Assembly: GCA_025699075.1 (NCBI GenBank)
Contig: JAILWG010000007.1
Location: 1 to 64,000, forward strand
Length of the DNA: 64,000 nucleotides
From: Candidatus Nitrosopumilus sp.
GTDB taxonomy: Archaea > Thermoproteota > Nitrososphaeria > Nitrososphaerales > Nitrosopumilaceae
Direction of reading: 5' to 3'
Below, one piece after another: positions 1-64,000 of the stretch. The position numbers and the translations under genes are program-made. The first letter of the stretch is position 1. Every line of letters begins with the position of its first letter. The notes beneath the pieces are model-generated. The model was not told the DNA's origin. It searched no databases and saw only the letters and a list, made by a program, of their open reading frames with translations.

Positions 1-132
1 AAAGAAAAAGACTGCAGCTAAAAAGAAACCAGCAAAGAAAAAGACTGCAGCTAAAAAGAAACCAGCAAAGAAAAAGACTGCAGCTAAAAAGAAACCAGCA
101 AAGAAAAAGACTGCAGCTAAAAAGAAATCTAA
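1..132 (+). repeat. 33-bp in-frame tandem repeat, about 4 copies (KKKTAAKKKPA unit)
   Basis: Unit aaagaaaaagactgcagctaaaaagaaaccagc repeated at 1, 34, 67 and 100, the last copy diverging at its end. Confidence 0.9.
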
Positions 133-139
133 ACGTTAA
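2..139 (+). CDS. C-terminal end of a Lys/Ala/Pro-rich (histone H1-like tail) protein, truncated by window edge
   Basis: Open frame from the window edge to TAA at 137-139, encoding repeated KKKTAAKKKPA and ending KKKSKR. Confidence 0.75.
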   Translation, partial: KKKTAAKKKPAKKKTAAKKKPAKKKTAAKKKPAKKKTAAKKKSKR

Positions 140-203
140 TCTTTTACAGGTTGACTATGTCTTTTCTATAACATAAAAGTGGCTTTATTTCATAATTTTT
201 GAA

Positions 204-800
204 ATGAAAAAACGTGGTCTGATTGTTGTTCTTATTGGATTGCTTTTGGTTGGCATTGCACTTTCTGTGATTACTTTTACTATTCCTTCAAACATTACAG
301 ATTCATCTATGGCTTCTATGTTTGAGAGCATGTTTGATGAAATAACTACTGAAATCGAAATTATGCCTGGAGATTCTGCATTTGTCTCATATGATGCATC
401 TTCATATGATTCCTCTTTGCTTTGGGGGATTCAAAATATTGGTTATGTTTCTGGGGATGCATTGCACATAAAAATTTCAAATATTTTTGGAGATGATTAT
501 GGTGAATTTGTAATGTCTGAACCAATTCTATTTGATGTCTTGAATGTTTTTCAGTCTGATTCATTAAATTTTGAAATTAAAAATACTGGTTCTAAAACTG
601 TAAGCATCATCATGATGTTTTCTGAGAATCCCGAAAATTCTGACGCTCTGTCTAATCCTGATTCTAAAATAATGAATATGGTTGTACCTCTTGTCATTTC
701 TGGGTTTTTGCTAATTTTAGGAATTATTGTCTCTATAATTGGGGTGATTGTAATTTTAGTTGATTTGAAAAATAATTCAGATGATAAAAGAAATTATTGA
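204..800 (+). CDS. Hypothetical membrane protein (N- and C-terminal TM segments)
   Basis: 198-aa ORF with hydrophobic segments at both ends. Confidence 0.75.
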   Translation: MKKRGLIVVLIGLLLVGIALSVITFTIPSNITDSSMASMFESMFDEITTEIEIMPGDSAFVSYDASSYDSSLLWGIQNIGYVSGDALHIKISNIFGDDYGEFVMSEPILFDVLNVFQSDSLNFEIKNTGSKTVSIIMMFSENPENSDALSNPDSKIMNMVVPLVISGFLLILGIIVSIIGVIVILVDLKNNSDDKRNY

Positions 801-828
801 GGAATAACTCTGCAAAAGTTCACAATTA
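794..828 (+). repeat. Direct repeat copy 1 (TTATTGAGGAATAACTCTGC-N5-TTCACAATTA)
   Basis: Matches 2018-2052 except for the central 5 nt. Confidence 0.85.
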
Positions 829-889
829 ATCTGTAACATTATTTGTCGACAAGAATATCTTTAAATGAACTTCTCGATTTTGAACACTA

Positions 890-1927
890 ATGACTAAAAC
901 AATATGGACTATGACTATCGCTACCATACTTGTCGCTGGACTTGTTGCACCTGCATTCACAAATAATGCATATGCCGCAACTGGATTTGCTGGAGATTAT
1001 GATCCTGTAAATTGGACATTGACAAATACAAATACTGACGGTTTTGTTCTAACTAGTGGTGCACCTGCTAGCATAGAATTAGTTGGTGGGGATCAAGGAT
1101 TTGGTGGATCAGGTGATACTGATTATACTGTACCTGTTGCATGTGAAGGAGACATTTCATTTGATTGGACATACAAAACTCTTGACTTTTCACCTTTTTG
1201 GGATCCTGCAGGATATTTGGTGAATGGAGCATTCATCCAACTTAGTGATAATGCAGGTTTAACTTCTCAAACGGGTTCAACAACAGTCACTGTTTCTGAT
1301 GGAGATGTCTTTGGATTTAGAGTTCACACTGTAGATAACATATTTGGAGAAGGATCTTTTGCAACTATCACAAATCTTCAAACTCCTGATTGCACACTTG
1401 ACTTGCAAGGCGAAAAACTATCTGTAATTTCCACGCTAGAGTCACTAAAAACTGGTGATGAAAAAACAGACAAGAAAATTGACAAAGTAATTAAACACAT
1501 TATCAAAAGCACTGATGATAAATTCTGGGAAGATGAAGAAACCTTAGTTGACGACAAAAAATCAAAGAAGGTATTTGATGAGGAGAAAAAGGCTGTTAAG
1601 GGTCTCAAGAAACTTATCAAAAAAGCAGACATTCCACTTCAGAATTCAATCTTAGATGTAGTCAATATCCTTCTTGATGTTGATAGAGCCCTGGCTGAAA
1701 ATGCAATTACAGAGGCATCAATATTTGCTGGTGACAAAAAAGTTGACAAAGAACTAGAAAAGTCACATAGAGAACTAGGCAAGGTACAGAAGGAACTTGA
1801 TAAGGCACAAGAAGAGATAGACAATGGCAAACCTGACAAGGCACTTGACAAATATGGAAAAGCAATAGACAAGTTCAAGAAAGCATGGGAACATGCACGA
1901 CACGCAATAAAACACGCAACCACATAA
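890..1927 (+). CDS. Secreted hypothetical protein with charged, probably coiled-coil C-terminal region
   Basis: 345-aa ORF; signal peptide MTKTIWTMTIATILVAGLVAPAFTNNAYA; Lys/Asp/Glu-rich C-terminal half. Confidence 0.8.
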   Translation: MTKTIWTMTIATILVAGLVAPAFTNNAYAATGFAGDYDPVNWTLTNTNTDGFVLTSGAPASIELVGGDQGFGGSGDTDYTVPVACEGDISFDWTYKTLDFSPFWDPAGYLVNGAFIQLSDNAGLTSQTGSTTVTVSDGDVFGFRVHTVDNIFGEGSFATITNLQTPDCTLDLQGEKLSVISTLESLKTGDEKTDKKIDKVIKHIIKSTDDKFWEDEETLVDDKKSKKVFDEEKKAVKGLKKLIKKADIPLQNSILDVVNILLDVDRALAENAITEASIFAGDKKVDKELEKSHRELGKVQKELDKAQEEIDNGKPDKALDKYGKAIDKFKKAWEHARHAIKHATT

Positions 1928-2017
1928 TCTCTCTTTTTCTTTTTTATTTACTTCTTAAATTCTATAGATGTTACTAACAGATATAGAAAATAAAATAAAT
2001 TTTGTATTGTGATTTTC

Positions 2018-2052
2018 TTATTGAGGAATAACTCTGCTTTTTTTCACAATTA
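2018..2052 (+). repeat. Direct repeat copy 2
   Basis: See 794-828. Confidence 0.85.
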
Positions 2053-2165
2053 TTGAGAGATGTGAGTTCAGAATCAGTAGGTTGCATAATTCATTTTAAC
2101 AAATAATTGGTTTTTGGAGTTTAGAATCTTATCTAAGTAAATTTTAAATTTTTTAATATTTTTAA

Positions 2166-2345
2166 TCAAAAAGGCTTTTCTGTGAATTTTTTACATTCGC
2201 AATTTCTACAATTAATCCGATTTTGTTTTGGATATACTGCCCTGCCTCCTCCTTTTAAACCTAAAATTGGCCCAAGATGATGGCTTGTTTGATAATGCCC
2301 ACAGATACATTTTGGACCATACGTGTCTTCGTTTCTATCGATCAT
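2166..2345 (-). CDS. Small Cys-rich putative zinc-binding protein, 59 aa
   Basis: MIDRNEDTYGPKCICGHYQTSHHLGPILGLKGGGRAVYPKQNRINCRNCECKKFTEKPF; start overlaps the stop of the upstream ORF 2342..2566 by 4 nt. Confidence 0.7.
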   Translation of the reverse strand: MIDRNEDTYGPKCICGHYQTSHHLGPILGLKGGGRAVYPKQNRINCRNCECKKFTEKPF

Positions 2346-2566
2346 TTTTCAGATAACTTGCTCCATCTATAATTAAATAAAATATAGATTACTCCAATAA
2401 AAATAAAGAAAAGACTTCCTACAGCACCAATGAAAATTTTGTCTCTAGATATGCTGGGTTCTGAAAAAGAATCAGAAAACATCAAAAGATTAACTGTATG
2501 AAAAAACAATAAACTCGCAATAACAATTACACTTGAACCAATTACTAGAATTTTCCAAGTTTTCAT
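2342..2566 (-). CDS. Small membrane protein, two TM segments
   Basis: 74-aa ORF with two hydrophobic helices. Confidence 0.6.
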   Translation of the reverse strand: MKTWKILVIGSSVIVIASLLFFHTVNLLMFSDSFSEPSISRDKIFIGAVGSLFFIFIGVIYILFNYRWSKLSEK

Positions 2567-2765
2567 AAATTATTACAACTCAATTTCATTATATTATTAT
2601 TCAACAATTTACGCACCAATGAGGATTTTGTCTTTTTACTATGGTCGATAAACTCACTATATTCTACCAGTAGGTTAGCTAATCTGTTTTAACTAATGTT
2701 TGGTTTACTGGTGGTCTATTCGTGGTCTACCATAATCTTTTAGATCTACTACATCTGTAATATCT

Positions 2766-3260
2766 TCATGCAAACAATATCAACCAAATTGGATAAAGAC
2801 ACAGCAAGTAAGTTTCTTGAAATCTGCAAGTGAGGATTAAACGCCTAATCTGTTCTGTTGTAATCGCTTTATCCCCTCCTAACTTCTTGAGTGCTGGGTA
2901 TAATTCTTCTATTGATTCTTTATTAAATTTACAACCATTTACCTTGAGAAATTTGAAAACCCCTGCTAAATAATTGGGAACTGAATTAGGGCTTAAATCT
3001 CCAGATTCACATCTTTTTCTTAAATGAATTACATAATCTTGCATAATCTCATTTTTCTCAAATTCTGACAATAATACAAAAGATTCATGGTCTTTGTTTG
3101 AAAACTTCAAAAAGAAATTTAGAACTTTATCATACGCTTGAAAAGTTCTTTTAGATTTACAAGAATTTTGGAAAAGAACTAGGCATCTGGGAGTTTTATT
3201 CATAGATTTTCTTTTGTTTTGTTCTTTATAGTCAAAGTAGCCTACATTCTCTATAGTCAT
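2766..3260 (-). pseudogene. Truncated tyrosine recombinase/integrase, N-terminal SAM-like domain only
   Basis: RTFQAYDKVLNFFLKF...NSVPNYLAGVFKFLKVNG...ITTEQIRRLILTC resembles an integrase N-terminal domain; catalytic R-H-R-Y region absent; a plausible continuation (HEDITDVVDLKDYGRPRIDHQ) lies out of frame downstream. Confidence 0.6.
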
Positions 3261-3305
3261 GACTAATGACTATATTCGAAAAATTAATTCTGTATTTATG
3301 AAAAA

Positions 3306-3620
3306 TTATTGAGGATTAATATCCATCTTGCCAAATTTGCCTTTGGTTAGGGATACTTCACCTTTGAACTCATTGGTATATCCATTTGTAATGACAACTG
3401 TATCTCCAACATTTACTGCTTTGATGTCGTCGCCCCACAATGTGAGTTTCATTTGGTCATCTTCAGTTTCACCGTTTGAAATTATCGCATCACAGACATC
3501 CACTGTGCCCCCACTTTTGAGATTGACAGTTCTGGCGTCTCCTTTGCTTTTAACAACAGCTTCAACATTTACTCCGCTTCGCATTTTTTTTGCTTCGGAA
3601 ATTGGTATGAATTCTGACAT
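3306..3620 (-). CDS. OB-fold single-stranded DNA-binding protein (RPA/SSB-like)
   Basis: Compact OB-fold pattern (VEAVVKSKG..RTVNLKSGGTVDVCDAIISN..MKLTLWGDDIKAVNVGDTVVITNGYTNEFKGEVSLTKG). Confidence 0.75.
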   Translation of the reverse strand: MSEFIPISEAKKMRSGVNVEAVVKSKGDARTVNLKSGGTVDVCDAIISNGETEDDQMKLTLWGDDIKAVNVGDTVVITNGYTNEFKGEVSLTKGKFGKMDINPQ

Positions 3621-3739
3621 TATTTTTGAGTCAATTTCGCACGATTATAAGCTTTGTTAAAAAATTAGTAAAATCATGGATCTTTTTTTATTTTTTCAAA
3701 ATAGTAATTGAGAAATATTGGTCAATACACAATCTCGTT

Positions 3740-3840
3740 GCAGAGGTATCGAAGCCCGGTCAACCGAGAGGGACTCAAGATCCACAAAATTGGAAATCCC
3801 TTCTCTCAGGAGTTCGTGGGTTCGAATCCCACCCTCTGCA
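3740..3840 (+). tRNA. tRNA-Leu(CAA), class II, with apparent 16-nt anticodon-loop intron
   Basis: Acceptor GCAGAGG/CCTCTGC with A73; anticodon stem AGGGA/TCCCT encloses CTCAAG + intron; T-arm GTGGG-TTCGAAT-CCCAC; CCA not encoded. Confidence 0.9.
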
Positions 3841-3884
3841 CTAAATTTTAATTAAAATTACAAATTCAGGTGAAATTTCTGAAA

Positions 3885-4007
3885 TTATGCTACAATTGTT
3901 TTGACTTTAGTTATGGAATGTTCTGAAATTCGTTTGTGCATTTCAGCAAGTTGATCGTCCTTGAATGATAAATTGCATCTAAAACACTTCCAAACCATCT
4001 CGGACAT
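3885..4007 (-). CDS. Small C2H2-type zinc-finger-like protein, 40 aa
   Basis: MSEMVWKCFRCNLSFKDDQLAEMHKRISEHSITKVKTIVA; C-x2-C-x12-H-x5-H spacing. Confidence 0.7.
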   Translation of the reverse strand: MSEMVWKCFRCNLSFKDDQLAEMHKRISEHSITKVKTIVA

Positions 4008-4191
4008 GGTATAATTAGGCACAAATTGCATATAAAGATATTGCATCATTGATCCAATTTTTTACAATACATGATCATAGTTTTGAAAAACATGAAATTT
4101 TTATAATTTTTTAGATCATAATGAAATTTTTTCATGACTGAACCCAAATCCAAGGGTTTAGAAACAAAAAAAATGTTACAATTTTTGAAAG

Positions 4192-4812
4192 ATGTTAGAT
4201 ATTTTTGAAATTTTTGGAAAATTTTCATATTTTGGAATTTTTCTTGTACTAATTGGAGTAAATGCCTCTCCGATTTTGATGCCGCCAAGCTGGATTATTC
4301 TGACATCTTTTTATCTTCTAGATCCATCATTGAATGTTGTAATTCTTGCCATGGTTGGGGCCACAGGAGCTACCCTTGGCAGATTTGCTCTAAAGCGAAT
4401 TAGTGTGCTTTTTAGGAGGTTTGTCGCAGAAGAACAAAAATCAAATCTTGATGTGATTGGAGATTATCTAAACCGAAAAAAATACGGTTATGTGATTGCC
4501 TCTTTTCTGTTTGGTGCAACCCCTCTTCCAAGTAACATGTTGTTTATTGCGTATGGATTAATGCGTGCCAAAAGTTTGGGCATATATGTTGGATTTTGGT
4601 TTGGTCGAACGCTCTCATATGTTGTCATGATTTATTTTGGCAATGCTGTTTTGACCCCTTTCTTAGAAATATTTGAGGATCGTCTAACTGGAATTTTATT
4701 AATTGACGGAGTTGGTATTGGGTCGATTATTCTCTTTGCATCTGTAAACTGGACTCTTTTAATTACTCAAAGAAAATTAAAATTTGTCAAACCAAAAATA
4801 TGGAGATTCTAA
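4192..4812 (+). CDS. Membrane protein, VTT/SNARE-associated (DedA-like) type
   Basis: Polytopic protein with GATGATLGRFALKR and FLFGATPLPSNMLFIAYGLM. Confidence 0.6.
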   Translation: MLDIFEIFGKFSYFGIFLVLIGVNASPILMPPSWIILTSFYLLDPSLNVVILAMVGATGATLGRFALKRISVLFRRFVAEEQKSNLDVIGDYLNRKKYGYVIASFLFGATPLPSNMLFIAYGLMRAKSLGIYVGFWFGRTLSYVVMIYFGNAVLTPFLEIFEDRLTGILLIDGVGIGSIILFASVNWTLLITQRKLKFVKPKIWRF

Positions 4813-5439
4813 ATGTCTGTTCTTGATTCTATAAAAAATGAAGTAAAAGAAATGGTGGATAATGACTCTGCTCATGATTTTCAACATGTCATGAGAGTAT
4901 ACAAAAATGCACAAAAACTGTGCAAGCAAGAAAAGGCAAATAAAAAATTAGTTCTTAGTGCTGCACTACTTCATGATATTGTTTCATATCCCAAATCTGA
5001 CAAGCGCTCAAAAAATTCTTCTGTGGAAAGTGCAAAAAAATCTAAACCTCTTTTAGAAAAATATGGTTTCTCAAAAGAAGAAATTGTAATTGTATCTGAA
5101 GCAATACGGGATCACAGCTTTTCACGAAACAAAATCCCTGCAACTCTCGAAGGAAAAATTCTCCAAGATGCTGATAGGCTTGATGCTTTAGGTGCAATAG
5201 GTATTGCTAGAGTTTTTGCTACTGGCGGTTCACTCAAAAGATCCTTTTACAATACTGATGATCCTTTCTGTCAAACAAGAATGCCTGATGATAAAACTTG
5301 GACTATAGATCATTTTTATCAAAAATTGCTAAAACTAGAATCTTTAATGAATACAAAATCCGGGAAAATTGAAGCAAAAAAGCGAACTATGGTGATAAAG
5401 GAATTTCTAAAACAACTAGGAAAGGAAATTAATTCTTAA
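4813..5439 (+). CDS. HD-domain phosphohydrolase
   Basis: DSAHDFQHVMRVYKNA...AALLHDIV...DHSF...LQDADRLDALGAIGIAR. Confidence 0.9.
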   Translation: MSVLDSIKNEVKEMVDNDSAHDFQHVMRVYKNAQKLCKQEKANKKLVLSAALLHDIVSYPKSDKRSKNSSVESAKKSKPLLEKYGFSKEEIVIVSEAIRDHSFSRNKIPATLEGKILQDADRLDALGAIGIARVFATGGSLKRSFYNTDDPFCQTRMPDDKTWTIDHFYQKLLKLESLMNTKSGKIEAKKRTMVIKEFLKQLGKEINS

Positions 5440-5520
5440 ATTTCTCAAAATCTGTCTTAATTTTGGTCTGGTTTTTTATGATGAAAATATTGTTATAAGT
5501 TAAAAATTTGAAAGAATCAA

Positions 5521-7149
5521 TTGAATCTATTAGAAAAAATTGAAAAATCTTTTCAAACTACTAGTGATCATAAATTCTCAGAATCTAAAAAAGGAATGGT
5601 TTCATCTGCCTTTCCTGATGCTACTGATGCAGGCGTTGAAATGCTCAAAAAAGGAGGAAATGCAATAGATGCTGCATGTGCAACTGCTTTGGCGTTAGGA
5701 GTGTGTGAACCTCAAGCCTCTGGAATCGGAGGTCAATCAATGGGAATAATTCACATAAACGGAAAAACAATCTGTATAGATGGTTCTACTAGGGCTCCTT
5801 CTTTAGCTTTACCTAGTAAATTCAAAAACAAACTAGATAGATCAATTGGATACAAGTCAACAACAGTCCCCAGTACTATTGCAGTTATGGGATTTCTGAA
5901 TGAGAAATATGGAAATCTTGAATGGGCTCAAATACTAAAACCTGCAATAAGAATTGCAAAAAAAGGATACAAAATTTCAACACTTCAACATGATTTGCAA
6001 CAACGTGAACTAGAAAGTTTTAACAAAGTAAAGTCTAAATCTGGAGCAAAGTATTTTCTCAAAGATGGAACAATTCCTTATGACACAAAAGATCTTTTTG
6101 TCCAAGATGATTTAGCAGAATTACTAACATATCTAGCTGGCAACGGATACAGATCATTTTATCATGGAAAAATTCCAAAAATGATAGATGCTGATATGCA
6201 AAAAAACAAAGGGTTGCTACGAGAAGAGGATCTAGTTTTAATTCCAAAAATAATTGAACGTGAACCTCTAGTTGGAAAATATAGAAATATGACCGTCAAA
6301 ACGTTTCCTCCTCCCGCAGCAGGTAGAATACTGTTGCTTATTTTGATGCTACTAAATCAACTTCCTACTAACACTATCAAAAAAAATCGATTAGAATTTT
6401 ATCACTATTTAGTAGAAACATTCAAGAGATCTCTTTCATTTCGTACTCAGCGCCCATATGATGTAGCAACATACAAACAAATTGATGACAAATTATTATT
6501 TGACAAGTCTTTTCTCAAACATTTATCGGAATCTATCATAGATGGAATATCTATCTCTAATCATAATGTAAAATTCCATGATGAAGATACTACACATCTT
6601 TCTGTAATGGATGATGAAGGTAATGCTGCAGGAATTACTCAATCTGTTGAATTAGTATATGGTTCAAAAGCTGCAGCAGACGGTTTGGGGTTTTTGTATA
6701 ATTGCTACATGTCCTCTTTTGAATATGAAAATATCAATTATCCTCATTATTTACGTCCAAACTCGAGTCCCTGGACATCTGTTGCCCCTACTATATTATT
6801 TCATAAAAACAAACCATGGATGATTCTTGGAACTCCTGGCAGTGATAGAATTCCTACCGTAACTGCCCAATTCATATCATCAATGATTGATTCGGGTCTC
6901 AGTCCAAATGATGCTATGGATAAACCAAGAATACATTGTACTGTGGATGGCAAAATTACTGTTGAAGGAGAAAGATTTGACGATCGTGTAATTCCGTATT
7001 TGGCTGAGTTGGGATATAAAATAGAATTAAAAGAATCTTATTCGTATTATCATGGAGCAATCCATGCCGTTATTAAAAAACAAAGTTCCAAAGGATTTCA
7101 AGGAATTGCAGAAGTAAGAAGGGATGGAATTGCAAAAGGGATTGATTGA
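5521..7149 (+). CDS. ggt: Gamma-glutamyltransferase family protein
   Basis: KKGMVSSAFPDATDAGVEMLKKGGNAIDAACATALALGVCEPQASGIGG...DTTHLSVMDDEGNAAGITQS; TTG start. Confidence 0.9.
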   Translation: MNLLEKIEKSFQTTSDHKFSESKKGMVSSAFPDATDAGVEMLKKGGNAIDAACATALALGVCEPQASGIGGQSMGIIHINGKTICIDGSTRAPSLALPSKFKNKLDRSIGYKSTTVPSTIAVMGFLNEKYGNLEWAQILKPAIRIAKKGYKISTLQHDLQQRELESFNKVKSKSGAKYFLKDGTIPYDTKDLFVQDDLAELLTYLAGNGYRSFYHGKIPKMIDADMQKNKGLLREEDLVLIPKIIEREPLVGKYRNMTVKTFPPPAAGRILLLILMLLNQLPTNTIKKNRLEFYHYLVETFKRSLSFRTQRPYDVATYKQIDDKLLFDKSFLKHLSESIIDGISISNHNVKFHDEDTTHLSVMDDEGNAAGITQSVELVYGSKAAADGLGFLYNCYMSSFEYENINYPHYLRPNSSPWTSVAPTILFHKNKPWMILGTPGSDRIPTVTAQFISSMIDSGLSPNDAMDKPRIHCTVDGKITVEGERFDDRVIPYLAELGYKIELKESYSYYHGAIHAVIKKQSSKGFQGIAEVRRDGIAKGID

Positions 7150-7222
7150 CTAATTCAGAGCAGAAAAAATTCAATAATATGTGTCTTAGATTTGGTGATT
7201 TGTAAATCAAATAACTTTTGTT

Positions 7223-7247
7223 TTGATTTAATTCAGGATTAAATCAA
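7223..7247. terminator. Inverted repeat, possible bidirectional terminator between convergent genes
   Basis: TTGATTTAAT-tcagg-ATTAAATCAA, perfect 10-bp arms. Confidence 0.45.
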
Positions 7248-7408
7248 TTTGTATTTTGTTTAATAATTTATTTTCAGTTTTACTCATGCAAGGTGAAATA
7301 AATGACGGAATGGGTGTATTTGGTAGATTATTTTGTATCTGAATTCAGACATAGAATCCAATACAAATTTGATAATTCTATGGAAAAACTGTTACAGGTT
7401 GTTAAACT

Positions 7409-7720
7409 TTAGCCATAATCGACATATCTGTCATAGCGTGTCTCAATCTCTTTGTTTTCACCTGATTTTATCTTCTCATACTCTTCGTTTTTCCTAAATT
7501 CGATATATTTTCTGATTTCCTCAAATTCTTCTTCTTTTGGAAAAGAGTCAAACACAGGCTCTGCTAGCTGTAAATATTCTATAGTTTTCTCACGAAATTC
7601 TTCTCTTGTTGGCTTTTTGATTCCTTTCATTCTGAACCAAACTGCAGTCCAGCTTGCGCCTATGACATGTGGCATTAAGTCAAATGCTCTTTGAATTTCA
7701 AAACGCTCGTCGTTTCTCAT
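7409..7720 (-). CDS. Conserved hypothetical protein
   Basis: 103-aa ORF whose start overlaps the end of hemB by 4 nt. Confidence 0.65.
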   Translation of the reverse strand: MRNDERFEIQRAFDLMPHVIGASWTAVWFRMKGIKKPTREEFREKTIEYLQLAEPVFDSFPKEEEFEEIRKYIEFRKNEEYEKIKSGENKEIETRYDRYVDYG

Positions 7721-8697
7721 GATTCTTGAAGGAATCTTGAAGCTGATTTTGCAAAATATGTTACTATCATATCTGCACCTGCTCTTTTAATTGAATGTAG
7801 AATTTCTAGTGTGATGTCTTTTTCATTTACATACCCTAGCTGTGATGCAGCTTTTACCAGGGCATATTCACCAGATACACTGTATGCTGAAACTGGAACA
7901 TTGTATTTTCTTCTAGTCTCTGCGATTAAATCCAAATACGATAATGCTGGTTTTATCATGACAATATCTACCCCTTCTTCAATGTCTGTCTCTACTTCCA
8001 TCATGGCTTCTCTTGCGTTTGTAAATGGAACTTGGTATGTTTTTCTGTCTCCGAATTTTGGTGCACATTCAGCAGCATCTCTGAATGGTGAGTAAAAGTT
8101 TGAACGATGTTTTGCAGAATGTGACATTATTGAAACGTCTGTAAATCCTTCATCATCAAGTGCTTTTCGTATTGCAGCAACTTGGCCATCCATCATTGCT
8201 GATGGTGAGACTGTGTCTACTCCTGCCTTTGCTTGACTTACTGCAATTTTTGCAAGTGTTTCTAAACTAATGTCATTATCAATTTTATTTCCCTGAATTA
8301 TTCCACAATGTCCTGTAGATGTAAATTGACACAAACAAACGTCTGCCATAATTACTATTTTATCTCCAAATTTCTCTCTGATTTGTAAAATTGCCTTTTG
8401 AACAATTCCGTTATTATCAAAAGCTGAACTTCCTGCTTCATCTTTTTGTGTTGGAATTCCAAAAAGCATGATTGCAGGAATGCCTAAATCGATAATTGTG
8501 CTTATTTCATCATTTACGTCCTTTAACGGTAATCTTTCAATTTCTGACATTGATTCTACTTTGACTCTTTCATTCAAATCTTCTTGAACAAATACTGGGC
8601 AAATGAAATCTTTTGGAGATAGAGTTGTTTCCTGAACTAACTCTCTCATTTTCTCAGATGTTCTCAGTCGACGAAGGCGTCTAGTAGGAAATGACAT
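7717..8697 (-). CDS. hemB: Porphobilinogen synthase (delta-aminolevulinic acid dehydratase)
   Basis: FICPVFVQEDLNERV, MADVCLCQFTSTGHCGI, VSPSAMMDGQVAAIRKALD, MIKPALSYLDLI. Confidence 0.97.
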   Translation of the reverse strand: MSFPTRRLRRLRTSEKMRELVQETTLSPKDFICPVFVQEDLNERVKVESMSEIERLPLKDVNDEISTIIDLGIPAIMLFGIPTQKDEAGSSAFDNNGIVQKAILQIREKFGDKIVIMADVCLCQFTSTGHCGIIQGNKIDNDISLETLAKIAVSQAKAGVDTVSPSAMMDGQVAAIRKALDDEGFTDVSIMSHSAKHRSNFYSPFRDAAECAPKFGDRKTYQVPFTNAREAMMEVETDIEEGVDIVMIKPALSYLDLIAETRRKYNVPVSAYSVSGEYALVKAASQLGYVNEKDITLEILHSIKRAGADMIVTYFAKSASRFLQES

Positions 8698-8727
8698 GAT
8701 GAAATTCTCTTTAGGTAAAATATAATC

Positions 8728-9999
8728 CTAGTCTACTTGCTTTTGTTTTTTATAGTCGAAGAGTTTGCTAGCTAATTCCACTACGTCTGGGTTTCCTTGT
8801 TCTGATGCTTTTCTAATGTTATTCATTGGAGTTGACACAATGCTTTCAACAACTGCTTTTGTGAGTTCCTCAATTATCTTAATTTTTTTCTCATCTTTTT
8901 CATTGAGCATCTGAAGTGCCTTTTGCAATTCTTTCTCTCTGAGATTCTCTATATTCTTGAATACGTCTGTTACAAGTGGTTCTGCATCTAGTCTTTTCAT
9001 TGAGGCCTCTAATACCGATACTTCTTCATTAATTATATTTTCAACGGTTTTGACCTTGTTTAATCGTGCATTCATGTTCTTTTCTACCATTTCTGCAATT
9101 TGATCTAAATTCATCAGTTTAACTCCTCCAATCGTTGCAACTTTTTCATCTACTGTCCTAGGATTTGACAAATCCAAAATCATCATTCCGTTACTTTTGC
9201 TTTTCATGGCTTCTGTAATTCTATCATTTGTTACAAGAAAATATGGTGCAGTCGTTGCCACAAATATGACATCATAGTTGTCAAATCTTGAAAGAACTTC
9301 TTCAAATTTTACTGCCTTTCCACCCATTGTTTCACAAAATGTCTCTGATCTTCCAATGGTTCTACTTGTTACATCAAAAGCATATCCGCGTCTTTGCAGC
9401 GACTTTGCAACTAGTGTGGATACTTCTCCGGTCCCAATCAACAAAACTTTTTTTGTTTTTAATTCATCAATGTTTTCTTCGGCAAGCTTTACTGCCATAG
9501 AACCGACTGAAATCCCCCCTGCACCAATTCCACTTGAATTTCTAATTCTAGTTCCTATTCTGATTGCTTTATCAAACAACGTGTTGAGGTGTTGACCTGA
9601 TGCTTTTACCTCTCTTGCGGAAGTAATGGAATTTTTAATTTGCCCTAAGATTTGTTCTTCACCTAACACCATGGAATCTAATCCTGAGGTCAGTTTCAAT
9701 AAATGATGGAGTGCTTCTTGATTTTCAACAAATTCGATGTTTTCATTAAATGCTTCTTCTTCCAGCCCTGTGATTGATGCCCATGTCTTTTTGATCTTAT
9801 CTGAATCATATTTTTTTGATTTTCCAAATAATTCTATTCTGTTACATGTCTGAATAATTACACACTCATCTAATCCTGAGTGATTTTTGAATTGCTCATA
9901 TGCTTTTTCCATGTCTTTTATCGTAAATTGTTCAAGAATGTGAATTGGTGAATTACGAAAAGTAACACGTGCATTGATGATATTTTGATTCATTTCCAA
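8728..9999 (-). CDS. hemA: Glutamyl-tRNA reductase
   Basis: VIIQTCNRIELFG, SGLDSMVLGEEQILGQIK, VLLIGTGEVSTLVAKSL. Confidence 0.97.
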   Translation of the reverse strand: MEMNQNIINARVTFRNSPIHILEQFTIKDMEKAYEQFKNHSGLDECVIIQTCNRIELFGKSKKYDSDKIKKTWASITGLEEEAFNENIEFVENQEALHHLLKLTSGLDSMVLGEEQILGQIKNSITSAREVKASGQHLNTLFDKAIRIGTRIRNSSGIGAGGISVGSMAVKLAEENIDELKTKKVLLIGTGEVSTLVAKSLQRRGYAFDVTSRTIGRSETFCETMGGKAVKFEEVLSRFDNYDVIFVATTAPYFLVTNDRITEAMKSKSNGMMILDLSNPRTVDEKVATIGGVKLMNLDQIAEMVEKNMNARLNKVKTVENIINEEVSVLEASMKRLDAEPLVTDVFKNIENLREKELQKALQMLNEKDEKKIKIIEELTKAVVESIVSTPMNNIRKASEQGNPDVVELASKLFDYKKQKQVD

Positions 10000-10643
10000 T
10001 TTCTCAATATTGTTATAGCTCGTCTTTCAGCTTTTTTTACCTGTCCGTCTTTTATTAACTGATCAATCTCATTATCACTCATGATACTATGTAGACATTC
10101 CTTTCTTTGCTCTTGAGTGGATATTGTTTCTTTGGCCATCTCCCTTACCATTTTTTGGATCTTGATTTGAGCAATGTCTTCTTGGGTGATGATTTTTTTG
10201 AATAATTTCTCTGATCTATCTTTGATCTTCTTTGACATTGCAGGACTCTTTCCACCCGTAAAAATTGCAATCTGAATTATGTTTTCAAAATCAATTATTG
10301 CTGGATTTGAAAAATCACTATCCTCTGGATTATCTGAACTATATGCTATGATTTTTTTCTTTTTAGCATCATTGATGATTTTCTGGTTGATCTTTTTGTC
10401 ATTTGTAGTTGTGATGACTAAATTTGGTTTAAATTCTGAAAGAAATTTTGTATCTGAAATTTTTTGTTTTTTCAATGTGATTTTTTGTGCTTTGGATAAT
10501 TTACTAATCTGTGAATTTACTGAATCACTGATTACGATGATGCTGCATCCTTGCTTGATCAGGGAATTGATTCTCTTTTGGGCTTCGTTTCCCCCTCCAA
10601 CGATAATTATTTTTTTACCTTTAAGATTTAGGTCTACTATCAT
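9990..10643 (-). CDS. Precorrin-2 dehydrogenase/sirohydrochlorin ferrochelatase family (CysG-N/Met8p-like)
   Basis: MIVDLNLKGKKIIIVGGGNEAQKRINSL...TTTNDKKINQKII...NPAIIDFENIIQIAIFTGGKSPAMSKKIKDR. Confidence 0.9.
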   Translation of the reverse strand: MIVDLNLKGKKIIIVGGGNEAQKRINSLIKQGCSIIVISDSVNSQISKLSKAQKITLKKQKISDTKFLSEFKPNLVITTTNDKKINQKIINDAKKKKIIAYSSDNPEDSDFSNPAIIDFENIIQIAIFTGGKSPAMSKKIKDRSEKLFKKIITQEDIAQIKIQKMVREMAKETISTQEQRKECLHSIMSDNEIDQLIKDGQVKKAERRAITILRNWK

Positions 10644-10713
10644 CGATCAAAGGGGCTTCGGTTTCTATTTATGTATTAAAAATCAACGCATGAAATACCA
10701 GCTACATTTTTAA

Positions 10714-11763
10714 TTGAATGGGCAAGTTCTTGAGTTATTGACTTCTATGGATGAATCTGATAAAGAACTTCTAAATGAGATTCAATGGACTTTTCCACTC
10801 GTAACAAGACCTTTTGATGCCATTGCTAAAAAATTTGATACTACTCCTGAAGATATCAAACAACGATTAAACCATCTAAAAGAAATTGGAGTTTTAAGAC
10901 AACTCAGTGCAATTTTTGATACAAGAAAACTTGGCTATACAAGTTCACTTGTCGCAATGGAGATTGAAGATGACAAATTAGAATATGTTGCAAGTCAAAT
11001 CAATCGTCATCCAGGTGTTAGTCATAATTATGAACGAGATCACCAGTTCAATCTGTGGTTTACATTGGCTGTTCCTCCTGGCGCTGATTTGAAAGAGGAG
11101 CTTGCTAAATTTAATGTTCTAAAAGGAATTAAAAAAGTAAGAATGCTTCCAACCTTACAATTATTCAAAATTGGTGTTAAACTTGACATGGTCGATGAGA
11201 AAAAACATGATGTAGCACCAAGTGAAGAGAAAAAAGAAATCAAAAATGTAAAATTTGTTCCAACTGAAGAGGACAAAGACTTTGTACGAGAATTACAAAA
11301 AGACATGGATATTATTGATGAACCTTTTGTAAAAGCTGCAAATAATCTTGGAATAACTGAGGATGAATTGTTTGAAAAAATGAAACATTATGAAGACATT
11401 GGCGTTATGAGAAGATTTGCTGCTATCTTGAGACATCGACAAGTTGGATTTACTGCTAATGGCATGATTGTCTGGAAAGTTCCTGAAGAAAGAATTGCCA
11501 AAGTTGGTGAAACTCTGGGATCATTTCCTCAAGTAAGTCACTGCTATGAGCGTCCAACATATCCTGATTGGCCTTACAATGTGTTTTCAATGATTCACTG
11601 CAAAACACATGATGAAGCACATGAAATGGCAAAAACCATTCAAGATCAAATACATGTTGACGAATATCAAATTCTCTTTAGTTCTCGTGAATTCAAGAAA
11701 ACCCGAGTAGAATATTTTGTAGAAAATTCTTTTAGTCTGGAAGAAACAATTTCTGCCTCTTAG
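10714..11763 (+). CDS. Fused AhbA/AhbB-like siroheme decarboxylase (tandem Lrp/AsnC-type domains)
   Basis: Two homologous halves, each HTH + AsnC-like domain (VLRQLSAIFDTRKLGYTSSLVAMEI; VMRRFAAILRHRQVGFTANGMIVWKV); divergent from the hem genes; TTG start. Confidence 0.85.
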   Translation: MNGQVLELLTSMDESDKELLNEIQWTFPLVTRPFDAIAKKFDTTPEDIKQRLNHLKEIGVLRQLSAIFDTRKLGYTSSLVAMEIEDDKLEYVASQINRHPGVSHNYERDHQFNLWFTLAVPPGADLKEELAKFNVLKGIKKVRMLPTLQLFKIGVKLDMVDEKKHDVAPSEEKKEIKNVKFVPTEEDKDFVRELQKDMDIIDEPFVKAANNLGITEDELFEKMKHYEDIGVMRRFAAILRHRQVGFTANGMIVWKVPEERIAKVGETLGSFPQVSHCYERPTYPDWPYNVFSMIHCKTHDEAHEMAKTIQDQIHVDEYQILFSSREFKKTRVEYFVENSFSLEETISAS

Positions 11764-12098
11764 AATTCATTCTTATCATGTCCTACGACATGAATTGTAC
11801 AGAAATACTGGTCATTCATGTTGCAATAATATTGAGAATTCTCTCCGCATTCTTTACATGGTGGCTTTTCATCCAGTTCTGAAAGTTTTGTGTGATAGAC
11901 TTTGCTTCTGGCTGTGACATTTGAGTCCTTGTAGATTCTTGTTAGATTTGAATAGTATTCTAACTCTTCAGGATTTAATTTCTGATAATTTTTAATTTTT
12001 TTAATCATTGATTCCCATTTTTTATATTTGCCTATTTTGGCAAGCATCATTTTTTCAATAACTTCTACTGTTTTTTCAAAATCTACTGGATTGTCCAT
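11760..12098 (-). CDS. Hypothetical protein with C-terminal Cys/His cluster
   Basis: PPCKECGENSQYYCNMNDQYFCTIHVVGH. Confidence 0.65.
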   Translation of the reverse strand: MDNPVDFEKTVEVIEKMMLAKIGKYKKWESMIKKIKNYQKLNPEELEYYSNLTRIYKDSNVTARSKVYHTKLSELDEKPPCKECGENSQYYCNMNDQYFCTIHVVGHDKNEF

Positions 12099-12105
12099 TT
12101 GATAA

Positions 12106-13104
12106 TTAATTTGCTTGAGGTGTTGCTTTTAATTCGTAAGAAGGCCAAGTATTGTACAGCTCTTCGACTTCTTTCATGTCTGAATCTGAGATGTATTTTC
12201 CGTCTGACATTTGTGCATAGTTGACAACTTCTTCTTCGCTTATCATAGTTGGAAGTACTGTTGCAAATCCTTTCTTTGACATCATGAATTTCATTGCAAA
12301 TTCTGTTATGCTTAATCCATTTCTTTCAGCAATTGGTCTAAACTGTTCAACTTTTTCTAATGATGCTTTGAGCCATTCTCTTTTTCTAACTGCTCTGTGA
12401 TCATTATCATCAAATTTTGTATCTGCATTAACTTTACCCGTTAGGATTCCTGATGCTTCTGGAACTCTGACTAGAATTCCTACGTCTTTCTCTACTGCTT
12501 TTTGCATTAACTCATTTCCTGGAGTTTGCTCTAGTATGTTGTAAACTGTTTGAACCGCACTAAGATTTGGTTTGTCCATTGCTTCCAAACCTTCTTGAGT
12601 CCATCCAATTGCAGGGCCTAGGGCAATTTGATATGTCTTAATGGACCCATCTTCAATAAAACTATCTAATAGATTGAATATTGAATCATTTCTTACATCT
12701 TTTAGTTTTGGATTGTGTACACCATACATGTCAAGATGATCTGTTTGTAATCTTTCTAAACTATTTCTTAATGCAATTCTAGTATAATCTTCATCAAATC
12801 TTTGTGGAAGTTCCTTGTGGCCTATCTGTTCGACTCCACTAAAGTCATAACCATATTTTGTTGAAATAACAATCTCATCTCTCATATCTTTGAAGACTTC
12901 ACCAATTAGTTTTTCACTTAATCCTTTACCATACAAATCTCCTGTCTCAAAAAAGTTAATTCCAACATCGTATGCTTTTTTGAGCATTCTTTTTGCTTCA
13001 TCTTCTTCTATCTTTTTACCCCACCAATCAAGAGCAATGGCCCATGCACCAAATCCTATTTCTGAAATTTCAATGTCTGTTTTTCCCAGTTTGTTGTACT
13101 TCAA
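12106..13104 (-). CDS. Aldo/keto reductase
   Basis: MKYNKLGKTDIEISEIGFGAWAI...GINFFETGDLYGKGLSEKLIGE...LDMYGVHNP. Confidence 0.93.
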   Translation of the reverse strand: MKYNKLGKTDIEISEIGFGAWAIALDWWGKKIEEDEAKRMLKKAYDVGINFFETGDLYGKGLSEKLIGEVFKDMRDEIVISTKYGYDFSGVEQIGHKELPQRFDEDYTRIALRNSLERLQTDHLDMYGVHNPKLKDVRNDSIFNLLDSFIEDGSIKTYQIALGPAIGWTQEGLEAMDKPNLSAVQTVYNILEQTPGNELMQKAVEKDVGILVRVPEASGILTGKVNADTKFDDNDHRAVRKREWLKASLEKVEQFRPIAERNGLSITEFAMKFMMSKKGFATVLPTMISEEEVVNYAQMSDGKYISDSDMKEVEELYNTWPSYELKATPQAN

Positions 13105-13223
13105 AACTATTTTTTGTTTTGAAATTTCATCATTTATGTTTATCCAAGATTTGCATCACTGATATTTGGATTTTAAAGTGCCTGAGAGAATATTTCTTTC
13201 AAAATTGTTTTTATTTTTAAATT

Positions 13224-13898
13224 CTATCCTAGACTAGAAATCATTGGGACAATATCTTTTTTGACACACACAATCATAGGTATGTCATTTTTGACATATG
13301 ATGAGACTTCGGTTTCTCTTAAATCCATTATAAGATCTTGAAAATCTCTTATATTGTCTACTTCAAATGCTAGCATAAAGTCTTCATCATGAATTCCAAA
13401 TGAGTATGTTGTATTGAGAACGACCTGTGGATATTTCTTACTGACCTCTATATGCTCATCCATTATTTCTTGGCGTTTTTCTTTTGGTAATAGGTACCAT
13501 TCTCTTGTTTTTGTGAATGGATAAACTATGACGTGTTTTTTTGGATCACTGCCCGTAACAAAACCGTGAGCTTTTTGTTCTTGCACATATAGAGATGGTC
13601 TTGTACATGACAAATACGTCCTTGATGGAATGATATATTTTCCAAAAACCGTTTTGTAAATTTTTTCTATCACTCTTTGAATTTCTTCTACTGATTTTGC
13701 TGCAAACCAAATTAAAAAATCTGCATCATCTCTTAATCCTAAATTTGAATATGTTCTGTACATGATACCTGAATTATTAATCACATTTTCAACTTCTTTT
13801 GCAGATTCCTCTTTTGCCAAGTCTGCCATCCATCTCCACTTGGGATCAACTTTGAAAAATGAGAAATTAAAATAATATTGATTGTTTTCCTCTGACAT
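13224..13898 (-). CDS. Chlorite dismutase-family (Cld/HemQ-like) protein
   Basis: Cld-family layout: FNFSFFKVDPKWRWM...YPFTKTREWYLLPKEKRQEIMDEH...YSFGIHDEDFMLAFEVD. Confidence 0.8.
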   Translation of the reverse strand: MSEENNQYYFNFSFFKVDPKWRWMADLAKEESAKEVENVINNSGIMYRTYSNLGLRDDADFLIWFAAKSVEEIQRVIEKIYKTVFGKYIIPSRTYLSCTRPSLYVQEQKAHGFVTGSDPKKHVIVYPFTKTREWYLLPKEKRQEIMDEHIEVSKKYPQVVLNTTYSFGIHDEDFMLAFEVDNIRDFQDLIMDLRETEVSSYVKNDIPMIVCVKKDIVPMISSLG

Positions 13899-13934
13899 AT
13901 TGTTTCCATTTTTGAAACCCTATTTAAACAAAAA

Positions 13935-14156
13935 CTAGATTTTCTGTTGTAGAATCTTGATAATTTTATCTGATGATTTGTGCCCTGATTTTATTTGAAT
14001 TTTTGTAGTTGATATTTTGAAATGTTTTGCGATTTTTTTAATAATTTCTTTATTTGCTTCACCCTTGACGGGTTTTGATTTTATTCCTATGTTGATTTGA
14101 TTTTTTTCTACTTCTAGAAATTCTTTGGAAAATTCTACGTGAACTTTGTAAATCAA
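13935..14156 (-). CDS. DUF167 (YggU-like) family protein
   Basis: GIKSKPVKGEANKEIIKKIAKHFKISTTKIQIKSGHKSSDKIIKI. Confidence 0.85.
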   Translation of the reverse strand: MIYKVHVEFSKEFLEVEKNQINIGIKSKPVKGEANKEIIKKIAKHFKISTTKIQIKSGHKSSDKIIKILQQKI

Positions 14157-14190
14157 TAGTTTTTTGGAAAATTGCTCTGGTTAAATTTGA

Positions 14191-14961
14191 TTAAGCTGAT
14201 TGCTCTAAGGCCCATTCATATCCTTCTGCTTCAAGTTTGTCTGCAAGTGATGCATCACCTGTTTTCAATACTTGGCCTCTTGCAAATACGTGTACAAAAT
14301 CCAATTTGTCTAAGAATTTCAAAATTCTGGCATAGTGGGTAATGATGATGATTGTTGCATCTTTGTCTGCAACTTTACTGATTGCTTGGGCTACTGCTTG
14401 AACTGCATCGATGTCTAATCCTGAATCTGGTTCATCTAAAATTGAAATTTTTGGTTTTAGGACTGCCATTTGTAGAACTTCTGCACGTTTTTTCTCTCCT
14501 CCTGAGAACCCTTCGTTAAGATATCTTGAAAGGAACTCTTCTTTTAATCCCACTTTTTCTAGATTTTCTTTAAGATATTTCTGAAACTCTCTAACTGTGA
14601 TGAATACTTCTCTATTATCACCTTCAAGTGCTTTACTTAGAGAATTATATGCTGTTCTTAGGAAGTGAGAAAATCCTACACCTGAAACTTCGGTAGGGTA
14701 TTGGAATCCTAGGAATAATCCTTTTTTTGCTCTTTCATCTGCTGTTAAATCTAAAATGCTTTCACCATCTAACAAAATATCTCCTTTTGTAACCTCGTAT
14801 TTTGGATGTGCAAGTAATGTGTAAGCTAGTGTACTTTTTCCTGAACCGTTTGGTCCCATGATGGCATGTACTTCTCCAGGACCTGTTTTCAAATTGACAC
14901 CTTTGAGAATCTCCTTACCTTCTCTTGATACATGAAGATCTTTGATTTCTAATACTGCCAT
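14191..14961 (-). CDS. sufC: Fe-S cluster assembly ATPase SufC
   Basis: GPNGSGKSTLAYTLLAHPKYEVTKGDI, NEGFSGGEKKRAEVLQMAVLKPKISILDEPDSGLDIDAV. Confidence 0.97.
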   Translation of the reverse strand: MAVLEIKDLHVSREGKEILKGVNLKTGPGEVHAIMGPNGSGKSTLAYTLLAHPKYEVTKGDILLDGESILDLTADERAKKGLFLGFQYPTEVSGVGFSHFLRTAYNSLSKALEGDNREVFITVREFQKYLKENLEKVGLKEEFLSRYLNEGFSGGEKKRAEVLQMAVLKPKISILDEPDSGLDIDAVQAVAQAISKVADKDATIIIITHYARILKFLDKLDFVHVFARGQVLKTGDASLADKLEAEGYEWALEQSA

Positions 14962-15045
14962 GTTGCAATTTGTTTTGATTCTCTATATAATACCGACGAA
15001 ATTTAGCTAATCCTAATCGTAAGATTTGATAATAAAATGAAAAGA

Positions 15046-15056
15046 GGGGGGGGGGG
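15046..15056 (+). repeat. Homopolymeric G11 tract (C11 on the sufC coding strand)
   Basis: aaaagaggggggggggggtataatt region; intergenic between tfb 3' end and sufC 5' end. Confidence 0.9.
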
Positions 15057-15061
15057 TATAA

Positions 15062-16015
15062 TTAGTTGGCCAGAGATGGTCTCAAAGTAATTTTGAGTTT
15101 GTAGCATGTTAGAATTTCTTTACATCTGTTTCTGATAGTGACTTCTGTGACTCCTGCAATACTTGAAACGTCTCTTTGTAGGACATTTTGACCAAGTAGG
15201 ACAGATGCTACATACAGATATGCTGCAGCAATTCCATTTGGAGCCTTTCCATCTGCAATGCTACTATCTTTAGTTTTTTCAGCAATTTCTAAGGCTAGTC
15301 TTTCAACTCTTACCTCGGTCTGTGTCATGTTTGCTATCTTTGAGATGTATTTGTCCATGGTTACAACTGGGGCATGTAATTGTCCCATTTCCATTACCAT
15401 GGTTCTATAGTATCTAGCTGCAAGTTTTGTTTTTGATTTAACATCTTTTGCTGGACAAATTCCTCGGCAAATTTCTTCTAATGATCTTACTACATCACAT
15501 TGTTTGCATGCCATGTAAATTGTAGCTGCAGTTATGCTTACTACTGATTTTCCCTTCACATCAACATGTCCGTCCAAGTTTCTGTATATCATAGATGCAG
15601 TTTCCAACACGTTCTTTGAAAGATTTAGACCTTCACATGTTTCACCCATTTTTGTTAAAACATTTGCAAGTCGTCTCTCTCTTGGTGAGGAAACTCTGAC
15701 TCTTTGTTGCCACTTTCTGAGATTGTGCATTTGATTTGCGACATCGTGGTTGATTGTTTTTCCACTAAAGTCTTTGGCACTAATTGATATCTCAGTAGTT
15801 ATTCCCAAGTCGTGTTGAGAATAGGTTGTTTGTCCTGTTGCTCTTGCAAGCTTCATCTTGTCTTCGAAGTTTGAGCTTATTGTTTCTGGACCAAAATCTG
15901 CAATCTGATCATCGACTACTACGCCGCAACCAGAACAGATTATTTCACCATTCTGCATATCGTCTACTAATGAAGAACGACATTCAGGACAGTTTTGTTT
16001 TTCTAGTATGTTCAT
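15062..16015 (-). CDS. tfb: Transcription initiation factor IIB
   Basis: CPECRSSLVDDMQNGEIICSGCGVVVDDQIADFGPE plus two cyclin-like repeats. Confidence 0.97.
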   Translation of the reverse strand: MNILEKQNCPECRSSLVDDMQNGEIICSGCGVVVDDQIADFGPETISSNFEDKMKLARATGQTTYSQHDLGITTEISISAKDFSGKTINHDVANQMHNLRKWQQRVRVSSPRERRLANVLTKMGETCEGLNLSKNVLETASMIYRNLDGHVDVKGKSVVSITAATIYMACKQCDVVRSLEEICRGICPAKDVKSKTKLAARYYRTMVMEMGQLHAPVVTMDKYISKIANMTQTEVRVERLALEIAEKTKDSSIADGKAPNGIAAAYLYVASVLLGQNVLQRDVSSIAGVTEVTIRNRCKEILTCYKLKITLRPSLAN

Positions 16016-16281
16016 TATTTTCTTCTCCTAAATTTTTTTGGTTTGTCAGCAGGAGATTCTTGAGATGCGAAAACGTGTTTGCCAATGTATTTTTTAATAT
16101 TGTTTGTTAATGGCGTTGCTGATGCATACGGTCTTTTTACTGGACCTATTAGTTCATTTACTTTTGCAACTCTAGTTCCCTTTTCGTCACAGAGTATCTG
16201 TCCTTCAACTAATTCTGTTGATAGTTGAATGATTACCCTGCCACTACCGGCTAGGTGCATTATTTCGCCTACCTCCTGCAA
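16015..16281 (-). CDS. gar1: H/ACA RNP protein Gar1
   Basis: LCDEKGTRVAKVNELIGPVKRPYASATPL. Confidence 0.88.
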   Translation of the reverse strand: MQEVGEIMHLAGSGRVIIQLSTELVEGQILCDEKGTRVAKVNELIGPVKRPYASATPLTNNIKKYIGKHVFASQESPADKPKKFRRRK

Positions 16282-16355
16282 TTAGAACTTCTAAGCATTG
16301 TATTCTTTTCATAGACTTCTGTCAACTTTACTTTAGCTAACAGCTAGATTTCATT

Positions 16356-16655
16356 TTATTTCGTTTGTTTGGACCTTTTAGACACTAACTTTTCTGAAAT
16401 TTTGTTAAGAATTTTTGTCTTGGAGGATCCTTTTGGTACAATGATATAGCCTGACCTGACAAATGGTCTTTTGGGGAATCTTACCTTGTCATCTGATTCA
16501 GTAATTTCTAGCCCTGCTGCTTTTGCTGCATCCATCAATTCTTTTAATGACGGATCGAAAACACATTTTTCCATTCCGACTCTTCGTCCTTTAGATTTTT
16601 TTAAATTCTTGTTGAAATAATCCAACCAGATTACGACATGCTCGTAATCTTTCAT
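16356..16655 (-). CDS. srp19: Signal recognition particle protein SRP19
   Basis: VVIWLDYFNKNLKKSKGRRVGMEKCVFDPSLKELMDAAKAAGLE. Confidence 0.93.
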   Translation of the reverse strand: MKDYEHVVIWLDYFNKNLKKSKGRRVGMEKCVFDPSLKELMDAAKAAGLEITESDDKVRFPKRPFVRSGYIIVPKGSSKTKILNKISEKLVSKRSKQTK

Positions 16656-16656
16656 T

Positions 16657-17040
16657 TTATTCCTTTAGTAAAATTGCGTTAACTATTCCGTTTTGTCCTG
16701 GTTTTGAAACTACTCTACATTTACCTTCTGCCGTTTCAAGAATTGCACCTTTTGTAATGATGCCTCGTCTTTTGTAATCGTTGTTTGTTGCATTTTCTAA
16801 AACTTTGATGATTTTTGATTTCTTCACTTTAGCTTCTCCTGTTGCTAAATTAACAAAGTCAATTGATTTTAGTGCTGTTTTTTTATTGTCTCCACGAACT
16901 CTTCTTGTTATTGTGACTTGAGCTCCGTTAATTGGTTCATTTGGATATCTATCTATTTCATATTTTCTTCTAATTCTAAGAGGAACTCTTCTTCCACCTG
17001 TGATTTTACTTGTTGCTAAATTTTCTACTGACTTTCTCAC
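16657..17040 (-). CDS. rps8e: 30S ribosomal protein S8e
   Basis: VRGDNKKTALKSIDFVNLATGEAKVKKSKIIKVLENATNNDYKRRGIITKGAILET. Confidence 0.95.
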   Translation of the reverse strand: MRKSVENLATSKITGGRRVPLRIRRKYEIDRYPNEPINGAQVTITRRVRGDNKKTALKSIDFVNLATGEAKVKKSKIIKVLENATNNDYKRRGIITKGAILETAEGKCRVVSKPGQNGIVNAILLKE

Positions 17041-17108
17041 GAAATGATGTCTGAATTACTCTAATTTATACAAAACGCAAAAAATTAGCCGTGAGTTAAA
17101 AAATTTCT

Positions 17109-17684
17109 TTAGTTTACTTCTGTGGGAATTGGTGGTGACGCCTCTGTTTGTCTATTTGCTGTTTTTCTAACTTTTGAGAATAATCTTTGCTTTAGATCTT
17201 CTACATCTCCTTGTATTCCAAAGTATTTTTGGAATTTTTCAGTTGTCGTGTAAATTTTTAGTCGTCCAACATTTTGATGACTAATGTAATCAAGCTGTCT
17301 TAATTCTTTAAGATGTGAATATACTCCTGAACCTCTTGTCTCTACAAGCTGTTTTGATGAAATCGGTTGCATGTATGCAATATATGATAACGTCTTTAAT
17401 GTTGCATTTGGGAGCACTGGTTTTGATGCATATCTTTTGACTGTTGCACTATATTCTGGTTTTAATTGCATAACATACGAACCATCTGGCAAAATGGTTA
17501 TCTCTAATGCTTTGAATGCTGATTTTGTTTTTTTCATTATGCTGTCTAGTAACTCTAGTGTTTTTGTTCTAGATTCTGTGCCTGATGCTCTTACTATGTC
17601 TTCAATTCTAAGCGGTCTTCCTGATGAATACAGTGCCGCTTCAATCCTTGCTGTTGCCTCATCCAAATTATCGATTTTTACCAA
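17109..17684 (-). CDS. scpB: Segregation and condensation protein B
   Basis: RIEAALYSSGRPLRIEDIVRASG...LSYIAYMQPISSKQLVETRG. Confidence 0.9.
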   Translation of the reverse strand: MVKIDNLDEATARIEAALYSSGRPLRIEDIVRASGTESRTKTLELLDSIMKKTKSAFKALEITILPDGSYVMQLKPEYSATVKRYASKPVLPNATLKTLSYIAYMQPISSKQLVETRGSGVYSHLKELRQLDYISHQNVGRLKIYTTTEKFQKYFGIQGDVEDLKQRLFSKVRKTANRQTEASPPIPTEVN

Positions 17685-17698
17685 GTCTTACTCCTCCA

Positions 17699-18376
17699 TT
17701 AATTTGTCAATTCATCTTTAATGACAATAATTTTAATGTCGTCTTCTACTTGTTCAAGATCGACCTTTTGGTCTCTTGCTAAAAACAGCGCTGCAAAGAA
17801 GCATCTGATTGAATCTACCTGATCAAGATCTGCTATGATATCTTGTAATAATCCAAAACCTAACGCGCTGATTTTTTTCATAATAAGGTCTTCATATTTT
17901 CCAATGATACTTTCTAAGGAGATAAAAAATTCTTGAAAGTCTGGTGCTACAATAGGTTCTATTTCTAATTGTTTATTGCGTCTTGATTGTGGGTTTGCAA
18001 TTGTACCAATCAGATTTTGTAACAATCCTAACAGATCATCTAGGGATACAGGATATGTTGATTCGTGTCTGTATGGGATGTCTATTAATTCGATATCTAC
18101 ATCTGTTCTTTGATGCATTGGTTTTTTCTCCATTGCTGCTTTCTGTAATGCAAAAATACTTTCTACTTTCATTCGATAGATTAACGATGATGACAAAGCC
18201 GCCATTCCTGCAACTTTAAGATCTTTCTTACCTGTTTTTTCAAGAATTTTAATTAATAAATTCAAAATCTGAATTAGATCAATTTCCCAAACATCTTTTT
18301 TAATAACTGATCCTGGACTAAATAGAATGTTTACTGGTTCCTGAGAAATGCTATTAGGAGTTTGTGCTTCGCTCAC
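17699..18376 (-). CDS. scpA: Segregation and condensation protein A
   Basis: WEIDLIQILNLLIKIL...KVAGMAALSSSLIYRMKVESIF; adjacent to scpB. Confidence 0.88.
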   Translation of the reverse strand: MSEAQTPNSISQEPVNILFSPGSVIKKDVWEIDLIQILNLLIKILEKTGKKDLKVAGMAALSSSLIYRMKVESIFALQKAAMEKKPMHQRTDVDIELIDIPYRHESTYPVSLDDLLGLLQNLIGTIANPQSRRNKQLEIEPIVAPDFQEFFISLESIIGKYEDLIMKKISALGFGLLQDIIADLDQVDSIRCFFAALFLARDQKVDLEQVEDDIKIIVIKDELTN

Positions 18377-18470
18377 ATACTTTCTCTTTGACTATTCAAT
18401 AATATCTAAGGGCTCTATTTTTTTCTCACTTCCAGTCAACTCTTATATTGTTAGTCTGAAAAAATGAATT

Positions 18471-19523
18471 ATGAAATCTGCAAGGATCACCGGTCCAAAT
18501 GAGCCTCTTGCAGTCTCTGAAACCGAGACTCCAAAACCTCAAGGTAACCAGGTTCTAGTAAAAGTAAATTCTGTGGGTGTTTGTCATAGTGATTTACATT
18601 TGTGGGAAGGCGGTTATGATCTTGGTGATGGCCAATTTATGAAAGTCACTGATAGAGGTGTAAAATACCCTGTAACTCCTGGACATGAAATTGTTGGAAC
18701 TGTTGAGGATATTGGTGACACCGTTTCTGGGATTTCAAAAGGAGATCAAGTCCTAGTCTTTCCTTGGATTGGATGTGGTGAATGTCCTGCATGCAAAGTC
18801 CAAAATGAAAATCTATGCGATACACCAAAATCTATGGGTGTTTTTCAAGATGGTGGATATTCTGATTATGCTCTAATTCCTAATTTCAAATATTTAGCAA
18901 AACTTGACGGTGTGGATCCTGACTCTGCTACTTCACTTGCATGTTCTGGTCTTACTGCATACACTGCAATCAAAAAGGCAAATCAAAATTCTCCCGAGTT
19001 TCTAGTAATTGTGGGTGCAGGTGGTTTGGGATTGATGGGTGTGCAAATTGCAAAAGCCATAACTGATGCCAAAATTATTTGTGTTGATTTAGATGATCAA
19101 AAATTAGATACTGCAAAAGAAATGGGTGCTCATTTCACAGTGAATTCTAAAGATCCTGAAACTGCTCAAAAAATAATGTCTATCTGTAATGATAAAGGTG
19201 CAGACAGTGTTGTTGATTTTGTAAATGCTCCACCTACTGCAAAATTAGACTTTGCAATTCTTCGCAAACGCGGTAATTTGGTATTGGTTGGGTTGTTTGG
19301 TGGCTCTATCGAATTATCTCTTGTAACAATTCCTCTAAAATCTATTATTGTTCAAGGTGCATATACCGGAAATTACAATGACATGGTAGAACTACTTGAT
19401 CTTGCACGAAAGGGTACAATCAACCCCGTAATTTCTAAAAGATACTCTCTTGATGAAGCAAATACTGCTTTGGAGGATCTTAAAGCCCGTAAAATTATTG
19501 GCCGTGCAGTGATAAATCCTTAA
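18471..19523 (+). CDS. Zinc-dependent alcohol dehydrogenase
   Basis: GVCHSDLHLWEGGY, GHEIVGTVEDIGDTVSGISKGDQV, GCGECPACKVQNENLCD, GAGGLGLMGVQIAKA. Confidence 0.95.
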   Translation: MKSARITGPNEPLAVSETETPKPQGNQVLVKVNSVGVCHSDLHLWEGGYDLGDGQFMKVTDRGVKYPVTPGHEIVGTVEDIGDTVSGISKGDQVLVFPWIGCGECPACKVQNENLCDTPKSMGVFQDGGYSDYALIPNFKYLAKLDGVDPDSATSLACSGLTAYTAIKKANQNSPEFLVIVGAGGLGLMGVQIAKAITDAKIICVDLDDQKLDTAKEMGAHFTVNSKDPETAQKIMSICNDKGADSVVDFVNAPPTAKLDFAILRKRGNLVLVGLFGGSIELSLVTIPLKSIIVQGAYTGNYNDMVELLDLARKGTINPVISKRYSLDEANTALEDLKARKIIGRAVINP

Positions 19524-19574
19524 TTCGATACATTCCTACAAAATTTTATAACAGAAAAAAACTGAATACTGCTA

Positions 19575-20324
19575 TTGGATACTAAAACAAATTGTGAAGT
19601 TGCTCTAACTCATCTTAAAAATAAACAATTCATCACTGCCCATAATCTACTTCTCAATCAAGCTGAGTCTTTAAAAAAATCTGAATTACTAAAATCTGCT
19701 TTATTGTATATGCTTGCAGGCGAATGTAAATCTAGACAAGGAAAAAATTCTGAAAATGAAATTAAAGAGGCAAGTGATTTATTTTTAAAATATTCTATTG
19801 CAAAAAACTCAACAAATGTTAAAGGTGCATTACTATGTGCATCAAAATGCCTCTTGAGTTTGGGAGAATTTGATAAAGCTAAAGATGCATATCAAAAAGC
19901 TAAGGGAATGATCCAAACCTCTGTTGAAGTTACAAGACCTATTGTAATCATTGATGATAGTAAAGCAATTGCTATGAAATTAAAAACATATGTTGAAAAA
20001 TTAGGATATTCAGAAATACATGTTTTTGAAAATGGAAAAGATGGAGTTAAAGGATGTAAAAAAATATTCTCTGAAAATAAATCCCCCGTGGTTCTCTTAG
20101 ATATGGGATTGCCTGATCTTGAAGGTGATGTTGTTGCTACAAAGTTACTTAAAGAAAAAATTAACTTGCAAATTATTGTAATCACTGCAGATGAAAAAAC
20201 AACTTCACGTGTGAATAAGACGATCAGTTCTGGCGTTTCAGCATTTATTCAAAAACCGTTCACTCTTGATGAATTAAAAAAGGCAATCGATATCGCAGAA
20301 TCTGAATATTCTTTATTACAATAA
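19575..20324 (+). CDS. Response regulator receiver domain with N-terminal TPR-like helices
   Basis: VIIDDSKAIAMKLKTYVEKLGY...VVLLDMGLPDLEGD...ITADEKTTS...FIQKPFT; TTG start. Confidence 0.88.
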   Translation: MDTKTNCEVALTHLKNKQFITAHNLLLNQAESLKKSELLKSALLYMLAGECKSRQGKNSENEIKEASDLFLKYSIAKNSTNVKGALLCASKCLLSLGEFDKAKDAYQKAKGMIQTSVEVTRPIVIIDDSKAIAMKLKTYVEKLGYSEIHVFENGKDGVKGCKKIFSENKSPVVLLDMGLPDLEGDVVATKLLKEKINLQIIVITADEKTTSRVNKTISSGVSAFIQKPFTLDELKKAIDIAESEYSLLQ

Positions 20325-20816
20325 AAGCAAAGACATGTTCAGAATATTAACATCTTTGATGTCTATTTCGTTTATTCTGTAATCAATTAATTCATCTGAA
20401 AATTTCTCTACAATTTTTTGTGATGTATTTGTTTTTTCTGAATTAACTTGAAGTAAAACCAACATGTTCCATTCTCCTTCCATATTGGATACAAGGAGAT
20501 AATTATCTAATTTTATAATGAAATCTTTGATTGAATCTTTTACTGCTTCAAGTGACTTTGAAGGTTTTAGTTTCATCAATACTGCCTGATATTCATTAAT
20601 TCCTGACACATCTGTTAGGACTGCTTTGTATCCTTTGATGATTCCACTTTTTTCTAAGCGTTCAATTCTCTTTCTAATTGTCCTGTCTGAAACATCATGA
20701 CCTGATTTTTTTAATTCTGATGCAATTTCTTTTGATGGTGTTCTTGCATTGTTGTTAAGAATTTCTATAATTTTTTGATCAACCTTATCTAAATTTGACC
20801 ATGCATCTTCACTCAT
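20316..20816 (-). CDS. Lrp/AsnC family transcriptional regulator
   Basis: LDKVDQKIIEILNNNARTPSKEIASELKKSGHDVSDRTIRKRIERLEKSGIIKGYKAVL. Confidence 0.95.
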   Translation of the reverse strand: MSEDAWSNLDKVDQKIIEILNNNARTPSKEIASELKKSGHDVSDRTIRKRIERLEKSGIIKGYKAVLTDVSGINEYQAVLMKLKPSKSLEAVKDSIKDFIIKLDNYLLVSNMEGEWNMLVLLQVNSEKTNTSQKIVEKFSDELIDYRINEIDIKDVNILNMSLLLL

Positions 20817-20882
20817 GCTGTTTTAAAGTTGTAATGCCTTTTGAATTTTTGTATGGATTCATGCTAGTTCCTATTTTTGGGA

Positions 20883-21467
20883 TTAGGTTTCCCGAATCCA
20901 TCCTAATTCCATTTTCGGTTCATCATCTGCTTCCCCTATGTTGGTGGCATATCTCCAGATGGATGTTGCTTCAGTCATCATTTTCTCTTTAATTTTTAAA
21001 AGTGCCTCTATTTCTGAATTAAGGTTACTGTCTGCATTTCCATGTTCTTTACAGAATTTACATTTTTGATCAATCGTAATTGGCTCTGATTCAATAAGCG
21101 GATATGCTGTACATGCAAGAGGTCTTTCATTGTAAATTTTACAGGGAAAACCTCCATGCGGTGATTTTTCTCCACTGGATATATCTAAAAATGGACACGT
21201 GTTTCCATTTTTTTCATAACCCATTAATTGATATGCTAATATTTTTGTTGGATGTGTATCTCCTTTCTCAGAAATTCCTATTCTTGGTAAAATTTTGATT
21301 TCGAGTTTGTTTTTAATTGCTAGTTTTTCAATTCTCTCTTTTTCTTCAGGAAGAATTAGTACTCCTATTTTACCAAATTTTTTACTTGGATAATATTCTC
21401 TTTCAATGCAACATTGAGAACATTCTTCTATACATTGAAATTCCATGTCCTTTTTTGTATTGATCAA
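20883..21467 (-). CDS. YkgJ-type cysteine-cluster protein (zinc/iron-chelating)
   Basis: CIEECSQCCIEREYYP...GGFPCKIYNERPLACTAYPLIE...CKFCKEHG. Confidence 0.85.
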   Translation of the reverse strand: MINTKKDMEFQCIEECSQCCIEREYYPSKKFGKIGVLILPEEKERIEKLAIKNKLEIKILPRIGISEKGDTHPTKILAYQLMGYEKNGNTCPFLDISSGEKSPHGGFPCKIYNERPLACTAYPLIESEPITIDQKCKFCKEHGNADSNLNSEIEALLKIKEKMMTEATSIWRYATNIGEADDEPKMELGWIRET

Positions 21468-21487
21468 TAAAAATCTCTTGTGAATTC

Positions 21488-21856
21488 ATGTTTTTGTTTC
21501 TCAAAAACCCTACCAGTTATATGCTAATGACGATAACGAGGATTATGGGAAAGCGCCAAGTAAAAAATGAGAGCGCACTTAAAGAAATTCGATTACCTGA
21601 AGAAGGTGAGCTCTTTGGACGCGTATTGAAAATGATGGGTGGAGAAAACGTCATGATAAAATGTGCTGATGGTGTTACTAGACGTGGAAGGATTAGAGGC
21701 AAATTGAAGAGAAGAGTTTGGATTAGAGATAATGATATTGTAATAATTGCACCTTGGGATTTCAATGAATCTGAACGTGGTGACATTGTTTGGAGATTTA
21801 CACTTCCACAAGTTGAATGGCTAAAAGACAATAATCACATTCCAAAAGATTTCTAG
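21488..21856 (+). CDS. Translation initiation factor eIF-1A
   Basis: LPEEGELFGRVLKMMGGENVMIKCADGVTRRGRIRGKLKRRVWIRDNDIVIIAPWDF; true start may be internal (MGKRQVKNES). Confidence 0.97.
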   Translation: MFLFLKNPTSYMLMTITRIMGKRQVKNESALKEIRLPEEGELFGRVLKMMGGENVMIKCADGVTRRGRIRGKLKRRVWIRDNDIVIIAPWDFNESERGDIVWRFTLPQVEWLKDNNHIPKDF

Positions 21857-21926
21857 TTTCTAGGCTTTGGCTTAATTCTTTTTTGATGCTTTAGTTAATA
21901 TAGTGAGTTAATAGATTGAGAATCAA

Positions 21927-22118
21927 ATGGAACAAGGCACCGTAAAATGGTTTAACCGTACTAAGGGCTTTGGTTTTATCGAAAGAGAAGGTGGAGACGA
22001 TCTATTTGTTCACAAATCAGATGTTGACGGATTCATCAACGAAGGCGATAAAGTCGAGTTTGAAGTAGGCGAAGGTCAAAAAGGACCAGCAGCACAAAAA
22101 GTCAAAAAATCAGCATAG
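21927..22118 (+). CDS. cspA: Bacterial-type cold shock protein
   Basis: [32 protein letters not shown]. Confidence 0.97.
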
Positions 22119-22491
22119 GCATTAAGTTTTTTATTTTAAGATTTCATCTTTGTTTTCTTAAACTAGTCTATCTTTTTATTATTTTTAAAAACACTAAATT
22201 TGCGTATTGTGTATGATCTACAAAATTCACTGTTTTTAATTTCTAACATTTTTTGAATATTTACTAAGTAATGGTTTGGCATAAACTGAATGGGAAAGAG
22301 TAACAGATGATATTCTTGAAATGATAAAAAGACTGCTTTATGCTAAAGAGAATTCTTATTCATAAGGGTCCGAGATGTAACCAAATTGAAAATATATTTC
22401 ACATTGAGATTCCTTCTGGGGATGTGATTTTGTAAGTGATTGTGAGATTCCATATGTTGTAACATACTTTTAATTATATGGTTTTAGATGA

Positions 22492-22713
22492 ATGCGTAGA
22501 TTGAAAATTATAATTAAACACGGTGGATCAATCAAAATCTATCGAGACGCCAGTGATGTATCTGTCCTCCCAAAAAGTAAACTGGTTAGAACATTTAACG
22601 AAGATGGTTCTTTAAATGAAGAGTTCAGACTTTTGGATAAAAAAATTACATTGGATGATGACCTTGATAATGATGAAACCCAAATTGTAGTAACTTTGGA
22701 TGTTGAAAAATAG
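22492..22713 (+). CDS. Hypothetical protein
   Basis: 73-aa ORF, no recognised family. Confidence 0.55.
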   Translation: MRRLKIIIKHGGSIKIYRDASDVSVLPKSKLVRTFNEDGSLNEEFRLLDKKITLDDDLDNDETQIVVTLDVEK

Positions 22714-22852
22714 AACTTAAACTAATAATCATATTTACAAGAACAAATTCTAAGATGAAATTTGAATAAACATTCATTTTTTCTATATTTTTAATATGAT
22801 ATCCTGGCCAAATTATGAATTCCAACCGTCTTGAGAATTTGTGGCGATTATT

Positions 22853-22957
22853 TTATTTTTTAAGGGATGCTTTATCGGTGTAGTTTTTGTAGCATTTTAG
22901 GGAGCAGAATTTTGTGTTTCTGCCAAAAAATATTTCGCCACACTCTAAACAATCCAT
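22853..22957 (-). CDS. Tiny Cys4 zinc-finger-like protein, 34 aa
   Basis: MDCLECGEIFFGRNTKFCSLKCYKNYTDKASLKK; C-x2-C...C-x3-C. Confidence 0.65.
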   Translation of the reverse strand: MDCLECGEIFFGRNTKFCSLKCYKNYTDKASLKK

Positions 22958-23080
22958 ACTTTGTATAAGCAAACTACCCTTATCTTGCTTTATTTGTTAT
23001 ATTGTAAATAACTGATAACTTTTCAAATTGATTTTATTGTGGTTTTATATTCTCTGTTCAAATATTTTTAAAAACTGTGG

Positions 23081-23204
23081 TCCCGCGGGGCGGAATTGAA
23101 CCACCGACAACCCGGTTTCTGTATGCCTGATATGCTGTTTTTCGGTCAGCCATCTAAAGCCAACAACTACAGCCGGAAGCTCTACCAGGCTGAGCTACCA
23201 CGGG
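23081..23204 (-). tRNA. tRNA-Tyr(GUA) with apparent 50-nt intron; CCA encoded at 23078-23080
   Basis: C1:G72 acceptor CCCGTGG/CCGCGGG (archaeal Tyr identity), D-arm GCTC..GAGC, anticodon stem TCCGG/CCGGG enclosing CTGTAG + intron, T-arm GGTGG-TTCAATT-CCGCC. Confidence 0.9.
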
Positions 23205-23313
23205 ACAAAAAAACGAAGTATTCTACTATTAAAAAACTATTGTAGATGGTTTTTCATAAATGACCGTTTTGATCTTTAAAGCATAAATAGCCTGAAAAGT
23301 TGCTCAATACGAT

Positions 23314-23925
23314 ATGTCTGAACAGACCTTGAGTTATTCAGGATATGTATGTGCTCCTTATTTACATAATCACGAATCTGTTGAATTAAAGGATACTTGG
23401 ATTAATTCTAAAAATATTGAAAAATTATTTTTTGTTACTGGTACATTTTCTAGTGAAAGTAAACCATACTTTTCTGATTCAACTAACCATTACCTTTTAG
23501 CCAAATTCAAAGATAGTGAATTAATTTCAAAAGATCTTACTGCCCACAACCAGGAAAAAACATCTTTCATGTTTAACATCAAAGATGATCTCTTTCTAAG
23601 AGAAGTCCAAGGTGAGACAAATTTCGTATCCGTCTATTATCTGGAATATGGTGATGATGATAACGATTACCAGGAAATTGCAAATATTTTTCTCAAAAGA
23701 GACAAAATTGAGATAGCTGGACTAGGAAATATGAAGACATTTTGCTTAATCTCTCCAAAATTTACATTTCCCTACTCTGAAAATATTATAGTCATTGAAG
23801 TTGCAAGTGAAAAGAGTCATCAAAGTGTAAAGAAATACTGTGATCAAACTAGACGTGATGTTAATCGAAAAGGTTTGACAATGAGTAATTTGATGAGTCT
23901 TTCAATTCTTGAACATCTAAAGTAG
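23314..23925 (+). CDS. Hypothetical protein
   Basis: 203-aa ORF, no recognised family. Confidence 0.65.
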   Translation: MSEQTLSYSGYVCAPYLHNHESVELKDTWINSKNIEKLFFVTGTFSSESKPYFSDSTNHYLLAKFKDSELISKDLTAHNQEKTSFMFNIKDDLFLREVQGETNFVSVYYLEYGDDDNDYQEIANIFLKRDKIEIAGLGNMKTFCLISPKFTFPYSENIIVIEVASEKSHQSVKKYCDQTRRDVNRKGLTMSNLMSLSILEHLK

Positions 23926-23959
23926 AAAAGTTAAATATTCCTCTGAAAACTGTTTTTTC

Positions 23960-24370
23960 ATGAGTAAACCATCTGATCTTGGTTCCTTGAAAATTGGATC
24001 ATACATTCTATTGCCACACTCTGATCAACCTAGTGGCGAGCCATGTAGAATTGTAGAATACGATACATCAAAACCAGGTAAACACGGAGCAGCAAAAGCA
24101 AGAATTGTTGGTGAGGGTATTTTTGATGGTCAAAAAAGACCCCATGTTGGTCCTGTCAGTATGCAAATTCATGTTCCAATGATTAACAAAAAAGTTGGTC
24201 AAATTATCTCAATTAATGGTGATACCATTCAAGTCATGGATTCTGAATCATTTGAGACTGTAGACATTTCTTTGGTTGATGATGAAGTCAAAGGTAAATT
24301 AGAAAATGGTCAAAATGTGGAATACTGGGTTGTTATGGATAGAACTAAAATAATGCGCATTAAGAACTAG
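23960..24370 (+). CDS. Translation initiation factor eIF-5A
   Basis: CRIVEYDTSKPGKHGAAKARIVGEGIFDGQKRPHVGP. Confidence 0.97.
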   Translation: MSKPSDLGSLKIGSYILLPHSDQPSGEPCRIVEYDTSKPGKHGAAKARIVGEGIFDGQKRPHVGPVSMQIHVPMINKKVGQIISINGDTIQVMDSESFETVDISLVDDEVKGKLENGQNVEYWVVMDRTKIMRIKN

Positions 24371-24373
24371 TGC

Positions 24374-24439
24374 GGATGCTGATGATTATCGGAAAAGCCG
24401 TCTGATTCTGTGATGACGATTATGAGTATTGAAGCGTCC
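24374..24439 (+). ncRNA. Box C/D sRNA candidate; D guide predicted to target C34 of tRNA-Met(CAU)
   Basis: Terminal stem GGATGC/GCGTCC; C TGATGA (24380-24385), D' CTGA (24402-24405), C' GTGATGA (24410-24416), D-like TTGA (24429-24432); T run follows. Confidence 0.75.
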
Positions 24440-24486
24440 TTTTTGAATAAACTTAAAAAATTTATTGAATGAATATTTTTTAGATT

Positions 24487-25176
24487 ATGAAATTAGCTTC
24501 TCTTTTTTCAGGTGGAAAAGATAGTACATATGCAATTTATCTAGCAGAGAAACAAGGTCATGAAATTAAATGTCTTTTGAGTATTTTTCCACAGTCTGAT
24601 GAAAGTCACTTGTTACATCATGCAAATATACAATGGACAAAACTACAGTCTGAATCTCTGAAGATTCCCCAATTATTCATTACATCTACATCTGATAATA
24701 CAGATGATGAATCATTATTAATTGAAGATTTACTTCAACGTGCCAAAGATAAATTCAAAATAGACGGACTTGTTCATGGTGGAATAAAAAGTAAATTTCA
24801 AAAAGAAAAATTTGAAAGCATTTGTTCCAAGTTAAATTTGAAAGTGATTGCCCCGTTGTGGAATAGTGAGCCTGAACATTACATGAATGAATTAATACAT
24901 TCAAAATTTGATTTTATGATGACGACTGTGTCTGCTGATGGTTTGGATGATTCTTGGTTGGGAAAAATCATAACCAAATCCGATATTGTTTCTTTGAAAA
25001 ACCTATCTGAAAAATTTGGTTTTAATTTAAATTTTGAAGGGGGGGAAGCAGAAACATTTGTAGTTGATTGCCCTCTTTTCACATTCCCGATCAAGATTAA
25101 TCACTTCAAAAAAGAATGGGATGAATATAGAGGAAGGTTTGAAATAGTGGACGCGGAGTTAAATAATAATGCTTGA
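24487..25176 (+). CDS. dph6: Diphthine-ammonia ligase family ATP pyrophosphatase
   Basis: MKLASLFSGGKDSTYAIYLAEKQGHEIKCLLSI...GGEAETFVVDCPLF. Confidence 0.92.
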   Translation: MKLASLFSGGKDSTYAIYLAEKQGHEIKCLLSIFPQSDESHLLHHANIQWTKLQSESLKIPQLFITSTSDNTDDESLLIEDLLQRAKDKFKIDGLVHGGIKSKFQKEKFESICSKLNLKVIAPLWNSEPEHYMNELIHSKFDFMMTTVSADGLDDSWLGKIITKSDIVSLKNLSEKFGFNLNFEGGEAETFVVDCPLFTFPIKINHFKKEWDEYRGRFEIVDAELNNNA

Positions 25177-26494
25177 TGGTCTCAAGAGTAGTTTAAGTGA
25201 TGCAATAAAGAAAATTGTAAAATCTTCTGGAATTGATGAAGAATTAATCAAGGAACTCTCAAAAGATGTCCAAAGAGCCTTACTACAATCTGATGTTAAT
25301 GTGCGTCTGGTTCTTGAAATTACAAAGCATCTTGAAGAGCGTGCCCTCAATGAGACTCCTCCTCCTGGATTATCTAGGAAGGATCATATTGTAAAAATTC
25401 TCTATGATGAACTATCAAAATTACTTGGAAATGAGTCTGAATTTGATTTCAAACCTGGAAGACAAAATAAGATCATTCTATTAGGAATTCAAGGTAGTGG
25501 TAAAACTACTGTTGCATCTAAACTTGCTAAATTTCTGACTCGACAAGGATACAAAGTTGGTGTGGTTGGAGCTGATACCTATAGACCTGGTGCTCTGGTT
25601 CAATTGAAAACCATGTGTGAAAAATCTAATGTTGAAGTTTATGGTGAAGAGAATAACAAAGATTCTCCCAGTATTGTAAAAAATGGACTAAAACATTTTG
25701 CAGGTCAACCATTAGATGTTATCATAATTGATACTGCGGGTCGTCATAAAGAAGAACAAGATTTACTTGAAGAAATGGATAGAATAAACAAAGTTGCTGA
25801 ACCTGATCTAGCTTTGTTAGTAATTGATGGTACTATTGGACAACAATGTTTCAATCAAGCTGAAGCATTTCATAAAACTATACCCGTTGGTGGTGTGATT
25901 ATCACAAAATTGGATAGTTCTGCAAAAGGTGGTGGTGCACTAGCAGCTTCTGCAGCTACAGGTGCACAAATAATGTATATAGGAACCGGTGAAAGAATTG
26001 ATGATTTAGAAAAATTCTCTCCTACTAGATTCGTGGGCAGGCTGCTTGGAATGGGTGACATTCAAGCTGTTTTGGATTTGGCAAAACGATTAGAAAATGA
26101 AGGTGATGATGTTAGGATGAAGAGAATATCTAGCGGAAAAATGAATATGGATGATTTCTTTTATCAGCTTGAAGAAGTAACAAAAGTTGGTTCTCTTCAA
26201 GGACTTCTTGATAGTATGCCTGGTTTGTCTGGAATGGTAAAAGGTGATCAAGTAAACCAGATGGAAGGGAGAGTTTCAAAATGGCGATACATCATTCAAA
26301 GTATGACTAAGGAAGAAAAAGCGGATCCTGATTTACTAAATTCATCACGTATCAAAAGAATTTCTCGTGGATCTGGTTGGCCTGAGGGTGAAGTTAAAGA
26401 ACTAATCAAAAATTACAAAAATTCTAAGAATATGATGAAGGCCTCAAAAGGTCGACAAATGCAAGGAACTCTTAGAAAAATGGGATTAGGATAA
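25169..26494 (+). CDS. srp54: Signal recognition particle protein SRP54
   Basis: LLGIQGSGKTTVASKLAKFL...GADTYRPGALVQL...IIDTAGRHKEE; M domain present. Confidence 0.98.
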   Translation: MLDGLKSSLSDAIKKIVKSSGIDEELIKELSKDVQRALLQSDVNVRLVLEITKHLEERALNETPPPGLSRKDHIVKILYDELSKLLGNESEFDFKPGRQNKIILLGIQGSGKTTVASKLAKFLTRQGYKVGVVGADTYRPGALVQLKTMCEKSNVEVYGEENNKDSPSIVKNGLKHFAGQPLDVIIIDTAGRHKEEQDLLEEMDRINKVAEPDLALLVIDGTIGQQCFNQAEAFHKTIPVGGVIITKLDSSAKGGGALAASAATGAQIMYIGTGERIDDLEKFSPTRFVGRLLGMGDIQAVLDLAKRLENEGDDVRMKRISSGKMNMDDFFYQLEEVTKVGSLQGLLDSMPGLSGMVKGDQVNQMEGRVSKWRYIIQSMTKEEKADPDLLNSSRIKRISRGSGWPEGEVKELIKNYKNSKNMMKASKGRQMQGTLRKMGLG

Positions 26495-26520
26495 TTTTAA
26501 ATCTAAATCTCAGTTCAAAC

Positions 26521-27666
26521 ATGTCTAATTATTCACAAATTATTCCTATTGCAAATAAAATTTTGAAAAAGTATGACCTTTGTAATCATTGTTTGGGCAG
26601 ATTATTTTCAAAACAATTACATCTTTCTTCAAACAAACTTTTGGGAAAAAAAATAAACAAAAAATCAAACTCTTCTCAAAGATGCTATGTTTGTAAAAAT
26701 TTATTTGAAAATTTAGATCATTTTTTAAAATTAATGTTGGATACTTCATCAAATTATTCATTCAAATCTTTTAGTCTAGGCATTATGATTAAACCCTCTA
26801 TTGTTGATAGAGATGACTTCATTAGATCCCAATTCAAACTAAAGGGTATTGATAGCATCAAGACTGATGTTACCCAAGAATTAGGAAAATCTTTTTCTAG
26901 AAAAACAAAAAAGATTTTTGATCCTCTCAATTCTGAGATCACTTTTATTGTAAATTTGAAAGATGAATCTTGCCAATTACACTCAAAATCAATTACAATT
27001 TCAGGCAGATATGTAAAATCTAAGCGGGGTTTTTCTCAAAAACAAAAATCATGTGATAATTGTTCTGGAAAGGGGTGTAGGGGTTGTGACTTTCATGGGA
27101 TTACAGAATTTAATAGTGTTGAAGGGGTAATTTCAAAATTAATTTTCAAAAAATTCGGTGGAACTACTGCAAAATTCACATGGATTGGCGGTGAGGACAA
27201 ATCCAGTTTAGTTTTAGGTTCTGGAAGGCCTTTTTTTGTAAAAATACAAAACCCGTTTAAAAGAAATGTAAAATTACCTGACGTTACAATTGGATCCATT
27301 AGGCTTCACAATCTAAAATTTGTCTCTGATTCTCCTAAAAAATCCATAAAATTCACCTCTAAAATTCGTATTAAAATTTCAACGGAATCTCAAATTCATT
27401 TCTCATCTCTAAAAAAATTGAAAGATCTTGCCAATCATCCTGTGGTAATATATGAAAAATCAGGAAAACGCTCTGAAAAGAAAATATTTCAAGTAGCATC
27501 CAAAATAAATTCTGAGAATCTCTTTACTCTAATGCTTAAGGCTGAGGGTGGCCTTCCAATCAAAAGATTTGTTACTGGTGATGACGTCACTCCTGGAATT
27601 TCAAAAATCCTTGATACTCCATGTATATGTCGAGAATTTGATTTTCTAGATGTTCAAGTACAATGA
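26521..27666 (+). CDS. pus10: tRNA pseudouridine synthase Pus10
   Basis: DLCNHCLGRLFSK...C-rich cluster...SGRPFFVKIQNPFKRNV...KAEGGLPIKRFVTGDDVTPGISKIL. Confidence 0.92.
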   Translation: MSNYSQIIPIANKILKKYDLCNHCLGRLFSKQLHLSSNKLLGKKINKKSNSSQRCYVCKNLFENLDHFLKLMLDTSSNYSFKSFSLGIMIKPSIVDRDDFIRSQFKLKGIDSIKTDVTQELGKSFSRKTKKIFDPLNSEITFIVNLKDESCQLHSKSITISGRYVKSKRGFSQKQKSCDNCSGKGCRGCDFHGITEFNSVEGVISKLIFKKFGGTTAKFTWIGGEDKSSLVLGSGRPFFVKIQNPFKRNVKLPDVTIGSIRLHNLKFVSDSPKKSIKFTSKIRIKISTESQIHFSSLKKLKDLANHPVVIYEKSGKRSEKKIFQVASKINSENLFTLMLKAEGGLPIKRFVTGDDVTPGISKILDTPCICREFDFLDVQVQ

Positions 27667-27701
27667 TAACAATTAACTAGCACTAAATATCGTAAATTAT
27701 C

Positions 27702-27794
27702 ATGCCAATGAGAAAAAAAAATAAACACATGAGACATGCTGATCAAAGGGCTGATACACGCAAAAAAAAGAAAGCTGGTAAACCACGTTCCTGA
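27702..27794 (+). CDS. Tiny basic protein, 30 aa
   Basis: MPMRKKNKHMRHADQRADTRKKKKAGKPRS; complete ATG..TGA between pus10 and 27834 ORF. Confidence 0.5.
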   Translation: MPMRKKNKHMRHADQRADTRKKKKAGKPRS

Positions 27795-27833
27795 TTTAAT
27801 CAACCTTTTTACATTCAGATTTATCGAGGTGTA

Positions 27834-28544
27834 ATGTTGGATCCCCTAGTACGTCTAAAAGATGCGCATTCTAAAGGAATCATTCCTGATGATGTTTTTG
27901 ATTTAATCATAAAGCGATTTCCAATTACTATTGCTGGAATCAATAGAATTGAAAAAGCATCTGGGATTCGTTATCCTATTGCTTATGTTGAACCCTCTCT
28001 TGTTTTGTCTTCTCCTAATCCAAATTCATATGAATTTGGGATTTTGTTTGCAAGAACTATTCCTATTTTATTTGAAGAAAAGTTCCAAGTTGTGATTCAA
28101 ATATCTGCACCCCTGGTTGCTTATGGTCTTAAGGGAACGATTCATGCGATTTTGGCTCATGAATTTTTACATTTTTTGGATTTGATGAGAAAAATATCTA
28201 AAATGGAGTTGTTATCTGATGAGATTTCAGGCAATTTATTTGAAAATGTATACAGTGATGAAACTAGATTGTTTGAACCACGAGTGGTGTTTAAAGATAG
28301 AACCTTATTGAATCATATCACAAAAAAATTCCCTGCAGGTTTTCGTGATTTTAAACTCGAAGATAAAGTGATGAAATATTGGGCTGATAGAAATCTCCCA
28401 AAATCAAATATCTCTTTGGACACAAATACAATAAAACTATCTGCTGAATCTCTTTCAAAAATTAAACTTGATCCTGCATTCGTTTCAAAAATGGAACAAC
28501 TAGAAGAAAAAAGTTCTAAAATACACAAAAAGAAACTTTATTGA
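27834..28544 (+). CDS. Hypothetical protein with HExxH metallopeptidase-like motif
   Basis: ILAHEFLHFLDLM contains HEFLH. Confidence 0.75.
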   Translation: MLDPLVRLKDAHSKGIIPDDVFDLIIKRFPITIAGINRIEKASGIRYPIAYVEPSLVLSSPNPNSYEFGILFARTIPILFEEKFQVVIQISAPLVAYGLKGTIHAILAHEFLHFLDLMRKISKMELLSDEISGNLFENVYSDETRLFEPRVVFKDRTLLNHITKKFPAGFRDFKLEDKVMKYWADRNLPKSNISLDTNTIKLSAESLSKIKLDPAFVSKMEQLEEKSSKIHKKKLY

Positions 28545-28553
28545 TTAGTTCTT

Positions 28554-28739
28554 TTATTGATTAAATTCTGTAAATCCACATTTGCCACATGTGTGTCTGT
28601 CTTTGTGTTCTGCCATAAAAGTTCCTTTTCCACATCTTGAACAAACTTTTCTAGTTCTTGATGTTTTATCTCCTTCTACTTTGTAATAAGACGAAATGCT
28701 AGGACTGGACCCTTTCTTTCCTTTTTTCTCTACGGGCAT
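28554..28739 (-). CDS. rps27ae: 30S ribosomal protein S27ae
   Basis: [27 protein letters not shown]. Confidence 0.95.
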
Positions 28740-29155
28740 TATTCAGATTTCTCCTCTTCTTTAGATTCTTCAGCAGTAGACTCCTCTGCTTTAGATTCGG
28801 TTGCTTCTGCTGGTGTTTCTTCTGCAGGAGCTTCTGCTTCTTTTGCAGCTGCCTCAGCTTCTGCAATTTTAGCTTTAGTTTTTTCTAGTCTTGAAAATAT
28901 TGTTGGATTGATATGCTTCTTTGCCAATCCTTCATCATCATAAACATAGAATGTACCTGTAACTAGAGACTTTCCGACATGAGTTTTTAATCTCATTGGA
29001 ATTACAAATTTGCCATCTAGTTTGAATTCTTTTGTAATCATATCTGCAGCTTCAAGGCTCTTTAGTTTGCCTCCTAATCCTGCAAAATTACAAGTCAACT
29101 CTCTTCTAGATAGAAAGCCGTTATCTACATCTGTAACTGTCTCGATTATGGACAT
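28739..29155 (-). CDS. rps24e: 30S ribosomal protein S24e with Ala/Glu-rich C-terminal tail
   Basis: [16 protein letters not shown]...[19 protein letters not shown]. Confidence 0.93.
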
Positions 29156-29238
29156 GTATCAAAAATCTCTAGATATTTCATATAAACCTTGATTGTAATT
29201 ACAGAAGAAATTTAAGAAATTCCTTCGGAACTAATCGT

Positions 29239-29802
29239 GTGGAGCGTTATTTACTACATTTCAAAAATGAGAAATATTTACCTCAAAACTGCAGAGAACT
29301 TGCCCATAAAGCAAGAGATCTAGTTTCTGAGATGAAAAATGTTTCAGTAAGACTTGCCCGGGTTGCCACTAAATTTATTGAATTTGATGTGGCTGCAGAA
29401 AAAGAAGATCTAGATGCTCTTGTTGAAAAATTGTCTCCAATTGGGGAGATTGATAATGTAAGACATGTTTTTGAGGAGCATATTGAAAAGGAAAAAGGAA
29501 TCGAAGATGGAATATTTTTCTTTAATAATGAACGATTTTGGGAATGTCATGAAGCATTTGAAGGCGTATGGAATCAATGTTATGGACGGGAAAAGGAACT
29601 TGTTCAAGGAATTATTCTCATAGCTGTTGCATTTGCTCATGAACAAGAAAATGAAGAAAATATTGGAGTTGGTATGTTGGGCCGAGCATTAGAAAAATTG
29701 GGCTCTTCGCCTTCAATGTATCATTCAATTGATGTTGATAGAATTCGAAAAAATGCACTTGATATGCAACAAGCAAAAAAATTGACTAGATTTGAGATTT
29801 AA
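29239..29802 (+). CDS. DUF309-type protein
   Basis: FFNNERFWECHEAFEGVWNQCYGREKELVQGIILIAVAFAH; GTG start. Confidence 0.85.
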   Translation: MERYLLHFKNEKYLPQNCRELAHKARDLVSEMKNVSVRLARVATKFIEFDVAAEKEDLDALVEKLSPIGEIDNVRHVFEEHIEKEKGIEDGIFFFNNERFWECHEAFEGVWNQCYGREKELVQGIILIAVAFAHEQENEENIGVGMLGRALEKLGSSPSMYHSIDVDRIRKNALDMQQAKKLTRFEI

Positions 29803-31072
29803 TTAATTCTAGCGATTTTGAAACTACTTCTGCACCTTGAAGTAAACCTATACTGCCTTTCTTTGCTTGTTTTTCTGTCATTCTTGTAGTTCCATCATTT
29901 TTAATAAAATCAGCTGAAACAAGAACTGGTACAGGATCATCGCTATGTCCTTTGTTGATACACGGAGTTGAATGATCTGCCGATATGATAATTGCAACTT
30001 TTTTAGAATCTATGTTTTCTACAAGTGTTTTAAAGAATCTTTGATCAATCTCTTCAATATTTTTCATTTTACCGACTGCATCTCCATCATGACCAAATTC
30101 ATCTGGTCCTTTGAGGTGAACATAAATTGAATTTTGAGTTTCCATTGCTTTTGCTGCAACTTTTGCTTTTTCTTCATAATCCGTTAATCCTCCGGCTTCG
30201 AATGCTTTCATTTTTAAAACTTCAGAGATTCCAAGCTCTACTGGCATATCTACTATACATGAGAAGTTCATTCCATACTTTTCATTAATTGGAATTACAT
30301 CTGGATATTTATTTCCTGCATCTCTGAGCAAAATGCAACTTAGTGCTTTTTTATTTTCAGATAATCTCTTTTTGTTAATTTGACTATCTTTCATTATTTT
30401 GATTGATTTTTCTGAAAATTCATTTACTAAATTTGCTGTAAATTTTGCATCTTCTGTATCTTCTAATGGTAAACATTTTTCAATTTTCAGAAAATCGCCC
30501 ACTGCTTTAGCAACACCCATGCCTCCAATATTGCTGTAGGCAGGATCTGTGTTTGTTATTCTTGAAGATAATTTTTGAGATTCGCTTCTAATTCTTACAG
30601 TTACTCTGTGACCAATTGTTGGGGCAACTACTACTGATACTCCAGGAGATGATATCTTAATTTTTTCCTCAATTTCTTTAGCAACACCGTCTGCATCTTC
30701 TTTTTCAATATGTCTGCCTGCTCTTCTGTCGATAATCACTTCCTCATCATTTAATGTGGAATAGTTTCCTCTGAGAGCTAAATCTCCATCTTTGAAATCA
30801 ATGCCGATCCCTATTGCTTCAATTACTCCCCGACCTGCATAATCTGCATGTTTGAATTTGTATCCTAACATATTGAAAACAGCAATGTCTGATTCTGGAG
30901 CAATTCCTTTTCCTACAGAAATTACTTCGCCTATGACTCCATTTCTGGCAATTTTATCCAATGTCGGTGTATTTGCTGCCTCTAACGGTGTTTTTCCATC
31001 TAAATCTGGATGTGGAAGATCACCTACACCATCTAAAAGAACATAGACCATGTGAATATCAGAATTGTCCAA
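29786..31072 (-). CDS. apgM: 2,3-bisphosphoglycerate-independent phosphoglycerate mutase, archaeal type
   Basis: VLLDGVGDLPHPDLDGKTPLEAANTPTLDKIARNGVIGEV...ISADHSTPCINKGHSDDPVPVL. Confidence 0.95.
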   Translation of the reverse strand: MDNSDIHMVYVLLDGVGDLPHPDLDGKTPLEAANTPTLDKIARNGVIGEVISVGKGIAPESDIAVFNMLGYKFKHADYAGRGVIEAIGIGIDFKDGDLALRGNYSTLNDEEVIIDRRAGRHIEKEDADGVAKEIEEKIKISSPGVSVVVAPTIGHRVTVRIRSESQKLSSRITNTDPAYSNIGGMGVAKAVGDFLKIEKCLPLEDTEDAKFTANLVNEFSEKSIKIMKDSQINKKRLSENKKALSCILLRDAGNKYPDVIPINEKYGMNFSCIVDMPVELGISEVLKMKAFEAGGLTDYEEKAKVAAKAMETQNSIYVHLKGPDEFGHDGDAVGKMKNIEEIDQRFFKTLVENIDSKKVAIIISADHSTPCINKGHSDDPVPVLVSADFIKNDGTTRMTEKQAKKGSIGLLQGAEVVSKSLELIKSQI

Positions 31073-31304
31073 AATATCCTCTGATCATTCTGGGACTGAT
31101 GCTCTGTTTTAAATCTTGCAACAAAATATGCGATCAAAACAAAATACCATTTCATGAATTTTTATTTCTTTTTTGATTGCATCTACTTTTGATGAAATTA
31201 GGATTTTCTTAATTTTACGAATTTTTTTGCAAACTTTTTTTAAAATTGATTTCTAACAGATCTTAGTAAACGTTTTAACAGACATTTTACTTCAAGAAAC
31301 CATT

Positions 31305-32321
31305 ATGGGTGATATGCGCAAAGACTACGTCTCTGAGCGTTTTATGATTGTCTCAAAGAAAGATGACAAATTAGTAGACCCAAAAAAATCTCCATTTGCA
31401 CCTGGTAATGAATCGATGACAAATCCTTCTGTTCTGTCACTTGTTGCAAAAGATGGAATGCTGCAACGTCTTCAAGACAATGAAGATGAATATGTGAAAG
31501 ATTGGGCTATTCGAGTTTTTGAAAGTAAAAATCCTATCGTTTCAATTGAAACTGAAAATTCTTACAGTGACAAACCTTTCTACAGTGAACCTGCATATGG
31601 ATACCATTACATCGTAGTTGCATCCCCAAACGAAAAAGATTCTTTCGCAACAATTGACACTGAACAATGGTCAAATGTTTTGGTGGTTGTACAAGACAGA
31701 TTACGATGGCTTTATACGCAAAAAGGAGTAACCTATGTCTCAATATATGGAGATCATGGTGATTTGGCAGGCAATGCAAACCCCCATCCTCATCTCAATC
31801 TTTTAACTTTCTCTACAATTCCTCCAGTAATTGAAACTGAAGCTGAAGCGTCACACAAAATCCTAAACGAAAAAGGTGTATGTCCAATGTGTCAGACAGT
31901 CAACGAAGAAATTAGCGGACCTCGACAAGTCCTTCAAACTGAAGGATTTATTGCATTTTGTCCTTGGGCTCCTTCATATCCATATGAATTTTGGATATCT
32001 CCAAAAAAACACACAACCAGCTTTTCAAAAATTACTCAAAAGGAAATTAATGACTTGTCGTTAATTTTGCGAGCAACATTGGGTGGTTTATCAAAAACTG
32101 TCAAGAATGTTTCATATAACTTAGTTTTCCATCTTTCACCTGAAAAGAAAAACAGTAGGCAAATTCACTGGCATATTGAAGTTTATCCTATAACAAAATC
32201 CTGGTCTGGATTAGAGCGTGGGTATGGAATCTTCTTAAATGATATTTCTCCTGAACAAGCTGCTGAAAAGCTAGGAGCGGCTTGTCGGAAAGAATTGGCC
32301 AACTTAGTTGGTATTGTATAA
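31305..32321 (+). CDS. Galactose-1-phosphate uridylyltransferase-like protein (HIT superfamily)
   Basis: NPHPHLNLLTFSTIPP, CPMCQTVNEE, NSRQIHWHIEVYP. Confidence 0.85.
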   Translation: MGDMRKDYVSERFMIVSKKDDKLVDPKKSPFAPGNESMTNPSVLSLVAKDGMLQRLQDNEDEYVKDWAIRVFESKNPIVSIETENSYSDKPFYSEPAYGYHYIVVASPNEKDSFATIDTEQWSNVLVVVQDRLRWLYTQKGVTYVSIYGDHGDLAGNANPHPHLNLLTFSTIPPVIETEAEASHKILNEKGVCPMCQTVNEEISGPRQVLQTEGFIAFCPWAPSYPYEFWISPKKHTTSFSKITQKEINDLSLILRATLGGLSKTVKNVSYNLVFHLSPEKKNSRQIHWHIEVYPITKSWSGLERGYGIFLNDISPEQAAEKLGAACRKELANLVGIV

Positions 32322-32363
32322 TTTTTTGAATGGTTTATTTATCAACTACAATCTGTTAGAATC

Positions 32364-32804
32364 ATGGCAATAGAAAAATGGCTTGCAGTAACTAGTCTTG
32401 GTTTATTTGTAATGTTTGCTGGCGAAATGATTTCAATTTACAATTTTATGACCGATGTTCCAGAAGTCATAGAATTTTCAATAACGTTTGATGCTGATCC
32501 AAAAATATTTCAATTCATTTCTATAGGTGTTGCTCCTGCTGGAATATTGGCTGCAGTTCCTTTTATTATGACAAAAAGATATGGCTCCAAACCTATAGGG
32601 GGACTGATAATTGCAGGTGGGGTAGTTATGTTGTCGGGAATGCTTGTATGTTATTCACTAGTTGACAAAATTGATGATATCTATGTTACAGATATTGTGC
32701 AGTATTCCCCTCTACTGTTTATGGTCTTGTCTATTCCTGTAATCGTTGTTGGTGCTTATTTGACAAAAGAAAAAAAGAAACGTCCAAAAAAAGAATTTTT
32801 CTAA
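32364..32804 (+). CDS. Hypothetical membrane protein
   Basis: 146-aa polytopic ORF. Confidence 0.75.
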   Translation: MAIEKWLAVTSLGLFVMFAGEMISIYNFMTDVPEVIEFSITFDADPKIFQFISIGVAPAGILAAVPFIMTKRYGSKPIGGLIIAGGVVMLSGMLVCYSLVDKIDDIYVTDIVQYSPLLFMVLSIPVIVVGAYLTKEKKKRPKKEFF

Positions 32805-33250
32805 ATATTATCTAATCTTAATTCACTTGCTACTTTTTTGAAGCCTAATTTTTCATAAAATGGTCTCACATCGTCTGTGCAGTCTAGAATTATCTTATAG
32901 CAACCTCGTTTCTTTGAAATTTCAATGAGATATCTCATAATTTTTTCTCCTATTTTTTTCCCTTGGTGTTCTTTATTCACTACTACATCCTCAATATGGC
33001 CAACCAAGCCTCCGTTATGGATAAATTTTGATTCTATCAGAAGAGTTGTGGAACCTACAATTTTACCATCTAATTCTGCAACTGCTATGATGTGATCTGG
33101 ATTTGCATTAATTTTCTCAAAAATATCTTCAGCTTTAGATTTTTCAATACTGCTTGCTTGTTTCAACGAGTCAAGTGATGTTAGAAATCCATTCCATATG
33201 TCTTCTTTTCTTAATTCTCTGATAATTGGCTCACTCATTTTTATTTTCAA
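32801..33250 (-). CDS. GNAT acetyltransferase resembling eukaryotic GNA1 (glucosamine-6-phosphate N-acetyltransferase)
   Basis: GHIEDVVVNKEHQGKKIGEKIMRYLIEISKKRGCYKIILDCTDDVRPFYEKLGFKK. Confidence 0.82.
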   Translation of the reverse strand: MKIKMSEPIIRELRKEDIWNGFLTSLDSLKQASSIEKSKAEDIFEKINANPDHIIAVAELDGKIVGSTTLLIESKFIHNGGLVGHIEDVVVNKEHQGKKIGEKIMRYLIEISKKRGCYKIILDCTDDVRPFYEKLGFKKVASELRLDNI

Positions 33251-33948
33251 ATCTTTCCTAGTTTTTGAATATATTCTTGATATGCTTTTTTGTATGATGC
33301 CTTGTTTCCAATATCTGTAAATCCTTTTTTGGTGATGAAACTGTTGACAAATTTTTTCCTGTTCATGGCTTTTTTGATTACATCGTCCATCCCATATGGT
33401 TTATTTTTTGGAATCAAATTCATCACGTCTGGTTCCATTACATAGCAACCCATATTCACATTTGCTTTGATTTCTGGCTTTTCATTCCAATTCAGTACTT
33501 TCCCTGTTTTTGAAGTCTCAATTACTCCATATGGCAAATTTGTTTTGTATTCATTTAGACTCATTGTAACAAATGCTTTTTTTGCATTATGTTGTTTAAT
33601 CATATTTCTAAGACTGAAATCAAATATTGAATCTCCGTACATACAAACAAAAGTGTCATCAATGAATTCTTCAGCTGTTTTCAGTTGACCTGCAGTGGCA
33701 AGTGGTTTATTTGAAATTGCATATTCTATATTCACTCCAAATCTTTCGCCGTCTTCAAAATAATCTTCAATTGTTTTTCTAAGATAACTTACACACAAGA
33801 CTATTGATTTGACTCCGTTTTTTCTTGTCCAATCAATCAAATGTTCTAAAATTGGTTTTTCGCCTAACGGCAACATTGGTTTTGGAAGAAATGTTGTGTA
33901 TGGTTGAAGTCTTGTACCTAGACCTCCTGCTAAAATTACTGCCTTCAC
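33247..33948 (-). CDS. Sugar-1-phosphate nucleotidyltransferase
   Basis: MKAVILAGGLGTRLQPYTTFLPKPMLPLGEKPILEHLI. Confidence 0.95.
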   Translation of the reverse strand: MKAVILAGGLGTRLQPYTTFLPKPMLPLGEKPILEHLIDWTRKNGVKSIVLCVSYLRKTIEDYFEDGERFGVNIEYAISNKPLATAGQLKTAEEFIDDTFVCMYGDSIFDFSLRNMIKQHNAKKAFVTMSLNEYKTNLPYGVIETSKTGKVLNWNEKPEIKANVNMGCYVMEPDVMNLIPKNKPYGMDDVIKKAMNRKKFVNSFITKKGFTDIGNKASYKKAYQEYIQKLGKI

Positions 33949-34003
33949 AAATCCTATTTGGGATATGACTATTTATGTTCAAGGATGGATTTCTATTGAA
34001 TTT

Positions 34004-35305
34004 TTATCCTATAATTTTTAATAATTTTTTCAATACACTTTTTGGCGTTTCTCCAAAAACTATGATCATTGGCTCTTTTCCAAAATCTCCTTTGTGAAAA
34101 ATAATATCTGGAGGATCTTTTAGTTTTTTAATCGCAGTTTTAATTCCCCATTCTATTGATGAACCTTTGTTTTTCACATCTTTAGGCTCTTCAGTTCTGT
34201 CATAGTATGATGTTGATAACTTTGCTTTTTTAATTTTAGAAATTGTTGAATCTTGATATTTTAAATTTATTGCAGAATGAATTGTTGGAAATTTTTTATT
34301 CACCTCAAGTAATGCGGTTGCAACATGTTTTGATCCTCCATATGTCAGATTGCCTGCAACTATGACTTCTTTTCCTGCTTTAACAATTCTTCCAGATATT
34401 CCTAGCATATCTTTTGTAGATTTGGGGTTTTGTTTTGAATATACAAAATTTGTTTGGCATTCAGGAATATTTTTGTAAATATTTTCAATTTTTATAAAAT
34501 CGTTAATTGACTCTGATAATTCTAAATTTATCATGTCTTTGATTCCTGCATCTGTTATTTTGATTCCTTTCCCGATCTTTTTTGCATTTTTAATTGAATT
34601 ATATGCAAATTCTTTTGCAAATTTTACTGCTTCTCTAATGCTCTTCTTCTTTGAAATTGCAAATATGATGGCTGCAGAATAATTACATCCACTTCCGTGA
34701 TTGATATTGTTGATTTTATCTCCTGAAACTAGATATTTTGTTTTTTCTTCTAAGATGAAATCTTCTATTTTTTGATTCTTTCCTTCAATTCCTGTAATTA
34801 TGACATTGGCCGCTCCCATCTTTTGAATATTTTTTGCAATTTTTTCTATTTTATTTTTTGAATCCGCCTTTGTTTTTGTCAAAATTTCTGCCTCGAATTT
34901 ATTTGGTGTAATTACTGTTGCAAGTGGTATGATGTATTTTTTAAAATCTTCAATTGCTTTATTTTCTATCAGTATTCCTCCAGTTGTTGATTTGATAACT
35001 GGATCAACTACAATCGGAATCTTTAATCTCCTTAATTGTTGGTATATTGTTTTAATTATTTCTGAGTTGTATACCATTCCTATTTTTACTCCGTCTATTT
35101 TGAAATCAGTCAACACCGATTCAATTTGATTTTTCAATATTTCTTTTGATACTGGTTCCACCATTCCAAAACTTGATGTATTTTGTCCTGTAATGGCCGT
35201 GATCACTGTCAGTCCGTATGCTCCCAACTCTGCAAATGTTTTTACGTCGCTTTGAATTCCTGCACCTGATGACGGATCTGATCCGCCTATGGAAAGTAAA
35301 TTCAT
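34004..35305 (-). CDS. thiDN: ThiD-ThiN fusion: HMP-P kinase plus thiamine-phosphate synthase-like domain
   Basis: SIGGSDPSSGAGIQSDVKTFAELGAYGLTVITAITGQNT; C-terminal MLGISGRIVKAGKEVIVAGNLTYGGSKHVATALLEV. Confidence 0.92.
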   Translation of the reverse strand: MNLLSIGGSDPSSGAGIQSDVKTFAELGAYGLTVITAITGQNTSSFGMVEPVSKEILKNQIESVLTDFKIDGVKIGMVYNSEIIKTIYQQLRRLKIPIVVDPVIKSTTGGILIENKAIEDFKKYIIPLATVITPNKFEAEILTKTKADSKNKIEKIAKNIQKMGAANVIITGIEGKNQKIEDFILEEKTKYLVSGDKINNINHGSGCNYSAAIIFAISKKKSIREAVKFAKEFAYNSIKNAKKIGKGIKITDAGIKDMINLELSESINDFIKIENIYKNIPECQTNFVYSKQNPKSTKDMLGISGRIVKAGKEVIVAGNLTYGGSKHVATALLEVNKKFPTIHSAINLKYQDSTISKIKKAKLSTSYYDRTEEPKDVKNKGSSIEWGIKTAIKKLKDPPDIIFHKGDFGKEPMIIVFGETPKSVLKKLLKIIG

Positions 35306-35401
35306 ATGATTTTATTATTTTCTAACACTAATCTGTATTTCCTTTTTGCATCAATCATTTTGCAAAATCTATTTTATAGATGAATAATTCTCTTTATTTT
35401 A

Positions 35402-35593
35402 ATGACAAGGATTCCAATAATTGATGATGCTTCTCCTGAAACATTACGCTGTACCACTTGTTTGCTACCTATGCAGTACCAAACAATAAAGGATGAGAAA
35501 TTTCTCTGGCAATGTTTCAAATGTGGAAAGCAATATCTTATTTCAAAAAATATTGATGGTCCAATGGAGGAAAGTTGGAGTCCTCCCCGATAA
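35402..35593 (+). CDS. Zinc-ribbon hypothetical protein
   Basis: LRCTTCLLPMQYQ...WQCFKCGKQY. Confidence 0.65.
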   Translation: MTRIPIIDDASPETLRCTTCLLPMQYQTIKDEKFLWQCFKCGKQYLISKNIDGPMEESWSPPR

Positions 35594-35817
35594 AGGATAT
35601 GTCTGAATTAGATTTTATGAAATCTGAAAATCAAAAACTACGAAATTACATCTCTCTAATTTCAGCCGAAATGGAATTGTCTCAAAGACTGTTTGAAATT
35701 CAACATAATTTCACAAATTCTCCAAATTTAAAACGCCTCACTGTGCCTATTTTGGATAGAATTACTAAGATCAAATCAGAAAAGGCTGTTTTAGAAACTG
35801 AACTCAATCTTAACTAG
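35575..35817 (+). CDS. Hypothetical coiled-coil protein
   Basis: 80-aa ORF overlapping the upstream ORF; real start probably internal. Confidence 0.5.
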   Translation: MESSPIKDMSELDFMKSENQKLRNYISLISAEMELSQRLFEIQHNFTNSPNLKRLTVPILDRITKIKSEKAVLETELNLN

Positions 35818-35823
35818 TCTGAA

Positions 35824-35922
35824 TTATGCTGATGTTTGGCTAACACAATCATTTGAACAAAATTCGTCTTTCATACTGTAAAATTCTCTTCCACAATGTC
35901 TGCATTCTCTAATTGTTCTCAT
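35824..35922 (-). CDS. Tiny Cys4 zinc-finger-like protein, 32 aa
   Basis: MRTIRECRHCGREFYSMKDEFCSNDCVSQTSA; C-x2-C...C-x3-C. Confidence 0.65.
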   Translation of the reverse strand: MRTIRECRHCGREFYSMKDEFCSNDCVSQTSA

Positions 35923-36054
35923 GCGTTAAATGCACGACGATGGCATAAAAGGTAGATCGTCTTTCTTAATATAGTGACAAAATATTTTATTATCGATTAG
36001 TCCTTTCTTTGATTTTCACGATTGTTTAAATCAGGTAAAAACTTAGAATATGTT

Positions 36055-37383
36055 ATGGCAACTCAAATGACTTCTGCTAGACGAGGTGTAGCTACTGATG
36101 AAATGAAACAAGTGGCAAAAGATGAGGATGTTTCACTTGACTGGTTAATCCCAAAAATTGCAAAGGGATCAATTATCATACCAAGTAATAATGTTAGACC
36201 TCAAAAAATTCACAATGTGGGAATCGGAAAAGGTCTAAAAACAAAAGTCAATGTGAACATTGGAACTTCTACATTAAACGTAAACATTGAGGAAGAAATC
36301 GAAAAAGCAAAAGTTGCAATAAAATATCACGCTGATACCATAATGGATCTTAGTGATGGTGGAGATGTCAAAAAAATCCGTCAGACTCTGCTAGATGTTG
36401 CCCCTATTACTTTTGGAACTGTCCCGATCTATGAAGCTTACAATTATGGCGTTGAAGTACACAAAAATCCTTTGAATTTAACTGAAGATGATTATCTTAA
36501 TGCATTTGAAAATAATGCAAAAGACGGAGTTGATTATACTACTATTCATTGTGGAATTACAAAAGATATTGCAAAAAGAATTCTTAAAGTTCAAAGATAT
36601 GGTGGTGTCGTAAGCAAGGGTGGAACCATTACTGCTGCTTGGATGTTAAAACACGATAAAGAAAACCCCTACATTACTCATTATGATTACATGATGGAGA
36701 TTGCTAAAAAATATGATGTGACTTTTAGCCTTGGTGATGCATTAAGACCCGGCTCAATTTTAGATTCTCATGATGAATTACAAGTTCAAGAAATGATCAA
36801 CATATCTAGATTGACTAAACGTGCACACGAAAATGACATTCAAGTTATGGTTGAGGGACCTGGTCATGTTCCATTAAATGAAGTTGCAGCAAATGTGAGA
36901 TTGGCAAAATCCTTAATTGGCGATGTCCCATACTATGTTCTCGGTCCGTTAGTAACTGATGTGGCCTCTGGACATGATCACATTGCAAGTGCAATTGGTG
37001 CTGCAGTTTCTGCAAGTGAAGGTGTTGATCTTTTATGTTATCTTACTCCTTCTGAACATTTAGCATTGCCAAATGCTGATGAAGTAAAGGCGGGATTAAT
37101 TGCATATAGAATTGCAGCTCATGCAGGTGATCTTGTTAAGATTCGTGATAAGGTCATTAAATGGGATATGGAAATGACTGAAGCTAGACGTACACTAGAT
37201 TGGGAAAAACAACTTGCATTATCTATTGATCCTGAAGAAGCTGCAAAAATTCATAGCAGAACCGGCCAACACCCTGGAAATAATGTGCCATGTACCATGT
37301 GTGGAGGTGCTTGTGTCTATATGATGCTGCCTCAACAGAAAAAATATGATAAAGAAAACAAAAATTTACAGCAAATTGAGTAG
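36055..37383 (+). CDS. thiC: Phosphomethylpyrimidine synthase
   Basis: MATQMTSARRG...MEGPGHVPLNE-like VEGPGHVPLNEVAANV, PYYVLGPLVTDVASGHDHIASAIGAA, CTMCGGACVYM; start chosen at internal ATG. Confidence 0.97.
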   Translation: MATQMTSARRGVATDEMKQVAKDEDVSLDWLIPKIAKGSIIIPSNNVRPQKIHNVGIGKGLKTKVNVNIGTSTLNVNIEEEIEKAKVAIKYHADTIMDLSDGGDVKKIRQTLLDVAPITFGTVPIYEAYNYGVEVHKNPLNLTEDDYLNAFENNAKDGVDYTTIHCGITKDIAKRILKVQRYGGVVSKGGTITAAWMLKHDKENPYITHYDYMMEIAKKYDVTFSLGDALRPGSILDSHDELQVQEMINISRLTKRAHENDIQVMVEGPGHVPLNEVAANVRLAKSLIGDVPYYVLGPLVTDVASGHDHIASAIGAAVSASEGVDLLCYLTPSEHLALPNADEVKAGLIAYRIAAHAGDLVKIRDKVIKWDMEMTEARRTLDWEKQLALSIDPEEAAKIHSRTGQHPGNNVPCTMCGGACVYMMLPQQKKYDKENKNLQQIE

Positions 37384-37770
37384 TACTTTTTGAAGACTTG
37401 GTACTGTTTCATAATTTTTTAATTCCTCGACATTTATCCATCTAAAGTCTGAATTTTCCCAATTTAGTTTAATGGTGGGATTATTGGATTCGAACAAGAA
37501 TGGAAATATTTCCCATTCGTGATTTTTGTATTGAGGTGAATTGACCCTCATTTCCTCTATGGCTTTGATTAACGTAATTTTGTCTTCAGTAATTCCAACT
37601 TCTTCAAATATCTCAATCTTTGCTCTTGTAAGTGGCTCTTCATCGTTTTCTATAATTCCACTTATTCCTGCCCATAATCCTTTCATGGATTTTACTTTTT
37701 CACTTCGTTTGAGAATCAATAATTTTTCATTATCTCTGATGAATGATGTAACAATTTTTGTTGCCCGCAT
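37366..37770 (-). CDS. NUDIX hydrolase
   Basis: GIIENDEEPLTRAKIEIFEEVGI. Confidence 0.85.
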   Translation of the reverse strand: MRATKIVTSFIRDNEKLLILKRSEKVKSMKGLWAGISGIIENDEEPLTRAKIEIFEEVGITEDKITLIKAIEEMRVNSPQYKNHEWEIFPFLFESNNPTIKLNWENSDFRWINVEELKNYETVPSLQKVLLNLL

Positions 37771-37775
37771 GCCTA

Positions 37776-38627
37776 CTATTTTTCAATTGCTTTTACCATT
37801 TTTGTTAGTTTTTTGTATGATTCATTGATGTCAGTATGTTTGGCAAGTCTTTCTTGACATTCTTTGATGTAATTTATCACTTCCTCTGTCTTTGATTCTT
37901 GAACAGATGTTAGTAACCTTCCAATATCTTTCCATAACTCTTCTGCAACTCTTCGAATTTCTGGATTTGCAATGATTGTCTCAATGAGTTCTGGAGATTC
38001 TGTCATGATGCTTTCTGCTAATGTTTTTTGGACTCTGAACGTTGTTCCTGACATTTTTTCAGTAAGGTTCATTTTTTCATCTTTTGAAATAATATTTGCA
38101 AAGACTAAATTCATCAAGTGAGTCAATCCTAAAATCACTGCAATTTTTTTGTCGTGTTCAGCTGCATCTATTGTGACAAAGTTTGCTCCTTCAAACAGTG
38201 TCTTTGCCATTGTTAATTCTTTTTTAGCATCTTTAATTGGGACTGAAATAATATTTTGACCTTTGATTGTTTTAGTTCCCGGACCAAACATTGGATGAAT
38301 GCAAATTGGATTGATTTTTGCTGGCATTTTTGATAATGATGAAACAACTTTAGATTTTTCAGATGAAATTTCAATAAGATATGTTCCTCTTTTCATCTCT
38401 TTTGCAATTAGTCTAATAATTTCTGGGGTTCTTCTTGTAGGAGTACATAATACAACATAATCTGCCTGTAAAATTCCGCCAACTAACGATTCTGCAGTTA
38501 GTATGCCTTTTCCTGAAATCTTATTTTCAGAATCATATCCTGTAACTTCAAAACCTGCGTCTGCAAAATATTTTGCAAACCATATTCCCATTTGACCTCC
38601 TGCGCCGATTACTGTAACTTTCTTCAT
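37776..38627 (-). CDS. tyrA: Prephenate dehydrogenase
   Basis: VTVIGAGGQMGIWFAKYFADAGFEVTGYD...ICIHPMFGPGTKTIKGQNII. Confidence 0.9.
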   Translation of the reverse strand: MKKVTVIGAGGQMGIWFAKYFADAGFEVTGYDSENKISGKGILTAESLVGGILQADYVVLCTPTRRTPEIIRLIAKEMKRGTYLIEISSEKSKVVSSLSKMPAKINPICIHPMFGPGTKTIKGQNIISVPIKDAKKELTMAKTLFEGANFVTIDAAEHDKKIAVILGLTHLMNLVFANIISKDEKMNLTEKMSGTTFRVQKTLAESIMTESPELIETIIANPEIRRVAEELWKDIGRLLTSVQESKTEEVINYIKECQERLAKHTDINESYKKLTKMVKAIEK

Positions 38628-39994
38628 TGGTTATCACTCATTATGTCGCTTAGTATATTCATTCCCTCAATCAATGTTTGCTCATCTTGACATGCGGATA
38701 ACCTGATAAAATTCTTGTAATCTCCAAACCCTTCTCCTGGAGCAACTGCTAGTCCTTTTTCAAGAGTGCTGTTGGCAAATTGAACCCCGTCAAAACCTTT
38801 TTGATTGATTCTTGCAAAAATGTACATTGCTCCATCTGGAATGATAAATTCTAAACCCATTTCAGTTGCTTTTTGTGCCAACACATCTAGTCTGTTTTGT
38901 ACCGTATTAGTATTATTGGATATGTCTGCCTCTAGGGCCTTCATGGCTATGTATTGTATTGGCTCTGAGACATTTGTAAGACACAATGCCTCCAACTTTG
39001 CCATTTTTTCAATGATTTTTGGATCTGCAATTGCATACCCTACACGAAATCCTGTCATTGCGTGAGATTTTGAAAATGATTGAGTGACAATACTTTTTTC
39101 ATAATTATAGCAAAGAACACTTTTCCAACTTTTCTTTGCATATTCAGAATAAATTTCATCACTTAGTACGTATAGATTATTTTTTTTGGCCAGGTCAATT
39201 ATGTCGTCTAGTAATTTCTCATCTAATATTTTCCCTGTTGGATTATTTGGATAATTTAACACAATCATTTTTGTATTTGAATTAATTGTGTTTTTGATTT
39301 GTTCTAGCGATGGATTCCACTTGTCTTCAAAAGTTGTATTGATAGTTCTGACTTTAATTCCTGCATTCAATGCACAATCTTTGTATGCAGGCCATGCAGG
39401 TTCAATAACAATCATCTCGTCTCCTGGATTCAAAAGAGTTGTAATTGCAGTAAAAATCGAAAATCTTGCACCTGGACTCACTATTATGTTGTCAGGATTG
39501 ATATTTACATTGAATTTTTTTGTTGAATATTTTGCTAATGCTTCTCTAAATACTGGCATTCCTTTTGCTTGACCGTATTTTAGAAATCCTTTTTCAAATA
39601 CTTCTTCTAATGCATCTTTAACAATTTTTGGAGGCAAAAAGTCTGGCTCACCCACTTCCATGTGAATAATTTTTTTGCCTTCTGCTTCAAGTGATTTTGC
39701 TTTTAAGAAAATTGAAAGATGTGTTTGCTTGTTAGTTGATTGAACTTTGATTGATTCATTTAATAAAAAATTTAAAAATTTTACAGCGATTGTTTCATCC
39801 AATCCAATATTGCTACACAACGAAATAACCTTTCCACGCAAATTGTCCTCTCTTACTTCATCTGTTACTCCTTTACCGATATTTTTTTTGACTTCGCCAA
39901 TTTCTTTTGCAATGTCTGTTCTGGTCTTTAGCAACTCTATCATTTTTAGAGTGATTTCGTCCATCTTGTTGCGAAGGTCGTTAATATCTGACAT
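38624..39994 (-). CDS. Chorismate mutase-PLP aminotransferase fusion
   Basis: N-terminal MSDINDLRNKMDEITLKMIELLKTRTDIAKEIGEVKK; C-terminal NYPNNPTGKILDE...SFSKSHAMTGFRVGYAIA. Confidence 0.92.
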   Translation of the reverse strand: MSDINDLRNKMDEITLKMIELLKTRTDIAKEIGEVKKNIGKGVTDEVREDNLRGKVISLCSNIGLDETIAVKFLNFLLNESIKVQSTNKQTHLSIFLKAKSLEAEGKKIIHMEVGEPDFLPPKIVKDALEEVFEKGFLKYGQAKGMPVFREALAKYSTKKFNVNINPDNIIVSPGARFSIFTAITTLLNPGDEMIVIEPAWPAYKDCALNAGIKVRTINTTFEDKWNPSLEQIKNTINSNTKMIVLNYPNNPTGKILDEKLLDDIIDLAKKNNLYVLSDEIYSEYAKKSWKSVLCYNYEKSIVTQSFSKSHAMTGFRVGYAIADPKIIEKMAKLEALCLTNVSEPIQYIAMKALEADISNNTNTVQNRLDVLAQKATEMGLEFIIPDGAMYIFARINQKGFDGVQFANSTLEKGLAVAPGEGFGDYKNFIRLSACQDEQTLIEGMNILSDIMSDNQ

Positions 39995-39998
39995 TTTC

Positions 39999-41096
39999 TT
40001 AGAGTGTTGGTTTGATTGCTCCCGAAATTAGGGCATGATCCGCTATGGTTAATGCCACCAATGAATCCACCACTGGTGGTGCTCTTGGGACAACGCATGG
40101 GTCATGTCTTCCTTTCACTTGAAGAATTGTTTCTTTTTTTGTCTTAATGTCTACTGTTTTTTGTTTTTGAGCAATAGATGATGCAGGCTTGAATGCAATT
40201 CGCATGGTGATTGGCATTCCATTTGAGATGCCACCTAGAATCCCTCCGGATCTATTTGTTTCTGTTACTATTTTTCCTCGTTTTATTGTATACAAGTCAT
40301 TGTTTTCTGAGCCAAAAAGTTCTGATCCTGCAAATCCTGAACCGAATTCAATTCCTTTTACGGATGGAATTGAAAATATTGCTTTGCTCAAATCTGATTC
40401 TAGTGAACTAAAAATTGGTTCTCCTAAACCTACTGGGACATTTGTTGTTATTGATTCAATTATTCCTCCAAGTGAATCCCTTTTTTTTCTAGCTTCTAGG
40501 ATTTTTTCTCGCATTATTTTTGCTGTTTTACTTTCTGGACACCTCACTTCATTTTTGTAAATTGAATTAATCATTTTTTCATTAAACTCTCTTTCCATCT
40601 TTATTTTTCCTATTTGTGATGTGAAAGAATTTGTTTCAATACCTAGTGTTTCTTTGAGTAACTTTCTTGCAATTGCTCCTCCCATGACATGGGTTGCAGT
40701 TAGTCTTCCTGAGAATCTTCCTCCTCCTCTATGATCATTAAAGTGATTATATTTTGTCATGGCAGGATAATCAGAATGGCCTGGCCTAAGTTTTGTTTTC
40801 AAATTTTCATAATCCTTTGATTTCTGATCACTGTTCCAAATTACCATTGTAATTGGAGCTCCTGTTGTATATCCTCTAAATACTCCTGAAATTATTTCAA
40901 CTATGTCTCCCTCTTTTCTCTGAGTGGAGATGATGTTTTGTCCTGGTTTTCTAAGATCTAGCATTTTTTGGATATCTTTTTCATCAATCTCTAATCCTGC
41001 TGGACATCCATCCAAAACTGCGCCAATAGATTTTCCATGGCTTTCCCCAAAACTTGTTAAAACAAGACGCTGACCAATAGAACTTCCCGGCAACAT
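39999..41096 (-). CDS. aroC: Chorismate synthase
   Basis: SFGESHGKSIGAVLDGCPAGLEI...DHRGGGRFSGRLTATHVMGGAIA...GRHDPCVVPRAPPVVDS. Confidence 0.97.
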   Translation of the reverse strand: MLPGSSIGQRLVLTSFGESHGKSIGAVLDGCPAGLEIDEKDIQKMLDLRKPGQNIISTQRKEGDIVEIISGVFRGYTTGAPITMVIWNSDQKSKDYENLKTKLRPGHSDYPAMTKYNHFNDHRGGGRFSGRLTATHVMGGAIARKLLKETLGIETNSFTSQIGKIKMEREFNEKMINSIYKNEVRCPESKTAKIMREKILEARKKRDSLGGIIESITTNVPVGLGEPIFSSLESDLSKAIFSIPSVKGIEFGSGFAGSELFGSENNDLYTIKRGKIVTETNRSGGILGGISNGMPITMRIAFKPASSIAQKQKTVDIKTKKETILQVKGRHDPCVVPRAPPVVDSLVALTIADHALISGAIKPTL

Positions 41097-41305
41097 ACTA
41101 TCAAGGTTAATTGATGTTTATAATTCCTCATTCTGAATTTTGTTGAAAATTCTATGTCGTGCTTTTTCTTTTTGATTACTTCTTAACACCTGTTTAAAAA
41201 TTATAAAAAAATTAAATAAATCATGAAATAATTATAATATATTCTTAAATATTAGAATTACATATAACATATATGCAAAATCGTGTAAATTATAACGAAT
41301 AATTT

Positions 41306-41389
41306 GCGCGGCCCTGCGAAAAAGACATGTTATCTGCGCAAAAGCGTAGCGGGTGAGGAGAATGCTTTTCGCCCTATACAGGGTCGCGC
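41306..41389 (+). ncRNA. Structured RNA candidate (three-way junction), unknown family
   Basis: P1 GCGCGGCCCTG/CAGGGTCGCGC (11 bp); hairpin CTGCGC-AAAA-GCGTAG; hairpin GGGTGAGGAG-AATG-CTTTTCGCCC; GC-rich in AT-rich flanks; pyrimidine/T-rich 3' flank. Confidence 0.75.
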
Positions 41390-41425
41390 CTTTTGTCTCT
41401 CTTAGATATTTTTTGAAAAATGTTT

Positions 41426-42730
41426 TTACTGAATTTGGATCTTTGCACCCATACGATTCATCTCTTCTATGAAATTCGGATATGATACTTTAACTGATTC
41501 TGGATCTGTAACAGTACAATTACCAAGATACATTCCTGCTATACAAAAGGACATGAATAATCTGTGATCTTCCTCTGAATTTAAATCGGCTCCATGTGTT
41601 GTTTCAGACGCTTCTAAAATTAATCCATCTTCTTTCTCTTGAATTTTAATTCCAAGTTTTACAAGTTCTCTTGAAATAATTGCAATTCTATCTGTCTCTT
41701 TCAATCTTGCATGTTTCACATTAAAAATTTCAATAGGTTCTGATGCTTTCAATGCTAAGATTGCAAGTGGTGGGAGAAGGTCCGGAGAATTACTCAAATC
41801 AAATTTTCCTCCTCTTAGTTTTTCAGGTATTTTGATTTTGATTTGTTCATCATCCATGATAATTTGGACCCCTAATTGTTCTAAAAAGTCGATAAACACT
41901 TCGTCTCCTTGTGGCAAATTTCCAATATTTCCTTTAATGGTGATGTCTTCTCCGTTTAGCACATTTGCAGAAAGTAACAGTGCTAGACTAGAAAAATCTA
42001 TTGGAACTGTAAATGTACATTCCTTATAGATTTGTGGTGAAATGTTGTATCTTTTGTATGGTATGAGTGTTTGAACTGTAACTCCAAATTTTCTCATTGT
42101 GGATATTGTTGCATCAAGATATGGTTTTGATACTAAATTTCCTTCTATGGTTAAATTAATACCATTTTCAGTTAACGGTGCACAAATCAGTAATGCTGAA
42201 ATAAATTGACTGGAAAAGTTTCCTGGAATTTTAACTTCTCCCCCTGTAATTTTTCCTTTGATCTTGATTGGAGGTTTTCCATCAGTTGAACTACATTGTG
42301 CTCCAATACTTGTTAATGCATCTAAGAGTGGCTGCATTGGTCTTTTTTGTAAGCTTGAATCTCCTGTCAATGTGATCTCCTCAGAAAATAGGCTGGCAAT
42401 TCCTGAAGCTATTCTCATCGTGGTTCCTGAATTTTCCGTATTAATTTCAGGAACTTTTGTGCCTATTTTTATGGGATTTTTAACAATGATTGATGAACTT
42501 TGAATTTCTATTTCTGCTCCAAATTTTTTACATGCTTCAATTGTTGCTTTTGTATCTGCTGAAAATAATACATTTTCCACAGTGCTGTTTTTTCCTGCAA
42601 GTGATGCAAGAAAAATAGCTCTATGTGTATAACTTTTGTTTGGAGGACAAATTATTTCCCCTGAGATTTTTGATTTTTCCACTTTACACTTCATGGACTT
42701 CTGCCTTTTTGTTGTTGATTTTTGAAACAA
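41426..42730 (-). CDS. aroA: 3-phosphoshikimate 1-carboxyvinyltransferase
   Basis: PPNKSYTHRAIFLASLA, NSGTTMRIASGIASLFS, GDSSLQKRPMQPLLDAL; true start may be internal. Confidence 0.97.
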   Translation of the reverse strand: MFQKSTTKRQKSMKCKVEKSKISGEIICPPNKSYTHRAIFLASLAGKNSTVENVLFSADTKATIEACKKFGAEIEIQSSSIIVKNPIKIGTKVPEINTENSGTTMRIASGIASLFSEEITLTGDSSLQKRPMQPLLDALTSIGAQCSSTDGKPPIKIKGKITGGEVKIPGNFSSQFISALLICAPLTENGINLTIEGNLVSKPYLDATISTMRKFGVTVQTLIPYKRYNISPQIYKECTFTVPIDFSSLALLLSANVLNGEDITIKGNIGNLPQGDEVFIDFLEQLGVQIIMDDEQIKIKIPEKLRGGKFDLSNSPDLLPPLAILALKASEPIEIFNVKHARLKETDRIAIISRELVKLGIKIQEKEDGLILEASETTHGADLNSEEDHRLFMSFCIAGMYLGNCTVTDPESVKVSYPNFIEEMNRMGAKIQIQ

Positions 42731-43541
42731 TAACGTGTCCTTCTAATGTGGAAAATACTTTCTTTATGGCGGCTTCATTTTCTTTCTTGGTGATTGCAGC
42801 TATTGATGGTCCATTCCCTGAAACTGATGCACCTAACGCTCCTTTCTCAATTAATTCTGTGATTATTTTTGGTTCTGAATTTAAAATTGATGCTGTTGCT
42901 AATCCATTTATTATCATTGCATCCCAATAATTTGCTTTTCTAGCTAGCTCCCATGCGTTCTCAAATATTGATGAAAGCATTTTTAGTTTTTTTAGATTGC
43001 CTCTTTTTCTATTTTTTGGAATAAAAATTACTGCGATAAGATTTGAAGGTCCCTTCTCAAAATGAATTCTTTTTTTCTTTGCATTATCTGTGACGTTAAA
43101 TCCTCCGTAATAGCAAGAACAAGCATCATCATATGCTCCGGTAATACTTACTTTGGATTCAATCGATGCATCAACTCCCGCAAGTAAAATTTGTTGATCA
43201 GTAAGTTTTGGTTTGAAAATTTTGGCACATGCCATGGCAATTGCAGATGATATTGCACTAGAACTTTTTAATCCATACCCTGTTGGTATTTCTGAATCAA
43301 GTGTAACTGATATCTTGTTTTGTTCTAAATCTTTTTTTGAAACTATTTTTTCAATTGTTTTGTTGATTAGTCTAGAACTAAGACTCTGGTTTTCTGATTG
43401 AATTGAAATTCCTTTGCCTGGACTTGTCTCGACTGTTGCTTCTACCTTCAATTCTATTCCTATTGTGGCTCCTTTTTGGTTTGCAATTGCATTCACTAGT
43501 GAGACTGCTCCATGAACGGTAGCCTTTGCTTTTGCCATCAA
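42684..43541 (-). CDS. aroK: Archaeal shikimate kinase (GHMP type)
   Basis: SEIPTGYGLKSSSAISSAIAMACAK, GALGASVSGNGPSIAAI. Confidence 0.93.
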   Translation of the reverse strand: MMAKAKATVHGAVSLVNAIANQKGATIGIELKVEATVETSPGKGISIQSENQSLSSRLINKTIEKIVSKKDLEQNKISVTLDSEIPTGYGLKSSSAISSAIAMACAKIFKPKLTDQQILLAGVDASIESKVSITGAYDDACSCYYGGFNVTDNAKKKRIHFEKGPSNLIAVIFIPKNRKRGNLKKLKMLSSIFENAWELARKANYWDAMIINGLATASILNSEPKIITELIEKGALGASVSGNGPSIAAITKKENEAAIKKVFSTLEGHVIVSKINNKKAEVHEV

Positions 43542-44359
43542 AATCCTCCTAACAGTGCTTTTTTCATGGCATTATAAGGTGCTTCTATGCCGTGCCAAAT
43601 CTCAAAAGCCCTTACTGCTTGACCTAAAAGCATTTCATATCCGTAAATTATGATTGCTTTTTTTTCTTTTGCTTTTTTAATAAAATCCGTGTTCATTGGC
43701 ATATACACAATATCATAAACAATTGTTTTTTCATTAATTCCTTCTAAAGAGATCACACTTGGTTCGTTTCTAAGGCCAACTGATGTGGCATTTACTATGA
43801 TGTCATAATTTTTTGCTGTATCTTTTACGTCTTCTATTTTCATTGCTGTTGCATCAAGCCCTATACTTTTTGCAAATTCTGAAAGATTGGTTGCTTTTTC
43901 CAATGTTCTGTTTGCAATGGTTATGCTTTTTGCTTTCTCTTTTGCAAATCCTGCAACTATTGCCCTTGCAGCTCCCCCTGCACCTATGAGCAGAACATTG
44001 GTGTCTGCAATTTTCAATTCTTTTTTCTTAAATGGTTCTAAGAATCCATCCATGTCTGTATTGTAGCCTTTTAGCACTCCGTCTTTGTTTGAAACAGTAT
44101 TCACTGCTCCAATCAAACTACACGATTCATCTATTTTGTCCAAATACTTCATCATCTCTATTTTGTGCGGAATGGTGATGTTGAATCCGTCAATTTTGAT
44201 TTTTTTTAATCCTTCAATTCCTTCTTTTAATTCTCCTTTTGGAATTCTATATGCTATGTATGACGAATCTAAATTTAATTCTCTAAATGCTGCACTGTGA
44301 ATATTTGGAGATAATGAATGATCAATAGGATCTCCGATTACTGCAAATGATTTACCCAT
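43538..44359 (-). CDS. aroE: Shikimate dehydrogenase
   Basis: FAVIGDPIDHSLSPNIHSAAFRELN, FNITIPHKIEMM, NTDMDGFLEPF, GAGGAARAIVAG. Confidence 0.97.
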   Translation of the reverse strand: MGKSFAVIGDPIDHSLSPNIHSAAFRELNLDSSYIAYRIPKGELKEGIEGLKKIKIDGFNITIPHKIEMMKYLDKIDESCSLIGAVNTVSNKDGVLKGYNTDMDGFLEPFKKKELKIADTNVLLIGAGGAARAIVAGFAKEKAKSITIANRTLEKATNLSEFAKSIGLDATAMKIEDVKDTAKNYDIIVNATSVGLRNEPSVISLEGINEKTIVYDIVYMPMNTDFIKKAKEKKAIIIYGYEMLLGQAVRAFEIWHGIEAPYNAMKKALLGGF

Positions 44360-44409
44360 CTTATTTTTCTGAGTAATATGATTGATTTAAACTCTCAACT
44401 ACAATCCGA

Positions 44410-45081
44410 TTATTTTTTTAAATTTATGATTTTTTTCACTTCGTCAACACTGAACTGGCCTGGCGCAATTGCCTTTCCTAATGATACGTATGTGTATGGG
44501 CTTCCTAAATACAGGCACAAAATTCTTGAAATCCTTCCATAATCTCCCATGGCAAATGAAATCAGGTTGTTTTTTCCTTTCTTGCTATACAGTTCTAGCA
44601 TTCTAGTAGAGTCATTTGTTGATTTTGCAGTGCTGACTATTTTTACATTGGATGAGAATTTACTCATTTCCTTTATTTTCTTGTTTAATTGAACAGAATT
44701 TGGTGTTTTTTTAAAATCATGCCATGAAACAAGTAATTTTGTTTTTGTTGATTTCAAGTATTTTGACAAATCTGAATCCTTCTTCAATGTGTTAAATTCT
44801 ACATCTAATAGAAACGGATTATATTCTGCAATTAATTTGAGGATTGCCTTTCGCTCTTTTTCATTTCCGGAGAATTTTCCCCCCTCTGTCTTTGGTCTTA
44901 ATGTACAAACTACTCTGTTAAGATCTTTCTTTATGATTTCTAATGTTTGTGGTATTTGCTCTATTTTTAAAAAATCAAATCTTACTTCAACAAAATCTGA
45001 TTTGGAGAGTGCAATTTTTAATACTTTTTTAGTTTTCTCAGGAGTCGTTTCTGCAATTGATACACATGTTTTGTATTTCAT
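44410..45081 (-). CDS. aroD: 3-dehydroquinate dehydratase, type I
   Basis: DFVEVRFDFLK...RVVCTLRPKTEGGKFSGNE...LLVSWHDFKKTP. Confidence 0.93.
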   Translation of the reverse strand: MKYKTCVSIAETTPEKTKKVLKIALSKSDFVEVRFDFLKIEQIPQTLEIIKKDLNRVVCTLRPKTEGGKFSGNEKERKAILKLIAEYNPFLLDVEFNTLKKDSDLSKYLKSTKTKLLVSWHDFKKTPNSVQLNKKIKEMSKFSSNVKIVSTAKSTNDSTRMLELYSKKGKNNLISFAMGDYGRISRILCLYLGSPYTYVSLGKAIAPGQFSVDEVKKIINLKK

Positions 45082-46136
45082 TTTTCTAAAATATATTCAT
45101 CTGAAACTTCCATTCCGAAATGTCTGCCTGTTGCAGGTTTTGAATGAACCATTACTGTGTCTCCTTTTTTGAGATGTGTAACTGAAACTAGCTGTCCATT
45201 GGATTTTACAAAACGAATTGTTTCTGCATCTTGTGCAATTATTCCTCCAGTCTCTCCGCCTACTGTGGCTTTAATCATCAACATTGGTCTTCTCTCGATC
45301 TTTGATCTGCCGACAGTTGCTCTCCTTGCTTTACCTTTTGAATTAAGAATCAATACTTCTGAACCTGTCTCTACTTCTGAAAGATAGTTTGTTGTTCCGT
45401 CTGGAGATAATGTGTAACAATGAACTGCACCTGCATTAACTCTAAATGGCCTTGGTGATGTAAATGATGAACCAACTGATTCATTATGAACTAGAAATAG
45501 AAAGTTGGATCTGCTTCCGATTAGCATTCCTTCTCCCTTGTGAAGCATAGATGCTGTATCTACACAAACTCGTTCTCCATCCCCAACTTCTTTTATTTCT
45601 ATGATCTTTGCAGGTTTCATCTCAAAACTCTTTGTACCCAAGTAAATCATGACTTCTCTTACTTCGTTTATTGAAGATGTACTGAAGATTACTCCGTCTA
45701 CTCCCACTTCTAAAATTGAAAACATTTTTCTGACTTCTTCTGGAGTCTTTGCAATTGCAAAAATTTTGGTATGGATCTTGTGCAGTTTGGCAATGATGTT
45801 TTCTAATGGAATGATTTTCCAATCTTTTACTTCGACTATAACAAAATCCAGCCCTTTTTTGGCAATGTTGAGCACATTATCGATATCTGTGTTTGATAAT
45901 ATCTGAAATTTTCTACCTATTTTTTTGCCCTTTGGTTTTACTCCTTCTTTATCTATTACTACATAATTTGCAGCACTTGAGGGAAACACTGTTTGAAGTT
46001 TGGTTTTCGTCTTACCTATTTTTTTTGGGTCTAGATACACCATCTTGATTCCCTCTTCTTCTAACTGAGGCAAAAATTTAGCCAATTGTGTCTGTGACAC
46101 TTTGGGTGAAATTATTAATTCTCTTGTCTTACTCAA
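45078..46136 (-). CDS. 3-dehydroquinate synthase II (archaeal AroB')
   Basis: VCVDTASMLHKGEGMLIGSRSNFLFLVHNESVGSSFTSPRPFRVNAGAVHCYTL. Confidence 0.95.
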   Translation of the reverse strand: MSKTRELIISPKVSQTQLAKFLPQLEEEGIKMVYLDPKKIGKTKTKLQTVFPSSAANYVVIDKEGVKPKGKKIGRKFQILSNTDIDNVLNIAKKGLDFVIVEVKDWKIIPLENIIAKLHKIHTKIFAIAKTPEEVRKMFSILEVGVDGVIFSTSSINEVREVMIYLGTKSFEMKPAKIIEIKEVGDGERVCVDTASMLHKGEGMLIGSRSNFLFLVHNESVGSSFTSPRPFRVNAGAVHCYTLSPDGTTNYLSEVETGSEVLILNSKGKARRATVGRSKIERRPMLMIKATVGGETGGIIAQDAETIRFVKSNGQLVSVTHLKKGDTVMVHSKPATGRHFGMEVSDEYILEK

Positions 46137-46911
46137 TTTTTTTCATTGCTTCCTTTGCGGTTCCTTTTCTGAAAATTATTTCAGCTAATGCTTCTACCAT
46201 TTTTTCAGGTGCCTTGTGTGCAAAGATGTTTCTACCATATGTGACTCCTTTAGCTCCTGCAGTCATGGCATCTTCAGTCATTTGAAGAATATCTAAATCT
46301 GTTTTTGCTTTAGGTCCTCCTGCAATTACAATTGGCACTGGTGTAGTCTTTACAATTTTTGAAAATGAATCTATATCTCCTGTATACAATGTTTTAACAA
46401 TATCTGCTCCACACTCTGCTCCGATTCTTGCAACATGTGCTACAATTTCTGGATCGTGTGGATTTTTGATATTTTCTCCCCTTGGATACATCATTGCTAA
46501 AAGTGGCATTCCCCATCTGTGACATTGATCTGCAGTCATTCCGAGTTGTTCAAGCATTTCAGGTTCTTCTTTTCCTCCAATATTGATGTGTAACGAAACA
46601 CCGTCTGCCCCCAATGCAACTGCTTCTTTTACAGTTCCGGTAAGCATCTTGCGGTTAGGTGATAATGATAATGATGTGCTGCTTGAAAAATGAACTAAAA
46701 TTCCTACTCTGATTGGTTTTGGTAGTGATTTGATAATTCCTTTATTGATAATTACGCTGGTGAGGCCGTGACCTTCACATTTGTAAATTGTGTTTGCTGG
46801 ATTTTCAAGGCCTTCGATTGGTCCGTTTGAAATACCATGATCCATTGGAATGCATAACATTCTTCCTTTTCTGAGAATTCGATTAAGTCTAATTTGATTT
46901 CCTGATACCAT
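46129..46911 (-). CDS. 2-amino-3,7-dideoxy-D-threo-hept-6-ulosonate synthase (archaeal AroA')
   Basis: [40 protein letters not shown]; start chosen at internal ATG ([10 protein letters not shown]). Confidence 0.93.
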
Positions 46912-47068
46912 GATTTGATCTGATTTTTGTGCCCTACTTAAAAATAACGTGAATCTTTCAACTTGTCTTTCACAAAAATTGCGCACAAATCACTCTTTTT
47001 GTTTAATTCTTTTTTTACTCATTATTTCTACCAAGGATTAAATAGAAATTCTAAAGGATGAAGATCAC

Positions 47069-48187
47069 TTGAGTCAGACTACTGAACAGATAGAGAAAAG
47101 TGATGTTAAAGATATTCTAGAAAATTCCCTTAATGGAAAAAGACCTGGCCCTGAAGATATTTTGAGGTTATTAGAGTCTGATGATGTTCATTTAATGGGC
47201 CTTGTATCTGGACATTTGACAAGAAAACAATTTGGGAAAAAAGCTTCTTTTGTAAATAATATTATTTTGAATTATACCAATGTCTGCATCACTGATTGTA
47301 AATTCTGTGCATTTTATCGTTCTCCTGGGGCTGAAGATTCTTACACATTAACTCTTGATCAAATTGAATCCAGAGTAAAAGCTGCATATGACATGTTTAA
47401 GATTCGCCAAGTTTTGATTCAAGGTGGACATAATCCGAACTTAAAGATTGAATATTATGAAGATGCATTTAGAATGATTCGAGAAAAATTCCCATCTGTT
47501 GGTGTTCATGGGTTGTCTACATCTGAAATTGATATGATTGCAAGAGTTGAAAAGTCATCCACAAAAGAAATTTTGTCTCGATTAAAAGATGCAGGTTTGC
47601 AATCAATGCCTGGAGCAGGCGCTGAAATTCTAACTGATTCAGTAAAAGACATTATCAGTCCAAAGAAAATTTCAAGTGATGCTTGGATTAGAATTATGGA
47701 TGAAGCACATTCTCTTGGAATTCCATCTTCTGCAACAATGATGTATGGTCATGTAGAAAATAATGATGATATCGTTCAACACTTTTCCAAACTTGTAAAA
47801 TTACAAGAAAAGACTAAAGGCTTTATGGCATTTATCCCGTGGAATTTTGAACCAAACAATACTTTGATGCATGAGGAAGGAATTGTTGAATATGGAACCG
47901 GTGGAATTCAATTGTTGAAAATGATTGCAATATCTAGACTTGTCTTTGATGGATTAATCCCTCACATACAATCCTCTTGGTTAACAAATGGAATAGGAAT
48001 GGCTCAACTAGCATTGCAATATGGGGCTGATGATTTTGGCGGTACTCTGATTGGAGAAGAAGTCGTTTCTTGTACTGGTGCCCGTTCTACTGAACTCACT
48101 GATAAAATAATCATAGATGCGATTCATCAGATTGGATATCAGGTAGAAGAGCGTGATAATTTTTACAACCCTATTTCTGTATCATAA
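47069..48187 (+). CDS. mqnC: Radical SAM protein, MqnC-like (dehypoxanthine futalosine cyclase family)
   Basis: CITDCKFCAFYRS...IQGGHNPNLKIEYYEDAFRMI...PGAGAEILTD...SATMMYGHVEN...GFMAFIPWNFEPNNT; TTG start. Confidence 0.82.
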   Translation: MSQTTEQIEKSDVKDILENSLNGKRPGPEDILRLLESDDVHLMGLVSGHLTRKQFGKKASFVNNIILNYTNVCITDCKFCAFYRSPGAEDSYTLTLDQIESRVKAAYDMFKIRQVLIQGGHNPNLKIEYYEDAFRMIREKFPSVGVHGLSTSEIDMIARVEKSSTKEILSRLKDAGLQSMPGAGAEILTDSVKDIISPKKISSDAWIRIMDEAHSLGIPSSATMMYGHVENNDDIVQHFSKLVKLQEKTKGFMAFIPWNFEPNNTLMHEEGIVEYGTGGIQLLKMIAISRLVFDGLIPHIQSSWLTNGIGMAQLALQYGADDFGGTLIGEEVVSCTGARSTELTDKIIIDAIHQIGYQVEERDNFYNPISVS

Positions 48188-49624
48188 ACCGTAACTAGCC
48201 CATTTTGAATCAACTAGATTCTTTGTCTTTTCATCAACTTTGACCTGCTGTTGGATTTCTCTTTGGTATCCTTCTTCCTTTGTTTTTTGTGTTGCATCAA
48301 TTCCCATTTTAGAACCTAGATTCACAAGTGGTGATGCTGGATCTAAAGTATCTGTTGGTGTATTGTTGATGATTACTGTATCTCTTGCAGCATCTGCTCT
48401 TGTAGTAATTGCCCATATCACATCATTGATGTCATGAACATTGATGTCTTCATCTACTACGACAAACATTTTGGTCAGAGACAACTGTCCCATCCCCCAT
48501 AATCCCATCATGACTTTTTTTGCTTGGCCTGGATATCTTTTTTTAATTGATATTATTGCAAACCCTTGGAACCATCCTGCTGCTGGCATACTAAAGTCCA
48601 CTACCTCTGGATGGAACATTTGAATTAATGGTAAAAATGAACGCTCAATTACTTTTCCAATAAATGCATCCTCGAGAATTGGTTTTCCTACAACTGTTGT
48701 GACATAAATTGGATCCTTTCTTCTCATAATTCCTGTTAGCGTAAATGTTGGATATGGTTCCACTGGTGTGTAGTATCCTGTATGATCTCCGAATGGCCCT
48801 TCATCTCTAATATCTGAAGGATCCACATATCCTTCTAAAACAATTTCTGCATTTGCTGGAACATCAAGATCAATTGTTTTACATTTTACAGTCTTGATTC
48901 CTTCCTTTCTTGTAATTCCTGCAAACAAGTATTTGTCTAGCCCTTCAGGAACTGGTGCGATTGATGAAAATATTGTTGCAGGTTCTCCTCCTATGATTAT
49001 TGCAGTTGGAATTTTCTCCCCCATGTCTTTTGAAATGTCACTGTGATGTGCACCTCTCTTGTGTTTTTGCCAGTGCATTAATGCATGAGTCTTGTCTACT
49101 ATTTGCATTCTGTAAACTCCTAGATTTCTGACTCCTGTTTCAGGATGTTTTGTTGCAACCAACCCTAAAGTGATGAATCGCCCTGCATCATCAGGCCATG
49201 ATTTTAGAATTGGTATGTCATCAAATGATGCATCAGTTGATGTGATCTCTGTTACCGGTCCACTTGTTTCTGCTTTTGGAAATGAAGCAGTCATCTTTGT
49301 TAATTCTGGAAGTTTTTTAATTTTGTTTAGTAATCCTGATGGTACATCCATCTTTGTCATATCTGCAATACGTCTTCCAATTTCTGTAAAGTCTGTCATT
49401 TCTAATCCTATCTCCAATCTTTTCATAGAACCAAATGCATTTCCTAAAACTGGCATGTCGTAACCTTTCACATTTTCAAAAAGTATTGCTGGGCCATCAG
49501 AATACATCTCACGCCTCATGATTTCTGCAATTTCTAAATCTGAATCAACTTCAGTCTTGACTCTTTTTAATTCTCCATGCTTTTCTAATTCTGCAATAAA
49601 GTCTCTGATGTCTTCTATTCCCAC
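48182..49624 (-). CDS. UbiD-family decarboxylase
   Basis: DIRDFIAELEKHGELKRV...EGPFGDHTGYYTPVEPYPTFTLTGIMRRKDPIY. Confidence 0.95.
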   Translation of the reverse strand: MGIEDIRDFIAELEKHGELKRVKTEVDSDLEIAEIMRREMYSDGPAILFENVKGYDMPVLGNAFGSMKRLEIGLEMTDFTEIGRRIADMTKMDVPSGLLNKIKKLPELTKMTASFPKAETSGPVTEITSTDASFDDIPILKSWPDDAGRFITLGLVATKHPETGVRNLGVYRMQIVDKTHALMHWQKHKRGAHHSDISKDMGEKIPTAIIIGGEPATIFSSIAPVPEGLDKYLFAGITRKEGIKTVKCKTIDLDVPANAEIVLEGYVDPSDIRDEGPFGDHTGYYTPVEPYPTFTLTGIMRRKDPIYVTTVVGKPILEDAFIGKVIERSFLPLIQMFHPEVVDFSMPAAGWFQGFAIISIKKRYPGQAKKVMMGLWGMGQLSLTKMFVVVDEDINVHDINDVIWAITTRADAARDTVIINNTPTDTLDPASPLVNLGSKMGIDATQKTKEEGYQREIQQQVKVDEKTKNLVDSKWASYGL

Positions 49625-49665
49625 ATTGGTTCTCTAGTCAGATCAAGTATAAGCTTAACTCGATT

Positions 49666-50079
49666 TTACATCGGTGGAAGTTCAGTTTTTCTGTCGTGTC
49701 CTCCGGAACCGAATTTGCAGTAAAAACACAATTCTGATTCCATGTATTTTAGCTGCTCAACTTGAATTGCCCCAAGCTTCAATGCGATTTTTGTAAGGAT
49801 TTTGTATTTTAGTGGCATTGCAGGAATAACTTCCTCCATGTATACTCTGTAATGATCGGGGCAGAATTTTAGAGTGACTTTGGATGGTTCCTTGCCTTTT
49901 TCATTTACTTGTTTTGTAAAATTGATCTGTTCTCGTATGTATTCATGCTTTGGACATGGACAATCCTTGCCTCCCGGATGCTTGTATGCTGGAGTATTTT
50001 TCCAATCAAACTCGGGATATTCTTTTTCAAAGTCATCCATGCCCTCAATACTATAATTTAGCATATAAAACTTGATCAA
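49666..50079 (-). CDS. Conserved hypothetical protein with Cys clusters
   Basis: GGKDCPCPKHEYI...CFYCKFGSGGHDRK. Confidence 0.7.
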   Translation of the reverse strand: MIKFYMLNYSIEGMDDFEKEYPEFDWKNTPAYKHPGGKDCPCPKHEYIREQINFTKQVNEKGKEPSKVTLKFCPDHYRVYMEEVIPAMPLKYKILTKIALKLGAIQVEQLKYMESELCFYCKFGSGGHDRKTELPPM

Positions 50080-50103
50080 AATTAGTTGGCGTAATCAACC
50101 CAA

Positions 50104-50790
50104 ATGTACATAAACCCCGGAATGTTCATCAAAAATATGGCAGCTGCTAAAAAGCAAACAAAAGCAGATCTTGAATCCAAGATTGCCGAATTAGAAGCAA
50201 AGCTAAACCAACTTTCTACTCAGCTAGAATCAAAACCAGCTGAAGTAAAACCAGCAGAAACAAAACCTGCTGAGGTTAAACCAGCTGAAACAAAACCAGC
50301 TCCAGCAAAACCTGCTGAGAGACCTGCAGCAACTACAAAACCAAAAGGTGTACTACCTAAAGGATTTGAAGAAAAATCTGCAGAGGTACCAAAACCAGCT
50401 GAGACTACATCACAACCTCCAGCAACTGTACAAGCAGCATTAGAGAATGCATACATGACTGCTCCAATGACATCATTCCATGATTACAGAGCCAAAGTCA
50501 CAGGTTATTCTCCAGCTCCTAACAGATACTTTGTTAGACGAACTGCTCCTGTAGGAAAAGTTCCAACCAAAAATTGGAATGATCAAAAAGCAACAGTAAC
50601 TGGTTACACAGCATGTTCAAACCAATACTATGCAACAAGAGCAAGAATCGCATATCATCCTGCTGATAAAACATTTGGAAGTTTTAGTGGAATTCCTTTG
50701 TCAGTTGAAGGTGTTGCAGCACAAGCACAACAAACTCCAACTCCAGAACCACCAAAGCCTAAAAGAGGCACACTACCAAAAGGTTTCTAA
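50104..50790 (+). CDS. Coiled-coil/KPAE-linker/LPKGF protein, paralogue 1
   Basis: Coiled-coil start, Pro-Ala linker, two YRAKVTGY-like repeats, C-terminal RGTLPKGF; real start may be 50137 (MAAAKKQ). Confidence 0.8.
   Translation: MYINPGMFIKNMAAAKKQTKADLESKIAELEAKLNQLSTQLESKPAEVKPAETKPAEVKPAETKPAPAKPAERPAATTKPKGVLPKGFEEKSAEVPKPAETTSQPPATVQAALENAYMTAPMTSFHDYRAKVTGYSPAPNRYFVRRTAPVGKVPTKNWNDQKATVTGYTACSNQYYATRARIAYHPADKTFGSFSGIPLSVEGVAAQAQQTPTPEPPKPKRGTLPKGF
50247..50760 (+). repeat. 514-bp intragenic duplication copy 1
   Basis: Matches 51272-51785; one mismatch found by eye (A50703/C51728). Confidence 0.95.
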
Positions 50791-50858
50791 TTCAAAAACA
50801 TCTTTTATTTTCTATTTTTAATAGTAATATTCTTCTTTGATCATACTCTACATAATAC

Positions 50859-51050
50859 ATGGTTCCAAAAATCAAATGTCCTAACTGTCAGCAAAATGAA
50901 TGGCTTGAAAATAACGAGATAAGCTATCTTCCAACAGTTGTGAAGATGGATGATGGAACTTATGTTGCAGATACTGAAAATGGAATTCATGTAAGACTGT
51001 GGCGATGCAACAATTGCATGTATGTAATGCAATTTTGGGAACCTGATTAA
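50859..51050 (+). CDS. Small zinc-ribbon-like protein
   Basis: IKCPNCQQNEWL...LWRCNNCMYVMQF. Confidence 0.75.
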   Translation: MVPKIKCPNCQQNEWLENNEISYLPTVVKMDDGTYVADTENGIHVRLWRCNNCMYVMQFWEPD

Positions 51051-51161
51051 TTCAAAACTAGTGAAATTTTTACAAAATATTCTTTATTTTTACTAATTAA
51101 TTTGAACAAAGTCTTTAGATGATCAAAATGTAAATAAACAATGCGGTATTAACTGTAAAGA

Positions 51162-52079
51162 ATGGCAGCAAAAAGCAAAGCAAGTACGAAAAAAGATCTA
51201 GAAAATAAAATTGCAGAACTAGAGGAAAAACTAACAAAACTATCAACACAACTTGAAGCCAAACCTGCTCCAAAACCAGCAGAAACAAAACCTGCTGAGG
51301 TTAAACCAGCTGAAACAAAACCAGCTCCAGCAAAACCTGCTGAGAGACCTGCAGCAACTACAAAACCAAAAGGTGTACTACCTAAAGGATTTGAAGAAAA
51401 ATCTGCAGAGGTACCAAAACCAGCTGAGACTACATCACAACCTCCAGCAACTGTACAAGCAGCATTAGAGAATGCATACATGACTGCTCCAATGACATCA
51501 TTCCATGATTACAGAGCCAAAGTCACAGGTTATTCTCCAGCTCCTAACAGATACTTTGTTAGACGAACTGCTCCTGTAGGAAAAGTTCCAACCAAAAATT
51601 GGAATGATCAAAAAGCAACAGTAACTGGTTACACAGCATGTTCAAACCAATACTATGCAACAAGAGCAAGAATCGCATATCATCCTGCTGATAAAACATT
51701 TGGAAGTTTTAGTGGAATTCCTTTGTCCGTTGAAGGTGTTGCAGCACAAGCACAACAAACTCCAACTCCAGAACCACCAAAGCCTGCAAAAGGTACTCTT
51801 CCAAAAGATATGGGACAGACACAACAAACACCTTCACAATCCAAATCCAATGATGATGGAAAGTCAAGACAAGAAAAACTTGCAGAATATGAAGCAGATT
51901 ACTTGCAAAGAATTGAACAACAAAGAATTGATGATGAAAAAGCCTATCAAGAACTTCTTGAATCTGAAGTCGAATCTAGAATATCAAAAACACATGGTGC
52001 TTTACCAAAAGGTTTTGAAGCAAAACCAGAACCTGAAGCTCCAAAAGCATCTAGAGGCACACTACCAAAAGGTTTCTAA
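51162..52079 (+). CDS. Coiled-coil/KPAE-linker/LPKGF protein, paralogue 2
   Basis: Same architecture with extra LPKDM/LPKGF motifs and a second helical region. Confidence 0.82.
   Translation: MAAKSKASTKKDLENKIAELEEKLTKLSTQLEAKPAPKPAETKPAEVKPAETKPAPAKPAERPAATTKPKGVLPKGFEEKSAEVPKPAETTSQPPATVQAALENAYMTAPMTSFHDYRAKVTGYSPAPNRYFVRRTAPVGKVPTKNWNDQKATVTGYTACSNQYYATRARIAYHPADKTFGSFSGIPLSVEGVAAQAQQTPTPEPPKPAKGTLPKDMGQTQQTPSQSKSNDDGKSRQEKLAEYEADYLQRIEQQRIDDEKAYQELLESEVESRISKTHGALPKGFEAKPEPEAPKASRGTLPKGF
51272..51785 (+). repeat. 514-bp intragenic duplication copy 2
   Basis: See 50247-50760. Confidence 0.95.
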
Positions 52080-52102
52080 TCATCCAACCATATTTTCTTG
52101 TT

Positions 52103-52567
52103 TTATTTTAGATTTAGAAAATCTTCGAGCACTTCTTTAGAATGTCCTGCTGGTTTTACTTTGGGATATATTTTGAAAATTTTTCCTTTTTCATCTACAA
52201 GAAATGTGCTTCTCATAACTCCCATGTATTCTCTACCCATGAATTTTTTCTTGCCCCAAACACCAAACAAGTTTGAGACTTCTTTATCGACATCAGCTAA
52301 CAACGGATATTTGATTCCCATCTTGTCACAGAATTTTTTATGGGATTCTACATCATCTGGACTTATGCCAATTATTTCGATTCCTTCTTTTTGAAATTTT
52401 TTATAATCTTTGGAAAATTCATCTGCTTCTGTGGTACATCCTGGGGTGAAATCTTTTGGATAAAAGTAGATGGCGTGTTTTTTGCCCTTAAAATCACTTG
52501 ATTTTACCTTGTTACCGCTTGCATCATTTATTGCAAATTTTGGAACAGAGTCGCCTTCAGAAATCAT
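52103..52567 (-). CDS. bcp: Peroxiredoxin (BCP type)
   Basis: FYPKDFTPGCTTEADEFSKDYKKF. Confidence 0.96.
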   Translation of the reverse strand: MISEGDSVPKFAINDASGNKVKSSDFKGKKHAIYFYPKDFTPGCTTEADEFSKDYKKFQKEGIEIIGISPDDVESHKKFCDKMGIKYPLLADVDKEVSNLFGVWGKKKFMGREYMGVMRSTFLVDEKGKIFKIYPKVKPAGHSKEVLEDFLNLK

Positions 52568-52670
52568 GTGTTCTGAAATGAATTAATCCATAATTAATTA
52601 CTTTTTGAGATCAACAGATCCAAAATTAAGGTCGAATCTTTTATATGGATATACGCGAGGCTTTAGCTTA

Positions 52671-53375
52671 ATGGTTAATCCAAGAGCATACCTTGCAGAA
52701 GCAATTGCAACTTATGGGTTGGTATTCTTTGGTCCTCTTTCAGTAATTCTAGCAGTTTCTGCATTTGGCGAAGAACTAACAACACAATCTGTATTGTTCA
52801 TTTCTCTTGGACACGGTGGTGCCATCGCTTTGATGGTTTATGCATTTGGACATGTTTCTGGTGCTCACATTAATCCAGCAGTTACAATTCCTATGATAAT
52901 TACAAAAAAGATTGGCATTGTCGATGGAGTTGGATATATCATTTCACAATTGATTGGTGCAGTAGCAGCAGCTGCAACACTTGCAGCAATATTGCCTGAA
53001 ATTGGTGCCAAAATTAACTTTGCAACTCAAGGCGGTCCAAGTGACTTAATCAATAACAGTATTGGTTCTGGATTTGCAGTTGAGGCAATCTTGACATTCT
53101 TCTTAGTCACCGTAATCTTTATGGTTGCAGTTCACAAAAAATCCACTCCTGGAATTCAAGGACTTGCAATTGGTGGAATGGTTTTCCTAATTCACCTAGT
53201 GGCTGTGCCATTAACAGGTGCATCTGTTAACCCTGCAAGAACATTTGGTCCTGCATTAATTTCTGGATTCTGGGAATTCCATTGGTTATACTGGGCAGCC
53301 CCAATCTTAGGTGGAATTATTGCTGGTTTGATAATGAATTATGTCTATACCAAACCTGCAGAAAAAGAAGCATAA
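52671..53375 (+). CDS. MIP/aquaporin family channel
   Basis: GAHINPAVTIP and GASVNPARTFGPAL (two NPA motifs); six TM segments; start chosen at internal ATG. Confidence 0.93.
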   Translation: MVNPRAYLAEAIATYGLVFFGPLSVILAVSAFGEELTTQSVLFISLGHGGAIALMVYAFGHVSGAHINPAVTIPMIITKKIGIVDGVGYIISQLIGAVAAAATLAAILPEIGAKINFATQGGPSDLINNSIGSGFAVEAILTFFLVTVIFMVAVHKKSTPGIQGLAIGGMVFLIHLVAVPLTGASVNPARTFGPALISGFWEFHWLYWAAPILGGIIAGLIMNYVYTKPAEKEA

Positions 53376-53408
53376 TCCTAACATTTTTAAAAATTTGATT
53401 TTTGATTT

Positions 53409-53852
53409 TTGTATATGACTTCTGACGAAGATATTTCATCTATGTTTTCTTCTGAATCCCAAAAACTCAAAAATTTGTTTGATACTACTGATTCTAACTT
53501 TGATATGAACATCCATGAAATTATAGAAACATACTATCATGTCATGAATGTATCCTCTATGGCTACAATGTTAAAACAACAGGCTCATTCTGAGTCTAAG
53601 GATTTGATGAATAAAATTCAAGAAACTGAAAAACTGATTTCTGAAAGATTTGATTCTGTAATTCATCCAAAAATAATGGAAAAATTATCTACATCCATTC
53701 AAGAATTGGCTCAGAATCTGCAATCTAGAAATTCTACTAATAAATCAAAAGAGGAAACAGAAAATGATGCAAAACTCTTTGATGAACTGCGTGAAAAAAT
53801 GAGTACTAAAGAATTTGTTGAACAATATGCAAATGGACTTTCTGATGATTGA
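53409..53852 (+). CDS. Hypothetical helical protein
   Basis: 147-aa ORF. Confidence 0.65.
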   Translation: MYMTSDEDISSMFSSESQKLKNLFDTTDSNFDMNIHEIIETYYHVMNVSSMATMLKQQAHSESKDLMNKIQETEKLISERFDSVIHPKIMEKLSTSIQELAQNLQSRNSTNKSKEETENDAKLFDELREKMSTKEFVEQYANGLSDD

Positions 53853-54666
53853 AGAACTCGCAAAAAATTTAGTCGAACTCAAAAAAGAATTTGCTCAAAT
53901 CTATAATGGTAAAAGCCAAATTCAAGAAGTAATCCCAAAATCCCCCTCGGAACTATTTTCAATAAATAAATCTCATTTAGAACTACTGCACCAGTTTGTA
54001 TCAAGTAATCCTATCTACTACAATTCTTTTGAACAACGAATCGACTCTATTGATTGTGTTGTATATGAAGGTGATATTAACAAATATTGGCTCAACAGTA
54101 TTCAACATGGTTCAAGCAAAGCCCCTTTCTCACCAACATGGATGATGTCTAGTTACATTGCTGCATTATTTTCAAAAGAGTTGGGGTATTCCGAAGTAAT
54201 TGATATTGGCTCAGGTGATGGCCGTATCGCGTATTGTGCTAAAATTTTGGATATGGAATCATACAGTATAGAAATTGATGACATGCTAGTGGATTTACAA
54301 AATACTCTTGCATCTACACTTGACTTTCATCCGTTTTGTTCTGATGCTGTCTGTTTTGATTACTCTTCTTTGCATCTAAGTAAGCCCATATTTTTTATTG
54401 GCGGGCTTGCACAAATGGGCGGTGTCTCTCTAGCATCTGGCGTACTGAAATCCATCCAATCTCTTTCTAATTTGAAGAACAAAACTGGTTGGGTATTTGC
54501 AGGAACTCTGTCAAAAAAATATACTCCTGATCCAAAAAATCAAGCTGGATGGGGAACTCTAATTGAAGAAAATAATCTCAAATACATTCGGAGTATTTCA
54601 TTGCCTGCTGCTTGGACATTTCGTGAATCCGATGATGTGCAATACATTTTTGCAGAATCTAACTAA
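53845..54666 (+). CDS. Class I SAM-dependent methyltransferase-like protein
   Basis: EVIDIGSGDGRIAYCAKILDMESYSIEID; ATG overlaps the previous stop (ATGATTGA). Confidence 0.7.
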   Translation: MIEELAKNLVELKKEFAQIYNGKSQIQEVIPKSPSELFSINKSHLELLHQFVSSNPIYYNSFEQRIDSIDCVVYEGDINKYWLNSIQHGSSKAPFSPTWMMSSYIAALFSKELGYSEVIDIGSGDGRIAYCAKILDMESYSIEIDDMLVDLQNTLASTLDFHPFCSDAVCFDYSSLHLSKPIFFIGGLAQMGGVSLASGVLKSIQSLSNLKNKTGWVFAGTLSKKYTPDPKNQAGWGTLIEENNLKYIRSISLPAAWTFRESDDVQYIFAESN

Positions 54667-54704
54667 TAGCAATCCAAATTAAGCGTAAATTTCCAAAACT
54701 TTTT

Positions 54705-54779
54705 GGACTCGTTGCATAGCTTGGATAGTGCGATTGCTTGCGGAGCAATAGGTCGTCGGTTCGAATCCGATCGGGTCCG
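54705..54779 (+). tRNA. tRNA-Arg(GCG)
   Basis: GGACTCG/CGGGTCC acceptor, ATTGC-TTGCGGA-GCAAT anticodon arm, GTCGG-TTCGAAT-CCGAT T-arm. Confidence 0.93.
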
Positions 54780-54841
54780 TTTACTATTTTCAATAAAGTT
54801 CAAAATTTTTACATAATTGACGATAATTATGAGCCTGAGAT

Positions 54842-54867
54842 ATTGTTTGTTCAAATGAACAAACAAT
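54842..54867. promoter_or_regulatory. Perfect 26-bp palindrome, putative operator
   Basis: ATTGTTTGTTCA-AA-TGAACAAACAAT, about 30 bp upstream of the TrmB-like gene. Confidence 0.7.
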
Positions 54868-54897
54868 TCTAAACATACCTAGATCTCTGGACAATGA

Positions 54898-55755
54898 GTG
54901 TTAACTATGAACATTGATGATCAAATCAGTCTTTTTGATAATAATTCTGATACTGCCATGTACAAACACAAACTGATTCTTGAGAAAATCAAAAATGAAC
55001 TGATTAACTTTGGTCTCACAAAAAGTCAGGCAAAGGTATTCATCTATCTTGGCAAATATGGATCAAAGACTGCATCTGAGATCTCAAAAGCATTGCAATT
55101 GCCTAGAACCGAAACATATCATTTAGTAAACTCATTACAAAGTATGGGGTTAGTCGTTGCAGAACTCTCTCATCCAACTCAATACACTGCCATGGAAATG
55201 AACAAAGCTATTTCCACATTAGTAAAACAAGAACAAGCTCGAATTGACACTCTGGCAAACAAAGAAGAATCGTTATCTGAGATGTGGCGGGCGATTCCTT
55301 TCTTTGCAGTTGAGACTGATGAATCAAAATCTGAGAAAATGCAATTACTTCATGGGGCAGGACCAACTACTAACAAAATTAAAGAGATGATAAATTCCAG
55401 CACTGATGATTTTAAAATTTTTGGCAGTGTTGCTGATTTGCTTAGAATGTATCATTCTGACGTATTTGATTGGGTGGATGAATCTCCAACAAATCTCAAA
55501 ATGGTGGTTTCTCCTCTAAATAATACTCCTGAATTTCTTTCAGAGATTGATTCTGGAAAAGTTAGAGCAATGCCGTCTAATTCTGAAAACAAATGTTTTC
55601 TCATAAATGACAAAAAAGAGGTGCTGATTTTTATGCGCAATGCAACACATCCCACAAGACAAATCTTTGCATGGTGGTCTGACTCTGAAACTTTGGTCGA
55701 TATGATGAATTCCTTCTTTGAATTATCTTGGGAAAAAGGGGAATCTCTCTATTGA
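54898..55755 (+). CDS. TrmB-family transcriptional regulator
   Basis: LINFGLTKSQAKVFIYLGKYGSKTASEISKALQLPRTETYHLVNSLQSMGLV; GTG or ATG(54907) start. Confidence 0.92.
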   Translation: MLTMNIDDQISLFDNNSDTAMYKHKLILEKIKNELINFGLTKSQAKVFIYLGKYGSKTASEISKALQLPRTETYHLVNSLQSMGLVVAELSHPTQYTAMEMNKAISTLVKQEQARIDTLANKEESLSEMWRAIPFFAVETDESKSEKMQLLHGAGPTTNKIKEMINSSTDDFKIFGSVADLLRMYHSDVFDWVDESPTNLKMVVSPLNNTPEFLSEIDSGKVRAMPSNSENKCFLINDKKEVLIFMRNATHPTRQIFAWWSDSETLVDMMNSFFELSWEKGESLY

Positions 55756-55831
55756 GAATCTGTTCATTCTAGTTCTGAATCTGTATTTTTTTAATTTTAT
55801 TTTCAGTAATGAGAAATTCGTTTAGTTGTTT

Positions 55832-56272
55832 TTACTCTGATAAATGTATGCGAAACACTTCGTGGAATTGCTTTTCTGTTAACATGGATAACAATGTTAT
55901 CAGATCAGATGCTGATATTATCCCTTGTATTTTTTCATTATCGATTACAGGAAGTTCGTGAATTTTTCTCTCCAGCATTAATTCTATGGCGTTTAAAATT
56001 GAAGAATCTGATTTTACAGATATGACAGGTGAAGACATTATGTCTCTTATATTAGATTCAGGTTTTTTCCCATACACGGTTAAAGCAATGGCAATGTCCA
56101 CATGTGACACAATTCCTGCTATTTTTTCCCCTTCTTTTACTATTAATGATGGAATATGATTTTCATACATCATTTTTGCTGCCTCGATTACGCTGGCAAT
56201 TCCTTGAATTGATTTTATTTTACGAGTCATGAATTTATTAATTGGAATTAATGATTTTTCGGAATTTGACAT
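55832..56272 (-). CDS. CBS-domain pair protein
   Basis: IVSHVDIAIALTVYG...GIISASDLITLLS. Confidence 0.92.
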   Translation of the reverse strand: MSNSEKSLIPINKFMTRKIKSIQGIASVIEAAKMMYENHIPSLIVKEGEKIAGIVSHVDIAIALTVYGKKPESNIRDIMSSPVISVKSDSSILNAIELMLERKIHELPVIDNEKIQGIISASDLITLLSMLTEKQFHEVFRIHLSE

Positions 56273-56315
56273 AACATCAATGAATATTTTTAGAATTTAA
56301 AGAAATATGTTCAAG

Positions 56316-56341
56316 CCAGCAAAGATGAATATCTTTACTGG
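56316..56341. repeat. Inverted repeat between divergent CBS genes
   Basis: CCAGCAAAGAT-gaat-ATCTTTACTGG, one imperfect pair. Confidence 0.6.
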
Positions 56342-56454
56342 TTTCTTGAAGATAATAATTCATTGCCTTTTCTGATATTTATCTATACAGAAAGATGATT
56401 TTCACGAGTGGTAATTGTCTGGAGTTTTTTATAACTCGTTGATTTTGGATTATT

Positions 56455-57303
56455 GTGAAGCATGCAAAGGACTATCTGAATAATCCAAGAACTATAAAGA
56501 TTGAATCTACATTATCTGATGTTTTAAAAAAAATAATTGATGAGAAAAAAAGTAGACTATTGGTTACTGAAAATGATAAAATTGTTGGTCTTGTAACTGA
56601 AAAAGATCTGGGGTTTTTCCTATTAACTGATGATACTGAACGAAAATTAGATGAAATACCTTTGTCTGAAATTGTAGTGAAAATAATATCTGTTGATGAA
56701 AATGCTGGATTGGATCAATGTGCTAACATTATGTTGAAAAATGGAATTGGATCCCTTGTAGTCACCTCCCACAATAACATCATTGGAATTCTGACAAAAA
56801 CAGATCTTGTAAGATATTTTACAAAATCTCATCTTGGTGAAAAAATTGTTGGAGAGTACATGTCTCCATACTATGCTTGGATGTATTCTGATTCTCCTCT
56901 TTACAAAGTGGTTCTAAAAATGATTGAACAAAAAATTTCTAGAGTCATATTGAGAAATCATGATGAGGTTCCTGTAGGAATTGTAACGTTTAGAGATTTA
57001 TTCAAACTTGCTCTTGATCTGGGAAGGCATGAGGATGTACTTGATAATACTGATCCTGCAATTTCTGTAATTTTTCCAAGAAAAGGGTTCATTTCTGACT
57101 CTGGATTTGGTGGCAGCACAAAAATTGATGAAATAATGAGCAAGGATATTGTTTCTGTAAATTATGATGATGATTTGGCAAAAACAGGAAAAATGCTACT
57201 TGATAAAAATATCAACGGCGCCGGGGTTTTATCTGCAAATGGTAACATCATTGGAATTATCAGCAAAACTGACATTGTCAAAGCCTTAGCTTTTTTGAAA
57301 TAG
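56455..57303 (+). CDS. Multi-CBS-domain protein
   Basis: Repeated IVGLVTEKDLG / IIGILTKTDLVRYF / PVGIVTFRDLF / IIGIISKTDIVKAL; GTG start. Confidence 0.92.
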   Translation: MKHAKDYLNNPRTIKIESTLSDVLKKIIDEKKSRLLVTENDKIVGLVTEKDLGFFLLTDDTERKLDEIPLSEIVVKIISVDENAGLDQCANIMLKNGIGSLVVTSHNNIIGILTKTDLVRYFTKSHLGEKIVGEYMSPYYAWMYSDSPLYKVVLKMIEQKISRVILRNHDEVPVGIVTFRDLFKLALDLGRHEDVLDNTDPAISVIFPRKGFISDSGFGGSTKIDEIMSKDIVSVNYDDDLAKTGKMLLDKNINGAGVLSANGNIIGIISKTDIVKALAFLK

Positions 57304-57383
57304 CCTTATTTTTCGGAAATTCTAGGCTTGAAATTTCTTAGTTGGTCTGAAACTCTAATAATTTAGTACTCTAAAGAGAATCA

Positions 57384-57743
57384 TTGGATTATGAAAAATT
57401 TTGCTCAGATATTTTAGAAGCAGACTCTAAAATTCGATTTGCAACCGTCTATGATGAATGGGCAGTTCGTGCTGGTGGTGGTATGAGAGAGGGTGTGAAA
57501 AATTTACTTTCTGAGCATGCAGAAAATGAGTTAGTCAATATTTCTATTCTTGATTGGAAAGCCCGAAAAGATATGTCAAAATGGCTTGGAAAAACAAAAT
57601 ACACTTTGGCTGAATATGATAAGGTGAAGCGTTTTTCATTTTATTTAGGGGATGATCATTTACTTTTAGTGAGTACTGAAAAAGATTGCGAGACTAATGC
57701 TGTTGTTGATAAAGTGATCAAACTCTATTACGAAAACCAATGA
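57384..57743 (+). CDS. Hypothetical protein
   Basis: 119-aa ORF; TTG start. Confidence 0.65.
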   Translation: MDYEKFCSDILEADSKIRFATVYDEWAVRAGGGMREGVKNLLSEHAENELVNISILDWKARKDMSKWLGKTKYTLAEYDKVKRFSFYLGDDHLLLVSTEKDCETNAVVDKVIKLYYENQ

Positions 57744-57746
57744 TCA

Positions 57747-58130
57747 TTAATTGATTTTAATTGAATTGCCTGTTGTCTTTTTTGGAATTTTGATTTCCAG
57801 TCTTCCTTTTTGAAATTTAGCTGTTGTTTTTTTACTATCTATAATTTGAGGCAATGTAACTGATTTTTTAAAATATTCAAATTTCGTTATTGTCCCAAAT
57901 TTTTCTTCAGAATATTTTTTATTTAATTTTGCTTCGACATTTACGGTATTTTTATCGAAAGAAACTTTGATATCTTTTTTTCCTACCATGGGAAGATCAA
58001 ACTCTATCATCCAGTGGTTTTCAAATTCTCTTAGACACGACAATGGTGACAATATTTTATTTTCAATATCATCAAACAATGATCCAATTACAGGCGGAAC
58101 AATACTGAATCTAAAATCGTCATCTATCAT
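57747..58130 (-). CDS. Hsp20-like small heat shock protein
   Basis: HWMIEFDLPMVGKKDIKVSFDKNTVNVEAKL...KSVTLPQIIDSKKTTAKFQKGRLEIKIPK. Confidence 0.85.
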   Translation of the reverse strand: MIDDDFRFSIVPPVIGSLFDDIENKILSPLSCLREFENHWMIEFDLPMVGKKDIKVSFDKNTVNVEAKLNKKYSEEKFGTITKFEYFKKSVTLPQIIDSKKTTAKFQKGRLEIKIPKKTTGNSIKIN

Positions 58131-58134
58131 AAAA

Positions 58135-58860
58135 TCACTTGTAAATTTGTGGAGCTCTTGTCTCCGTTCCTTGCTGTTGCTGCTGTAATGTTCTAAGTGT
58201 TTCCTCCATCAATTTTCTATGCTGAATTCTTAGTTTTTCAATTCTATTCTGGATGTCTTGTGTATCTACCTTTATTCCTAAAATTTTTGCAAGTGTGACA
58301 ATGGCTATTATTGCCGCTTCTGGATCTGGGAAAAATGGATGACATTCTGCATACAAAACAAGTGCTGGGATCTTTGTTTTTCTAAATACTGACATTATTG
58401 CAGCATCGGTACCAAAAATAGATCCATCTAAAAATTTTGGAATTTGATTGTTGTACAGTACACTGTCTAGTGTAGAATGTGTTACCAATCCATAAATCTG
58501 TGGGGCATCTTTTTGTTGATTGATTGTCTCCATCCCACTAACCATCATTACTTTTTTGATTGCATTATTTTTACAAAATTCATGAACTGCCAGTGCAAAA
58601 CCTTCTGCTAGATATTGGTTAAATGGAACATCTGAAATTATTATGAAGATATTATTTTTATTGTAAACTCTGATAGGTGCAAGAATTTCGCCCCCCTCTA
58701 CAAATAATGTCAAGGGAAGATCTGGAACTTCAATTTCTCCAATTTGCTTCATTTTTAGATGATGTATGAGGTATGATATGGAAAATGTGCCGACAAGACC
58801 GTTACTGGGAAATCCTATGAGTAATGTATTTTCTGTAGTGTCTACTTCTGCGATCTTCAA
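58135..58860 (-). CDS. PAC2-family (proteasome assembly chaperone-like) protein
   Basis: NTLLIGFPSNGLVGTFSISYLIHHL...ALVLYAECHPFFPDPEAA. Confidence 0.88.
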   Translation of the reverse strand: MKIAEVDTTENTLLIGFPSNGLVGTFSISYLIHHLKMKQIGEIEVPDLPLTLFVEGGEILAPIRVYNKNNIFIIISDVPFNQYLAEGFALAVHEFCKNNAIKKVMMVSGMETINQQKDAPQIYGLVTHSTLDSVLYNNQIPKFLDGSIFGTDAAIMSVFRKTKIPALVLYAECHPFFPDPEAAIIAIVTLAKILGIKVDTQDIQNRIEKLRIQHRKLMEETLRTLQQQQQGTETRAPQIYK

Positions 58861-59017
58861 GTTATTCCTTTCAAAAAGGTCCCAATTAAAATAAAAACCT
58901 AGATTCTCAAAATTGAATATCGTAAACTCTGCGCACCGATGAATTGTATTTTTTTACAAATTTCTCTCAATATTTGTAAAACAATACGCTTAATTTTAGA
59001 ATCATGTAACATACAAT

Positions 59018-59437
59018 ATGATAAATCCTGAATTAATGGACTTGCTTGAAAAAAATGACGTCCTGGATGTTTTGGTGGATTCTGTTACTTATCAGCTGCT
59101 AAAAATCAACAATGTGGAGAAAACACCTGAGGGAAGAGATTGGTATTATGAATTACCTCCCATCGTAAAGGACAAGTTTGACAATTACAAAAATGACTAT
59201 CAAACCCTTTCTGGAGTTCTTGCCTTAGATCATGAACAAATCAAAAATGAGATGAATAAAGGGTATTACTACTGGAGATTACTTCGCTCTGCATGTACTA
59301 CATACAGAAATGATTTGGTAGAATATGATCAACAATTAACCTTGGAGTTTAATTTACCTCTAACAGATGCTATTTCTGATAATTCTGTCTTGAATGAATG
59401 CATTGGTGTTTTAGACAAGCATGTCATTGAAAAGTAG
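59018..59437 (+). CDS. Hypothetical protein
   Basis: 139-aa ORF. Confidence 0.65.
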   Translation: MINPELMDLLEKNDVLDVLVDSVTYQLLKINNVEKTPEGRDWYYELPPIVKDKFDNYKNDYQTLSGVLALDHEQIKNEMNKGYYYWRLLRSACTTYRNDLVEYDQQLTLEFNLPLTDAISDNSVLNECIGVLDKHVIEK

Positions 59438-59501
59438 ACTGTTGTTAGATCTTTATGCAATAATTTTGAATCTTTTTATGAGTAAACAATAAGATATAAT
59501 C

Positions 59502-60029
59502 ATGGAAATAAAATCAGAAAAATCTATCAAAGAATATCTTGAAAAATTACCTGATGACACTATAATCAAATACTATCTTGATGTAGAATATAGTCCGTTT
59601 CCATTTTTAGTGATTGAAGAATATACGAGACGATTCAAGCGTAAAACAAAAGATGAAATTATTAAAGATTTAAAATTACAAACCCGTCTTGCCAAAAAGA
59701 AAACCAGGGAATTGGGTCTGATGGCAAAAAAGCACAAGCTTGTTGATGATGTCACACGAGAGAAATCCGAGGAGATAATAAAACATGCAAAAAAGCGAGG
59801 ATACAAAATAAGCGAACAACTAGCTTCTAAAGGCAGTATTTTGGGTTCTAAATTAAAAACTAAAACAAAATCTGGCATTGTCTCTGGTCTTAAAGCTAGT
59901 AAAAAACTACAAGGCAATTCTGGCAAAGATTTGGATTTGTTAAAAAAACTTGGCGACTTACAAAAGGCAGGAATAATCACCAAGAAAGAATTTGATGAAA
60001 AAAAGAAAAAGATTTTGTCTAAAATTTGA
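59502..60029 (+). CDS. Hypothetical protein with SHOCT-like C-terminus
   Basis: DLLKKLGDLQKAGIITKKEFDEKKKKILSKI. Confidence 0.75.
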   Translation: MEIKSEKSIKEYLEKLPDDTIIKYYLDVEYSPFPFLVIEEYTRRFKRKTKDEIIKDLKLQTRLAKKKTRELGLMAKKHKLVDDVTREKSEEIIKHAKKRGYKISEQLASKGSILGSKLKTKTKSGIVSGLKASKKLQGNSGKDLDLLKKLGDLQKAGIITKKEFDEKKKKILSKI

Positions 60030-60101
60030 TTTCATCACAATTTCTCTTTTTTGTTAAGATTATCTTTTAATACTTCTAGTAAAAAATATCTGCATATTAT
60101 T

Positions 60102-60467
60102 ATGGCCGACAGCAACCCTCCCAGTTCCATCAAACAAGAAATTCTTGATAAAATTGCTGCATTAGTTACTGCTGCATTTGGGCTTGTTGCTGCACTTGCA
60201 TGGAATGATGCTATCAAATTATTGTTCAAAGAACTTTTTGGGACTCAGGATCAGGTAGGGCCAATGATTATTTATGCACTATTCATAACAATTATCGCCG
60301 TTATCTTGACAATAATTGTGGCACGTGCAGCGTCTAAAGCAAAAAATGTTTTACTAAAAACATATTCCTGTCCCTTGTGTGATTTTGAAACTCAAGTTCA
60401 ATCTGAACTAATGGAACATAATGTAAAAGATCATGCTGCAAACAAAGACAAGTTTCTCAGTAAATGA
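60102..60467 (+). CDS. DUF5654-like membrane protein with C-terminal C2H2-like finger
   Basis: ALVTAAFGLVAALAWNDAIK; CPLCDFETQVQSELMEHNVKDH; start chosen at internal ATG. Confidence 0.75.
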   Translation: MADSNPPSSIKQEILDKIAALVTAAFGLVAALAWNDAIKLLFKELFGTQDQVGPMIIYALFITIIAVILTIIVARAASKAKNVLLKTYSCPLCDFETQVQSELMEHNVKDHAANKDKFLSK

Positions 60468-60470
60468 TTT

Positions 60471-60656
60471 TTAAAAAATAGTTGCTTTATCATACAAGAG
60501 CATAATGAGGACTCCTGCAAAAATCACAAATGCTGCCATAAAGTATATCGCCACATGAAGTATTCCTATTTTTTGACTGAAATAATTCCCGACAAATACC
60601 ATTCCTATTCCTGTGGAAATGATGATTATTCCTGCAATTATATTTGATAACTCCAC
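60471..60656 (-). CDS. Small membrane protein
   Basis: 61-aa hydrophobic ORF with two TM segments. Confidence 0.5.
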   Translation of the reverse strand: MELSNIIAGIIIISTGIGMVFVGNYFSQKIGILHVAIYFMAAFVIFAGVLIMLLYDKATIF

Positions 60657-60720
60657 AATTGTCTGAATTTTTTCTTCTATCTAAAAGATCCTTTAAATTC
60701 TGTCTTGACATTGATTTTAT

Positions 60721-61812
60721 TTGATAATGAATCTGACTATGATTTCATTTCTATCTGTCTCGTGCGTTCTTATGTTGTCTGGATTTTTACCTGTTCTTGT
60801 ATTTGCTGATGTTGCATCTGGAAAGCCCTCTTGGGAAACAATGTCTGACAAAGTTTGTGGGGATAAACTATGTTCTGAAATCAAATCCCAAATCCCTTTG
60901 CCTACTGTGAAATCTATTGCCTATTTTCCACCTCCTCTAAAACAAATTTCTGACGGTGTATCTTTTTCTAATGTGACTTGTACTGAAGGAAAAGCGCTAG
61001 TTCTAAAACAGTCAAACGGATTTCCTGCATGTGTAAATTTTTCATCTGTCGAAAAATTGATCATTCGTGGATGGGCAATCCATATTTTGCCTGATTATAT
61101 TGATCAAAATAATAACTCTGAAATCTTTTCTCTTGGAACTTACAAAACCACATCTGAAATGATTACATACTTTGGTGATACTTCTGGCTACTTGGCAAAG
61201 CCTATCCATGATGGAAATTATCCTGGTATTGTTATGATTCATGAGTGGTGGGGATTAAATGACAACATCAAAGATATGGCAGATAAACTTGCATCTCATG
61301 GTTATGTGGTTTTGGCAGTTGATCTTTATGATGGAAAACTTGCAACTACTTCTGATCAAGCAAGACAACTGATTACAACATTTGATTCTGAATATGGAGT
61401 ACAAAACATGAATTCGGCTGTTTCTTTACTGTCTGAAAACTATTCTGTTTCTGGGGTTGGTTCTATTGGTTGGTGTTTTGGTGGAGGCCAATCCTTGAAT
61501 CTTGCACTTGATAATACTGAAATTGATGCTACAATAATTTACTATGGTTCACTTGTAACTGATCCTGAAACATTGTCTGTAATTGATTGGCCTGTTCTTG
61601 GAATATTTGCTGAGTTGGATAAGGGAATTCCCGTTGACACTGTAAATGAATTTGAATCAGCGTTAAATCAAGCAGGTGTTGAAAATCAAATTTACATTTA
61701 TGATGGGGTTGATCATGCATTTGCCAACCCTTCTGGAGAAAGATATGCCCCTGAAGCCTCAAAAGATGCATGGGCTCAAACTCTTTCCTTTTTGAAATCC
61801 GCCCTCAAATAA
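60721..61812 (+). CDS. Secreted dienelactone hydrolase family protein
   Basis: Signal peptide; YPGIVMIHEWWGLNDNIKDMADKLASHGYVVLAVDLYDGK...IGWCFGGGQSLNLAL...YDGVDHAFANPSG. Confidence 0.93.
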   Translation: MIMNLTMISFLSVSCVLMLSGFLPVLVFADVASGKPSWETMSDKVCGDKLCSEIKSQIPLPTVKSIAYFPPPLKQISDGVSFSNVTCTEGKALVLKQSNGFPACVNFSSVEKLIIRGWAIHILPDYIDQNNNSEIFSLGTYKTTSEMITYFGDTSGYLAKPIHDGNYPGIVMIHEWWGLNDNIKDMADKLASHGYVVLAVDLYDGKLATTSDQARQLITTFDSEYGVQNMNSAVSLLSENYSVSGVGSIGWCFGGGQSLNLALDNTEIDATIIYYGSLVTDPETLSVIDWPVLGIFAELDKGIPVDTVNEFESALNQAGVENQIYIYDGVDHAFANPSGERYAPEASKDAWAQTLSFLKSALK

Positions 61813-61863
61813 TTTTAAAGAATTTATCTCCTTTTATGAAGATCTTAAATATTATATTCTCTC

Positions 61864-62268
61864 ATGAAAATAGTGAGTCCTGAAAATTTCAATTCTTCCA
61901 TTCTAGTCCAAGATATCATGACCAGGGCACTAATTACTGTGAATTTTGCTACTACGGCATTACAAGTTGCAAAAATGATGGAACAAGGAGGAATTGGAGC
62001 AATCCTTGTTAAAGATAATGATAACCCTGTGGGGATTGTCACTGACAGAGATTTTGCAACAAAAATAGCTGCAAATAATCTTCCTTTAAACACTGCCGTA
62101 GAAAATATTATGTCATCTCCACTGATAACGATTAATCATAACGAACCTATTTCTGCTGCAGCTGAGAGAATGACTAGTAAAAAAATAAGAAAGTTGGCAG
62201 TAACTGAAAACGGTAAAGTTGTTGGAATAATTACTTCTACAGATTTAGTTACTCAGTTAACAAAATAA
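61864..62268 (+). CDS. CBS-domain pair protein
   Basis: VQDIMTRALITVNF...PVGIVTDRDFATKI...VVGIITSTDLVTQL. Confidence 0.93.
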   Translation: MKIVSPENFNSSILVQDIMTRALITVNFATTALQVAKMMEQGGIGAILVKDNDNPVGIVTDRDFATKIAANNLPLNTAVENIMSSPLITINHNEPISAAAERMTSKKIRKLAVTENGKVVGIITSTDLVTQLTK

Positions 62269-62694
62269 CTAGAATGTTTTTGTTTTTCTAAGAAATATTG
62301 TGACCGCTACCATGTAACAACCTGTTGCAATGATCTCTGAAATCAGAGATGCCAAATATGGCTCTATTTCAATTTCTAGAAAATAGTATAATGTTGGCCA
62401 CCTTATTCCAAGATAAATTATTTCTCCTACTCCAAATGATGAAATCAAAGCTAGTAGTTCTTTCTTGATTAAGTTTGATTTCATGGATTTGTATCGTTCT
62501 ATATTGTCCCAGTAAAATAATGCAGAAAAAATTCCAAAGTAAATAATGTAGCCGATAATTATTGTAATTGTTGTGTTGAGATAATTTTCTTCATTTTCTA
62601 ATAGCTGTGCAGCAACTGCAGATAGAGAAGCTGAAACGATAAAACAAATGAGAAAGTTTCTGTTAATTTGTAATAACTGTGGATTTAATTTCAT
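62269..62694 (-). CDS. Hypothetical membrane protein
   Basis: Four TM-like segments; start chosen at internal ATG (MKLNPQLLQ). Confidence 0.7.
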   Translation of the reverse strand: MKLNPQLLQINRNFLICFIVSASLSAVAAQLLENEENYLNTTITIIIGYIIYFGIFSALFYWDNIERYKSMKSNLIKKELLALISSFGVGEIIYLGIRWPTLYYFLEIEIEPYLASLISEIIATGCYMVAVTIFLRKTKTF

Positions 62695-62742
62695 GATGAT
62701 TCTTTGGTAACTGTTATTTTGAATCATTTCATAAACTAAACT

Positions 62743-63297
62743 ATGAAGAAAAGATGTGAATGGGCAAAGGATGAACCTAATACAACATATCATGATGAAG
62801 AATGGGGAACCCCCCAACACGACGATCAGAAATTGTTTGAATTTCTAATATTAGAGGGAGCACAAGCTGGTTTGTCTTGGACTACTATTCTTAAGAGAAG
62901 AGAAGGATACAGGAAGGCATTTTCTGATTTTGATGCTGCAAAGGTCTCAAAATACACTCAAAAACATGTGAGCAATCTCCTCCGAGATGAATCCATTATA
63001 CGAAATAAACTCAAAATTAATTCTGCCATAAATAACGCAAAACTATTCCTACAAATTCAAAAAGAATTTGGCTCTTTTGATGAATATATTTGGGGATTTG
63101 TTAATTACAAACCAATCAAAAATAAATTCAAAAAGCACTCTGATTTGCCTTCAACTAGTGAAATTTCAGAAAAATTAAGCCAAGATCTAAAAAAGCGTGG
63201 ATTTAACTTTGTTGGACCTACTATCTGTTATGCGCTAATGCAGGCTATAGGAATGGTAAATGATCATACCTCTGAGTGCTTTTTGTATGGAAAATAA
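62743..63297 (+). CDS. tag: DNA-3-methyladenine glycosylase I
   Basis: RCEWAKDEPNTTYHDEEWGTPQHDDQKLFEFLILEGAQAGLSWTTILKRREGYRKAF...GPTICYALMQAIGMVNDHTSECF. Confidence 0.96.
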   Translation: MKKRCEWAKDEPNTTYHDEEWGTPQHDDQKLFEFLILEGAQAGLSWTTILKRREGYRKAFSDFDAAKVSKYTQKHVSNLLRDESIIRNKLKINSAINNAKLFLQIQKEFGSFDEYIWGFVNYKPIKNKFKKHSDLPSTSEISEKLSQDLKKRGFNFVGPTICYALMQAIGMVNDHTSECFLYGK

Positions 63298-63326
63298 TTT
63301 TTAAGGTAGATTAATTCAAGAAAATC

Positions 63327-63692
63327 ATGGCAGAAGGAAAATTTGCAACATCTGTATCTTGCATGGATGGCAGAATTCAAATCCCGTTAAACAAATGGAT
63401 TAAAGAAAATTATTCAGCAGACTATGTAGACACAATTACCGAACCTGGTGTGGACAAAAATATTGTAGATGTTGTCGAATCAATCAAAACCAAAGTTGGA
63501 ATTTCAATTAACGCCCACAAGTCTGAACTTATTGTAGTGTCTGGTCATTATGATTGTGCTGCAAATCCAGTATCTGATGAAGAACATATTTCACAAATCA
63601 AAAATGCAGTTGAAGTAATTTCTTCATGGAACTTGAATGCCAAAGTAATTGGTGTTTGGGTTGATGGATCTTGGAATGTTAATGCTGTCTAG
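63327..63692 (+). CDS. Small beta-carbonic-anhydrase-like protein
   Basis: C-x-D-x-R in VSCMDGRIQ and H-x2-C in VVSGHYDCAANP. Confidence 0.7.
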   Translation: MAEGKFATSVSCMDGRIQIPLNKWIKENYSADYVDTITEPGVDKNIVDVVESIKTKVGISINAHKSELIVVSGHYDCAANPVSDEEHISQIKNAVEVISSWNLNAKVIGVWVDGSWNVNAV

Positions 63693-64000
63693 TTAATTGA
63701 ATTAGGAAAAATTGGAATAGTTATTTCAAATTCATGAATGCTATCTGTCGCAAAAATTCTATATTTTCCACCTGGTATATTTTCTGGAATGGGCCAAGGC
63801 ATATTCAGATGTCCTCTGTCATCTGTTTTGGTTCTTACTGATTCTGCAAAATTTTCTCCTGTAATTGTAATCTCTACATTGTGTAATCTGTGCCAGCCAT
63901 TTCCATCAAATGAAAGATATCTTTTACCGTTGATTTCTTCTGGAATGATTGTAATTGATACATCAAAATCCTCCAAGGTTTTTGAGGGTGTTATTCCTTC
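63689..64000 (-). CDS. C-terminal part of a hypothetical protein, truncated at window edge
   Basis: Open frame continues to the window end (..EGITPSKTLEDFDVSITIIPEEINGKRYLSFDGNGWHRLHNVEITITGENF..). Confidence 0.65.
   Translation of the reverse strand, partial: EGITPSKTLEDFDVSITIIPEEINGKRYLSFDGNGWHRLHNVEITITGENFAESVRTKTDDRGHLNMPWPIPENIPGGKYRIFATDSIHEFEITIPIFPNSIN

Follow-up and report, generated by a model that had tools for sequence, protein, structure and literature searches.

A predicted leaderless nine-codon open reading frame joined to a conserved three-way junction in a candidate small RNA family of the Nitrosopumilaceae

We identified a predicted small RNA gene on the forward strand of a 64,000-nt stretch of a Candidatus Nitrosopumilus genome (hereafter the window). 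The gene would span ~125 nt (41273 to ~41398) and is one of about three paralogues per genome. Judged by its sequence, the RNA is not a pure ncRNA: it combines a predicted leaderless mini-ORF with a folded RNA and a U tract. We hold this anatomy, a structured RNA family with a conserved mini-ORF, with high confidence. The Nitrosopumilaceae are among the most abundant marine archaea and drive nitrification, and we know of almost no descriptions of regulatory RNAs in them. A multicopy family with a length-locked mini-ORF would offer a handle on RNA regulation in this group. The features of the window copy are listed in Table 1.

Table 1. Predicted features of the RNA gene in the window, in 5′ to 3′ order
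Feature	Position	Strand	Remarks
TATA box TTAAATA, the RNA's own promoter	41245..41251	+	~30 nt before the conserved ATG
Predicted transcription start and leaderless start codon ATG	41273..41275	+	T/G 99%/98%; fixed spacing to the TATA box
Leaderless mini-ORF, nine codons (MQNRVNYNE) plus TAA	41273..41302	+	Conserved start, frame, length and stop
P0 hairpin GUAAAUUAU-AACGA-AUAAUUUGC	41285..41307	+	Extends over codons 5-9 and the stop codon into the first 2 nt of P1
Spacer between stop codon and P1, 3 nt	41303..41305	+	3 or 4 nt in 145/153 copies
P1 5′ strand GCGCGGCCCUG	41306..41316	+	Covarying; 7/11 pairs with both-side changes, 99.1% of cells paired
P2 hairpin CUGCGC-AAAA-GCGUAG	41334..41349	+	4/4 modelled pairs with both-side changes, 96.3% paired
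P3 hairpin GGGUGAGGAG-AAUG-CUUUUCGCCC	41351..41374	+	7/10 pairs with both-side changes, 97.7% paired
P1 3′ strand CAGGGUCGCGC	41379..41389	+	Evidence as for the P1 5′ strand
U-rich 3′ end CUUUUGUCU, probable terminator	41390..41398	+	CCUUUU-like tract after P1 in Nitrosopumilus-type relatives; 3′ end predicted

The element lies in the gap between two minus-strand genes, flanked by aroA with its 3′ end and by aroC with its 5′ end. An 84-nt three-way junction of helices P1, P2 and P3 had been described here on the + strand (41306-41389), and we recovered the same location, sequence, coordinates and helices, together with the five G-U pairs reported for the window copy. The minimum free energy (MFE) of the + strand is -43.2 kcal/mol (z -5.5, with none of 200 shuffles as good), whereas that of the minus strand is far weaker (-29.1 kcal/mol, z -2.1). 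Over 64 homologues, the paired positions contain 181 G-U cells versus 5 A-C cells, and the RNA is therefore read from the + strand, opposite to the aro genes, as the original prediction had it. We looked for conservation and covariation in relatives with a covariance model, as had been suggested, and found both. In the P1-P3 core of the 64 homologues, 98.2% of the pair cells are standard and 18 of the 25 pairs have changes on both sides; none of 500 shuffles was as good and slid controls were far lower. By this comparative evidence the three-way junction is a real RNA with a conserved structure. A DNA element or repeat was rejected on the basis of the G-U bias and the single-copy loci.

The competing CCCT/AGGG hairpin, which had been put forward as a possible switch, could be made out by eye in no more than 5 of the 22 close relatives and found no support. 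A loop pairing of the CAU in J12 with the AUG in the P3 loop was dropped, as no covariation could be seen by eye. Pairing of J12 with 23S rRNA, a complementarity that we presume for Nitrosopumilus only, was rejected because the complementarity is absent in Nitrosotalea. We also dropped the ATG within P3 (GGAGAATG...) as an ORF start because of indels directly downstream.

The promoter and the 5′ end differ from the original prediction. The TATA-like acatataacatatatg that it pointed out is not the conserved promoter, which is the TTAAATA in Table 1. The motif T[TA]AAATA precedes the start codon, an almost invariant TG that is usually ATG, by 28-31 nt in 94 of 107 copies; in 76 the distance is exactly 30 nt. 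A spacing of this size is typical of archaeal promoters, and the transcript is therefore expected to start at that ATG and to be leaderless, with the start site probably at its G or its A. The 84-nt extent proposed earlier thus takes in the core and omits the 5′ third of the transcript, namely the mini-ORF and P0. Leaderless starts are normal in archaea, and an ATG at the transcription start site need not mean a regulatory ORF.

We assessed the mini-ORF across the copies. Its length is nine codons in 143 of the 153 copies; another 6 have eight. The length variants differ by 3 nt and the indels are multiples of three. The nine-codon ORF is also present in A-type copies (those of the window's type) that were retrieved with a model of the core alone, which does not cover it. 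The stop is TAA in 71 copies, TGA in 49 and TAG in 33, and TGG never occurs in the stop columns, though TGA and TAG are common. Frame 0 is open, whereas early stops are frequent in the two alternative frames. In L205 and L243 a nine-codon ORF begins at an ATG a little 5′ of the start set by the model. Two further copies, both A-type, appear to be decaying: L103 (L103:1459-1598) has lost the mini-ORF stop and several P1 pairs together, and L101 is degenerate throughout.

We counted substitutions on an unrooted minimum spanning tree of nine-codon copies only, the two decayed copies being among those excluded. All 18 stop-codon substitutions keep a stop, versus 4.7 expected, and none of the 217 internal substitutions is nonsense, versus 6.9 expected. 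The omission of the decayed copies biases this test slightly, and adding one or two lost stops leads to the same conclusion. Most substitutions in the ORF fall at codon position 2. The proportions of nonsynonymous and synonymous differences (pN and pS) were 0.109 versus 0.013 in the A copies of the Nitrosopumilus group, 0.082 versus 0.073 in those of Nitrosotalea, and 0.091 versus 0.106 in the B and C copies. The low pS in the A copies is probably due in part to the P0 hairpin. By pN/pS, no purifying selection on the peptide was seen in any of the three groups. From the conservation of stop and frame, together with pN/pS, the start, frame, length and stop of the ORF are therefore kept while the amino acids drift. 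A coding signal of this kind, in which stops are preserved, the frame is kept and the peptide is free, would escape the usual tests for ncRNAs or genes. We consider it probable that translation of the ORF matters.

The second half of the ORF is also predicted to pair. In the A copies, P0 joins codons 5-7 with the ORF end, the stop codon, the spacer and the first P1 bases. The hairpin takes the form GCAAAUUC/GAAUUUGC in Nitrosotalea, has a compensatory change in L073 and L093, and is weaker in a putative Nitrosopelagicus (genus g34). For the window copy, the single-sequence MFE picks another small hairpin instead of P0. The paralogues differ here, the register in A being unlike that in B and C. 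The B and C copies share the P0-P1-P1b-P2-P3 arrangement with covariation: 92.5% of cells are paired and 66 both-side changes were found versus 17.5 in shuffles.

We searched for the element in relatives at increasing depth. A 131-nt DNA query recovered it, at 83-95% identity, from 22 further genomes among 36 of this genus. The covariance model R1, built on the core, matched 108 of 250 Nitrosopumilaceae genomes in five genera, down to divergent Nitrosotalea copies, with a single copy in nearly every genome matched. A model built from a wider set of copies (R2) added two genera. A third model that includes the 5′ region (R3) found at least one copy in 221 of the 250 family genomes, in 124 of the 131 high-quality ones and in 16 of 22 genera; the hosts include Nitrosopumilus, Nitrosarchaeum, Nitrosomaritimum and Nitrosotalea. 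By these iterated models, most genomes carry about three paralogous RNAs, and each of 13 reference genomes had 1 to 3 copies. The genome from which the window comes holds a second copy (G000:C1:154900-155025) and is 85% complete, so a third may be missing from the assembly. R3 gave no convincing match in representatives of the order's other families or in a class-wide sample; the best E-values among ~200 genomes outside the Nitrosopumilaceae were 0.019 and 0.043, which we took as chance. A P3 pattern drawn from the paralogues had no match in viral contigs. L143, L111 and L162, from contigs labelled candidate division KSB1 bacterium or Nitrososphaeraceae archaeon, bear the Nitrosopumilaceae A-type pattern and probably come from mis-binned or mislabelled genomes.

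The A, B and C paralogues occupy distinct stable loci, each with its own TATA box. The A copies lie in the aro cluster, and at different loci in Nitrosotalea, in the putative Nitrosopelagicus and in the genus g39. The B copies adjoin a short-chain dehydrogenase-like gene and the C copies a purP-like gene, both named from sequence motifs. Of 151 copies, 140 have a convergent gene as their nearest downstream neighbour and only 11 a co-directional one. Because the loci are distinct and stable and the downstream gene is so often convergent, we take the copies to be independent genes, not leaders of a single operon. The end of the convergent gene is close to the RNA (median ~30 nt). In B copies from several genera (e.g., L238, L228 and L200) only 1-5 nt separate the U tract from the stop codon of a convergent gene, which encodes a protein with an HVTLADP motif, and given this short gap the two may share a terminator. 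In g39 (L194-L196), a superoxide dismutase gene follows the A-type RNA after ~40 nt and reads the same way; no other co-directional context is consistent among the A copies.

We compared the RNA to known families. In Rfam 15, searched with covariance models as had been proposed, no family reached its gathering threshold at the locus; at E ≤ 10 the locus had only a meaningless match to ceN63 (15.3 bits versus 65), and the paralogues had no Rfam match. Archaeal C/D and H/ACA guide RNAs are likewise small stable archaeal RNAs, but the new family has no Rfam match and a C box (RUGAUGA) followed by a D box (CUGA) occurs in 0 of 154 copies, on which a C/D box sRNA was rejected. Archaeal RNase P RNA (RF00373) is also a structured archaeal RNA; it differs in size and structure and did not match the window, and the genome has its own copy elsewhere (G000:C1:32244-32522). 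A riboswitch or leader of the aro operon was rejected, since the RNA is antisense to the aro genes and lies at the other loci named above in Nitrosotalea, g34 and g39. A 5′-leader position before a co-directional gene was not conserved across the copies, whose contexts differ and are mostly convergent. We found no report of this RNA in a literature search that mostly covered sources outside subscription journals. The RNA family is new by all tests here. The original description as an uncharacterised thaumarchaeal ncRNA is borne out for "uncharacterised" and "thaumarchaeal" by the homologues, the covariation, the strand bias and the lack of an Rfam match; "ncRNA" is half right, given the conserved leaderless nine-codon ORF at its start.

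A mini-ORF kept in length and free in its peptide suggests RNAs that would be controlled by the translating ribosome. In the mechanism that we propose, the transcript would be made and its mini-ORF translated, a ribosome loading at the 5′ AUG without a Shine-Dalgarno site and opening P0. At the stop codon, the entry channel would reach P1 and melt its base. Ribosome occupancy would then switch the RNA between a closed form (P0 and P1) and an opened form, and, according to translation status, the folded form or the exposed segments would act in trans on a target, either a protein or an RNA. When 36, 39 and 42 nt were blocked in folding models, P1 retained 8, 5 and 0 of its 11 pairs, respectively, and P2 and P3 were unaffected; with modelled ribosome cover reaching 9-12 nt beyond the stop, P1 loses between 6 and all 11 of its pairs. 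We give this translation-gated, trans-acting mechanism as a whole a probability of about 0.4. Tentatively, the family may represent a categorically new archaeal class, in which an ORF of fixed length and irrelevant peptide parks a terminating ribosome against a three-way junction and the RNA reads out translation in trans.

The strongest competing explanation, which we regard as unlikely, is a ribosome-associated RNA whose mini-ORF tethers or stalls a ribosome at P1 and which holds or modulates ribosomes in a hibernation-like manner, with no switch. The leaderless AUG, the fixed 3-4 nt between stop and P1, the variable peptide and the multiple copies all fit it, but P2 and P3, plus the P3 pentaloop and the junction in the B and C copies, are conserved beyond the needs of a roadblock. 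Somewhat less probable is an attenuator acting in cis, in which the translating ribosome blocks P1 and hence termination, so that transcription reads through as antisense into the convergent neighbour or into a co-directional gene. The U tract lies directly after P1, convergent gene ends are near and the superoxide dismutase gene in g39 is suitably placed; however, the neighbours vary by paralogue and genus (aroA, the purP-like gene, the HVTLADP protein and others) and co-directional downstream genes are rare.

We find it improbable that the RNA is a micro-mRNA, with the nonapeptide as its product (a signal or a microcin-like peptide) and the structured part as a protective 3′ UTR. There is a precedent in mccA, the heptapeptide gene of microcin C, and the start, stop and frame are conserved. 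The pN/pS values of the Nitrosopumilus-group A copies and of the B and C copies argue against a selected peptide, as does the excess of substitutions at codon position 2. Least credible is a conventional structured ncRNA or antisense sRNA in which a conserved initiator and a URR spacer yield the ATG and the stop as by-products. Conservation is highest in the structured core and many sRNAs have no ORF, but the missing TGG, the uniformly stop-preserving substitutions, the 3-nt indels and the single open frame all speak against it.

We also compared the layout of the RNA to those of small RNAs that carry ORFs. SgrS, Spot 42 and RNAIII are dual-function small RNAs that combine a regulatory RNA with a short ORF. 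Their conserved peptides are longer and their ORFs are internal, with ribosome sites, whereas the new RNA is predicted to be leaderless, with nine codons and an unconserved peptide. The only similar layout that we found in the literature is that of rnTrpL, and the likeness is one of layout, not of membership. In Sinorhizobium meliloti, the small RNA rnTrpL begins directly with the AUG of a leaderless ORF of 14 codons, followed by an attenuator structure and a terminator; it lies upstream of trpE and is transcribed together with it, acts in trans and encodes a peptide that is itself functional in trans (PMC7298713). No homology between rnTrpL and the new RNA was detected by any test here. Unlike rnTrpL, the new RNA is archaeal and free-standing, with about three paralogues and no downstream operon, and it has a fixed nine-codon ORF with a drifting peptide and a three-way junction 3-4 nt after the stop. 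Sequence and fold models show a short 5′ ORF and a stop close to P1, a geometry by which translation may change the folding of the RNA downstream, as in a trpL-type attenuator; a regulated operon downstream was not found, most copies having no co-directional gene. On present evidence, we would place the new RNA with the known small RNAs that bear a short 5′ ORF.

Two tRNA genes elsewhere in the window, at 3740-3840 (+) and 23081-23204 (-), were missed by ARAGORN. Their RF00005 matches span 101 and 124 nt, respectively, and both genes therefore probably contain introns.
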